A DNA stretch of 41,063 bases from Methanobacteriota archaeon (GTDB lineage: Archaea > Halobacteriota > Methanosarcinia > Methanosarcinales > Methanosarcinaceae). Shown one piece after another: positions 1-41,063 of this stretch. The stretch's first letter is position 1, and each line of letters starts with the position of its first letter. The translations under genes and the position numbers were made by a program. Location of the stretch: assembly GCA_016841265.1 (NCBI GenBank), contig JAENZL010000010.1, positions 56,648 to 97,710 on the forward strand. Direction: 5' to 3'. The notes under the pieces were generated by a model. That model saw nothing but the letters and a program-made list of their open reading frames with translations, searched no databases and had not been told where the DNA came from.

Positions 1-96
1 TTTTAATTTCAACTGTTTTTAATTTCAACTGTTTTTAATTTCAACTGTTTTTAATTTCAACTGTTTTTAATCTAAACTGTTTTTAATCTAAACTGT
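1..96. repeat. 16-bp tandem repeat, six copies
   Basis: Six head-to-tail copies of a 16-bp unit (ttttaatttcaactgt). The last two copies carry a tct/aaa variant (ttttaatctaaactgt). The array begins at the window edge, so its true length is unknown. No gene overlaps it. Confidence 0.95.
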
Positions 97-485
97 TTTG
101 GACTGGATTTTTTGATTTTAATTGTTCTTTTCCGGATTTATCAGGATATCATCACCCTGTAGGACACCCGGCCCGAAATTATCAGAGCAATGGCTGTTCT
201 GTATTTAACATTTGTAACTCCATTTATTATTAATGATTTTGATATCTCTTTATTCATTTTTCATATTTTTGCGACCCCAATGTTATGGGAAGGACTCTGT
301 TATTTGTAATTTTATTCTGCCCTATCCCACGAAGGCCTGTCCCACGAAAGAGGATATTGCATCATTGAACAAAAAATACAGAGTGTCTAGCCAGACAGAT
401 AACCTTTTTTAAGTTCAAAACAATATCATAATTATTCTTTTTGGGGGTCTTAAACGGATCCTGAAAAGAATGGGGGAACAATTTT
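97..485. other. AT-rich intergenic region upstream of the beta-helix gene
   Basis: I see no convincing gene here. A short direct repeat (cccacgaa) lies near 328-350. A purine-rich stretch (gggggaac) about eight bases before 486 fits a ribosome binding site for the beta-helix gene. The minus-strand ORFs in this area are shadows. Confidence 0.5.
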
Positions 486-2276
486 ATGGGCATTAATGGG
501 GATTCAAAAAGGAAGGGATGCATTGCGATTTTAATTTTTGTGATAGCAATCTCTGCCAATATTACCTTCCATGCACCATCTGCAATGGGGTCTCCTGTAT
601 ACGTTAAAGGAAACGGAACCGGAGACTTTAACAGTGGAGCCAGCAATAATAACGTCCAGATAGCTCAAGCCCTTAAGTTTGGGGCAGAGAACTTCGATTT
701 TAAATGCGTGCATCTTAAGAGCCCCTCCAGATACCTTACAGGCTATACCCCTTTTAGCAGTGCTGGTGTCGCAGATGAGGGTGATTCAGATGCAGGTATC
801 AGATTAATTGATGAGGCAGGTAAGGGTCTGTTTATTCCTTTGATGACAAATGGATTTTATAACCTGATGCCTGCTAATAAACCTACTAGCATCATTTCCT
901 CTCTGGTCGTACATGTTCTGTTCTTTGTTTTCTGCATTGGTGTAGTAGTGGCCTATGCTAATGCTGGACCCCACCCTCTCAAGGACCCTTCATTCAGGGA
1001 CGCCATGAAAGCCCTGTTACCACTGTTATTTGCAAGTTTCTTACTTGTGTTATTCCTATCCCCACGCATCGCGCCCATTTATGATACATCGGATGAGTCA
1101 GAATATGTTCAGATATCCAAAGAGAGTGGAATTGTTACGGTAAAGAATGAAAAAGGTTCTGTGATCTACAGCGGCTCCGATGATGTAGATGCAATAGAGA
1201 CGGCTTTAAATGAGATCGATTATGGGGATATACTCTTTGAAAATGGTAAGTATGATATCGACCGTACAATTCGTTTAAAATCCGACATATCCTTCATCGG
1301 AAATGAAAAAGTTACATTTAACTGTTTTAATGGTATAGCATTTGACACTGGAAGTGGTGGTTATTCTTCATCGACAATATTATTGATAGAGCACCTTGAC
1401 GAAGGTGATACAAATATAAACTTGTCAAGTGTAGCCGGATTAAACGTTGGGGATTATATAAAAATCTCAGACGACTTCAGTATTCGCAATCTCAATGGGG
1501 ATACTGATTACAAGAACGGAGAGATAGTAAAAATAATCGCTATTGATGGTATAAACATCGAAATTGATAGACCGTTGTATGACTCTTATTGTAAAACAAA
1601 AAATGCCAAGATAAGAAAAATATCAATGTTTGAAAACATCACATTTAAAAACATTAATTTCGTAGGTTATGGAATTGAGACGAGTTCCACTGCGATCAGA
1701 TTTTATGGTGCGAGAAATTGTAATATTACAAATTGTGAATTTTCAGACTTTGGGATCCGTGCTACTGTTTTCTTAGATTGTTTGGATTGTGTTATAGATT
1801 CAAACACCTTTAGGCGTGTCTTCTACACTGGAATGGGATATGGGATAAATATTGCCAATGCATGCGACAATATTACAATAACAAATAACTCCTTCTTGGA
1901 ATTGGGAAGACATTACATTGCTGTTGGTAGTAACACAGGACATAAGATCTCGGACGGCTTTAGTAGACATATAACTATACAAAACAATGTTTTTGAAGAT
2001 TGTGCCGACGAAGCCATAAACACACACCGTCCTAACAGATGCGTAATAACTATTACTGATAATGATTTCTATAACTGCCGAAAAGCCATCGAACTCAGCA
2101 ACAGTAACAGTGTGATAAAAAACAATAATATTGTTGGCTGCTATGCAACAGGTATTGAAACATATGGAACAGGCAGTCATCTTATAGAAGGAAATTCCTT
2201 CAGAGGAAATGAAAGGGATTACATGTGTGAAGCTATCTCTGAAATAAAAGACAATTCGTTTACTAAAAATAGTTAA
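486..2276 (+). CDS. secreted parallel beta-helix (PbH1/NosD-like) surface protein, chimeric N-terminus
   Basis: The 596-residue protein starts with a signal peptide (about residues 11-33). Residues 36-80 (VYVKGNGTGDFN, then QIAQALKF) match the opening of methanogen surface beta-helix proteins. The pattern then breaks. Two hydrophobic segments follow (about 136-158 and 176-192). A second beta-helix start occurs at about 218-265 (IVTVKNEKGSVIYSGSDDVD), and from about 385 onward there are Asn/Ile-rich PbH1 rungs (ITFKNINF, NITNCEFSDFG, ITIQNNVFEDC, VIKNNNIVGC). Having two helix starts and two membrane-targeting regions in one ORF suggests a fusion of two gene starts. The ribosome site is gggggaac. 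The role is inferred as a cell-surface carbohydrate-binding or carbohydrate-cleaving protein; no catalytic residues were identified. It converges on the polysaccharide cluster. A second start at M120 (843) is possible for the downstream part. Confidence 0.8.
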   Translation: MGINGDSKRKGCIAILIFVIAISANITFHAPSAMGSPVYVKGNGTGDFNSGASNNNVQIAQALKFGAENFDFKCVHLKSPSRYLTGYTPFSSAGVADEGDSDAGIRLIDEAGKGLFIPLMTNGFYNLMPANKPTSIISSLVVHVLFFVFCIGVVVAYANAGPHPLKDPSFRDAMKALLPLLFASFLLVLFLSPRIAPIYDTSDESEYVQISKESGIVTVKNEKGSVIYSGSDDVDAIETALNEIDYGDILFENGKYDIDRTIRLKSDISFIGNEKVTFNCFNGIAFDTGSGGYSSSTILLIEHLDEGDTNINLSSVAGLNVGDYIKISDDFSIRNLNGDTDYKNGEIVKIIAIDGINIEIDRPLYDSYCKTKNAKIRKISMFENITFKNINFVGYGIETSSTAIRFYGARNCNITNCEFSDFGIRATVFLDCLDCVIDSNTFRRVFYTGMGYGINIANACDNITITNNSFLELGRHYIAVGSNTGHKISDGFSRHITIQNNVFEDCADEAINTHRPNRCVITITDNDFYNCRKAIELSNSNSVIKNNNIVGCYATGIETYGTGSHLIEGNSFRGNERDYMCEAISEIKDNSFTKNS

Positions 2277-2580
2277 TACAACAAAAATCGATAGCTTACC
2301 AGAAGTTCTGTAGTGCAACAGAAGCTGTTTCATGAATTGCCTATGTGCTACTCTTTCCATCTGGAGTAATCCTACATGGATGTGCGTAGGCAATAATGCT
2401 GAGGTATAAAGCCCCCTGGACAACGTGAAAAACTCTGAAAATCCAATTCAGACTATTTGCATATCCTCTTCAAATGGAATGGAAAGCTATTCACTTTTTT
2501 TCTCTGATAATCCGACTTTCCGCAGGCGTGACAAGAAGCTATACTATGAATCTTTGATTCGGCAGGTAAACGTATAAATT
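2277..2580. other. intergenic, no recognisable gene
   Basis: This lies between the convergent beta-helix and nucleotide-sugar dehydrogenase genes. Short open stretches on both strands contain stops and do not resemble a family I know. It may hold degraded insertion-sequence material because a MITE-like element sits directly next to it, but nothing firmer can be said. Confidence 0.4.
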
Positions 2581-2674
2581 AAGGCTCTTCACCATTTCTT
2601 GTGGGTAAGACAAGTTCCACTTCGAGACTGCATCTGTTTTTGTGAGGATTACACACAAAAAAACGAGGAGCCTT
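2581..2674. mobile_element. MITE-like element with ISL3-like terminal inverted repeats
   Basis: The left end begins aaggctcttc and continues tttcttgtgggtaa. The right end, read on the other strand, begins aaggctcctc and continues tttttttgtgtgtaa. The two ends match with one small gap over roughly 25 bp and enclose only about 45 bp with no coding capacity. GGCTCTTC-type ends followed by a TTGTG block recall ISL3-family inverted repeats. That family assignment is from memory and tentative. No clear target duplication is visible. A T-run follows the right end. Confidence 0.45.
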
Positions 2675-2723
2675 TTTTATCTCCAATTTTGATGTGCAGG
2701 GATAAATATGCTCTCGAAAACTG

Positions 2724-4043
2724 TCAGTACCCCTTCCCAAGGCCTAAATATTCAATGTTGGCAATACTTGGAAAAATATTTTTACAATCAACTACCACAG
2801 GAGATTCCATTAGTTTGGTGAAATCACTGGTATTTATTTGTTTGAATTGATCATGATCAACGACAAATATTACACAATCTACACCTTTTAATGCATCTTC
2901 CATGTTCTTTTCAGAACAGAACTCTCCGACATCAGTCTTTATCAATTTTGCATAAGGGTCATAAACCTTAACGCGGGAACCAAGATTCACAAGTTCTTCT
3001 AGTATTTTTTTAGCTGGTGATTCTCTTGTGTCAGCAATATTTTTCTTATATGCTATTCCCATCACTGCAACTGTTGATCCGTATATTCTCTTACCTACCT
3101 TTTTCAGACCATTTTCGACCAAATTCACAGCGTGTATTTTCATGTAATTATTGATCTCGCCGGACGTTTCAATAAATCTCGGTATAAAACCATATTTTTT
3201 CGCCTTATATGACATATAGAAGGGGTCCAGGGGGATGCAATGACCTCCAATCCCGGGGCCCGGATAAAATGGCATAAACCCATACGGTTTTGTCGATGCA
3301 GCATCAACGACCTCCCATGTGTCGACACCCATTTTTTCAAAGATTAAGGCTAATTCATTCACGAGAGCAATATTGACATTTCTGAAGATGTTCTCTACAA
3401 TTTTTACTGATTCAGCTGTTCGAGCATCTTTTACATTCACAACCTTGTTGATAATGCTTCCATAAAGCAAAGATGCAATTTTTGTACATTCTTCATTAAT
3501 ACCCCCAACTACTTTTGGAGTGTTGATAACAGTATATTCCTTATTTCCAGGGTCGATCCGTTCCGGTGAATAAGCAAGACCAAAATCAACTATGGCTTTA
3601 AGTCCGGAATTTTCTAATATTGGAAGAACAACTTCTTCGGTAGTTCCGGGATAGGTTGTACTCTCTAATATCACAAATTGCCCTTTCCTCAGAATATTAG
3701 CAATTGTGCTGCATGAACTCTTTATGTAACTCAAATCAGGTTCGTTCTCATTTGCTAGAGGTGTCGGGACACATATTATTATAAAATCACATTTTTTGAG
3801 ATCTTCACATTTATTTGTTGGATAAAATGACTTATTCAAATGAACGTTTAAATCTTCATCAGATATGTCCTGTATATGGGAGGTTCCCTTCAGTAAATGG
3901 TTAACCAATGAGTCATTTACTTCATACCCTACTACATTGAACTTTTCTGAAAACGAGATCGCAAGTGGAAGACCTACATAACCGAGGCCTATTACACCGA
4001 TATTTGCTGTTCTATCTTCGATTTTTGTAATTAGTTCTTTCAT
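2724..4043 (-). CDS. UDP-glucose/GDP-mannose dehydrogenase family (UDP-N-acetyl-hexosamine 6-dehydrogenase, WbpA-like)
   Basis: The enzyme is predicted to oxidise the C6 hydroxyl of a UDP-sugar twice, using NAD, to give a UDP-uronic acid for a surface polysaccharide or N-glycan. The Rossmann motif near the start is IGVIGLGYVGLPLA. A family-typical substrate loop (AYSPERIDPG) and the catalytic Cys segment (GPGIGGHCIPLDP) are both intact. The C-terminal domain carries GIAYKKNIADTRESP. About 439 residues is the usual length. An ATG seven codons upstream (4061) is open, but a GGGGG ribosome site sits about seven bases before the ATG at 4043, so I prefer 4043. It is the last gene of the minus-strand cluster. 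The WbpA/WecC subtype, and so the exact substrate, cannot be fixed from sequence alone. Confidence 0.92.
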   Translation of the reverse strand: MKELITKIEDRTANIGVIGLGYVGLPLAISFSEKFNVVGYEVNDSLVNHLLKGTSHIQDISDEDLNVHLNKSFYPTNKCEDLKKCDFIIICVPTPLANENEPDLSYIKSSCSTIANILRKGQFVILESTTYPGTTEEVVLPILENSGLKAIVDFGLAYSPERIDPGNKEYTVINTPKVVGGINEECTKIASLLYGSIINKVVNVKDARTAESVKIVENIFRNVNIALVNELALIFEKMGVDTWEVVDAASTKPYGFMPFYPGPGIGGHCIPLDPFYMSYKAKKYGFIPRFIETSGEINNYMKIHAVNLVENGLKKVGKRIYGSTVAVMGIAYKKNIADTRESPAKKILEELVNLGSRVKVYDPYAKLIKTDVGEFCSEKNMEDALKGVDCVIFVVDHDQFKQINTSDFTKLMESPVVVDCKNIFPSIANIEYLGLGKGY

Positions 4044-4075
4044 GGTATTCCCCCCACTCATGAATACGCCATAAA

Positions 4076-5110
4076 TTATTGATTATATTGTTCTATAAAA
4101 TCAACCATAAACTTTGTTACATTGATCTTATCAACCAGCAACTTCTCTCGTTTAGTTTTTCCTTCTTGCCACAGATTAGGATTTTTCAATAATTCAATTG
4201 TCTTATCCAATGCATCTCCATCTATTGATTCTGGATCTGAATAATTATAAACTAAGTCATATTTTTCCTCTTCTTCATCCGTGTACCCCAGCCTCAATGT
4301 ATTAACATAAATTGCATGTGTGCCCAGGACTGCACACTCAGACGCTGTTGTTGCCCCTTCACCTATGTACAATGTCGCATAATACAACAGATCATGCAAT
4401 TTTTCAGGAGAAACTTTTATTTTATATTGTTCTAACTCTGGTTCCAGTTCTACCTCTGAAGTGATTAACACACGTCCATATTTTTTAAGCTTCTTCACAA
4501 ATTCCATCTTGTTCCGTATTCCATGCTGACCAATATCATGGTCTGCATTCCAGGATACAAATCTCAAAATTATGTAAGTCTCAGATTCATTCAATCCAAG
4601 TTCTCTGAGAACTTCCGGGTTTGGTTTGAAATAGTCTGGATGCAAGTACGCAAGTTCATGGTAACCATTGTATCTGATTTGCTTTTTTCCTAGATCCTTT
4701 TTGAAGCAGGAAGGAGTACAAATTATAGTGGCGAAAGGATCTGTTATTAGATGCGCAAGTTTTGCATGTTCAGTATCATCAAAAACAATAGAGGTTTTTC
4801 CTGTCAATTGTCCTACATGAGCAGAATATGCATTACCTACTCCCCCCACGAGGACATCCGCTTTGAAATAATTTGTCATGTTGTATAATTTATATTCTAT
4901 TTTTATCAGCTCAGTGGCCTTTGTAAATAAAGATGATTTTGCAACTCCTAAAACGTCATATTCAAATCCATAAGCATCCAGTAAATCCAATGTAACTTCC
5001 TTGTCTACAACTGTAATTTTACACTCGTGACCTCTTTTTTCCAAATTCCAAATTAAATTTTTAAATAAATGAACTTGTCCGGGATGACAAATATTGAAAA
5101 GTATCCTCAT
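4076..5110 (-). CDS. DUF354 family protein, GT-B/UDP-GlcNAc epimerase-like fold
   Basis: The 344-residue protein begins MRILFNICHPGQVHLFKNL, the typical DUF354 opening. It carries GGVGNAYSAHVGQLTGKTS, where related GT-B proteins bind nucleotide sugar, and ends with a GEGATTASECAVLGTHAIYV segment typical of the family's C-terminal Rossmann domain. DUF354 proteins occur in archaeal and bacterial glycan loci. They are thought to be glycosyltransferases or relatives of UDP-GlcNAc 2-epimerase, but no activity is established to my knowledge. Its start overlaps the stop of the upstream deacetylase-like gene by four bases (ATGA), so the two are translationally coupled. No signal peptide or membrane segment is seen, so a cytoplasmic or membrane-associated role is inferred. 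Confidence 0.85.
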   Translation of the reverse strand: MRILFNICHPGQVHLFKNLIWNLEKRGHECKITVVDKEVTLDLLDAYGFEYDVLGVAKSSLFTKATELIKIEYKLYNMTNYFKADVLVGGVGNAYSAHVGQLTGKTSIVFDDTEHAKLAHLITDPFATIICTPSCFKKDLGKKQIRYNGYHELAYLHPDYFKPNPEVLRELGLNESETYIILRFVSWNADHDIGQHGIRNKMEFVKKLKKYGRVLITSEVELEPELEQYKIKVSPEKLHDLLYYATLYIGEGATTASECAVLGTHAIYVNTLRLGYTDEEEEKYDLVYNYSDPESIDGDALDKTIELLKNPNLWQEGKTKREKLLVDKINVTKFMVDFIEQYNQ

Positions 5111-5883
5111 TTCCTCACCACCAGCAAAACCTTCTTCCCCGAATTAAATGCAAGATCCTCTAACCAGAACAAGACCCAATAAATGCTATTTGAGGTCCAT
5201 CGGCTCGGATGCAGTGAAATATAAAAGTTACCGATTTCATATTTCTTGATCAACCTGATAAGCTCGTCAGTCTTATTAGCAGAGATCTGCTCATTTTTAC
5301 AGGGAATAAAATCTCGCAGGTTATTTTTGGAGTTCCACCCTCTTCCCGCATCAGTAAAATAATTGAGATTTTTCCCTGCAGATAAATGGGCCTCTCCGAT
5401 AAGTCCAAAGTCCCTGAAATCATAGGATTTCCAGAGATCACGATTATCGTATTTTGATAACATGGACCCATGCATACAAATTGTTTTTAGGTTGCAGATA
5501 CTTCTGAATTTATCCACATCATCCTCAAATAATTTGATGGCTTTTTCATGGTCACCCCTTGCAGTGCTCAAGACCTCATAATGATACCCAACCTCATGCC
5601 CCATTCTCTCGATTTCCTGTATGATTTCAGGAACAAAAACATTATTGCGAGTTCTGAAGTAGTAAGTTGCCTGTATCCCCAATTCCTTCTCTATACGTGC
5701 GGTGTCTAAAGCCGTCTCGACCCGTCCATCCACATCATGACGCATCAGGACAAAACGCTCTGGATAATTATTGCCTGAGGTCACGTATTCTCCTACGGTG
5801 ATAGTTGTATAATTTTCTGTAATTGTAGAACAGAATTTATAGAATTTATCAAGTGTAAAATCAAGATTATGAATATTTAGCAT
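5107..5883 (-). CDS. polysaccharide deacetylase-like protein (RHDVD type)
   Basis: This 258-residue protein has the features of a divergent carbohydrate esterase 4/NodB fold: the Asp-rich first motif MRHDVD (about 47-52), the histidine motif HEVGYHYEV (about 95-103), CMHGS and a late SLHPSRW. It likely removes an acetyl group from a sugar or lipid-linked glycan, but activity on a real substrate is inferred. It is closely paralogous to the N-terminal half of the 8405-10105 protein (PERFxLMRHDVD, ELGIxATYYFR and FRDFGxIGEAxLSAG are shared). It ends GKKVLLVVRK at the point where its paralogue continues into a second domain. It overlaps the DUF354 gene by four bases. A GGGG stretch about nine bases upstream supports this start. 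Confidence 0.82.
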   Translation of the reverse strand: MLNIHNLDFTLDKFYKFCSTITENYTTITVGEYVTSGNNYPERFVLMRHDVDGRVETALDTARIEKELGIQATYYFRTRNNVFVPEIIQEIERMGHEVGYHYEVLSTARGDHEKAIKLFEDDVDKFRSICNLKTICMHGSMLSKYDNRDLWKSYDFRDFGLIGEAHLSAGKNLNYFTDAGRGWNSKNNLRDFIPCKNEQISANKTDELIRLIKKYEIGNFYISLHPSRWTSNSIYWVLFWLEDLAFNSGKKVLLVVRK

Positions 5884-6022
5884 TACAGATTACCCCAATT
5901 TATCCCAATTTACCCCATTAACATTACAGGCAGTCCCAATAGACTGCAGTTCCCCATAAATAGTATAGATTGTCCCAATTAATACTACGTATTAACTCGA
6001 TTAACGTGAAAGAGTAACTTGA

Positions 6023-7243
6023 TTAACGTGAAAGATGAAAACGATAATTTAGTATTTCAACTATTTTATCCAGATCTTTTTTGTCCATATTTGGATGAGT
6101 AGGTAAGGTTAAGGTTTTATTTGTCATCTGTTCAGATATTGGGAAATCTGAAGATTTTTCATTGTATAGGTGTGGAAGTGATTCTGGCAGATATGGAGTC
6201 ACTTCTATTCCTGAATTTACAAATAAATTTATGAGTTTATTGCAATTTTCTCTGCTTGTATTTTCAAAGTAGATTGGAAAGCGAGAATATATCGGTTTCA
6301 TCTTTTCGGATACTTCTGGAAAAAACAAACCTTCACGATCTAGATTTTTCATCAGGTAGCTGGCATTTTTAATCCTGGCATTATTATACGTATCTAACTT
6401 TGAAAGTTGCTTTACGCCCAGACTAGCCTGAAACTCTGTGTACTTATACATCAAATCCCCAAGCTCAGAATATGAAATTGAATTTGTCTCCCCCAGATTT
6501 TTATTCCCCATTAGACTATACACTAATGAATAAAAAGCATTAACATTGCAAAGAGAATATCCAAACATATATGCAAAGGTTTTAATTTGATGCATTAAAC
6601 CGTATTTTTTAAAAGTATCATTTATTACAGAGATCTTGTTTGAAAGCTCCCTGTCATCGGTACAAACAATGCCACCATGAATCGTAGTTATTGGCTTTCC
6701 CATATTCAAACTGAATAAACCTGCATCTCCGTAAGTACCGACTTTCTTTTCTTTATATTCAGCCCCCATTGACTGGCAAGAATCTTCAATTACCACGGCT
6801 CCGTGGTCATGGGAGATTTCCGTAATCTTATCTATGGAACAGGGATAACCGAACATATGAGTTGCAATGACAACCCTGGTTTTATTTGAGATCTCATTAT
6901 TAAGGTCATCAGGGTCCATATTATATGTGTAAGGCTCGATATCAACTAATTTGAGTTTCAGCCCCATTGTAGTAACAAGGCGTAGAACATCTTTACAGGT
7001 GTAGGCAGGAACAATAACTTCATCACCTTTTTTTAAACCATATGCCCTCATTATGGTATACAAGCCGGAAAAACCGGAACATGTAAGGTTCACGTACTTG
7101 CAGTTCAGGTAATTAGAGATTTCATCTCGAAACTTTGCGTAAGCAGTTGAATTATTTTTTGAGTTTGCGGACGTTTTAAAATATTCTGACGTAGTTTTCA
7201 ATATCTCTTGTGGATAAATGGGCGCCTGGGAAATAGGGATCAT
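6023..7243 (-). CDS. DegT/DnrJ/EryC1/StrS-family PLP-dependent sugar aminotransferase
   Basis: The 406-residue protein has the fold signatures of nucleotide-sugar aminotransferases: a substrate loop (LTCSGFSGLYTIMRAYGLKK), GDEVIVPAYTCKD, VIEDSCQSMGAEY and the PLP-lysine region SLNMGKPITTIHGG. The lysine is kept, but the usual TTGEGG after it is TTIHGG here, so the enzyme is somewhat divergent. It likely transfers an amino group to a keto-sugar nucleotide. With the dehydrogenase at 2724-4043 it could help make an amino-uronic acid, although no WbpB-like oxidoreductase is present in the window. An AGGAG ribosome site lies about seven bases upstream. It sits in the same-strand cluster with 140-bp gaps on either side that carry short direct repeats. 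Confidence 0.88.
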   Translation of the reverse strand: MIPISQAPIYPQEILKTTSEYFKTSANSKNNSTAYAKFRDEISNYLNCKYVNLTCSGFSGLYTIMRAYGLKKGDEVIVPAYTCKDVLRLVTTMGLKLKLVDIEPYTYNMDPDDLNNEISNKTRVVIATHMFGYPCSIDKITEISHDHGAVVIEDSCQSMGAEYKEKKVGTYGDAGLFSLNMGKPITTIHGGIVCTDDRELSNKISVINDTFKKYGLMHQIKTFAYMFGYSLCNVNAFYSLVYSLMGNKNLGETNSISYSELGDLMYKYTEFQASLGVKQLSKLDTYNNARIKNASYLMKNLDREGLFFPEVSEKMKPIYSRFPIYFENTSRENCNKLINLFVNSGIEVTPYLPESLPHLYNEKSSDFPISEQMTNKTLTLPTHPNMDKKDLDKIVEILNYRFHLSR

Positions 7244-7383
7244 TAGATAACTCCTAACATGTCCTGTCCAATATCAATTACGATGACTTACTGATCTACC
7301 CAAATGGACTGATCTACCCAAAATTTGTTTTTTAATCCCTCGCAACTCTCAATTATCTAAAGACAAACTTTTTTTATAATGAT

Positions 7384-8415
7384 TCAGGGTATGTCTCTCC
7401 TAATATTGGGACCTATTTTTGCTGTCAATGACAAGGGCAATCTACTCCAGACCTTTGCATATTTTCTATATTCATCATGGGGTGGTCTCAGGATCATAGA
7501 CGGTGGGTAATAAGAGTAATTCAGTGAAAATTCAGTACAACCCCAGCGAGTTTTAAATACCTGGTTGCCGGAATTAACCAAACTTCTACCAAAATCAACC
7601 CACGAGAGATTATTTTCAGATGCATATTCCACACAATTCCAGTACATGAAATCATTAGGTGCATATTGGAAAAACTCCGACAGAGTCGCACCCCATGCTG
7701 TGATCAACACATCTTTGAAGGTAAGGAGATAGAAAGAAGCTATTGGAAGGCCATCTATACTTGCTCGGGAGGTGAAAACATTACCTGGGAATTCCTTAAG
7801 TATGTTCTTGAAAAATTCTTGATCGTGAACCGGAGTACCCAGCCGTTTCATACTCCAGGAATAGAGTTCATAAAATTTAGAGATCCCCTCCAAACTTGCA
7901 TCCATTTCATATTTTAAATTACTTTTTATTCCTTTTCTGATTCTATTCCTGACATTTCTGTTCATATTCTTCCAGACATTCTCATGCCCTGCCGAAACAT
8001 CTAAAACGAAAGTGGAGAAATTTCTTGTACAACTAATATTTCCATGACTATTAGTTTTGAAATTTCGAAACTCGCAATAATCCACTCCCAGATTATCTCC
8101 AATATCAATTGCCTCGTCAATTAATGCTTTCTCAACATGATCATCAACAGCACAAACCCCACCATAGGGAGAAAACGGAACAGATACAAGACGCCTTCCA
8201 AAAAACAGATTATTCATATAAAAAAGTGGGAAAATACCAGCTATTTTTCCGACCTCATCTTCAGCAAACAAATAAGAAGGTTTATGGCTATAGGTTTGCT
8301 GGACAACATTTTTCCACCCAATTTGATGATAAAATGTGGTCAGATCATTTTCCATGACAAAGTCTCCCCACCTTTTTTCGTCTTTTGGTTTCAATTTTTT
8401 TATCTCAAACTCCAT
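7384..8415 (-). CDS. FemAB-like acyltransferase, XrtA/PEP-CTERM-associated type (GNAT fold)
   Basis: The 343-residue protein resembles the FemAB family proteins found in bacterial exosortase A polysaccharide loci. It shows FYHQIGWKNVV near the N-terminus, PFSPYGGVC, NRNVRNRIRKG (a basic linker typical of FemAB proteins) and a C-terminal GNAT-type half with IASFYLLTFKDVLITAWGA and WVDFGRSLVNSGN. Family members transfer an acyl or aminoacyl group. The substrate here is unknown and is inferred to be a glycan or its lipid carrier. No signal peptide or membrane span is seen. Its start overlaps the end of the two-domain deacetylase gene by 11 bases, so the two are co-transcribed and probably coupled. 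Confidence 0.85.
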   Translation of the reverse strand: MEFEIKKLKPKDEKRWGDFVMENDLTTFYHQIGWKNVVQQTYSHKPSYLFAEDEVGKIAGIFPLFYMNNLFFGRRLVSVPFSPYGGVCAVDDHVEKALIDEAIDIGDNLGVDYCEFRNFKTNSHGNISCTRNFSTFVLDVSAGHENVWKNMNRNVRNRIRKGIKSNLKYEMDASLEGISKFYELYSWSMKRLGTPVHDQEFFKNILKEFPGNVFTSRASIDGLPIASFYLLTFKDVLITAWGATLSEFFQYAPNDFMYWNCVEYASENNLSWVDFGRSLVNSGNQVFKTRWGCTEFSLNYSYYPPSMILRPPHDEYRKYAKVWSRLPLSLTAKIGPNIRRDIP

Positions 8416-10105
8416 GATGATTCCCTAGCAGATCTCTTAAAGGAACTTTCTTAATATCGTCTAAATTTTGTAACACGTGCCGAATTCTTTTTTCAACGAT
8501 TTTTCCTTTCAGAATCCAGTATAAAGGTCTACCATTTCCAATAGATGGAAATTTTTCATTAGAAATATCAATTGGATGAAAATAAAATATCGTGTGACCT
8601 CTGTTTAAACTCTGCTTCAGCCCTTTGAATATAAAATGAGAACCAAGAAATCTCAGCATTGGCCCTCCCGAACTGGGAACCTTAACCCCCATATTATAAT
8701 AAGCCCAGGGGAATTCAATAAAATTCCTGCTTTCGGCAGGTTCCAGGCACCCTTTGGATGGATAATAAGGAACAGAGGAAACACCTTTCAAAGAAGAATC
8801 TGATTTATTGTACAACGAATTTACGGACACTGATGAATCGTACTTGAATCCAATATTTTCAAGTGAGTCAAGCATCCATCCCGTTACCATTGCATTTGGC
8901 GCCCGATACCCAATTACTTCCTGTCCGGAGATCCTTTCAAGTATTTTCTTTGCCTCCAGGGTACTTGTTTCAAATTCGTCAACGCTCATTAGAGGCTTTT
9001 TTGTCTTTGGATCGATACTGCATGTATGGTGCGCTCCATGACATGCAATCTCATGGCCTCTTTCAGAAATTAATTCAATGAGTCCAGGGTAATGTTCTGC
9101 GATATCTGCAACAACAAAAAATGTGGCAGTTATGTTAAATTCATCCAGAATATCCAGTATTCTTTTTGTAGGTTCACTCAAATAGTCATATCTATCATTC
9201 CATTTTTCGAAAAATTCATTTACATCTTTATATACCGAAAAAGCAGAACCGGAAACCGACGGGATATGGTACCAGTCTTCAATGTCGACTGTGATAGACA
9301 AAGTATTATTTTTTATCCCCCTCATATCCTGGAACTCACTATTACGTTTCATCAAAATCTTCTTCCCGATATTAACTGCAAGGTCCGCGGAATAATATAA
9401 GCCCCACCTAGAAATACTTGAAGACCATCTCTCCGGATGTGTTAAGATATAAAAATTATTATATTCTTCATTTTTAATCAACTCTATAAGATCCGCAGTA
9501 GTATTCGCGAAGACCTGTTCATTTTTACCTGGAATATAATCCCTTAAATTACTCCCGAAGCTCCATGTTCTTCCGGTATCGGAGAGATAATTGAGATCAT
9601 CTCCTGCTGAGAGGTAGGCTTCACCGATTATTCCGAAGTCCCTGAAATCGTGGTTGTTCCAGAGGTTGAGGTTATTGTATTTTGACAGGGGCCTTCCGTG
9701 CATTGAGATCGTTTTTACCTCGCAAATCTGTCTAAAATCTTCCAGATGGGATCGGAAAATGTCGAGGGCCTTTTCGGGATTTCCGTTTGCCTCACTCAAG
9801 GTCTCGTAATGATAACCTATTTCATGACCCATATCCCTGATCTTGCATATGATATCAGGTTTGAACACACTTTTGCATGATCTGAAATAATATGTTGCTT
9901 TTATGCCGAGTTCGTGTTCAATATTTGCAGTCGTGAGGGAGTTTTCCGGCATCCTGTCAACATCGTGGCGCATTAATATGAAACGTTCCGGGTGCTTGTT
10001 ATTCAGGTATTCATTCATCGTTACTGTGGGGTAGGTGCTGGATATTGCCTCACAGAGTTGACGAAATTTATGGGTTGTGAAATCGTGATCTTCAATGGTT
10101 AACAT
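8405..10105 (-). CDS. two-domain polysaccharide deacetylase: RHDVD-type domain fused to a DUF3473/XrtA-type deacetylase
   Basis: Of 566 residues, about 1-255 are a paralogue of the product of 5107-5883 (MRHDVD, HEIGYHYET, ISMHG, LTHPERW). After a short linker (KRNSEFQDMRGIKN), residues about 267-566 form a complete deacetylase of the kind found in bacterial XrtA loci, with TVDIEDWYH (metal aspartates), HEIACHGAHH (metal histidines), GYRAPN and a C-terminal FYFHPIDI. The second domain begins NTLSITVDIEDW, which resembles a normal start for that family, so the protein looks like a fusion of two once-separate genes. It is the first gene of the minus-strand cluster. The likely role is deacetylation of surface polysaccharide; the substrate is unknown. 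No secretion signal is visible. Confidence 0.88.
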   Translation of the reverse strand: MLTIEDHDFTTHKFRQLCEAISSTYPTVTMNEYLNNKHPERFILMRHDVDRMPENSLTTANIEHELGIKATYYFRSCKSVFKPDIICKIRDMGHEIGYHYETLSEANGNPEKALDIFRSHLEDFRQICEVKTISMHGRPLSKYNNLNLWNNHDFRDFGIIGEAYLSAGDDLNYLSDTGRTWSFGSNLRDYIPGKNEQVFANTTADLIELIKNEEYNNFYILTHPERWSSSISRWGLYYSADLAVNIGKKILMKRNSEFQDMRGIKNNTLSITVDIEDWYHIPSVSGSAFSVYKDVNEFFEKWNDRYDYLSEPTKRILDILDEFNITATFFVVADIAEHYPGLIELISERGHEIACHGAHHTCSIDPKTKKPLMSVDEFETSTLEAKKILERISGQEVIGYRAPNAMVTGWMLDSLENIGFKYDSSVSVNSLYNKSDSSLKGVSSVPYYPSKGCLEPAESRNFIEFPWAYYNMGVKVPSSGGPMLRFLGSHFIFKGLKQSLNRGHTIFYFHPIDISNEKFPSIGNGRPLYWILKGKIVEKRIRHVLQNLDDIKKVPLRDLLGNHHGV

Positions 10106-11712
10106 TAGAGAGCACCACCGTGAATTTTTGTGGCGGTTCGAAACTATTCGACCTCAACCAGCACATAAGGTCCACAACATATATTTCCGGACATCTCGGT
10201 TCACACTCTTCATCTTTTTTGAAGCTCTCACCGTTCCATCTATAAAGCATCAATTCATCAAACGTTGTCTTGATCATCTGTCCCCTGTTATCGGTGCAGC
10301 ACTGATGCAAGCCCTGGCCTGCAAGCCAACTGGAAGCTACACTGTTTGCTGACGACTCTGTGGTAGCAACCAACTGTCGCACATCTCCTTGAGTTCTTCT
10401 AATCATCTCTCTCGTGGGTCAATATAAAACGATCATGCGGCTACATGCTACTTTGCAAGTAGTGCAACTGTCCCTGTGGCAATCACTCATAAAAAGAACG
10501 TGTCACCACAATCCCCTTTGATACTTTTTCGGTAAATTTCTGTCCCCCACCCCAATTCCAGGGACTTCACTTATAGCAGTATTAAACACTGAAAATATTT
10601 CATTTTTGGAAAGATCAGTTCGGATAACTTCAAATTTGCAGCTAATAAATCCTAATATTTATTCAGTAAGTTTTAAGTGAAAATACATCTGGCCACTTAT
10701 CTTGTTCTCAAAGTTATATGGCAAATCGCAATAGAAGTTACGCACTTGAGAAAAAAAAACAAGCACATGAGACCTTAATAAGAACATTATTAGTTAGACT
10801 GTTTGGTGTCTCATGCCACTGATTTTTGGTTCAACTGCGTAAGTCCTATGCAAAATACTATTCATAAAAATAAATAATTTTGGAAACAATGTTCCCGACA
10901 AATGTTGCCTAATAATATAAATATTAAAAAGCGGAAGTAACTATTCCACCTGGCCAAAACAACGTAATTTGTTGCGTTTTCCCAAAAATGTAAGGGGCAA
11001 ATATCCATAAGCCGATTTATTTAAATAATGGATTGCGAGTGCTTTTTTAATCCGTCCCGATTACTTAGGCTCAAAAACCGAATTATAAAAAAATCAATGC
11101 CAATAGGCGTGTTTTGTTTGCATTGAACAGCACAGGTGATGAGCATAAAATATCCGGAACTCATGATAAGTCACTATGAAATAAAGGGACGAGAGACTTT
11201 GAACAAATTCTCTATTGATAACATATATAAAAATGAAGCTTAAATTAAGAGTATTTTGCACCATTGCTACAAGAACGTAAGACAATTATATAATAAGATG
11301 TATATAAAAAAGAGGTAAACACATATATTAAGTTTATTGGAGGAAGTTTGGAGAAGCTTTCATAATTGAACTTGCTGTTCTAATGACTAAAGTAAAGGAG
11401 TAAACCCTTCTTGTCCTGATATTACACCTCATTACACTTTAAGAAATTTGATTTAAGAACTTTATATTTATCACACTGATTTTTAAAGAACACTCGGAAT
11501 TGTTAGATTATGAAGATGAAAAGGTATCAATAAAAGCAATTTGTTCAATCAGGGTTCCAAGTTCCTGCACAAATCACTATTATTAAAGAAGAAAAAGGAA
11601 GCTCAGAAAACGCTTCCCTAAATGCTTAATTTCAAACTGATACGAAAAAAGTGATTATAGGTTTTTTCAAGTGAGTCATAAAATAAGACTCATCCAAAGC
11701 ACTAAAGAATAA
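10106..11712. other. gene-poor AT-rich tract
   Basis: About 1.6 kb with no gene I can support. A 104-codon minus-strand frame at 10092-10406 runs into the deacetylase start and resembles no family I know. The middle holds the MITE-like element at 10734-10845. From about 11490 a plus-strand open stretch (SELLDYEDEKVSIKAICSIR) ends in a stop and may be a decayed gene fragment. The tract separates the polysaccharide cluster from the conserved chromosome and probably contains the cluster's promoter, but I could not fix a TATA box. Confidence 0.5.
10734..10845. mobile_element. 112-bp MITE-like element with 17-bp terminal inverted repeats
   Basis: The left end is gaagttacgcacttgag and the right end, on the plus strand, is ttcaactgcgtaagtcc. 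Reverse-complementing one gives 13 of 17 matches with the other. The GACTTACGCAGTTGAA-like end is common in archaeal and bacterial insertion sequences, so this is probably a non-autonomous derivative. Inside, CATGAGAC (10766-10773) pairs with GTCTCATG (10808-10815), and within that AATAA pairs with TTATT, giving a nested hairpin. It has no coding capacity, and no target duplication is visible. Confidence 0.55.
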
Positions 11713-11994
11713 TTATATCATTTGTAAAGTTTTAAAGACGACAGTCGCAAATAAAGAATACAACAGCGGATAAATCCCTGCATTTACTGAAGTTTCCAGG
11801 GTTTTATCCCATATTTTCGACACCGATAAAATTTGCCTGAAAGAAAGAAGAAAGATCAAGCCTATCATCGGTATTAACCCGTATTCTGGCAATCCCGAAG
11901 AAGTTGTCATTGAAATTGTATCGTATGGAATAACCGCATTTGTTACTATACTTGTAAACGTTATAATTCCCCCCTGGCAGTTTGCCAAACTCAT
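11713..11994 (-). CDS. small membrane protein, uncharacterised
   Basis: The 93-residue frame has two hydrophobic segments (about residues 37-54 and 72-88). They are separated by a short polar stretch (SVSKIWDKTLETSVN), giving a two-span membrane protein. I do not recognise the family. An internal Met (M29, MTTSSGLPEYGLIP) directly before the first span is an alternative start, which would make a 65-residue protein. A GGGGGG stretch lies inside the longer frame. It stands alone in the gene-poor tract, with no operon partner. It may be a real small gene or a remnant of a larger one. Confidence 0.5.
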   Translation of the reverse strand: MSLANCQGGIITFTSIVTNAVIPYDTISMTTSSGLPEYGLIPMIGLIFLLSFRQILSVSKIWDKTLETSVNAGIYPLLYSLFATVVFKTLQMI

Positions 11995-12838
11995 GTGATT
12001 TTTTCTAGATCAGATATGGAATCTGGCGTAGATTCGGATGTTTACAGAAATAAGTAATGGTATTTGCAAAACAATCCTATAAATAACTTCTCGCAAAAAT
12101 AATAACATTACTCATAATAAATTAAAGTATACATTTTTCTTATATTTCACATCCATTAGTAGCAGTTATACCGAACTGCTTAATAATCCCCCCTCTTATC
12201 AAGAGAAGACTTTACTGCTCTCAAACCCCTTTGTTCCTGGGCGCTCCTCTCAAAAATCAATTTCCAGGTAAACTTCCTGCACTTTTCTACAGGCATATTT
12301 CCTGCCTGCATAAAGGAAACTGGTCTATATAAAGGAACATTTTTGAACGTTTTTGGCAAACAAATTCCGCTGAAAAAGAGCTGTGGAATTTGTTTACCTT
12401 CACATTCGGACATGAAGGAACCGATGAGGAGGTCGGGATTTTTAGTATTATTCCGGAGTCAGGCTTAATTATATTTTGCACAATGTAACACTGTGAACAC
12501 CCAGATGGTAGCTCCTTATGCTATACAGTTTGATATGACGCTATAAAAAAGCCAGCCCCAATAAATAATTCATTTTACTCTCCCACATCCAAACGATTTA
12601 CAAAATATATTGGATGTATCATCTATAAAATTTTTTCCCATGCGAACTATTATGACTCAAAGTGTAAAAAGTTTCAAGCACCTTTAAAAAAGTTTCAGAA
12701 AAATAACCTGTGTACATTGATAGAGTCTGAAAAGTAGATAATTCCGCATTTTTTGGTAATTATGGACTTTTCCGACGCTATCATTATAGAATATTTTGAA
12801 GCAACTGAGAGAATTTGCCCTAGCCGCAAGGAGTCATT
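11995..12838. other. intergenic, no supported gene
   Basis: Two overlapping minus-strand frames (12180-12413 and 12287-12481) have irregular composition and no family resemblance, so I leave them out. The remaining sequence is AT-rich with several TATA-like stretches. A change to more GC-rich coding sequence begins where the radical SAM gene ends (about 12839). Confidence 0.45.
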
Positions 12839-13915
12839 TCAAAGGGGGATCAATTCCACAACCATCCCATCTTTAAGAGGATACCTTTCGATAACAAAAA
12901 GCCTGGCTCTGGCTTTACATGCCTCCAGCTTCTCCTTTATATCTTCATTGAGTTCCTCCAGAACCCACCAGGCAATCTCAATGCTGTTTTCTTTTGTTTC
13001 AAAAAGTTCTTTGGGAACTTCGAGTTCTTGCAGGAGCTTTTCCACCATTTCCCGGGCCATCCGGTCTTCTCCTTCAATCACTCCATACATGAGAGTCCCG
13101 TCTTCAGTAACCTCATCAAATTCCCTTCCAGTGTTTTTTGCAATCCTCTGGAGTCTTTTGCGGAGCTGGACGGCATCTTTATAACTTGAAGAGCAGAAAT
13201 GCGCTTTTTTGCAGGTAGAAAGGGCGGCTTTTGCATGTTCCAGGGAACCTGCTACAGCATTTGAGGTGTCCGATTCCAGGACAAAACCGCGGCCCAGGAG
13301 GGCTTCGGAGTTATTTTCGGAAAATTCAAGTTCGTTCAGGTTCAGGAAAATCCCTTCTTTCTCCGCGAAAACAGCAACCTTTTCAGCTCCTTCAAGGGCA
13401 GGAATCTCTATTCCTGCTAAGATTTCAAGATCTTTTGCGTTTTGCACGGCTTTGGAGTAGAGGCTTTGCTCCAGTTTATCCCAGATTTCCTGTGGGGGAT
13501 GGAAGCGGATCTCATCCAGTCCCGCTTTTGCAAGTTTTTCAAGGGTTTCCCTGTCAGGGGCCATGGCGGTATAGAGATGGATATGGTGTTCTTTGCCAAA
13601 ACTGGATTTAAGAAGGCTGATATAGTGCAGGACCCGATCGATTTTCAGGAGAGGTTCTCCTCCGGTGATTCCTGCTCCCAGAGCGTCCATGAGCTTTGCT
13701 TCTTCAAGTAAGTCGGCATCGTTTATTACGGGCCTTTCGTTTGCAAAGACCAGGTCTTTTCCCCGTCTCTCGTCCGAGAGCGGGCAGTAAAAACAGCTTT
13801 TCGGACAGAGGCCCGTCACAAAAAGCACCAGTTTAGCACCCTGCTGGCAGAACTGACAACCTTCGGGGAGATAATTGTAAAAAGAGCCTGTCTCGTCTTC
13901 AGTGATTATTTCCAT
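12839..13915 (-). CDS. radical SAM protein, COG2108 type (pyruvate formate-lyase activase-related)
   Basis: The 358-residue protein carries the radical SAM cluster motif CPKSCFYCP (C37, C41, C44), followed by a GITGGEPLL glycine motif that contacts S-adenosylmethionine. An extra N-terminal pair (C20, C23 in CQFCQQGAK) precedes it, and HLYTAMAPDRETLEKLAKAGLDEIRFHPP follows in segments typical of the barrel. The arrangement fits COG2108, conserved in methanogens and other archaea without a known reaction. The substrate is unknown. It is transcribed divergently from the small ferredoxin at 14096, which might supply electrons for reductive SAM cleavage; that pairing is inference from position only. 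The C-terminal third is acidic and helical and does not suggest an additional domain I recognise. Confidence 0.85.
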   Translation of the reverse strand: MEIITEDETGSFYNYLPEGCQFCQQGAKLVLFVTGLCPKSCFYCPLSDERRGKDLVFANERPVINDADLLEEAKLMDALGAGITGGEPLLKIDRVLHYISLLKSSFGKEHHIHLYTAMAPDRETLEKLAKAGLDEIRFHPPQEIWDKLEQSLYSKAVQNAKDLEILAGIEIPALEGAEKVAVFAEKEGIFLNLNELEFSENNSEALLGRGFVLESDTSNAVAGSLEHAKAALSTCKKAHFCSSSYKDAVQLRKRLQRIAKNTGREFDEVTEDGTLMYGVIEGEDRMAREMVEKLLQELEVPKELFETKENSIEIAWWVLEELNEDIKEKLEACKARARLFVIERYPLKDGMVVELIPL

Positions 13916-14065
13916 GCCTGAGCCTGCATATTCTTTTGTCGTATATAAGGTTTGTTTCGAAGGGACTGTTCTGAAGTATCCCAGTTCCCAGTCTCAGTTA
14001 CATATATTAGTTACCGATTTCAGTTCCCATCTAAGGTTCCCATAATATCATAGATAAGAAACTAA

Positions 14066-14071
14066 TTTATA
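14066..14071 (+). promoter_or_regulatory. TATA box of the ferredoxin gene (leaderless)
   Basis: TTTATA, with a purine-rich BRE-like gaaac just upstream, lies about 25 bp before the GTG/ATG at 14093-14096. That spacing would put transcription initiation at the start codon itself. No proper ribosome site is present, consistent with a leaderless mRNA. Confidence 0.5.
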
Positions 14072-14095
14072 CCGCTTTCCCCAAATGATCCGGTG

Positions 14096-14281
14096 ATGCC
14101 CGAGAAAAATGGATACGTCGTTGTTTTCGGATGTAAAAGGTGCGGAAAATGTAAGGATGTTTGCCCCGAGGGCGCCATATACGAGGAAAATGAACTGGCG
14201 AAAATCGACCAGGATAAATGTACCCAGTGTATGATATGTATTGACGAGTGCACGAACAAATCAATCATTTACATGGAATGA
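14096..14281 (+). CDS. small 2x[4Fe-4S] ferredoxin
   Basis: This 61-residue protein has two cluster-binding motifs: CKRCGKCKDVCPEGA and CTQCMICIDECTN. Eight cysteines in the CxxCxxCxxxC pattern imply two [4Fe-4S] clusters; the second lacks the usual proline after the last cysteine. It is a soluble electron carrier or a small subunit of an iron-sulfur enzyme; the partner is unknown. A GTG at 14093 directly before the ATG is an equally possible start. The TATA spacing suggests a leaderless transcript. The stop codon lies in the first copy of a 23-bp triplication that leads into the cyclase gene, so the two genes form one transcript. Confidence 0.9.
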   Translation: MPEKNGYVVVFGCKRCGKCKDVCPEGAIYEENELAKIDQDKCTQCMICIDECTNKSIIYME

Positions 14282-14337
14282 TTTCAACAAATTACATGGA
14301 ATGATTTCAACAAATTACATGGAATGATTTCAACAAA
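14269..14337 (+). repeat. three 23-bp tandem copies across the ferredoxin-cyclase junction
   Basis: Three exact copies of a 23-bp unit built around acatggaatgatttcaac. Each copy contains ATGA, where a stop and a start overlap. The first copy ends the ferredoxin gene and the third starts the cyclase. The first two copies create two 8-residue ORFs (14278-14304 and 14301-14327, peptide MISTNYME), each overlapping its neighbours by ATGA. The unit is not a multiple of three, so only the last ATG reads into the cyclase. Confidence 0.95.
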
Positions 14338-15145
14338 TTACGTTAATGAGGTGGTCACCCTGCTGAATGTTCCTGCTCAGGGAAAAGTAATCGACATCAC
14401 AGTTCCGATCTCTCCTTCTACCAGGATCTTTCCCGGGGACCCGGAGCCTTCAATCAAAAGCGTCTACACTCTTGAAGCAGACGGTTGCGCAGTTTCAAAA
14501 CTCTCTTTCGGGAGTCATACCGGCACCCATGTTGATGCCCCTTCCCATATTCTGAAAGACGGAAACCCGGTTGACAATCTGGAACTCAGAAGTCTGATGG
14601 GCAGGGCACTTATTCTGGACGTTTCTTCAAAAACCGGTGCTCTTTCAGTGGATATCCTTAAATCCGCGTTCCGAAATTCCAGCAATCCTGAGGGGATTAG
14701 GATCCTCCTCCTGAAGACAAAAAGCCCGGGGTCCCAGACCGTGACCGGGTCGGACCTGAATGATACCGATGCCCGTCAGGCTGAAGGTTCGGAAAGCAGA
14801 AAAAACGAGGAAAACGGAGAAAACGGAGAAAACGGGGAAAACGGAGAAAACGGGGAAAACGGAGAGTTCGATAAGTCAGTTTACCTGGAAGGAAGTGCCG
14901 CGACATGGATCGTCAATAACGGGTTTACCACTGTTGGAATAGACAACTTCTCCGTGGACAGCCTTGCTTCCGAAAACCTTCCTGCTCATCACATCCTACT
15001 TTCAAACCGGGTAAATATCGTGGAGTGCCTGGACCTGAGTCCCGTGGGAGCCGGGAACTACTTTTTCATCTGCCTGCCCCTGAAAATCGAGGGTTGTGAC
15101 GGGGCTCCCGCACGAGCTGTTCTGCTTCAGGAGTCGGGGATTTGA
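14324..15145 (+). CDS. cyclase-family metal-dependent hydrolase (kynurenine formamidase-like)
   Basis: The 273-residue protein has the cyclase family signature: IDITVPISPSTRIFPGDPEP near the start, then SFGSHTGTHVDAPSHI, the metal-binding histidine/aspartate motif at about residues 64-79. A late VGIDNFSVDS and ENLPAHHILLSNRVNIVE complete the fold. Relatives hydrolyse cyclic amides or formamides, for example KynB, but many archaeal members have no known substrate. An insertion of about 55 residues (about 133-187) contains six Glu-Asn-Gly repeats and is absent from typical members, which run about 210-220 residues. Start choice: only the ATG of the third 23-bp repeat copy is open through the gene. 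A GTG at 14351 is an alternative. Confidence 0.85.
   Translation: MISTNYVNEVVTLLNVPAQGKVIDITVPISPSTRIFPGDPEPSIKSVYTLEADGCAVSKLSFGSHTGTHVDAPSHILKDGNPVDNLELRSLMGRALILDVSSKTGALSVDILKSAFRNSSNPEGIRILLLKTKSPGSQTVTGSDLNDTDARQAEGSESRKNEENGENGENGENGENGENGEFDKSVYLEGSAATWIVNNGFTTVGIDNFSVDSLASENLPAHHILLSNRVNIVECLDLSPVGAGNYFFICLPLKIEGCDGAPARAVLLQESGI
14810..14863 (+). repeat. in-frame 9-bp coding repeat (Glu-Asn-Gly x6)
   Basis: Six 9-bp units (gaaaacgga or gaaaacggg) inside the cyclase gene encode (ENG)6. The array sits in a charged insertion just before the conserved YLEGSAATWIV segment. Because the unit is a multiple of three, copy-number change would lengthen or shorten the loop without a frameshift. 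Confidence 0.95.
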
Positions 15146-15231
15146 TTCCCTGAGGTATTTGTTCGCTTGTCGAAATCCCTGAACCTTTGCAAGCTCTCCG
15201 GAGGCTGCCTATTCAGAAGCGGGATTTTAGT

Positions 15232-15284
15232 GGGAGACGTTAGAGGGAGATGTTAGAGGGAGATGTTAGAGGGAGATGTTTAGA
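15232..15284. repeat. 13-bp tandem repeat, four copies
   Basis: Four copies of gggagatgttaga, the first with one substitution and the last with one extra base. They lie just beyond the 3' end of the minus-strand gene at 15280-15879, and the last copy overlaps its stop codon. They may affect the 3' end of that mRNA; nothing more can be read. Confidence 0.9.
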
Positions 15285-15879
15285 AGTGAGACATCGTGTA
15301 CCTGACACCGTCCTTGGAAACCAGCTCAAAGACAAATTCGCCTGAAACCGGGTATTCGATCACAATTCCTGTTTCTTTCAGGATAGGGAATGTTTCATTG
15401 TTTTCCGGGCTCACGGCGGGGACCCAGTTTCCTTCGTCCTCCGGTGCACCTTTCAGGAAATGAACCGTTTCCCCTCCCAGCAGTACTCTTTGTTTTACCC
15501 CGTTTTTGTACTGGTAGATAAGGGTGTTATTTTCGAGCTTCCATTCCGAATCGCTCAGGTTCCCGGAGCAGTCCGGATCCGGGTCCGCCCCGAAACTCAG
15601 GTACCTGACCTGGTCCGGGAGGGAAAGGGTAAGGATGCACATGCTTCCTTCGGGACCGTATATTTCCTCAAGGGGCCGAGAATGACCATTCTGGATCGAG
15701 CAAAGGGAAAGGGCTGCATCTTCTACCTGGGCTTCGATTTCCGCGTCATCAAGCACAGGAGAGGCATTTTCCCAGGCAAGGGAAATGAGAAGCAGGACTG
15801 CAGCAAGGAGTCCCATATATACTACCAGTTTAAGGGGGATAGTATCCGCAGCCCTGGTATCCGAAAGAAGGGATTTCAT
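15280..15879 (-). CDS. membrane-anchored extracytoplasmic protein, possibly pilin-like
   Basis: The 199-residue protein starts with a short basic N-terminus (MKSLLSDTRAADTIP) and one hydrophobic helix (about residues 16-36, LKLVVYMGLLAAVLLLISLAW). It is followed by a mostly beta-like, polar domain with two cysteines in its first half (LSLCSIQNG, SMCILTLS) and one in DPDCSGN. The layout resembles archaeal pilin-like or pseudopilin-like secreted proteins, but I see no clear prepilin cleavage site. The family is not recognised and the function is unknown. It stands alone between the cyclase gene (convergent) and the divergent gene at 16054. Confidence 0.65.
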   Translation of the reverse strand: MKSLLSDTRAADTIPLKLVVYMGLLAAVLLLISLAWENASPVLDDAEIEAQVEDAALSLCSIQNGHSRPLEEIYGPEGSMCILTLSLPDQVRYLSFGADPDPDCSGNLSDSEWKLENNTLIYQYKNGVKQRVLLGGETVHFLKGAPEDEGNWVPAVSPENNETFPILKETGIVIEYPVSGEFVFELVSKDGVRYTMSHF

Positions 15880-16053
15880 ATCTGAGAGATTCCCGACATT
15901 TAATAAAAAATTTTAGTTGACGGAAAAGTAAATATCAAATAGAAGTCAAAAAGTAACTGATAAAGTGAATGATAAAATGAAAAGGAAGGGGTTGCAATAA
16001 CATTAGAAGATGCGGAAGAAAACCTGCTTTGTATCTCATTTTCGGACGAGCAT

Positions 16054-16461
16054 TTGCAAAAAATCGAAACTTATGCTGATGAATATGGAATGGATGTAGA
16101 GGAGTTTTTGAAAAATGTCTGCCTGACATACTGCCTTGAACATGTCGAAGAAGCCTGTGGAGGAGAAAAAGAACCCGAACGAGCCCCTGCCCAGAAGAGA
16201 TCCCAGCCTGAAGAACTGGTCAGGAAACCCACTGAGAAAGCGAAAGCCAGATTTGAGTTTAAAAGTGGAAAAAAATTTGGTCCTCAAGAACTGCTGGATG
16301 GCCCCCTTATCCTGGACGAACAATGTATAAATTACATTAATTCGATAAGGCGGGAGAACCGCTACATCCCGAACAGCAGGATTATCTTAGTAGCAATAAA
16401 ACTGGGCCTGAACTCAATTACCCAGGCAATGGACCTTGAAAGGCAGAGATTTAAGGACTGA
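16054..16461 (+). CDS. conserved hypothetical protein with unclear start
   Basis: From the TTG at 16054 this is a 135-residue protein. The N-terminal half (IETYADEYGMDVEEFLKNVCLTYCLEH) is helical and acidic, the middle is a charged linker (PERAPAQKRSQPEELVRKP) and the C-terminal half ends SRIILVAIKLGLNSITQAMD. I do not recognise the family. The frame stays open upstream to 15976 and reads plausibly coding (ITLEDAEENLLCISFSDEH), but contains no ATG, GTG or TTG. A strong GGAAGG at 15984-15989 is spaced correctly for an ATA at 15997. The true start may therefore be non-canonical, or a start codon has been lost (GTT at 15991). TTG is the conservative choice. Confidence 0.6.
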   Translation: MQKIETYADEYGMDVEEFLKNVCLTYCLEHVEEACGGEKEPERAPAQKRSQPEELVRKPTEKAKARFEFKSGKKFGPQELLDGPLILDEQCINYINSIRRENRYIPNSRIILVAIKLGLNSITQAMDLERQRFKD

Positions 16462-16618
16462 TCTTCCTATTAAATAATCTTATTTGTAAATAATCTGATT
16501 TGTATGGAGAAGTTCGATTTGTTTGATTTTATTTCCAGTTTATTTCCTTTGCATAACAAATATATTTGTAATTGGATATAATTGAATATAATTGAATATA
16601 AATACCGGGGCTTTGCTT

Positions 16619-17173
16619 TCAGGTCTGGCTGTCAATCCATTCCAGGAACTTATCGATGGCCCTGAAGCGATGGGAAACCTTGTTTTTCTCAGCGTCCCCG
16701 AGTTCCCCGAAGGTCATGCCCTGGTACTCGAAGATCGGGTCGTAGCCAAAGCCCCCGGTCCCGCGTTCTTCGTAAGCGATTTTGCCTTCCACAACTCCGG
16801 GAAAGACCAGGGATTCTTTTCCGGGTTCACAGTAGCCAATTACGGTTTTGAAATAGGCTGTCCGGTCTTCTTCCCCTTCCATGAGCTTGAGCACTTTCAG
16901 GTTTCCGAGGTTGTCCTCCACATAGCGGGAATAGGGCCCCGGAAAACCGTTTAAGGCTTTTATGAAAATTCCCGAGTCATCCACCATTGCCGGCACGTTC
17001 AGTTTATTTGCAACGTACTGAGCCCCGTGAGCGGCGATAGGTTCCAGTTCATCTTCCTGGTACTCAGGGTACCCATTTTTGTTCTGGGTAACTTCGATTC
17101 CCCGGGAAGCGAGGATGTCCCGGACCTCGGCAAACTTGCCTTTATTTCCCGTAACAAAGATAATTTTACGCAT
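16619..17173 (-). CDS. rdgB: XTP/dITP diphosphatase (RdgB/HAM1 family)
   Basis: This house-cleaning enzyme hydrolyses non-canonical purine triphosphates (ITP, dITP, XTP) to monophosphate and pyrophosphate. The 184-residue protein has all family motifs: [16 protein letters not shown] near the N-terminus, [19 protein letters not shown] in the middle, [11 protein letters not shown] and the C-terminal [10 protein letters not shown]. The start at 17173 is chosen because the family begins directly before [10 protein letters not shown]; a longer frame adds nine residues. The ATG overlaps the end of the Kae1-Bud32 gene by eight bases, so the two are co-translated. This gene pair is a common archaeal arrangement. 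Confidence 0.95.
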
Positions 17174-18809
17174 AGCGAGCCCTCTTTTTGATCTCTTCAA
17201 CTCGCTTCAGTACATCCGCTGCTTCTATAAAAGTACTTTCATACCCTTTTTTGAAAGCTTCGATCAGGGCTTCAGAGCCCCGGTGTGTGCTCTCAAAGGT
17301 CTGGAAGAGCACATGCACGTCCACACCCCTGGCTTCCAGGGACTTTTCAAAGTAGGCAAGCCCGAAGTCCAGGAGGTAGAGCCGGCTGCCGGCTAGCAGG
17401 AGGTTCGATGTGGTCAGGTCTCCGTGCACTATCCCCGCGCTATGGAGCTTCCCTACGAGTTCCCCCACCTTTATGGAGATCTCGGGGGTGATCAGGTACT
17501 TGACGGGAGCCCCCCCGATATACTGCATTTTGAGCTTGAAAGTTTCAACATCATAAATAATGGGAGTGGGAACCCCTGCCCGCCGGGCTTCCGACATAAG
17601 ACGGGCTTCGGTCCGGTTCCTTTCTTTCCGGATCCTTTCATCTATTTCCTTCAAACGGTAAGTTTTCGGGACCCGTTCCTTAACAAGCACCTTCTCTCCA
17701 CCCGGCCCTTCTTCGAGATAAACAACAGCTTCTGCCCCGCTGTCCAGCAGCTCCCCGGGAGGTAAACTGAAGAGAGCCTCCGGAGAGATTTCCGGGGATT
17801 TATCCGCATCTTCTTCCCGGACCCAGGTCACTTCCACATCGTCAGTCCTGAAACCGGGGTCAACGCGGGACTCTTCCAGGGAAAGTAAGTTCCCTGACTT
17901 ATACATCAAAAGCCCTGTATAGGCGATCATGGTCCCATTATCTCCCATGAAACGCTTTTCGGGGACGTAGAACTTTGCACCCCTGGCTTCGCACATGTCG
18001 TTTAACATCTCCCTGAGCCTTCCGTTGGCTCCGACCCCGCCGGCCAGAAGCACCTCTTTTTTCCCGGTGTGGGCAAGGGCACGTTCGGCCACTTCCACTA
18101 CCATGGCAAAGGCTGTTTCCTGGTAGGAATAGCAGACATCTTCAAGACTTGCCTTTTTCAGGGCCTCACTGGAAGCCGTGGATAGGCCTGAAAATGAGAG
18201 GTCCATTCCCTTGACGACGTAAGGGAGATGAATGTAGTTCTTTGCCTCCTTTGCATACGTTTCGATCTTTGGCCCCCCGGGATGAGGGAGGCCTGCTCCT
18301 CGTGCAAACTTGTCCAGGGCGTTTCCAAGCCCTATATCCAGGGTTTCCCCAAATACCCGGTACCTTCCTGCCATGTGGGAGAGCACCTGGGAATTTGCCC
18401 CGCTCACGTAGACAACCACAGGGTCCTTTGCAGGAGTCCTCCAGATCCCGATCTCAATGTGGGCAATGCAGTGGTTGACCCCTATCAGAGGGACCCCGAG
18501 AGAAAGGGAAAGCATCCGGGCTGCTGTTGCCACGGTCCGGAGGCATGGCCCTAACCCCGGCCCCCGGGAAAAGGCTATCCCGGCAATATCGGAAGGGTAT
18601 ACCCCTTTTTCTATAGCTTCCGCAAGAAGGCTTTTGATCACGCTTGCTGCGTACTTTGCATGGTGCTGGGCTGCTTCCCGGGGATGGATCCCCCCGGTTT
18701 CGGGTTTGTAGGTCTCCGTGACTTCGGCAATGATCTCGGTCTCGGTCACGACTGCGGCACTGAGGTTCCAGGCAGTGCCTTCGATTCCAAGAATAAATGT
18801 TTTTGTCAA
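17166..18809 (-). CDS. kae1-bud32: bifunctional Kae1-Bud32 fusion (tRNA threonylcarbamoyladenosine synthesis, KEOPS)
   Basis: The 547-residue protein joins two KEOPS subunits. Residues 1-325 are Kae1, the threonylcarbamoyl transferase that modifies A37 of ANN-decoding tRNAs. Metal ligands lie in [10 protein letters not shown] (H113, H117), and [11 protein letters not shown] and [16 protein letters not shown] follow. The rest is Bud32, a small kinase/ATPase with a lysine segment ([14 protein letters not shown]), the catalytic loop [13 protein letters not shown] and the metal motif LDFGLAYF. A similar fusion is known from Methanocaldococcus. The start codon is TTG with AAGGAG about eleven bases upstream. 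A TATA box lies at 18881-18888, so this gene and rdgB have their own promoter and are separated from the ribosomal operon by the TPR gene and the IS element. Confidence 0.97.
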
Positions 18810-18880
18810 GGCGTTCCGCTCTCCTTAAAAATAGTCTTCTCTGCTGGCTGTCACTTTTTTTGATAATGAAGGAGCAGGAT

Positions 18881-18888
18881 TTATATAG
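18881..18888 (-). promoter_or_regulatory. TATA box for kae1-bud32
   Basis: On the minus strand the sequence reads CTATATAAATCC about 70 bases before the TTG start. It would give a leader of about 45-50 nt carrying the AAGGAG ribosome site. This is a pattern match only. Confidence 0.5.
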
Positions 18889-18983
18889 CTTTGCCTCCGG
18901 GACAATACCGCATCTGAGTAAAATATCCAAGTATGTTTTCTGCTCTCCCTTTTCTGTTCAGCCCGCTATTTTCAGCCTCTGCC

Positions 18984-21900
18984 TCAAAACTTCTCCAGAT
19001 TCCCTATGTGATATTCCATCAACTCCGGGGAAAGCAGGCTTTTTTCGAGCCTTTCCCTGAATTCATCCAGCAAAGTAGCCGGCACGTCGAATTCCGGGGC
19101 TGGAGGGGTATGGGTTTCAATTTCCGGTTCATCACCCGGTTTGCGGAGCCTTATCCCCGGAAAGAGCAGGATGAAGATTAAAATCAGAATAATGAGGGTA
19201 TATTCCCTGCCGTATTGCTCCCAGGAGACTGTGGAGAATGCGCCTGAAGAAAGGACCTGGGAAAGGACAGGTTGCACGGCAGTCACCAGCCAGGATATGA
19301 ACGGGAGGGTTGAGACTGCAGGGTGGGAAATGAGCAGGCTGGATATGAATACCAGTGTGAGCAGGAACCCTGCTTTCTTGAGCCTGCAGTATTTTCCGGA
19401 AACAAGCCACCACTCCCACCAGGCAGGCTTCAGGAGGCTTGAGCGGATGTGGTCCCGGAGGTCGGACGCGGGGGCTTTTATGTCTGTGGAAGTTTCGAGT
19501 TCCAGGCACTCTTCAAGCCTTTCGACGGCTTTTTTGAAGTAGCGGATTTTGTAGTAGTAAAAACCCAGGAAATAAAGAATATAAGCCCTGAGTTCGCTAT
19601 CTTTCGATTCCCGGGAAAGGGCTGTTTTTTCCAGTTTTCGGATTACCGAGAGGAGCATCTGCCTGTACTGTCCACCTGCCTTTTTGCTTGCCTCTCTGCT
19701 TGCCTTCCCACTTGCCTCTCTGCTCGGCTCTACGCTTTCCAGGTCAAAAGTCACTTCTGCGTACAGGTACCTGGAATAAGCGTCCCAGAGCAGCAACTCC
19801 GGATAGGAGGAGTCCAGGTCAAGAGCCCGCCTGAAAGACTCCATAGCTTCCCTGTAAGCCTGTTCTTCGAGCTCTATCCTTCCTTTAAGAACCCTTGAGA
19901 ATACGTTTTCATGTTCTTCCGATATTGAGGCTTCCACCTCTTTTAGCGCCCCTTCGCTGTTTCCGAGCCTGAAGTAAAGTTCTGCAAGCCCGTCCCGTGC
20001 ATGGAAATTTTTCGGGTTTAACTCCACCGCTTTTCTGTAAGCCTGTTCGGCTCTCTCATAGTTTCCCAGTTTTGTAAAGGCAAAGCCCAGCAGGCAGGCT
20101 AACAGGTCATGGTTAGGATCGATTGCTTCGATTTTTTCCAGGGTGTCCACGGCTTTATCAAATTCCTGAAGCCGGATGAGGGCAAATGCTCTCAGGGTCG
20201 AAGCCGGGGTGTTTCCAGGGTCAACGGCAAGGACCCGTTCAAAAGCATCCCTCGCTTTTTCCCATTTTCCCATCCGGGCTAAAACAATTCCCTCTCCGAG
20301 ACAGGCTTCATCTCCGTTTCTTCCGAACAATCGAGCCCTTTCAAAAGCTTCCAGAGATTCCCGGGGTTTTCCGAGAGCATCAAGAGCAAAGCCCCTGGCG
20401 TTCCATAGGCCTTCCTGAAGGGATTTTATCTGAAGGGATTTTTTATGAAGGAACCTTTTTCCGGAGTTATCGGAAATATCTCTCTCTTCCCCCCCATATT
20501 CTTCATTTGGCACCCCGTTTTCAGCTCCTCCTTCTTTGGGTTCCCCATCTTCGGCTTTTTCCCTGTCAACTTCCTCGAAAGCTTCCAGAGCTTCTTCATA
20601 TCGTTTCAAATAAATGAGAACAAGGCCTCTGTAAAACTCCAAAAACAGAGCCCTGGAATTGAGTTCCAGAGCCTTTTCGAAAGCTTCCAGGGCTTCTCTA
20701 TACTGGTCAAGCCCTGCCCTGGCAAACCCCCTGTATTTCCAGGTTTCGGAGTCAAGCTTTTCCACAGGAGTCTTTTCCGAGATATCCAGGAATTTTTTAA
20801 ACGCTGTCTGGAGCCTTTTTTCCAGTAACTCATCGTATTCTTTCTTCCGCCCTTTAAGCCGGATCAGGACGACTCCCCGGTTGTAGCGGGCAGGGAGACT
20901 CTCGTGGTCGAGCCTCATAAGTGTCTCGTAAGCTTCCAGGGCTTCTCTGTATTTTCCGAGTTCACAGAGAGTGTTTCCGATCCCGTTCCAGGCAAATGTA
21001 TTCTCTGGTTCCAGGGTGAGGGCCTGTTCGAAAGCTTCCAGGGATTTTTCAAAAGCCTCCAGTTCATAATACACGACTCCGAGCCCGCTCAGGATTCCAC
21101 CATCTCCGGGCTCAAGAGCCAGGGCTTTTTTATAAGCCTCCAGGGCTTCATCGTATTTCCTGAGCCCGAAAAGAGAACTTCCAAGCCCCTTCCATCCTCG
21201 AGCATTCTCAGGGTCAAGTTCAAGAGCTTTTCCGTAAACCCCAAGAGCTTTTTCATAGCTTTCACTGACCAGGAGCAGAGTTCCTTTATTGTACCGGGCC
21301 TCAGTAAGGGAGGCGTCCAGTTCGAGGGCTGTCTCAAAGGCCTCCAGAGCCTCTTCATACTTTTCCAGTTTCCCGAGTATCCTGCCTTTCTTATTCCAGA
21401 CCCCTGCATTCTCAGGCTCAAGTTCAAGAACTTTTTCAAAAGCTTCCAGGGCTTTTTCAGGTTTTCCCAGTACCTCAAAGACATCTCCTTCTCCCACCCA
21501 GCCTCCGGCAAAATCCGGTTTCAACTCCAGGGCTTTTTCATAGGCCTGCAGAGCTTTTTCCGGTTCATCAAGGTCAAAGTAGGTCTTTGCAGTTCCTTCC
21601 CAGGCCCCTGCATGTGTGGGTTCCAGTTTCAGGGTTTCCCCGAAAGCTTCAAGCGCTTTCCCGGCTTTTCCAAGGGCCTGCAGGGCAAGCCCCTTATAAT
21701 ACAGGGCACCCGGGTTTCCCGGACTTATTTCAAGGGAACGGGAAAAAGCCTCAAGAGCTTCCTCAAACCTTCCAAGCTGATGGAAGGCAAGTCCCCTGTA
21801 ATGCCAGGCCCCGGCATCCTCTTCATTCTTCTCAAGAACCCGCCCGAACGCCTCCAGGGCCTCTTCGGGCCGTTTAAGGTAGCCGAGGGCAAGCCCCTTA

Positions 21901-22157
21901 TAGTACAGGGCTCCGGGATTTTCCGGCTCCAGGAAAAGGGCTTTTTCAAAAGCCTCCAGAGCCTCCTCTGGCCTGTCCAGGTAGCTCAGGGCATTTCCCC
22001 TGTAGTACCAGGCTGCAGCGTCCTCCGGGTTTATTTCAAGCACCGTGCCGAGAGCTTCCAGCGCTTTTTCAAAATGTTTCCTGGCTTCGGCATATTTCTT
22101 CAGGGAAAAAAGAGCAAGGGCTTTACTGTACAGGGCTCTGGCGTAGAGGGAGTACAT
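18984..22157 (-). CDS. very large TPR-repeat protein with C-terminal membrane anchor
   Basis: The 1057-residue protein consists of about 21 tetratricopeptide repeats of 34 residues. The consensus is close to AWYYKGxALxxLGKYEEALEAFEKALELEPEN, and the repeats run almost unbroken from residue 1 to about 870. One interruption (about 495-575) is charged and less regular. Near the C-terminus a hydrophobic hairpin-like region (about 925-960) and a second span (YTLIILILIFILLFPGI, about 985-1002) are followed by a charged tail of about 50 residues. The TPR superhelix probably forms a cytoplasmic scaffold held at the membrane; partners are unknown. A TATA-like ATATAAAT lies about 33 bases before the ATG and GAGG lies four bases before it. 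It sits between S27ae and kae1-bud32, genes that are adjacent in many euryarchaea. Confidence 0.9.
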   Translation of the reverse strand: MYSLYARALYSKALALFSLKKYAEARKHFEKALEALGTVLEINPEDAAAWYYRGNALSYLDRPEEALEAFEKALFLEPENPGALYYKGLALGYLKRPEEALEAFGRVLEKNEEDAGAWHYRGLAFHQLGRFEEALEAFSRSLEISPGNPGALYYKGLALQALGKAGKALEAFGETLKLEPTHAGAWEGTAKTYFDLDEPEKALQAYEKALELKPDFAGGWVGEGDVFEVLGKPEKALEAFEKVLELEPENAGVWNKKGRILGKLEKYEEALEAFETALELDASLTEARYNKGTLLLVSESYEKALGVYGKALELDPENARGWKGLGSSLFGLRKYDEALEAYKKALALEPGDGGILSGLGVVYYELEAFEKSLEAFEQALTLEPENTFAWNGIGNTLCELGKYREALEAYETLMRLDHESLPARYNRGVVLIRLKGRKKEYDELLEKRLQTAFKKFLDISEKTPVEKLDSETWKYRGFARAGLDQYREALEAFEKALELNSRALFLEFYRGLVLIYLKRYEEALEAFEEVDREKAEDGEPKEGGAENGVPNEEYGGEERDISDNSGKRFLHKKSLQIKSLQEGLWNARGFALDALGKPRESLEAFERARLFGRNGDEACLGEGIVLARMGKWEKARDAFERVLAVDPGNTPASTLRAFALIRLQEFDKAVDTLEKIEAIDPNHDLLACLLGFAFTKLGNYERAEQAYRKAVELNPKNFHARDGLAELYFRLGNSEGALKEVEASISEEHENVFSRVLKGRIELEEQAYREAMESFRRALDLDSSYPELLLWDAYSRYLYAEVTFDLESVEPSREASGKASREASKKAGGQYRQMLLSVIRKLEKTALSRESKDSELRAYILYFLGFYYYKIRYFKKAVERLEECLELETSTDIKAPASDLRDHIRSSLLKPAWWEWWLVSGKYCRLKKAGFLLTLVFISSLLISHPAVSTLPFISWLVTAVQPVLSQVLSSGAFSTVSWEQYGREYTLIILILIFILLFPGIRLRKPGDEPEIETHTPPAPEFDVPATLLDEFRERLEKSLLSPELMEYHIGNLEKF

Positions 22158-22186
22158 TTTGCCTCTGTAATCCGTGGTTAAAAAAA

Positions 22187-22204
22187 TTTATATCAAATTA
22201 TATA
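22187..22204. promoter_or_regulatory. back-to-back TATA boxes between TPR gene and small ORF
   Basis: TTTATAT (22187-22193) reads ATATAAA on the minus strand at suitable spacing for the TPR gene. TATATA (22199-22204) lies about 20-25 bases before the ATG at 22222 on the plus strand. This suggests a compact divergent promoter. Confidence 0.45.
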
Positions 22205-22221
22205 TGCTCCCTGTTATAAAT

Positions 22222-22311
22222 ATGGATGCAGAAGAGAGTTTCTTAGTTGCTTTCAGAAAAATTACAGAGACAGAAAAAGAAATCAAATTGCGGGCGGCCA
22301 CCCCACCTTAA
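22222..22311 (+). pseudogene. small ORF cut by the IS200/IS605 insertion
   Basis: An ATG with a suitable TATA box opens a reading frame MDAEESFLVAFRKITETEKE and continues a few residues before running into the right-end hairpin of the IS element, where it stops (29 codons in total). The charged, helical start looks like a genuine protein N-terminus. The continuation should lie beyond 22990, but I cannot rejoin it with confidence; a short open stretch follows there. The original gene is unrecognised. Confidence 0.45.
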
Positions 22312-22354
22312 AAGGTGGGGTATGCTTCGGGCCGCCCGCTCGGTTTTTCGGTAC

Positions 22355-22819
22355 TCAGAAATCGTCGAGTCTCAATTGCCCAGATTTCCTTAAGCTATGC
22401 AATTTAAACTCTGCTTTCGGTTTCCCCTGAGATTCCTTGATATAGTGCTTGATTGTGTCAGCTGTCACATTTCCAACGGATCGGTAGAACTTGCCACTTG
22501 ACCATAGACTCCCACCCCAATATCGTTTTTTCAGTTCAGGATGAAGCTTGAACAGTCTATAAAAACTGCCTCCTTTCAAGTATTGAACGACCTTTGATAG
22601 AGAGATACTGGGGTGGAATTCCAGAAACAAGTGAACATGATCCTCCACAATTTCCATAGCATGAATTTTGTAACCTTGTTCCATGCAAATATTGTTGAGG
22701 ATCAACTCGCAATCCTTTTTAAGTTGCTTATTGTAGAATATCCTGTATCGATACTTAGGCACCAACACGATGTGGTAGGTAATCTGACCATAGCCATGGC
22801 TAAAACTGCGCAATTCCAA
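22355..22819 (-). CDS. tnpA: IS200/IS605 Y1 transposase TnpA
   Basis: The 154-residue HUH-superfamily single-strand transposase appears intact. The metal-binding HUH motif is DHVHLFLEF and the catalytic tyrosine lies in DTIKHYIKES. The typical N-terminal segment YHIVLVPKYRYRIF and the later WGGSLWSSGKFYRSVGNV are also present. It cuts and rejoins single-stranded DNA at hairpin-marked ends. The length is slightly above the usual 130-150 residues. The start codon is TTG. A 13-bp hairpin lies just upstream, with the ribosome-site bases (gga) directly after it, so translation is probably kept low. Confidence 0.95.
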   Translation of the reverse strand: MELRSFSHGYGQITYHIVLVPKYRYRIFYNKQLKKDCELILNNICMEQGYKIHAMEIVEDHVHLFLEFHPSISLSKVVQYLKGGSFYRLFKLHPELKKRYWGGSLWSSGKFYRSVGNVTADTIKHYIKESQGKPKAEFKLHSLRKSGQLRLDDF

Positions 22820-22833
22820 CGCTTATCACATCC

Positions 22834-22865
22834 TAGCCATAGGTGGGGGGTACCACCTGTGGCTA
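22834..22865 (-). promoter_or_regulatory. 5' UTR hairpin upstream of tnpA
   Basis: TAGCCATAGGTGG (22834-22846) pairs with CCACCTGTGGCTA (22853-22865), 13 bp with one G-T wobble and a six-base loop. It ends about 15 bases before the tnpA start. In enterobacterial IS200 a leader stem-loop represses transposase translation; a similar role here is inferred. Confidence 0.55.
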
Positions 22866-23126
22866 AGGTGCCAAAAACAACCTCATTTTAAAAAGAAGCA
22901 ATGTTTTATCGATTCAAAGGAGTGCAAAAAAACGTGCGAGGGTTCACTTCATCCCCGACCTGAAGGTCAGGGTATTCGTGACCCTCCGCGCTCCCGTAGT
23001 AATAAAAGAGAGAAAAAATAGGTTTTAAGATAAGTTTGATTGAAGCCCAATTTGAATGATAGCAATTCAAGAGATTAAAGGTTTTCTAACAAATGATTTC
23101 CACTTTTATTTTTTTTTATTGGCAGA

Positions 23127-23291
23127 TTATTTTTCCGCAGGCAGCTTAATAATCAACCTTACATCCTTTAAAATAAGGTTCTTTATGATTAGTTTTCTTC
23201 CTCCAGGCCCCTTTGTCCTCAAGTTCTCAATTTTCATGTCCTTTATCGTGATGATTTTTGTCCTAACTTGCTTCATGTTTTTCTCTGGCAT
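23127..23291 (-). CDS. 54-residue basic small protein, unrecognised
   Basis: The minus-strand frame MPEKNMKQVRTKIITIKDMK continues with alternating hydrophobic and lysine-rich stretches (KLIIKNLILKDVRLIIKL) and ends PAEK. The strict alternation suggests beta strands. It has AGGAG upstream of the ATG and a TATA-like AAATATTATAT further up (near 23359-23369). Its opposite-strand shadow (23056-23358) is Phe-rich and not credible. The family is not recognised. Its position between the IS element and the S27ae terminator shows that it is a separate transcript. Confidence 0.5.
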   Translation of the reverse strand: MPEKNMKQVRTKIITIKDMKIENLRTKGPGGRKLIIKNLILKDVRLIIKLPAEK

Positions 23292-23504
23292 AGTTTTTTA
23301 CCCCGCTCCTTGCCTGTCAGCTTTTTCTTCGCTGCAGGTCTTTGCCGGAACAATGTAAATATAATATTTAAGAAATAAACGGTTTACCGTCTGCTGGAGC
23401 TAATCATCCGGGATATCGAGTTTTCTGACAAAAATCGCCTAACTCAGAACACCAAGTTTTCAAACAAAAAACCTGGGCACCAATAAATGCACTTTAGAAA
23501 TTTA

Positions 23505-23546
23505 CTGAAAAATGAGAAAAGAAGAACCACATGAGTTTTGTGGTTC
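23505..23546 (-). terminator. hairpin terminator after the S27ae operon
   Basis: On the minus strand GAACCACA and TGTGGTTC (23524-23531 with 23539-23546) form a perfect 8-bp stem with a seven-base loop, followed by a T-rich run (ttcttttctcattttt). It lies about 40 bases after the S27ae stop and marks the end of the operon. Confidence 0.7.
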
Positions 23547-23585
23547 GGATTGAGAAATAAGTTTGATGGGAATTCGTGAAACGAA

Positions 23586-23735
23586 TTATTTCTTGAATTC
23601 GGTGTAGCCGCACTTTCCGCAGGCAAGGCGGTTCTTGTGTTCGGCAAGGAATACACCGGGTCCGCACCTGGGACAGAACTGTTTGACTCTGGTTACGGAA
23701 TCGCCTTCTACCTTGTAGTAATCTTTGACTGCCAT
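23586..23735 (-). CDS. rps27ae: 30S ribosomal protein S27ae
   Basis: A 49-residue zinc-ribbon protein of the small ribosomal subunit, beginning [20 protein letters not shown]. Two cysteine pairs, CPRC (C21, C24) and CGKC (C39, C42), hold the zinc. The C-terminus is GYTEFKK. In eukaryotes the homologous protein is fused to ubiquitin; the archaeal one stands alone, as here. It follows S24e after a ten-base gap and is the last gene of the operon, just before a hairpin terminator. Confidence 0.96.
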
Positions 23736-23745
23736 TGCTCACACC

Positions 23746-24057
23746 TCACTCTTCGGTTGCGGCTTCTTCTTCTGCCGAGGCAGGGGCCGGGTTCCTCTTC
23801 AGGACGTATTCGTGTTCGATCTCTTTCATGCGTGTTGCTTCCGCATAGAGCTTGGCGTAGCCCCTGGATTCCTGCATTCCGTATTCAGTGTCGACTTTCT
23901 GGATGACCAGAAGTTCAAGGGGAGCGTTGAGCATTGCTGCGAGCTTGTTTCTGATGTCGCTTCTGGAAGGAGTAGGACCTTCATATTTCACGTTGAAATC
24001 CAGTTCCCTTCGATTTAAAAGTACGTTGTTTTTATCTTCAATAATCTTTATGTCCAT
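23746..24057 (-). CDS. rps24e: 30S ribosomal protein S24e
   Basis: The 103-residue ribosomal protein has the family opening [19 protein letters not shown] and the conserved [17 protein letters not shown] and [20 protein letters not shown] segments. It ends in an Ala/Glu-rich tail ([12 protein letters not shown]). Its first 20 bases overlap the end of the dephospho-CoA kinase gene, so the two are translationally coupled. The S24e-S27ae pair is strongly conserved in archaea. Confidence 0.97.
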
Positions 24058-24625
24058 CTAATATTCTCCGTATATTGTGTAATTCACTTTCCTGCTCCTG
24101 GCTGATGAGCTTCTCAAACAGGATCCATATTTCTTCCTTTTTGCTTTCCGTGACCTCTACGAAAACTACCCCTTCATCGGGCTGACCGTAGAGAACCACG
24201 GAGCCTAAGGGGGCCATCAGGATCACGGGAAGGGTTGCCAGGTCTTCTTCTCCCCGGACAAAGATCCGGAGAGGTTTTCCGGATACAAACGCTTCGGAAA
24301 TGGAGTTGATCAACTCATCGGTGATGAGCCCTGCCGGGTTGTCCACCGTAACTTCGGTGTAGACCCCATCCTTATTCCGGGACGAGACATCTTCAGAGAC
24401 CGGTTTTCTTTTTGTCCGGTTATCCACTATGCAGAGGTCCGGAAAAATTCCGGCTTCGAGCAGGTGGAAAGTAGTAACATCTCCTACGGATATAAGTTTT
24501 GTGGGGTTTGCAAGCTTCCCGGCAAACTTTTCGATGGTATCCCTGCCCGAACCCCTGTAAAGTTTACCCAGTGGTTTTTTCATGAGTGGGCGAAGTTCCT
24601 TCGGAAGTTCAATGTGAACACTCAA
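24038..24625 (-). CDS. GTP-dependent dephospho-CoA kinase (DUF359)
   Basis: The 195-residue protein belongs to the archaeal family (formerly DUF359) shown in Thermococcus to phosphorylate dephospho-CoA with GTP, the last step of coenzyme A synthesis. Conserved segments are [47 protein letters not shown] and [20 protein letters not shown]. It has no relation to bacterial CoaE. It lies one base after Spt4 and overlaps S24e by 20 bases. Placement inside a translation/transcription operon is conserved in euryarchaea. The enzyme is cytoplasmic. Confidence 0.93.
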
Positions 24626-24626
24626 A

Positions 24627-24812
24627 TCAGCGCACCTTCAAAGCAAATTTATCCGGGATGTCTACCCCGAGCTTTTTAGCGATTTCCGAGCGTTCAGCAT
24701 CCAGGATAATCACAAGGCCGCTCCATTCTTCTGCGAGATCCGACGTCCCACAGATGGGGCAGGAATTTCCTTCCAGGATTCTCAAGCAGTGACGACATAC
24801 TTTTTCTGCCAT
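24627..24812 (-). CDS. spt4: transcription elongation factor Spt4 (RpoE'')
   Basis: The 61-residue zinc-binding protein pairs with Spt5 to keep RNA polymerase processive. The four zinc ligands are C6, C9, C18 and C21 (CRHC and CPIC). The downstream strand region reads LAEEWSGLVIILDAERSEIA, as in other archaeal Spt4 proteins. It lies between Rpo7 and dephospho-CoA kinase; the gap to the kinase gene is only one base. The length is normal for the family. Confidence 0.96.
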   Translation of the reverse strand: MAEKVCRHCLRILEGNSCPICGTSDLAEEWSGLVIILDAERSEIAKKLGVDIPDKFALKVR

Positions 24813-24856
24813 GGAAAATCAAATCCTCTTATTATTTCTGCCTGAGTAATTCCTAA

Positions 24857-25444
24857 TCAGGCAGCTTCTTCTGCTGGTGCAGCTTCATTTTGCTGCTTCT
24901 TTCTGCGGGCCTCTTCAAGCCACTGCAGTTTACCAAGCGCGGTCTGGCGCATGGTTAGCCCGATCTTGCTTTCTTTTGGTTCTCTTTCGTTGATACTTAC
25001 CGCTACGATCCGGCTCCTTACATGGTCACCCTCGGAAATAGACTTTCCTCCACCTTTGGTGACAAGCCTTGCGTTCTTTGCATCATACGAAATAAAATCA
25101 TCAGTGATCTGGCTGACGTGGAGCAGCCCGTCCATGGGCCCGATACCTACGAAGACCCCGAAACCGACAGCTTCCACAACCTCTCCTTCAATGATTTCCT
25201 GAAGTTCGGGAACAAACATGATTGCTTCAAACGTCACGTCGTAGTAGACCGCCCCGTCTCCGACAAGGATATGCCCTTCTCCGATCTCGTCGATCTTACA
25301 TACTGCGACAAGGGAGCCAAGTTTCTTATCGACCTGCCCCTCAAGTTTTTCCCTTAACGCGTTTTTTACGGTAGGAGCCACATCTTCCCCGAGCAGGGTG
25401 GGAGGTATGCGGACCGTATCAACGAGTCTCATCATTTTATACAT
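24857..25444 (-). CDS. rpo7: DNA-directed RNA polymerase subunit Rpo7 (RpoE')
   Basis: The 195-residue stalk subunit pairs with Rpo4 and binds nascent RNA. The N-terminal RNP-like domain begins MYKMMRLVDTVRIPPTLLGE. The S1/OB domain follows with IIEGEVVEAVGFGVFVGIG and MDGLLHVSQITDD. The C-terminus is charged, then Ala-rich (AAPAEEAA). I chose the ATG at 25444 because a GGTGAT ribosome site lies about seven bases upstream and the family begins here; an ATG at 25465 adds seven residues. Spt4 follows after 44 bases. Confidence 0.96.
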   Translation of the reverse strand: MYKMMRLVDTVRIPPTLLGEDVAPTVKNALREKLEGQVDKKLGSLVAVCKIDEIGEGHILVGDGAVYYDVTFEAIMFVPELQEIIEGEVVEAVGFGVFVGIGPMDGLLHVSQITDDFISYDAKNARLVTKGGGKSISEGDHVRSRIVAVSINEREPKESKIGLTMRQTALGKLQWLEEARRKKQQNEAAPAEEAA

Positions 25445-25504
25445 CTGTATATCACCCGTGAACACAATCTGTGAAACGCAGGCACCGAAAACCCAGGTGG
25501 ATTT

Positions 25505-25870
25505 TCATGCCAGTTCCAGCCTATTTTTCTGGCGCAGGATTACCACTGTGATCCCTTTTGAAGTCAACCTGCGCTTCAATCCTATATCATTGGTCAGGAC
25601 AGCGGCTCCAGTTTCTCCGGCGAGTTTAAGGATCACATCGTCCGCAGGCCCTCTGGCGTCTATCCGCTTGCACCTATCTGCCATGGACTTTGCGACCTTT
25701 GCAGCCATCCTGTCCGAGCCTTTTTCCCGCCTTATGAGCTTTTCAATTTCAAATATAACCGCTTCCGGCACGAGGAATTCGTCAAACCCCAACCTACCCA
25801 GTTCTTCAAAGATATCAACTCCGAACTGGACAGGGATCATCAGCCCATTAGTATCAATTATAACTTTCAA
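25505..25870 (-). CDS. PIN-domain protein, FCF1/UTP24-like (predicted ribonuclease)
   Basis: This 121-residue protein has PIN nuclease acidic motifs: VIIDTNGLM near the N-terminus, [23 protein letters not shown] and [14 protein letters not shown]. The archaeal gene between aIF2 gamma and Rpo7 belongs to a family related to FCF1/UTP24, a eukaryotic nuclease acting in 18S rRNA maturation. A role in rRNA processing is therefore plausible but unproven. It is not next to an antitoxin, which argues against a VapC toxin. The start overlaps the aIF2 gamma stop by four bases (ATGA). Confidence 0.87.
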
Positions 25871-27093
25871 CTATTGATAACACCTACCCCGATAAGCCGC
25901 CAGCGGGAATCGATTCTCCTGCTGATTGCGACCCTTGCCCCAAGCGCGGCACAAATCGGGCGCTTGAGCAGCACCTCGGCTTCGCTTTTCCGGGCACTGG
26001 TGACGACTCCGACGGTCGTGGCAGTCCCGATATTAAGCATGAGGGGTTCACTGGTCTTGATTTCGTTGATTTTTTCTTCCTTAGTAACTCCCACAACCCG
26101 TTCCAGCAGATGAAGTTCCATGGTGAACTTGTGCCGGGTCTCAGGAAGGGTGCCGGGCACACCTGCGATCTGTCCTGTAAGAGAGTCCCCTTTGGTAAGG
26201 GTAGGGTCCAGCAGGGTTCCCACTGCAAGCAGTCCTCCCGGAGTTGCTTCTTCAACCTTGGTAGGCCCTGCGTGGATTGAGGAGACTTTTGTCATAATGG
26301 GAATCCATTTTGTGCTGCCTTCGGTGGTGACTTTGAGCCCGGGCCTAATTTCAAGCTCGGATCCGGGGATCAGTACTCCTTCGGTAAGGGTGCCTCCTAT
26401 GACCCCTCCGCGGATCTCTTCGACGGTGATCCCGGGCTTGTTGATGTCAAATGACCTGGCAATCAGCATATGAGCAGGCAGGTCCATCTTGTGGACAGGA
26501 GTCGGGATTTGGGATTCCAGGGCATCAATCAGGGCATCGATGTTGATGTTCTGCTGGGCCGAGATCGGGACAATAGGGGCATTTTCGGCGACCGTGCCTT
26601 TGACGAATTCCTTAATCTGATGGTAATGTTCGATCAACCGTTCCCTTGGGACCAGGTCAATCTTGTTCTGCACGATCACTATGTTTTCCATCCCCATGAT
26701 GTCAAGGGCCATGAGGTGTTCCTTTGTCTGGGGCTGGGGGCAGTCTTCATTTGCGGCAATTACCAGTACTGCCCCGTCCATAATCGCAGCCCCGGAAAGC
26801 ATGGTTGCCATCAAGGTCTCGTGCCCGGGGGCATCCACGAAGGACACTGTCCTGTCTTCCTCCGTTTTTTCTCCACAGTTCGGGCAGATCTTTTCCACCG
26901 TATAACCCTGAGGAGTAGGGCATTTCGGGCATTTCATGAACACTGAATCCGCATACCCGAGCCTGATAGAAATGCCTCTTTTTACTTCTTCACTATGCGT
27001 ATCCGTCCACACGCCTGATAAGGCTTTGACAAGTGTGGTTTTTCCATGATCGACATGACCTACCATGCCGATATTTACACAAGGCTGACTCAA
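25867..27093 (-). CDS. eif2g: translation initiation factor aIF2 gamma subunit
   Basis: The 408-residue GTPase carries Met-initiator tRNA to the small subunit as the core of aIF2. Motifs: G1 [12 protein letters not shown], switch I region [13 protein letters not shown], zinc ribbon CPKCPTPQG and CPNCGEK, G3 [10 protein letters not shown]4 VQNKIDLV and G5 ISAQQNINI. The two beta-barrel domains follow. The start codon is TTG, with GGAGG ten bases upstream; the next Met is inside the G1 motif, so TTG must be used. It is the first gene of the seven-gene operon and has its own TATA box at 27141-27151. Confidence 0.98.
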
Positions 27094-27140
27094 GTTATAA
27101 TTTCCTCCAGTTGAATGACGATAATCCGATATAGGACAAG

Positions 27141-27151
27141 TATAATATTTT
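27141..27151 (-). promoter_or_regulatory. TATA box of the aIF2 gamma-S27ae operon
   Basis: On the minus strand the sequence reads AAAATATTATA, placed about 50 bases before the TTG start. Initiation would fall near 27117, giving a leader of about 24 nt that includes the GGAGG ribosome site. Confidence 0.55.
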
Positions 27152-27499
27152 GAAAGATCGTTTATGAAATTTGTTTTCGAAAATTTCCAGTCTGAAATTC
27201 CCCTTTTGAAAATTTCCGGTCTGAAACCTCTTATACAAGCAGGATTTGAAGTTGTTTCCCCGGATTTTTTGAGTATCCGACCCGATGATTCTATCTTAAG
27301 ATTCTATCTTAAAATAGACCCTCTCATCAGATCCGGTTCCCCGGCAAGGTTTCGGACCTTTAGGATCGGAATTCCAGGTAAACTTTGAGAGTAAATATTT
27401 GATAGTGATATGAATCTTGCAGATTCCGGGGATATTTTTTAAAGTTTACGGTATCCCTGCACAATTCATATCTACTAATGCCGGAAAGCCTTAATAAAC
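27152..27499. other. intergenic between aIF2 gamma and purP
   Basis: This holds two near copies of gaaaatttccrgtctgaaa (around 27178-27225) and the long hairpin at 27407-27472. A 74-codon plus-strand frame (27164-27388) has no ribosome site or family resemblance and is mostly repeat-derived, so I do not call it a gene. Confidence 0.5.
27407..27472. repeat. 66-bp long imperfect hairpin downstream of purP
   Basis: GATATGAATCTTGCAG (27407-27422) pairs with CTGCACAATTCATATC (27457-27472) with two mismatches. GGGATA and TATCCC pair inside. It lies 28 bases beyond the purP stop on the minus strand, so it may be a transcript-end structure, or the body of a small palindromic element. Confidence 0.6.
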
Positions 27500-28663
27500 T
27501 TATGTGACGATCAGATCTAGTTTCTCGAGCTCCAGGGCGCGCCTGATCTCAAAGGCAAGCCTTCTCCCCGTACTCATTGGTTTTCTCCAGAGAGTGTTTC
27601 CGTAGGAGTGCCCGACGGACATGTGGACGTTGGTCCCACCGCCGACCCTGGGCGCGACGTCGTAGATATAGAAGTTCAGGTCCTTGTCCACGCAGGTCTG
27701 GAGGCAGAAGGGACCGATGATTCCAGGTTTATAGTGTTCCTGGGTAGCTTTTACAAACTTTTCACCCATCTCGAAGACCTTTTCAAGGAGGGATTCCCTG
27801 AGGGTTGCGGAGTTGTGCCCGCAGACCGTGTATTCCGGGGTAAGCTGGTGCTCGGCCAGGCCCATCTGCTGGGGAGCAGGGAGCCGGACATGCCCATCAA
27901 GGCTGGTTTCAAAGCGCCAGTCAACCCCGAGAAGTTCCAATTTGCTCATTTTGGGTTCAATAGGGGAGTAAAACATGTCCAGGTTGAAAACCGGACCGAT
28001 AATATAGCGCTCGATCCTGGCACTTTCAAGGGCTTCCGGGGTAATAACCCCCTGTTTTATAAGAGATTCTGCCTTTTCCTGGTATTCCTTGAAGCTTGAA
28101 GCCGTAAAAAAACCCCTTTCCAGTTTCTTTACTGCGTGGGGGAGCTTGACCATGACCAGCTCATCGATGTCTTCCGGATTTTCAATTTTTTCCGGGAATG
28201 GGAGCCCTGCCTTTTCCAGGATCCAGTAGTAACTCTGCTGCTCGCTGCGCTCCTCACTGCGAAGCAGGTTCCGGCTTCCTACCATGGGAACCCTGAAATT
28301 CGTTTCGATCTCATCGATACTGCAGTAGGAAGTAAAAGAACGGTTCGGGACAAAGAGCACACGGTTGTCAACCAGTTTCTGCTGGTTTTCAGGCAGGAGG
28401 ATCTCATTGAACTTATTGAAAATAACGGTTTCGTCCACGATTCCCCGGGTGATTTTCCCGTAGGGGTCTCTCTGGGCCTTGAAGTACTCAGTGTAGGTCT
28501 TCTCCCTACCTGCCTGGCAGACGGCAAGGGTCTTGAAATCCTCTTCAACGGCTCCATCACAGACGTCAAGGCCTGAGTGGGAGGCAATGGTTCCTACTTT
28601 GACCTGATCGGCGTATGCATAATAGTCTTCAACAATTTCCTTAATTTCTTTCCTGTCAATCAT
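27500..28663 (-). CDS. purP: PurP-family formate-dependent AICAR ligase-like (ATP-grasp) protein
   Basis: The 387-residue protein matches PurP, which in methanogens makes FAICAR from AICAR, formate and ATP. The N-terminal domain has TIASHSGLDVCDGAVEEDFKT in the family's opening position, then VLFVPNRSFTSYCSIDEIE. The ATP-grasp part has VMVKLPHAVKKLERGFF and ATLRESLLEKVFEMGEKFV, and ends with GPFCLQTCVDKDLNFYIYD and VAPRVGGGTNVHMSVGHSYGN in sequence. Methanogens often carry two PurP paralogues, only one of which may be the main AICAR ligase; which this is cannot be told here. The usual length is about 360. A GAGG stretch precedes the start at long spacing. Confidence 0.88.
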   Translation of the reverse strand: MIDRKEIKEIVEDYYAYADQVKVGTIASHSGLDVCDGAVEEDFKTLAVCQAGREKTYTEYFKAQRDPYGKITRGIVDETVIFNKFNEILLPENQQKLVDNRVLFVPNRSFTSYCSIDEIETNFRVPMVGSRNLLRSEERSEQQSYYWILEKAGLPFPEKIENPEDIDELVMVKLPHAVKKLERGFFTASSFKEYQEKAESLIKQGVITPEALESARIERYIIGPVFNLDMFYSPIEPKMSKLELLGVDWRFETSLDGHVRLPAPQQMGLAEHQLTPEYTVCGHNSATLRESLLEKVFEMGEKFVKATQEHYKPGIIGPFCLQTCVDKDLNFYIYDVAPRVGGGTNVHMSVGHSYGNTLWRKPMSTGRRLAFEIRRALELEKLDLIVT

Positions 28664-29061
28664 ATATAGTGTCCCTCGGTTTTTCCGGAAATAGGGAATG
28701 ATTCATTTTATGAAGAATCTTGTATGAAAGGTAGTCAAATAATGGATGATTCGGTAGTCAGATCACGGATGATCATGTGACCGATGATCATGTGGTTGTG
28801 GCCAAAAGGCCAGTGATAAGGAATTCATTATTGGAATTTACCGGGAACTCTCAAAGTTCACCGGATTATTCGTATCAACGGGTATCCTGCATCAGTCAGG
28901 GCATGAATTTTTCCATAAACGGCTTTACCCATTAAAACCCTTTCTAATAACAGTAATCATTTATAAGTTGAGGGGTCAGGTCGATTTTACGTTTATTCTT
29001 CCTTTTTACATTTTTTACCTGATTCTACGGCTTTTCAAAAAAGGGTTTATTGAGGGCTTTT
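28664..29061. other. intergenic between purP and the SpoIIM-like gene
   Basis: No gene is seen. It holds a 15-bp direct repeat around gatgatcatgtg (about 28767-28795), a small GGCC/GGCC hairpin (about 28801) and a stem CCGGGAACT/AGTTCACCGG (about 28839-28863). A TATA-like TTCATAAAATG near 28700 could serve purP. Confidence 0.45.
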
Positions 29062-29880
29062 TCAAAGGATTCCCAGAAGCAGGGGTGTTATAAACGTTTC
29101 AATTACTGCGGCAACGAAAAGAAAGGGCACGATCCAGCGGAAATAAAACCTTATCCCATCCCTGAATTCCCTTTTTAATTCCGTGGGTCTGCCGAGAAGG
29201 GCAGCCAGGACCTGGTGACCCAGGCGAAGCCCGACCCCCGCTGCCAGGAAGACCATGGGCAGTTCAATAATCCCGTGGGGGAGGAGGGCCAGGAAGATAA
29301 AAAGCAGACCCTGTTCTTCAGCTACAAAGTGAGAGAGTACCCCTACCACATAGCCGTTGAAGGCTACGAAAAGGACAGGGAGTATCCCCAGACCGAGCCC
29401 CATGACAAGGAAGAGCAGGCTTACGAACGCATTGTTCAGAAAGATGACCAGCATGATCAATAAGGGATGTAAGTTCAGGATACCTCCGAACTGGGCTTGG
29501 AATTCCTCCATGACCATCTCGGAAATTTCAGGGGTGCTTGCAGAATAGGCATACCCTGCAAAAGCGGATGCAAAAAACACAAACGTAATGATCAGGACGT
29601 AAGGCCGGATATAATTAACATAGTTCAAAAAGCCTTCTTTACCGGACATGTCTCTTTCAGGCGTAGCGGTAACGGAACTAAGGCCGGAACCTGTAATGGA
29701 ACCGGAAGTTGAACCTATGTTAGAATCAGAGGTGAAGCCGATGTAGGAACCTGCATCCCGTCCAAAACCGGGGGTTTCCCTACCTGCCTCATCCGTATCT
29801 GCCGTTTCCTTACCTGCCTTATCCGTATTACCCTGCGGTCCAGCATCCGTTTCTGAATAGTACCCATCCCCTCTCTCCAT
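29062..29880 (-). CDS. SpoIIM/DUF95-family integral membrane protein with Ser/Gly-rich N-terminal extension
   Basis: The C-terminal two-thirds (about residues 85-272) is a DUF95 (stage II sporulation protein M family) membrane domain with about five spans, including YVLIITFVFFASAFAGYAYS and the conserved FLALLPHGIIELPMVFLAAG. The first 80 residues are low-complexity (ETADTDEAGRETPG, GSTSGSITGSG) and absent from most relatives; an ATG at residue 77 (MSGKEGFLNYVNYIRPY) could be the ancestral start. Archaeal DUF95 proteins have no known role, although in Bacillus SpoIIM acts in a peptidoglycan-degrading complex. It lies between purP and the DUF63 gene on the same strand. Confidence 0.85.
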   Translation of the reverse strand: MERGDGYYSETDAGPQGNTDKAGKETADTDEAGRETPGFGRDAGSYIGFTSDSNIGSTSGSITGSGLSSVTATPERDMSGKEGFLNYVNYIRPYVLIITFVFFASAFAGYAYSASTPEISEMVMEEFQAQFGGILNLHPLLIMLVIFLNNAFVSLLFLVMGLGLGILPVLFVAFNGYVVGVLSHFVAEEQGLLFIFLALLPHGIIELPMVFLAAGVGLRLGHQVLAALLGRPTELKREFRDGIRFYFRWIVPFLFVAAVIETFITPLLLGIL

Positions 29881-29972
29881 ATTAATGTCCGGAATAACCC
29901 TCCCTCCTGTTTAATTTGCTTGCAGTTCCGTGCTCTGCAAAACGTGATTTTCCTTTAATCCGTTCTACTTGT

Positions 29973-30071
29973 CTTCAACTTGTCTTCAACTTGCCTTCAA
30001 CTTGCCTTCAACTTGTCTTCAACTTGTCTTCAACTTATCTTCAACTTATCTTCAACTTATCTTCAATTTTT
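29973..30071. repeat. 11-bp tandem repeat, about nine copies
   Basis: Nine near-identical copies of cttcaacttgt, with tgc and tat variants grouped in blocks. The array lies just beyond the 3' end of the DUF63 gene. It creates an open plus-strand frame (NLPSTCLQL type) that is an artefact of the repeat. Confidence 0.95.
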
Positions 30072-30093
30072 CGTTAGACTCTATTCTGTCCTA

Positions 30094-30951
30094 TCAGATA
30101 CCGAGCATCATCCGGAGCGTATTTCGGGTTGCCGGAGAGAGCCCCAGAATCAGGATAACCATTTTGATGAGCATCTTCAGGTTCAGAGACTCTTCGTCGT
30201 CTTCAAACTGGGTATCAAGCACATAGAGCACCCCTATGAAGATAATAAGTTTCAATGGATACATAACCAATGCGGTGCCCGTAAGTTCGATGAGGTAGTA
30301 GGGAAGTACGTGTTTTTCGAAGTACCCGAGTTTATCTACCCCTATGTAAGTGGAGGAGGCGTCCATCAGGTGGACCATGAGGATGGAAAGGTTCAGGGGA
30401 TTGGTGAAGATTTCGGATTTGAAATAGCGGGCAATCCTGTAAAAGATGAAAGTCAACCCAGTTCCTGCCACAAGCACGAAAACGGGCACGTAAGCAGCCA
30501 CCACGTCCTCGAAGTACAGGAGAGTGATCAGGTTTACGATAAACCAGATGAGCCCAAACCCCGCAAAAGCGGAATAGAAGTCTCGCACAAGCCCCGCCTT
30601 CTCCAGCCTGATGGCCAACCAGAGGCAGAATACGGTTACTGCAAAGACCAGGAAGTAGATGTTAGGGGTTATGAGCAGGTAGCTGAAAGGCGGGTTTATG
30701 ATTCCAGCGGGGGAATCTTCCAGCACGCGAAGGGATGAGCCTGCAAGCACGAAGGGGATGATCGAAAGAATAAATCGGGAGTTTACCTTCACATTAAGTT
30801 TTTCCAGGAGCCGGAAAATCCCGAATATACAGATCCCCAACACCACCGCCCAGGTGAAAGTGTTGACCGGGTTATATCCCGTATCATTCAGGATAGGGTC
30901 GAGGTAATAGGTATTTATAAACTGTGAAATTGCATCAAGAGGAGAACTCAT
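30094..30951 (-). CDS. DUF63-family multi-span membrane protein
   Basis: The 285-residue protein has eight or so hydrophobic segments and the sequence style of DUF63, an archaeal family. Marker segments are TFTWAVVLGICIFGIFRLL, FVLAGSSLRVLEDSP, LSILMVHLMDASSTYIGVD and HVLPYYLIELTGTALVMYPL. The His/Asp pair in the HLMDASST motif is conserved in the family, which hints at an enzyme in the membrane. The function is unknown. It is transcribed toward the SpoIIM-like gene but separated from it by more than 200 bp including a tandem repeat, so co-transcription is uncertain. A GTGAT stretch precedes the ATG. Confidence 0.85.
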   Translation of the reverse strand: MSSPLDAISQFINTYYLDPILNDTGYNPVNTFTWAVVLGICIFGIFRLLEKLNVKVNSRFILSIIPFVLAGSSLRVLEDSPAGIINPPFSYLLITPNIYFLVFAVTVFCLWLAIRLEKAGLVRDFYSAFAGFGLIWFIVNLITLLYFEDVVAAYVPVFVLVAGTGLTFIFYRIARYFKSEIFTNPLNLSILMVHLMDASSTYIGVDKLGYFEKHVLPYYLIELTGTALVMYPLKLIIFIGVLYVLDTQFEDDEESLNLKMLIKMVILILGLSPATRNTLRMMLGI

Positions 30952-31486
30952 TATATCACTCGTTCAAAGCGGCAATGTTCAATACTATTCAATGTAGAGA
31001 TCTTTAATCTCATTTATCTCATTTAAAATGTCATATCTATCTGATACATTTATCTGATACCGTTCAAAATGGCAATATCCTAATATAATTAATACTTACT
31101 GTTGTACATACTCAGAACTTATATATTGAATTGAGAATTTGAGGCGGCACAAGACTCCAGTTACATTCCATTCAAATTCAGTAGTTCTTGTCCTGCAAAT
31201 ATATTTGGTTCTTGAAGGTATGCACGAATTATATAATTAGATATATATAATTTGGAAGAATAAAATATACTATTATCTAACACTCAGATTTTAACATTTA
31301 TATGTAAATTTCAGTAAATAGATAATCTGGCATTGGCAACTAAATAAATTCTGCCAATTAAGTTAATGAATCAAATTCACCTATGTTATGGATAATGCCA
31401 GGCATTGTGAATACGTTGAAAAACTTAAAGCTTGTCGGCCCGGATTTATCCTGAAAATACACTTTGAAAGGTTTAGCATCAGGGCT

Positions 31487-31530
31487 GCACATAATATCCA
31501 ATCACATTGCACATAATATCCAATCATATT
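31487..31530. repeat. 22-bp direct duplication in the egsA promoter
   Basis: Two adjacent copies of a 22-bp unit beginning gcacataatatccaatca differ at one base near the end. The second copy overlaps the TATA region at 31526-31534, so the duplication may have copied an operator or a promoter element. Confidence 0.9.
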
Positions 31531-31534
31531 ATAC
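31526..31534 (+). promoter_or_regulatory. TATA region of egsA
   Basis: ATATTATAC lies about 35 bases before the ATG. The leader would be under ten bases and carries no ribosome site, so the message is nearly leaderless. Confidence 0.45.
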
Positions 31535-31563
31535 CTTTATCACGATTAAATATTAACGCGGGT

Positions 31564-32634
31564 ATGAAATTGACCGAAAGCAAAAACAGCGTAAAATGGA
31601 TGCAGCTTCCCAGGGATGTGCTGGTAGGGCATGGTGTCCTTGACCAGGTAGGAGACGTTTGCAGGGACCTGAAGCTGAAAGGAAATGCGCTGATCGTAAC
31701 CGGCAGTACCACCCGGGAAGTGGCGGGCAAGAGAGTCCGGGACTGCCTGGAAGCTTCAGGCAGCAGTGTGGAAATGGTCCTCACCAGCAAGGCCACCATT
31801 GAGGAAGTCGAAAAGGTAATAGAAAGAGCCCTTGAGACCGATTCGAGCTACATTCTTGGGGTAGGGAGCGGGCGGTCCATTGACATCGCAAAACTTGCCT
31901 CTACCCGGCTGGAGCTCCCTTTCCTCAGCGTGCCTACTTCGGCTTCCCATGACGGAATCGTCTCCTCCAGGGCATCCATCCTCGATAACGGGAAAAAGGC
32001 CTCAGTGCAGGCTCAGGCCCCTATGGCCGTTGTTGCAGACACCGAGATTATCTCGTCTGCCCCCTTCCGTTTCCTTGCAGCTGGCTGCGGAGATATCATC
32101 TCCAACTATACTGCTGTGCTGGACTGGGAGCTTGCCAGCAGGCTCAGGAATGAATACTTCGGGGAATACGCAGCAGCCCTTTCCCGCATGGCGGCGCGGG
32201 TAATCATAGAATACGCAGACTCCATCAAGCCCAAACATGAAAATTCAGCCCGGCTCGTGGTAAAGGCCCTGGTCTCAAACGGGGTTGCCATGAGCATTGC
32301 AGGCTCTTCCAGACCGGCTTCAGGTTCCGAACACATGTTCAGCCATGCCCTTGACCAGCTTGCCCCGAAACCGGCCCTTCATGGAGAACAGTGCGGGGTA
32401 GGGAGCATCATGATGATGTACCTGCATGGCGGGGACTGGCAGCAGATCCGGAGTGCCCTGAAGAAAATCGGAGCCCCTGCAACCGCAAGAGAGCTGGGCA
32501 TAGAAGATAAATATATAATTGAAGCCCTGTTACATGCACACAGCATCCGCCCTGAACGCTACACCATCCTGGGGAGCGGGCTGACTCCCTCTGCCGCCAG
32601 AAAAGTTGCGAAGATAACAGGCGTTATAGATTAA
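31564..32634 (+). CDS. egsA: sn-glycerol-1-phosphate dehydrogenase
   Basis: The enzyme reduces dihydroxyacetone phosphate to sn-glycerol-1-phosphate with NAD(P)H, setting the stereochemistry of archaeal membrane lipids. The 356-residue protein has the metal-dependent dehydrogenase fold: [59 protein letters not shown] (with the metal Asp), [14 protein letters not shown] and [19 protein letters not shown] (metal histidines). The ATG at 31564 is chosen because the family begins here; an in-frame upstream ATG (31507) would cover the promoter and duplicated repeat. This gene alone marks the organism as archaeal. Confidence 0.97.
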
Positions 32635-33101
32635 AAGAAGTTAAGGCCCAAAAGATTATAAATTGTAAGAAGTTAAGGTCTTAATAAGTTGAAACCCTGA
32701 ACTTTAAATGGACGAAGCTCGAAATAAATAATAAGGGATGGTTTGTTCATTCTCGGACAGATCCTGCCCCACAATCAGAAATGATTTAAAGGATTTGATT
32801 CAGAGTTATCTGAGTGTATTTCAAGGAGAATTTAATTCGGAGCAGCTTTACAGGACAATTAGCGGTCCGGATAACCATTCAGGGAAATAAGCAATCTGAT
32901 AAACTAATAAACCAGATAATAAAACACTCAAAATAATAATCTGGGCAATACTTAAATCCGATAATTAAGGGGTAACACCCAATTCCGATAATTATGGATG
33001 ACACTTAATTCCGATAATTAAGGGGTAACACCCAATTCCGATAATTAATCACCAGAAGAAAACGGGATACAGGCCCGAGAATAATCCATAGGAGATAAAT
33101 A
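32635..33101. other. intergenic between egsA and the UPF0179 gene
   Basis: This holds two copies of agaagttaagg (about 32636 and 32668) and the 53-bp-period duplication at 32957-33047. No open frame of interest is seen. A GGAGAT ribosome site for the next gene begins at about 33091. Confidence 0.5.
32957..33047. repeat. 38-bp direct duplication, period 53 bp
   Basis: The 38-bp segment beginning tccgataattaaggggtaac occurs at 32957-32994 and again at 33010-33047. Each copy itself holds two aattccgataatta-like elements, so the core appears four times. It lies 55-145 bases before the UPF0179 start and could hold protein-binding sites. Confidence 0.9.
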
Positions 33102-33551
33102 ATGATCGAAAGCGATACAAAAATAACACTCATCGGATCACGGCTTGCAAGGGAAGGGCTGGAATTCATATTCAAAGGTGAGATGCCGGAGTGCAATAAA
33201 TGCCGGCTGAAAAACACCTGCCTGAACCTTGAGCGTGGGCGCAGGTACAGGATTGAAAAAATACGGAACAACGAAATCCACGAATGTTTCCTGCATGACA
33301 GCGGCGTGCTGGCGGTAGACGTTAGCCGGGCTCCGGTTGAAGCTACCGTGGAGTCCAGAAAAGCCGTTGACGGAGCAAAGATTATGTATGAGTCCCCAAA
33401 GTGCGGCAAGAAGGATTGCAGCGAGTACGAAACCTGCCATCCGGAAGGGCTCCTGAGAGGAGACAAATGCAAAATTGTCGAAGTCACAGAAAGCCTTGAT
33501 GCGGCTTGTGATGCCGGTTATTCCTTGAAAAAGGTAAAACTTGCCTGGTAA
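33102..33551 (+). CDS. UPF0179 family protein, cysteine-rich
   Basis: The 149-residue archaeal protein of unknown role starts MIESDTKITLIGSRLAREG, typical of UPF0179. Cysteines are clustered: PECNKCRLKNTCLNLERG (CxxCxxxxxC), HECFLH and SPKCGKKDCSEYETCHPEG. Such a pattern could bind zinc or an iron-sulfur cluster; neither has been shown. A clear GGAG ribosome site precedes the ATG. The next gene (DUF2150) follows after 63 bases on the same strand, so they may form a pair. Alternative functions cannot be judged from the sequence. Confidence 0.88.
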   Translation: MIESDTKITLIGSRLAREGLEFIFKGEMPECNKCRLKNTCLNLERGRRYRIEKIRNNEIHECFLHDSGVLAVDVSRAPVEATVESRKAVDGAKIMYESPKCGKKDCSEYETCHPEGLLRGDKCKIVEVTESLDAACDAGYSLKKVKLAW

Positions 33552-33614
33552 TGCTAACAACATCTTTTAGTAATAGTAATGTTGATTATTAATTAATAAA
33601 AAAGGTTAGAAGCG

Positions 33615-34256
33615 GTGTTATACGTGCCTGAACAGGAAATGAACCAGATCTCCTACGAATTTTATACCCAAAAGCGCTGGGAAAACTGGCTCGCCCGGGC
33701 AAAAGAGAGCGGATTTGAGATTAAGGAATCGGAAGAAGAGTCCGGGAAAGAAAGCGCTGTATTCGTGAATATGGTTGACGATGTCATCCTTGCTTGCCTC
33801 AAGGTAAGCGCACGTTTCGAACACGGAATGCTCTCAGCAGAAAACTCCCTCAATATATTGGTGGAGATCCGGAACCTCGTGCTTGACGAGGTTGAGCCAA
33901 TTTCCGAAGATATTGACCTTATGATCAATTCGGTTCAGACCTCTCTCATGGGGGCGCTTGCCGCCTTCGAATGCTTTGTCATGGGCGACTATGAAGAAGG
34001 AATTAGCATTGACGAGCTTATAAAAGCAGCCATCGTTGCCGAAGAAACCGATGATCTCGAGATGGCCCTTGATTATACGGCCCAGTGCGGAGCCTTCGTG
34101 CTTAAAGGAGAAAACCTGCCCGATGAAATGATGGCCGAACTTCCCTACGGCATAGTGGCAGAATGGCTTGATGGAATCGACTCCATAGCTGCCGCAATGG
34201 TCGGTAGTGACAGTTACAAGGAATTTGACGAAGATGATGAGGACTCTGCCCTCTGA
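33615..34256 (+). CDS. DUF2150 family protein, acidic
   Basis: The 213-residue protein is acidic and helical, with QISYEFYTQKRWENWLARAKESGF near its N-terminus and VFVNMVDDVILACLKVSARF as its strongest conserved block. It ends EFDEDDEDSAL. It matches DUF2150, an archaeal family without a known role. No membrane span or signal peptide is seen, so it is probably cytoplasmic. The start is uncertain: GTG at 33615, GTG at 33624 (with GGTG six bases before it) and ATG at 33639 are all possible. It follows the UPF0179 gene. Confidence 0.85.
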   Translation: MLYVPEQEMNQISYEFYTQKRWENWLARAKESGFEIKESEEESGKESAVFVNMVDDVILACLKVSARFEHGMLSAENSLNILVEIRNLVLDEVEPISEDIDLMINSVQTSLMGALAAFECFVMGDYEEGISIDELIKAAIVAEETDDLEMALDYTAQCGAFVLKGENLPDEMMAELPYGIVAEWLDGIDSIAAAMVGSDSYKEFDEDDEDSAL

Positions 34257-34259
34257 AGC

Positions 34260-34294
34260 TTTTTAATAATTTCTTTTTTATAGAAGATTTTTTT
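34260..34294 (+). terminator. T-rich terminator after DUF2150
   Basis: Three T-runs (ttttt, tttttt and ttttttt) follow within 40 bases of the DUF2150 stop. Archaeal RNA polymerase stops at oligo-T without needing a hairpin. The opposite gene ends at 34459, so the genes are convergent. Confidence 0.5.
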
Positions 34295-34458
34295 ACAGAA
34301 GATCGGGCTATAAGAACACAGGATCTCTGCGGTTTTGAACTCTGCGGCTTTTTTGTAGGGCCTGGCCTACAGCTATAGCTATATGAGACATGTTTTTCAG
34401 GGAACTTCCCCAATTACAAGGGAACTTTCCCCATTTTACAGGATTTTCCCGGGTACTT

Positions 34459-35625
34459 TTACGTACCCGCGGTAACTTTCTTATACACCTGAATGGTTTC
34501 CTCTGCAATATTTTTCCAGTTATACCTTTTTTTGAGAAGGGAATATCCTTTCTCGCCCATTTTGTTTTTGTCGAGCCCCTCAAGCACGTAATTAAGACAC
34601 CAGGCAATGGATTTCGGGTTTTTGTAGGCAACGACTCCTGTCCTGAAATTATCCACGAGCGCTACTGCCTCACTCGCAACAACTGGTTTCTTCGCATCCC
34701 AGGCTTCGAGCACAACGATCCCAAACGGTTCGTTCCTGCTCGGCACACAGACAAGGTCACAAGCATTAAACCAGTCCCTGACCGTGTTATCCGGGGCATA
34801 TCCAAGGAAGCGGCAGGAGTCCTTGATCCCTAGCTCGTATGCCCTGTTTTCGCATTTGGAGCGCATCTCCCCGTCCCCTATAAGCACGAAACCGGCATCC
34901 CTCTTTTTCAGGACCCTGGCCGCAGCTTCCACGAGGATGTCCGGCCCTTTCTGATAGCTCATCCTGCCCGTGAACAACACCACAGGGAGGAAGGGATGGA
35001 TTCCGTAATTCTGTTTAACCTTTCCCCTGTCGATCTCTTTCCCGATCTTTCCTACGTTGATGCCGTTAGGGATTTCCGAGAGCTTGTTGTCGGGGATTTT
35101 GTAAATATGCTTAATTTCATTTGCCAGCACTGTTGAGGTTACAATTACTTCAGAGCATTCATATCCCCCAAGCCATTCCCTGTGGGAGATCTCGTTTGCC
35201 TCCCACCAGTCCCCATGGAGGTTTCCGTTGCGTCCCCATTCCGTGCTATGGAAAGTAAGTACGAAAGGAATCCCAAACTGGGCCTTGATCCTGCAGAGAA
35301 CGTTGACGGGGTGCCAGTCGTGACCGTGCAGAACATCAAACTCCCCTGCCTGGTCCCGCACTTCCAGGAACCTGCAGTACATGGCATCGCACATACGGTT
35401 CATCTGTTCTATGATATTTCCATACTGGTCGCTGGCTACCCTGTGATAATGTACCCCCTTGATTTCTTCATCATTGTTTTCAAGGGCGCGGGTGAATAAA
35501 TGGACCTCGTGTCCCGCTTCAGCGATCGCTTCTGAAAGTTCGGAGACATGAGGTGCAATTCCCCCGACTCTGATTGAATATAGACTTTCCCACGTAAACA
35601 TTCCGATTCGAAGCTTTTTCATCAT
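34459..35625 (-). CDS. family 4 glycosyltransferase (GT-B, glycogen synthase-like)
   Basis: The 388-residue GT4-type enzyme has the N-terminal loop RVGGIAPHVSELSEAI (acceptor/UDP-sugar region), VLHGHDWHPVNVL, a donor-binding FTGRMSYQKGPDILVEA and the C-terminal EPFGIVVLEAWD, the two-Glu motif of GT4 proteins. The likely donor is a UDP- or ADP-sugar; the likely product is alpha-glucan or another glycan. No signal peptide is seen. GalT and a GT3-type glycogen synthase follow upstream on the same strand, which supports a role in glycogen or storage-sugar metabolism. Start ATG ATG has GGAAGAG upstream. A small GGGTAC/GTACCC hairpin overlaps its stop codon. Confidence 0.9.
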   Translation of the reverse strand: MMKKLRIGMFTWESLYSIRVGGIAPHVSELSEAIAEAGHEVHLFTRALENNDEEIKGVHYHRVASDQYGNIIEQMNRMCDAMYCRFLEVRDQAGEFDVLHGHDWHPVNVLCRIKAQFGIPFVLTFHSTEWGRNGNLHGDWWEANEISHREWLGGYECSEVIVTSTVLANEIKHIYKIPDNKLSEIPNGINVGKIGKEIDRGKVKQNYGIHPFLPVVLFTGRMSYQKGPDILVEAAARVLKKRDAGFVLIGDGEMRSKCENRAYELGIKDSCRFLGYAPDNTVRDWFNACDLVCVPSRNEPFGIVVLEAWDAKKPVVASEAVALVDNFRTGVVAYKNPKSIAWCLNYVLEGLDKNKMGEKGYSLLKKRYNWKNIAEETIQVYKKVTAGT

Positions 35626-35659
35626 ATACTCTTCCGATTGTCAAATACGGTTAGTGGTT

Positions 35660-35689
35660 TAATTTGCTTAGCTTTAATTTACTTAGCTT
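35660..35689. repeat. 15-bp repeat, two copies (block 1)
   Basis: Two adjacent copies of taatttgcttagctt (the second with one substitution), about 35 bases before the GT4 start. The same unit recurs at 35836-35895. Confidence 0.9.
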
Positions 35690-35835
35690 TTTAGGCTCTC
35701 AAATTAGGACTTTGATTTAAAAACCTATTCATTTTTTAGTTATTCGTGAGATATAATTAATGAACGGATTGACCTTACTTTGGGAAGTGCTTATCAAATT
35801 AGTATCCCGATTTTTGGAGCTAATTTGAGAAGGTC

Positions 35836-35895
35836 TAATTTGCTTAGCTTTAATTTGCTTAGCTTTAATTTGCTTAGCTTTAATTTGCTTAATTA
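35836..35895. repeat. 15-bp repeat, four copies (block 2)
   Basis: Three exact copies of taatttgcttagctt and one truncated copy, about 145 bp from block 1. The spacing makes a dispersed regulatory site possible, but polymerase slippage is the simpler origin. Confidence 0.9.
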
Positions 35896-36337
35896 GAATT
35901 GATTAATGTGAATTGATTAAATGGAATTCCATTCAATAGAGCCCTTCCATGCAGCATCCGAGTTTTTCTGGTAGTGTGAGCCGAAATGGTTGCTAAGCAG
36001 GATATTCCGACCCGAAAAACGCTGGTAATGTGCATGCTGGCTTCACAGCAAATGTGCAGTCCATAAACCCCTAATAAGCCCTCTACTTTACTTCCTTTTG
36101 ATTGTACATAAATATACCCACAAAATATTATATAATGTTATAATGGGAAACAACTTTCATACTTTTTCCCCATTTTCCCTTCCTTTCTTTATTCACTTTT
36201 ACCTCATTCCTTTTTTGTCCTATTGTTCTGCCAGTTTCCGTTCTCCCCTATCCATTCTCCCCTATCCATTCTCCCGATATTTTACTATATTTTTTACCAG
36301 GTATTATCTCTTAATAGTTCTCTATCTCTCCAGAAGT

Positions 36338-37345
36338 TCATTCTTCCGGCAGTTTGTCCCCCCTCAGATAGGAGGCTGCCCTCTCAGGGGATACGGTATT
36401 GATATAAATCCCGGTGTTCAGCTCGAAACCGGCAACAAGAGAAATCCTCGGGAGAAGCCGCAGGTTCAGGTGATATTCCGGGGCATCGAAGAGCTGGTAA
36501 AACATGTAGTTGTATGCCGGGTTCCCGAGAACCTTTCCATAGGAGTTGAGGACGTATCCGATCATTTCCCCAAGTCCCGAGAGAATTTCTTTGCTGCAGT
36601 CACCCAGGTAGTTTACATGCTTTTTTGGGAGGATCCAGACTTCAAACGGACTTTTTGAACAGTAAGGAGTGAAAGCCACGCACTCCCTGTTTTCACGGAT
36701 AAAGCGTGTTGATTCTTTTTCTTTTTCAAGTAGGATGCAGTAAGGACATTTTTCTTCATTTCCTATTGCCTGCAGTTCCGTTTTCAGGAGAGGGGGGAGC
36801 AGAGGCAGAGCCAGTAGCTGACTGTGAGGATGGTCAAGGGATGCTCCTGCAGCTCCCCCGGAATTTTTGAAAAGGGAGACATAGCGGATATTCTCATGGG
36901 CCCGGTAGTGGCAGACCCGGTCCCTGTAGACCTGCATGAGCTCCGAAAGTTCGGCGGCTGAAAAATCACTCAGCTTCTTTCCGTGTACAGGGGACTCCAC
37001 AATCACCTCGTGAAAACCAAAACCCGGACTTGAACCGCCTTCACCACCCGAAAGTTCTGAAAAGGCAGGGATTGGAGAAAGGGCAGGAAAAAGGTTTTGG
37101 AAACATCGAAAGTCCCATTTACGGACTCTTTTTTCTTTCGTGTCCGCAAAAATTCTTCCCTCTTTATAGACTGACCCCGCAGGTGGAGTTTTTTCCTCTG
37201 AACCCGCACAAAAGGCACAGTGCGTAGGCCGGGTTTCCGGCTCTGCACCTCCTGTTTCAGCTGCAAATTCCGAGGGCCTTTTTGCCCTTCCTTCCGCAAT
37301 AATGCAGTATTCCGGGAGAAAATAATGTTTCCGGATCTCTGACAT
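36338..37345 (-). CDS. galT: galactose-1-phosphate uridylyltransferase
   Basis: The Leloir enzyme exchanges UMP between UDP-glucose and galactose-1-phosphate through a His-bound intermediate. The 335-residue protein has zinc-site cysteines (C43, C46 in THCAFCAGSEE), a second CPYC pair, a conserved NSGGAAGASLDHPHSQLLAL segment whose HPH holds the nucleophilic His, and a late YNYMFYQLFDAP region. Relatives also act on other NDP-sugars, so the substrate is not certain. It lies directly between two glycosyltransferases on the same strand. It may supply or salvage UDP-sugar for them. The ATG has GGGGG about eleven bases upstream. Confidence 0.9.
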   Translation of the reverse strand: MSEIRKHYFLPEYCIIAEGRAKRPSEFAAETGGAEPETRPTHCAFCAGSEEKTPPAGSVYKEGRIFADTKEKRVRKWDFRCFQNLFPALSPIPAFSELSGGEGGSSPGFGFHEVIVESPVHGKKLSDFSAAELSELMQVYRDRVCHYRAHENIRYVSLFKNSGGAAGASLDHPHSQLLALPLLPPLLKTELQAIGNEEKCPYCILLEKEKESTRFIRENRECVAFTPYCSKSPFEVWILPKKHVNYLGDCSKEILSGLGEMIGYVLNSYGKVLGNPAYNYMFYQLFDAPEYHLNLRLLPRISLVAGFELNTGIYINTVSPERAASYLRGDKLPEE

Positions 37346-37360
37346 ATTTAGTAAACCCCC

Positions 37361-37467
37361 AGTAACCTTTTTTCCTTGAACAGTATCTTTTTTCCTTGCA
37401 AAGTAACCTTTTTTCTTTGCCCGGAACCTTTTTTCATTACTCAGTATATTTTTTCTTGCTTTTACTC
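37361..37467. repeat. imperfect 20-22-bp tandem repeat, five copies
   Basis: Five degenerate units of the form agtaaccttttttccttg. The T-rich core is on the plus strand, so it reads as A-rich in the transcript of the flanking minus-strand genes. It fills the space between the GT3 gene and galT. Confidence 0.85.
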
Positions 37468-37477
37468 ATGTGACTTT

Positions 37478-39364
37478 TTATTTCTTTTCTTCCTTCCACC
37501 TTTCTTTTCCGGGGGCTGCACCTCCCTGGACGAAGAACCTTTTGCCGCTTATCAGTTCAAAATACTGTTCCGTTGGCTTTTCCCAACCCATGTCCTTTGC
37601 GAGGAGGAAAGCTTCCCTGCAGAGCAGTTTATATTTCACTCTGTCGTCCACGAAATTCCGGATAAAGTAGCTTGCTGCCAGGGCATATTCAAGGACCGTT
37701 TCGTAATAGGAGAGGTCTATGTTGTCTACAACTATCACTCCCCCCAGGTTCTCTCCCAGGGCCTCGATGATCTTTACGGCATCACTGAAACCGCAGACCC
37801 GGCTGACCACACTTGGAGTTCCCTCTTTTCCAGCTTCAAGTCCTGTGAGCAGGAAGGGATCATAGCGGGAAGGGAAAACCCCTGCACAGCACCCGGCCAT
37901 GAAATCTTCCACTTTCATGCAGAGGCCTCCGTCCTGCTCCGAGATTATCTGGGGATAGAGAACTGCTGCAACCGAGCGCTTGCCTCTTACCATTTTCGGG
38001 CAGTCAACCCCTCGTTCTTCTATCATATGCTGGACTCTCAGTTCGTTTCCCACCAGCACTTCCTTGGGCAGGTTTATGGGGAAACCTTTGGGGAGGTTAG
38101 TTTTGGGACCTTCGGCAGTAACCAGAAAGCAGACAACCCTTATTCCCTCTTCCAGGTAACCTTCCATAATGCCGTTTTTTATTATGTGTTCCAGGGCAAC
38201 AAGGGAATCGAGAAGGTCCGCATACCCCTTGTTTTCCACTTCAATACGGGAAATCGTGAAAATAGGGATAATTTTATCAGGTTCGATCCTTTCCCCTCCG
38301 TAGTGTCTGTACAGGTTTTCAGAGAGGAATCTCTGAATTTGCTCAAGGCAGCGTTCCTTTCTGTCCCAGTCAATTCTTTCGGATTCAATGGTTATCCCGT
38401 TCCTGACAACGATCCCGGAAATCCCGTAGAAAAGCCGGGCTTCCTGGCGGGTTGATTCTCCCACGGCAGTCACCGTGTCTGCGTATAAGGCGAGGCCCTC
38501 GAGGGCTGCGAGGTTTTCCGGAACCCCCTCGGACCAGGAACTGTCATTTTTCCTTATTTTCTGGATTGAGTTATGCCCGGCGACCCTCCCGGGAAGAGTG
38601 GCGTGCAGGGTAGCTATAGTACAGGCCGGGATTCCCAGTTTCTTCAACCTGGCAAGGGCATAAAAGGACCCGAACTCATGGCAGTGCAGGGAAACCGCAG
38701 GACAGGGAATGGTTCTTTTCGTCGTGTCGGTTTTCCAGGCCTCAACTTCGGTTCCGGTTTTCGGGGCAGAGCCTACAAGAACCCGGACAAGCTCGGAAAT
38801 CGCGTAGGAAAGGGAAAGGTAGTGAGTGTATTCCGCACCGTTCCCCATGCTTTCGTACTTAATTGAATCAAGTCCGAGCAGCTCATAGGCTTCTGATTTG
38901 ACCTTGTTTTCAAGCGTCCCCTCTTTTTCCCTGTGCACAGCCCGGACCCTCCCGAAGTTGTCTGTCTGAAACTGCAGGTACCCGACCTTCGTTTTTCCGA
39001 CCTTTTTTTCCCCCGTAAATATATTTACCCCCTCATTTTCAAGGGTTTTCAGGGCTTTTTTGAGCTTTCCGTCGATACTGAGCGGGTCAAGTCCCTCCAT
39101 GTCAGTGATCCGGTTAAGCCCCCGGTTCCAGTCTGCCCCCCTGTGCCCGTAGTAGGGCCCTGCAAGCAGGATATCGGGATTTTCTGCTTCTTCTTCTTCT
39201 TCGTCTTGTCCTTTCAGCCCCCCGGAATCGAAAAGGGATGCAAGGGTATGTGCTTCTTCGTGAATGACATTCCAGATCCCGCCCATTTTGTTTGATTTCG
39301 GGCCTGCTTCTTCCCCGGCAATTATTACGAAATTGTCCCCCAAGCCTGAATCCCCCCAGGTCAT
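37478..39364 (-). CDS. GT3-type glycogen synthase (eukaryote-like)
   Basis: The 628-residue protein matches the GT3 family (fungal/animal glycogen synthase) in layout: N-terminal KMGGIWNVIHEEA, HCHEFGSFYALARLKKLGIP, TIATLHATLPGRV, a GITIESERIDW region, IFTISRIEVENKGYADLLD and the C-terminal CAGVFPSRYDPFLLTGLEAG. GT3 enzymes add glucose from UDP-glucose to glycogen. The first Glu of the usual EPxxxxxxE motif is Asp here (DPF, with the second Glu kept), and an acidic stretch (QDEEEEEAEN) near residue 55 is unusual. A TATA box lies 30-40 bases upstream and no ribosome site is seen, so the message is nearly leaderless. It probably works with the GT4 enzyme and GalT. Confidence 0.88.
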   Translation of the reverse strand: MTWGDSGLGDNFVIIAGEEAGPKSNKMGGIWNVIHEEAHTLASLFDSGGLKGQDEEEEEAENPDILLAGPYYGHRGADWNRGLNRITDMEGLDPLSIDGKLKKALKTLENEGVNIFTGEKKVGKTKVGYLQFQTDNFGRVRAVHREKEGTLENKVKSEAYELLGLDSIKYESMGNGAEYTHYLSLSYAISELVRVLVGSAPKTGTEVEAWKTDTTKRTIPCPAVSLHCHEFGSFYALARLKKLGIPACTIATLHATLPGRVAGHNSIQKIRKNDSSWSEGVPENLAALEGLALYADTVTAVGESTRQEARLFYGISGIVVRNGITIESERIDWDRKERCLEQIQRFLSENLYRHYGGERIEPDKIIPIFTISRIEVENKGYADLLDSLVALEHIIKNGIMEGYLEEGIRVVCFLVTAEGPKTNLPKGFPINLPKEVLVGNELRVQHMIEERGVDCPKMVRGKRSVAAVLYPQIISEQDGGLCMKVEDFMAGCCAGVFPSRYDPFLLTGLEAGKEGTPSVVSRVCGFSDAVKIIEALGENLGGVIVVDNIDLSYYETVLEYALAASYFIRNFVDDRVKYKLLCREAFLLAKDMGWEKPTEQYFELISGKRFFVQGGAAPGKERWKEEKK

Positions 39365-39392
39365 TTAATTTTACGATTTAAATTTACATATT

Positions 39393-39403
39393 TTAATATA
39401 TCT
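39393..39403 (-). promoter_or_regulatory. TATA box of the GT3 gene
   Basis: The minus strand reads GATATATTAAAA about 30-40 bases before the ATG. The predicted leader is under ten bases with no ribosome site. Confidence 0.45.
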
Positions 39404-39565
39404 ATGACTATTAAAAAGTATCATCAAAAAAGCTGCTAATAACGTTAAGCAGTTGGTAATCGTATCTATATAAAGAAGGCAGAACCGGGGGATGAGAGAT
39501 GCAGGAATAAGAAAAAAGGAGAGCTGGAAGCCAGGGAGAACTGGAAGCCAGGAAAAGCTGGCTTT

Positions 39566-40378
39566 TCATTTCAGGCTTTCGCAGATTTCGATTTTTGCTT
39601 TTTTGTAACAGTTATCAACAAGGTCTAATGTGGCTTCAAGTTCTGTTATTTCAAACTCGAAAAGCCGTGCAAATTCCCTGACACAGGCTTCGAAGTTCTT
39701 CACATAGGGAAGGCCGGTATTCACTTTTGCAATCCTTTTGTATCCGGCATAATCAAAGACAAATTTTGACATCTCTATGTCATCGGGGTGCCGGCTCAGG
39801 CCGGCGGTCCTTACCATCTCCCGCCAGTTTGCGGCCCACATAGGGGTCAGGAAGAAGGTGCCGACCCCCTTGCAGCTTTTAAGGACTTCAAGGTATTGCT
39901 TCCGGCCTCCAAGCACAGCTCCGATGCAGTCGTCCACTATCTCCCCGTCCTCTTCTTTCAGGATGCTGACAGGGCAGCCGACTGCCTCTAAGTCGGTCTC
40001 AATTTTTCCGAGCACGTTCCCGCAGAGTCCGTAAAAAAGGAGGACCCCATCCGAGCAAGGAACCACACTCTCGACCTTCGAATAAACGGTGTTCTTCAGG
40101 TTTTCGGGAACTGCGTGCAGAGCAAGCTCGAGCATGTACACGATCAAGGTGAACCTGTCAGGCCCGGAATCTTTTCCCCCTACAATGGAAGATTTTTCAG
40201 GGATTTCTTCAAAATGAAGCGCCCTGTGTGGAATCCCTATATCCTCCAGCTTTGTCCTGAGCCCTTCGCAGTCCTCGTTTTCAACAACGATCACTTCTTT
40301 AAGTTCAGGATCGTTTTCTATGAGATGCACGATTTCATCTTCAAACATCCTGCACCCTATTATGGTCATAACCGGCAT
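39566..40378 (-). CDS. DUF1638 family protein
   Basis: The 270-residue protein has DUF1638 features: MPVMTIIGCRMFEDEIVHLIEN at the start, LLFYGLCGNVLG in the middle and PMWAANWREMV later. Several cysteines (CRMF, EDCEGL, PCSDGV, GLCGN, CPVSIL) are spread through the first half. The family is widespread in methanogens and some anaerobic bacteria, often near corrinoid methyltransferase genes, but it has no defined activity that I know. None of those genes is in this window. No membrane span is seen. A GGAAGTGATT stretch precedes the start. It stands alone, transcribed away from the window end. Confidence 0.85.
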   Translation of the reverse strand: MPVMTIIGCRMFEDEIVHLIENDPELKEVIVVENEDCEGLRTKLEDIGIPHRALHFEEIPEKSSIVGGKDSGPDRFTLIVYMLELALHAVPENLKNTVYSKVESVVPCSDGVLLFYGLCGNVLGKIETDLEAVGCPVSILKEEDGEIVDDCIGAVLGGRKQYLEVLKSCKGVGTFFLTPMWAANWREMVRTAGLSRHPDDIEMSKFVFDYAGYKRIAKVNTGLPYVKNFEACVREFARLFEFEITELEATLDLVDNCYKKAKIEICESLK

Positions 40379-40456
40379 GAGGAATCACTTCCATTTTTTT
40401 CAGGGAAACCTACCTAAAAAGACAGAGAAGTCAAGAATCCAGAGCTAATACACCTA

Positions 40457-40500
40457 AAATCCATGGCAAATCCATGGCAAATCCATAGCAAATCCATGGC
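40457..40500. repeat. 11-bp tandem repeat, four copies
   Basis: Four copies of aaatccatggc, the third with one substitution, about 80 bases before the DUF1638 start. Confidence 0.9.
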
Positions 40501-40955
40501 ATTTTACATCCGGATGTCGGCAATTTTTTCCCGGGTATTAATCTGGAACTCTTGATAATTATGAGGTGTATGCAGCTTTATGGGGGTTATTGCATAAATA
40601 ATATATTATTGTCATATTACTCACATTCCGAACCCTGACACACTCGTATCAATATACGGTACAAAAAGACCATTTTGCTGATATGAATACAACAAAATGA
40701 CCTCTAGTCATGCATTATTTTTCCCATATTGGCAGGGGTTCGAAATATTCAATATTATTTAAAAAAGAATTAATTATTAATTGAACAAAAAAGATTCCCA
40801 GAGGTAGCTGGGATTTCCGAGATTCAGGTTATAAGAGGGTATTTAAATGGATCGGACAGCATCTTTTGAATTTTGCTCTGTATTATGTCCCACTGTTCCA
40901 TGTTCACAGGATATTATGCGTTTAATACACTTCAGATCTATATATTAAGTGTGAA
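40501..40955. other. intergenic before the tnpB remnant
   Basis: No gene is supported. It has a weak hairpin (cattttg/caaaatg near 40670), a 33-codon open stretch at about 40847 without family resemblance, and an ACACTT/AAGTGT stem (about 40926-40952) just beyond the tnpB stop that may be part of the element's right end. Confidence 0.45.
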
Positions 40956-41063
40956 CTACCCCTCCCTGTCTCCTTCGGAGCCGAGGAAGGGGCTTCCTGC
41001 TTCATATCCCGGAGCAACCTCCACGAATCCACAGGCACTATCCCGTGTCCCACGGGTGATTTT
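40956..41063 (-). CDS. tnpB: C-terminal fragment of an IS605-type TnpB, cut by the window edge
   Basis: Read on the minus strand, the last 36 codons of the window are open and end in TAG at 40956. The peptide (RGTRDSACGFVEVAPGYEAG, then SPFLGSEGDREG) resembles the extreme C-terminus of TnpB proteins, with their late Glu-Ala-Gly-Ser-Pro stretch. The catalytic RuvC-like part would lie beyond 41063 and cannot be judged, so it could be intact or a relic. The DNA can also fold (ccccTccct with aggaagggg), fitting the structured 3' region that gives rise to omega-RNA in this family. Confidence 0.65.
   Translation of the reverse strand, partial: KITRGTRDSACGFVEVAPGYEAGSPFLGSEGDREG

Follow-up and report, generated by a model that had tools for sequence, protein, structure and literature searches.

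What is repeated at this junction?

When the junction between two genes is present three times over, has the cell acquired a device that sets the output of the second gene, or has the DNA simply stuttered in a place where stuttering does little harm? The question is raised by the window, by which we mean the whole 41,063-nucleotide stretch of DNA analysed here, from the genome of a methanogenic archaeon of the Methanosarcinaceae, in which a 23-bp unit, TTACATGGAATGATTTCAACAAA, stands between a ferredoxin gene and a cyclase gene in three exact copies (14269–14337, with starts at 14269, 14292 and 14315), directly followed by a partial fourth copy, TTAC (14338–14341). Our answer, to which we would give a probability of roughly 64%, is that the array is a slippage-type duplication in a repeat-rich genome, that the cyclase starts behind it, that the mini-ORFs within it are incidental, and that cyclase output depends little, if at all, on the number of copies.

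The two genes and the elements of their junction lie on the plus strand. The upstream gene (14096–14281) translates into a 2x[4Fe-4S] ferredoxin of 61 residues (Pfam Fer4, E=9e-11) that ends in SIIYME, with its stop TGA at 14279–14281. A TATA/BRE-like element, GAAACTAATTTATACCGC, was found by eye at 14058–14075, and every sister locus has a near-identical element at about the same distance 5' of the ATG that opens the ferredoxin, so that a putative promoter of the ferredoxin–cyclase transcript may be placed there. The downstream gene, counted from its likely ancestral start (14351–15145), matches the putative cyclase family PF04199 (E=5e-23; 82.4 bits against a curated cutoff of 23.1) and scores 122.5 bits with the NCBIfam arylformamidase model TIGR03035, for which the cutoff is 223; it is a relative of the arylformamidases that is no assigned member of TIGR03035. 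The gene has its own second tandem array, found by TRF, a 9-bp unit repeated seven times in frame and read as ENGENG and so on (14802–14865), which is far shorter in the cyclases of sister species, and a 13-bp tandem array lies 3' of the gene. At the 3' end of the cyclase in two sisters (L004 and L006) there is an in-frame TAG three codons before the TGA, where the window has TCG; the family being one that uses pyrrolysine, this TAG might either end translation or be read through.

Each 23-bp copy contains one ATGA (14278, 14301 and 14324). The first is the 4-nt overlap of the ferredoxin stop with a predicted mini-ORF, MISTNYME (14278–14304), which is not conserved in the sister species G003; the second opens an identical predicted mini-ORF (14301–14327), whose own stop is in turn joined to the following ATG by a 4-nt overlap; and from that ATG, at 14324, an in-frame extension, MISTNYVNE (14324–14350), leads into the cyclase, the frame being open to 15145. 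The initial annotation had described exactly this, a stop/start overlap carried three times on a 23-bp unit and an ATGA-linked chain from the ferredoxin through two MISTNYME ORFs to an ATG in the cyclase frame, and coordinates and translations bear it out. Its further statement that the last copy alone opens the cyclase is correct on paper, and tracing of the ORFs gives the same outcome with one, two or three copies.

Is such an array unusual in this DNA?

Identical copies placed head to tail in this way exceed chance: TRF reports a period of 23, 3.2 copies, a 100% match and a score of 146, and block-shuffled windows yield 0–2 TRF arrays of any kind at a score of at least 50, against 26 rows in the real window. 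Those 26 rows (23 merged arrays in 41 kb) correspond to 5.6 arrays per 10 kb, and four family genomes carry 3.9–5.1 per 10 kb in a background of 800 kb, 200 kb from each of four relatives. The exact triplication is far beyond chance as a sequence, yet it is not unusual in kind for this DNA. Other arrays in the window, mostly outside long ORFs, are of 16 bp x 6 (1–99), 11 bp x 9.5 (29963–30066), 27 bp x 3.4 (32957–33048), 15 bp x 3.7 (35836–35891) and 20 bp x 4.9 (37360–37459).

The 23-bp unit itself occurs at this one locus and nowhere else in its own genome or in the genomes of the genus, on which ground we rejected it as a dispersed motif; a scan of viral contigs for other copy numbers within the species gave no match. 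The same solitude weighs against a role of the repeat at the level of DNA or RNA, be it as a protein-binding site, a cyclase promoter, a structured RNA or an sRNA, and we consider such a role very improbable. One could argue for it from the fact that the unit is kept more than its ATGA (G003 has a unit with TAA), and from a weak Rfam match to SNORD47 (24 bits, where the cutoff is 50), but the match is below threshold and falls in an archaeal coding junction, and there is no stable fold (z = 0.17). A structured RNA or Rfam family was rejected on these grounds, the single match being put down to chance, and no TATA-like box for a cyclase promoter was seen by eye within the repeat.

How did the array come about?

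We compared the window's own genome (G000) with three sister species of the same genus (G001, G002 and G003), four species in all. Copy number differs between these close relatives, with 3.2 copies in G000, about 2.6 in G003, one in G001 (ATGGAATGATGTCAACAATCTGCATTAAATGAGGTGATT) and at least two, of variant form, in G002, a comparison made between species with one genome for each. In G003, whose genome is a single contig, the units read ATGGAATAA, with TAA for TGA, and ATGA is absent from the array. In G002 one unit is followed by a 380-N assembly gap (L033 2107–2486), which falls exactly inside the array, and then by a variant unit; if the two pieces are joined in one particular way, with an overlapping T, the cyclase frame would open directly at the first ATGA. 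That gap, in a place where assemblers struggle, could lead one to suspect that the copy number in the window is itself an error of assembly, the genome being a draft and probably metagenome-assembled. We give this suspicion next to no credence, since 73 bp is below a typical read length and the gapless G003 genome also has the array.

In a tree of the cyclases the one-copy G001 branches off as the sister of the remaining three species, and for this reason the simplest history would be one ancestral duplication, with later changes of copy number and homogenisation. In a wider comparison, the spacer between the ferredoxin stop and the core of the cyclase shows significant periodicity (p<0.05) in 19 of 30 species, which are phylogenetically non-independent; among ordinary co-directional spacers 24 of 123 show it. 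Junction periods across the family are 23, 21/42, 22, 20, 19 and 11, and because these are unrelated they point to several separate repeat events. In many Methanosarcina-like species (L044, L048, L064, L066 and related loci of the sister genus) 21-bp repeats extend the N-terminus of the cyclase in frame; each of these units begins with RTG, a possible start codon, at 7, 14, 21, 28, 35 and 42 codons before GK. Just 3' of the ferredoxin stop in G113 (L051), a species of the sister genus, there is an independent 19-bp array of about four copies, each with stop, SD-like sequence and start (TAAGGCGTTTAATATGGAA), which gives mini-ORFs of ME and MK before the cyclase, in parallel to the window.

The seed for slippage is likely to have been the resemblance of the ferredoxin tail (ATGGAA and stop) to the cyclase head, which in many species is also ATGGAA. 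One might go further and see in the junction a place where stop/start arrays arise again and again (with units of 23 bp here, 19 bp in G113 and 21 bp, in frame, in other species) and serve as a dial, evolvable and self-repairing, by which the coupling or the N-terminus of the cyclase is set; we hold this idea to be a long shot.

Where does the cyclase start?

Most likely it starts just behind the array. The initial annotation let the cyclase open at ATG 14324, which we doubt: this start is not conserved. In G001 and G002 indels that lie behind the last unit and before the cyclase (one base more in G001, one base fewer in G002) put the last copy out of frame, and G003 has ATA in place of the ATG. 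GTG 14351, ten codons before the GK(V)IDIT motif, is the sole standard in-frame start common to all four species. The sister genus has ten species in which an RTG stands ten codons before GK (ATG in nine, GTG in one), and four of those starts sit in AATGAGATG, which corresponds to AATGAGGTG of the window.

The position of the SD-like site points the same way. We took the anti-SD from the 16S 3' end GGATCACCTCCT, read in G003 and G033 (it was not found in the assembly of G000 itself), and used the tail GGATCACCTCC. By RNA duplex energy the strongest match of the region is GAGGTGGTC at 14348–14356, with energies of -15.5 to -16.3 kcal/mol in the four species, and the site is conserved in the sisters as GAGGTGAT(C/T), that is, GAGGTG(A/G)T. 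The best match before ATG 14324 reaches only -3.1 kcal/mol, compared with -15.5 at 14348–14356, and the duplex scan of the region found no SD upstream of ATG 14324, of the mini-ORFs or of GTG 14351.

The site overlaps GTG 14351, and its GAGGTG lies 6 nt before CTG 14360, a codon that is also conserved. Our reading is that the cyclase probably initiates at one of these two codons, helped by GAGGTGGTC; they are alternatives to each other, and both lie behind the array. Against a start of its own one may hold that GTG 14351 has no SD and that CTG is rare as a start, and the codon used is something that we infer. In Methanosarcina mazei most mRNAs have SD sequences (PMC7531240), and CTG is reported as the start of 5% of unannotated small ORFs (PMC11456600).

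Do the mini-ORFs hand ribosomes on?

The function proposed for the chain was that ribosomes reinitiate at each ATGA, pass through the two 8-residue ORFs to ATG 14324 and pay a toll at every copy, so that the number of copies tunes the ratio of cyclase to ferredoxin. There is precedent for the elements of this scheme: in E. coli 15 nt of the upstream gene are enough for termination-reinitiation (PMC10666635), and in Haloferax 4-nt overlaps couple genes (PMC10666635, PMC6728339). The ATGA chain in the window is perfect, and copy number varies between species. We traced paths of termination-reinitiation, through 4-nt and 1-nt overlaps, between the ferredoxin stop and the frame of the cyclase, and the two are connected in G000 (with one, two or three copies) and in G001, whose path runs through MMSTICIK and MR to the GTG; from the last unit of G002 a path runs through MISTIYIMR to GTGA.

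Several things stand against this model, which we judge unlikely. Apart from the lack of conservation of ATG 14324, random spacers are connected in roughly 25–75% of simulations (about 74% of G001-like spacers and about 25% of array-like ones with the frame random), and since connection is so frequent the chain does not speak for selection; the idea that selection keeps it open was rejected because the simulated connection rate was not exceeded. G003 has no ATGA and is not connected from the ferredoxin end, though its ferredoxin is dead and this may mean relaxation. There a 1-nt deletion close to the start disrupts the ferredoxin (L035/L006), whose second cluster motif has also lost a Cys to Tyr; the frameshifted ORF ends 93 nt before the GTG, and the cyclase is nonetheless intact.

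The locus also differs from what is expected of an ATGA-coupled pair. The ferredoxin stop overlaps the ATG of a mini-ORF, and the ATG of the cyclase frame, 14324, lies 42 nt further on; overlap and start are not conserved among orthologues, with breaks in G001 and G002 and with ATA and no ATGA in G003; and the SD that usually, though not obligatorily, precedes the overlapping start is missing before every ATGA, an SD being often important for reinitiation (PMC6728339). The ATGA itself needs little explanation, because a conserved ferredoxin ending in YME (GAA) and TGA contains it automatically. Six species of the sister genus whose ferredoxin ends in TGA have this ATGA, but the ORFs that it opens there are of only 2–7 residues and unconnected to the cyclase (in G120, of the same genus, it opens straight into the cyclase), and the motif, incidental to GAA-TGA, is therefore no reliable signal of coupling there.

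A milder proposal would be that the genes are coupled and the array does no harm, each copy handing the ribosome on with its stop and start while selection merely keeps the chain open. That ORF tracing comes out the same with one, two or three copies suits this proposal, and because little coupling is left once genes lie about 20 nt apart (PMC10666635), the window, should its two genes be coupled at all, would have to rely on the mini-ORFs as a bridge. Also in its favour, AATGAGGTGA in G001–G003 collects ribosomes from any of the three frames and passes them, by 4-nt overlaps, to the GTG of the cyclase. Yet connection by chance is as common as stated for G001-like spacers, most Methanosarcina-like species retain the gene pair with a long and unconnected spacer, and the window has lost the collector of the sister loci L004, L005 and L006 (within 14345–14354, where it has GTGGTC, by an A-to-G change of its own), so that we regard coupling of this kind as improbable. 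A literature search on bacterial or archaeal repeats whose copy number tunes reinitiation found nothing relevant.

What is the best explanation?

We return, then, to slippage and a start behind the array. Tandem slippage would have duplicated the ferredoxin–cyclase junction in a piece that spans the last codons and stop of the ferredoxin (ATGGAATGA), with the result that each extra copy ends in a stop and ATGA of its own. The array would be tolerated because of this, both flanking genes being left intact with or without translation of the mini-ORFs. For the cyclase, initiation would take place at a site of its own, either GTG 14351, the homologue of the RTG start in relatives, or else CTG 14360; the mini-ORFs would be incidental, and a change in copy number, presumably neutral, would alter cyclase output little or not at all. 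Some observations speak against this reading: the ferredoxin stop is linked to the cyclase frame by 4-nt overlaps in G000 and G001, just as coupling would want, and G113 independently carries its 19-bp array of stop, SD-like sequence and start. It is possible, as a residual alternative, that the copies preserve or modulate coupling; tuning of the cyclase by copy number is possible but unsupported. What stands of the initial annotation is its anatomy and a copy number that does differ between sister species, whereas the function that it proposed finds little to lean on.

If we are right, a tandem duplication over an operon junction can be harmless, since each copy supplies its own stop and start, and a neat chain of ATGAs does not have to serve regulation. 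A single spacer in two genera has taken up repeats of unrelated period, which give either mini-ORFs out of frame or N-terminal heptads in frame, each with a start codon, and such junction repeats form a natural series for asking whether repeats of this kind affect translation in methanogens.

How does it compare with known systems?

Bacterial spacer VNTRs can alter expression, and the array resembles them in that copy number, which here differs between species, changes the distance from the stop to the next start. With the ATGA-overlap pairs that show TeRe (Huber et al. 2019, 2023: PMC6728339, PMC10666635) it shares 4-nt overlaps and co-directional archaeal genes, but the overlaps involve mini-ORFs and not two conserved genes, and the final ATG is neither conserved nor preceded by an SD, a conserved SD-like site lying behind it. 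In form the array is like the repeats of Borg elements (PMC9879509), which are also exact head-to-tail units that differ between relatives and are found both in spacers and in frame within ORFs, as the ENG array and the 21-bp heptad extensions of relatives are here. Fast-evolving tandem repeats of that sort were found to be virtually absent from the genomes of the Methanoperedens hosts (PMC9879509); the repeats described here, in contrast to those of Borgs, are chromosomal in Methanosarcinaceae, few in copies and degenerate in most species.
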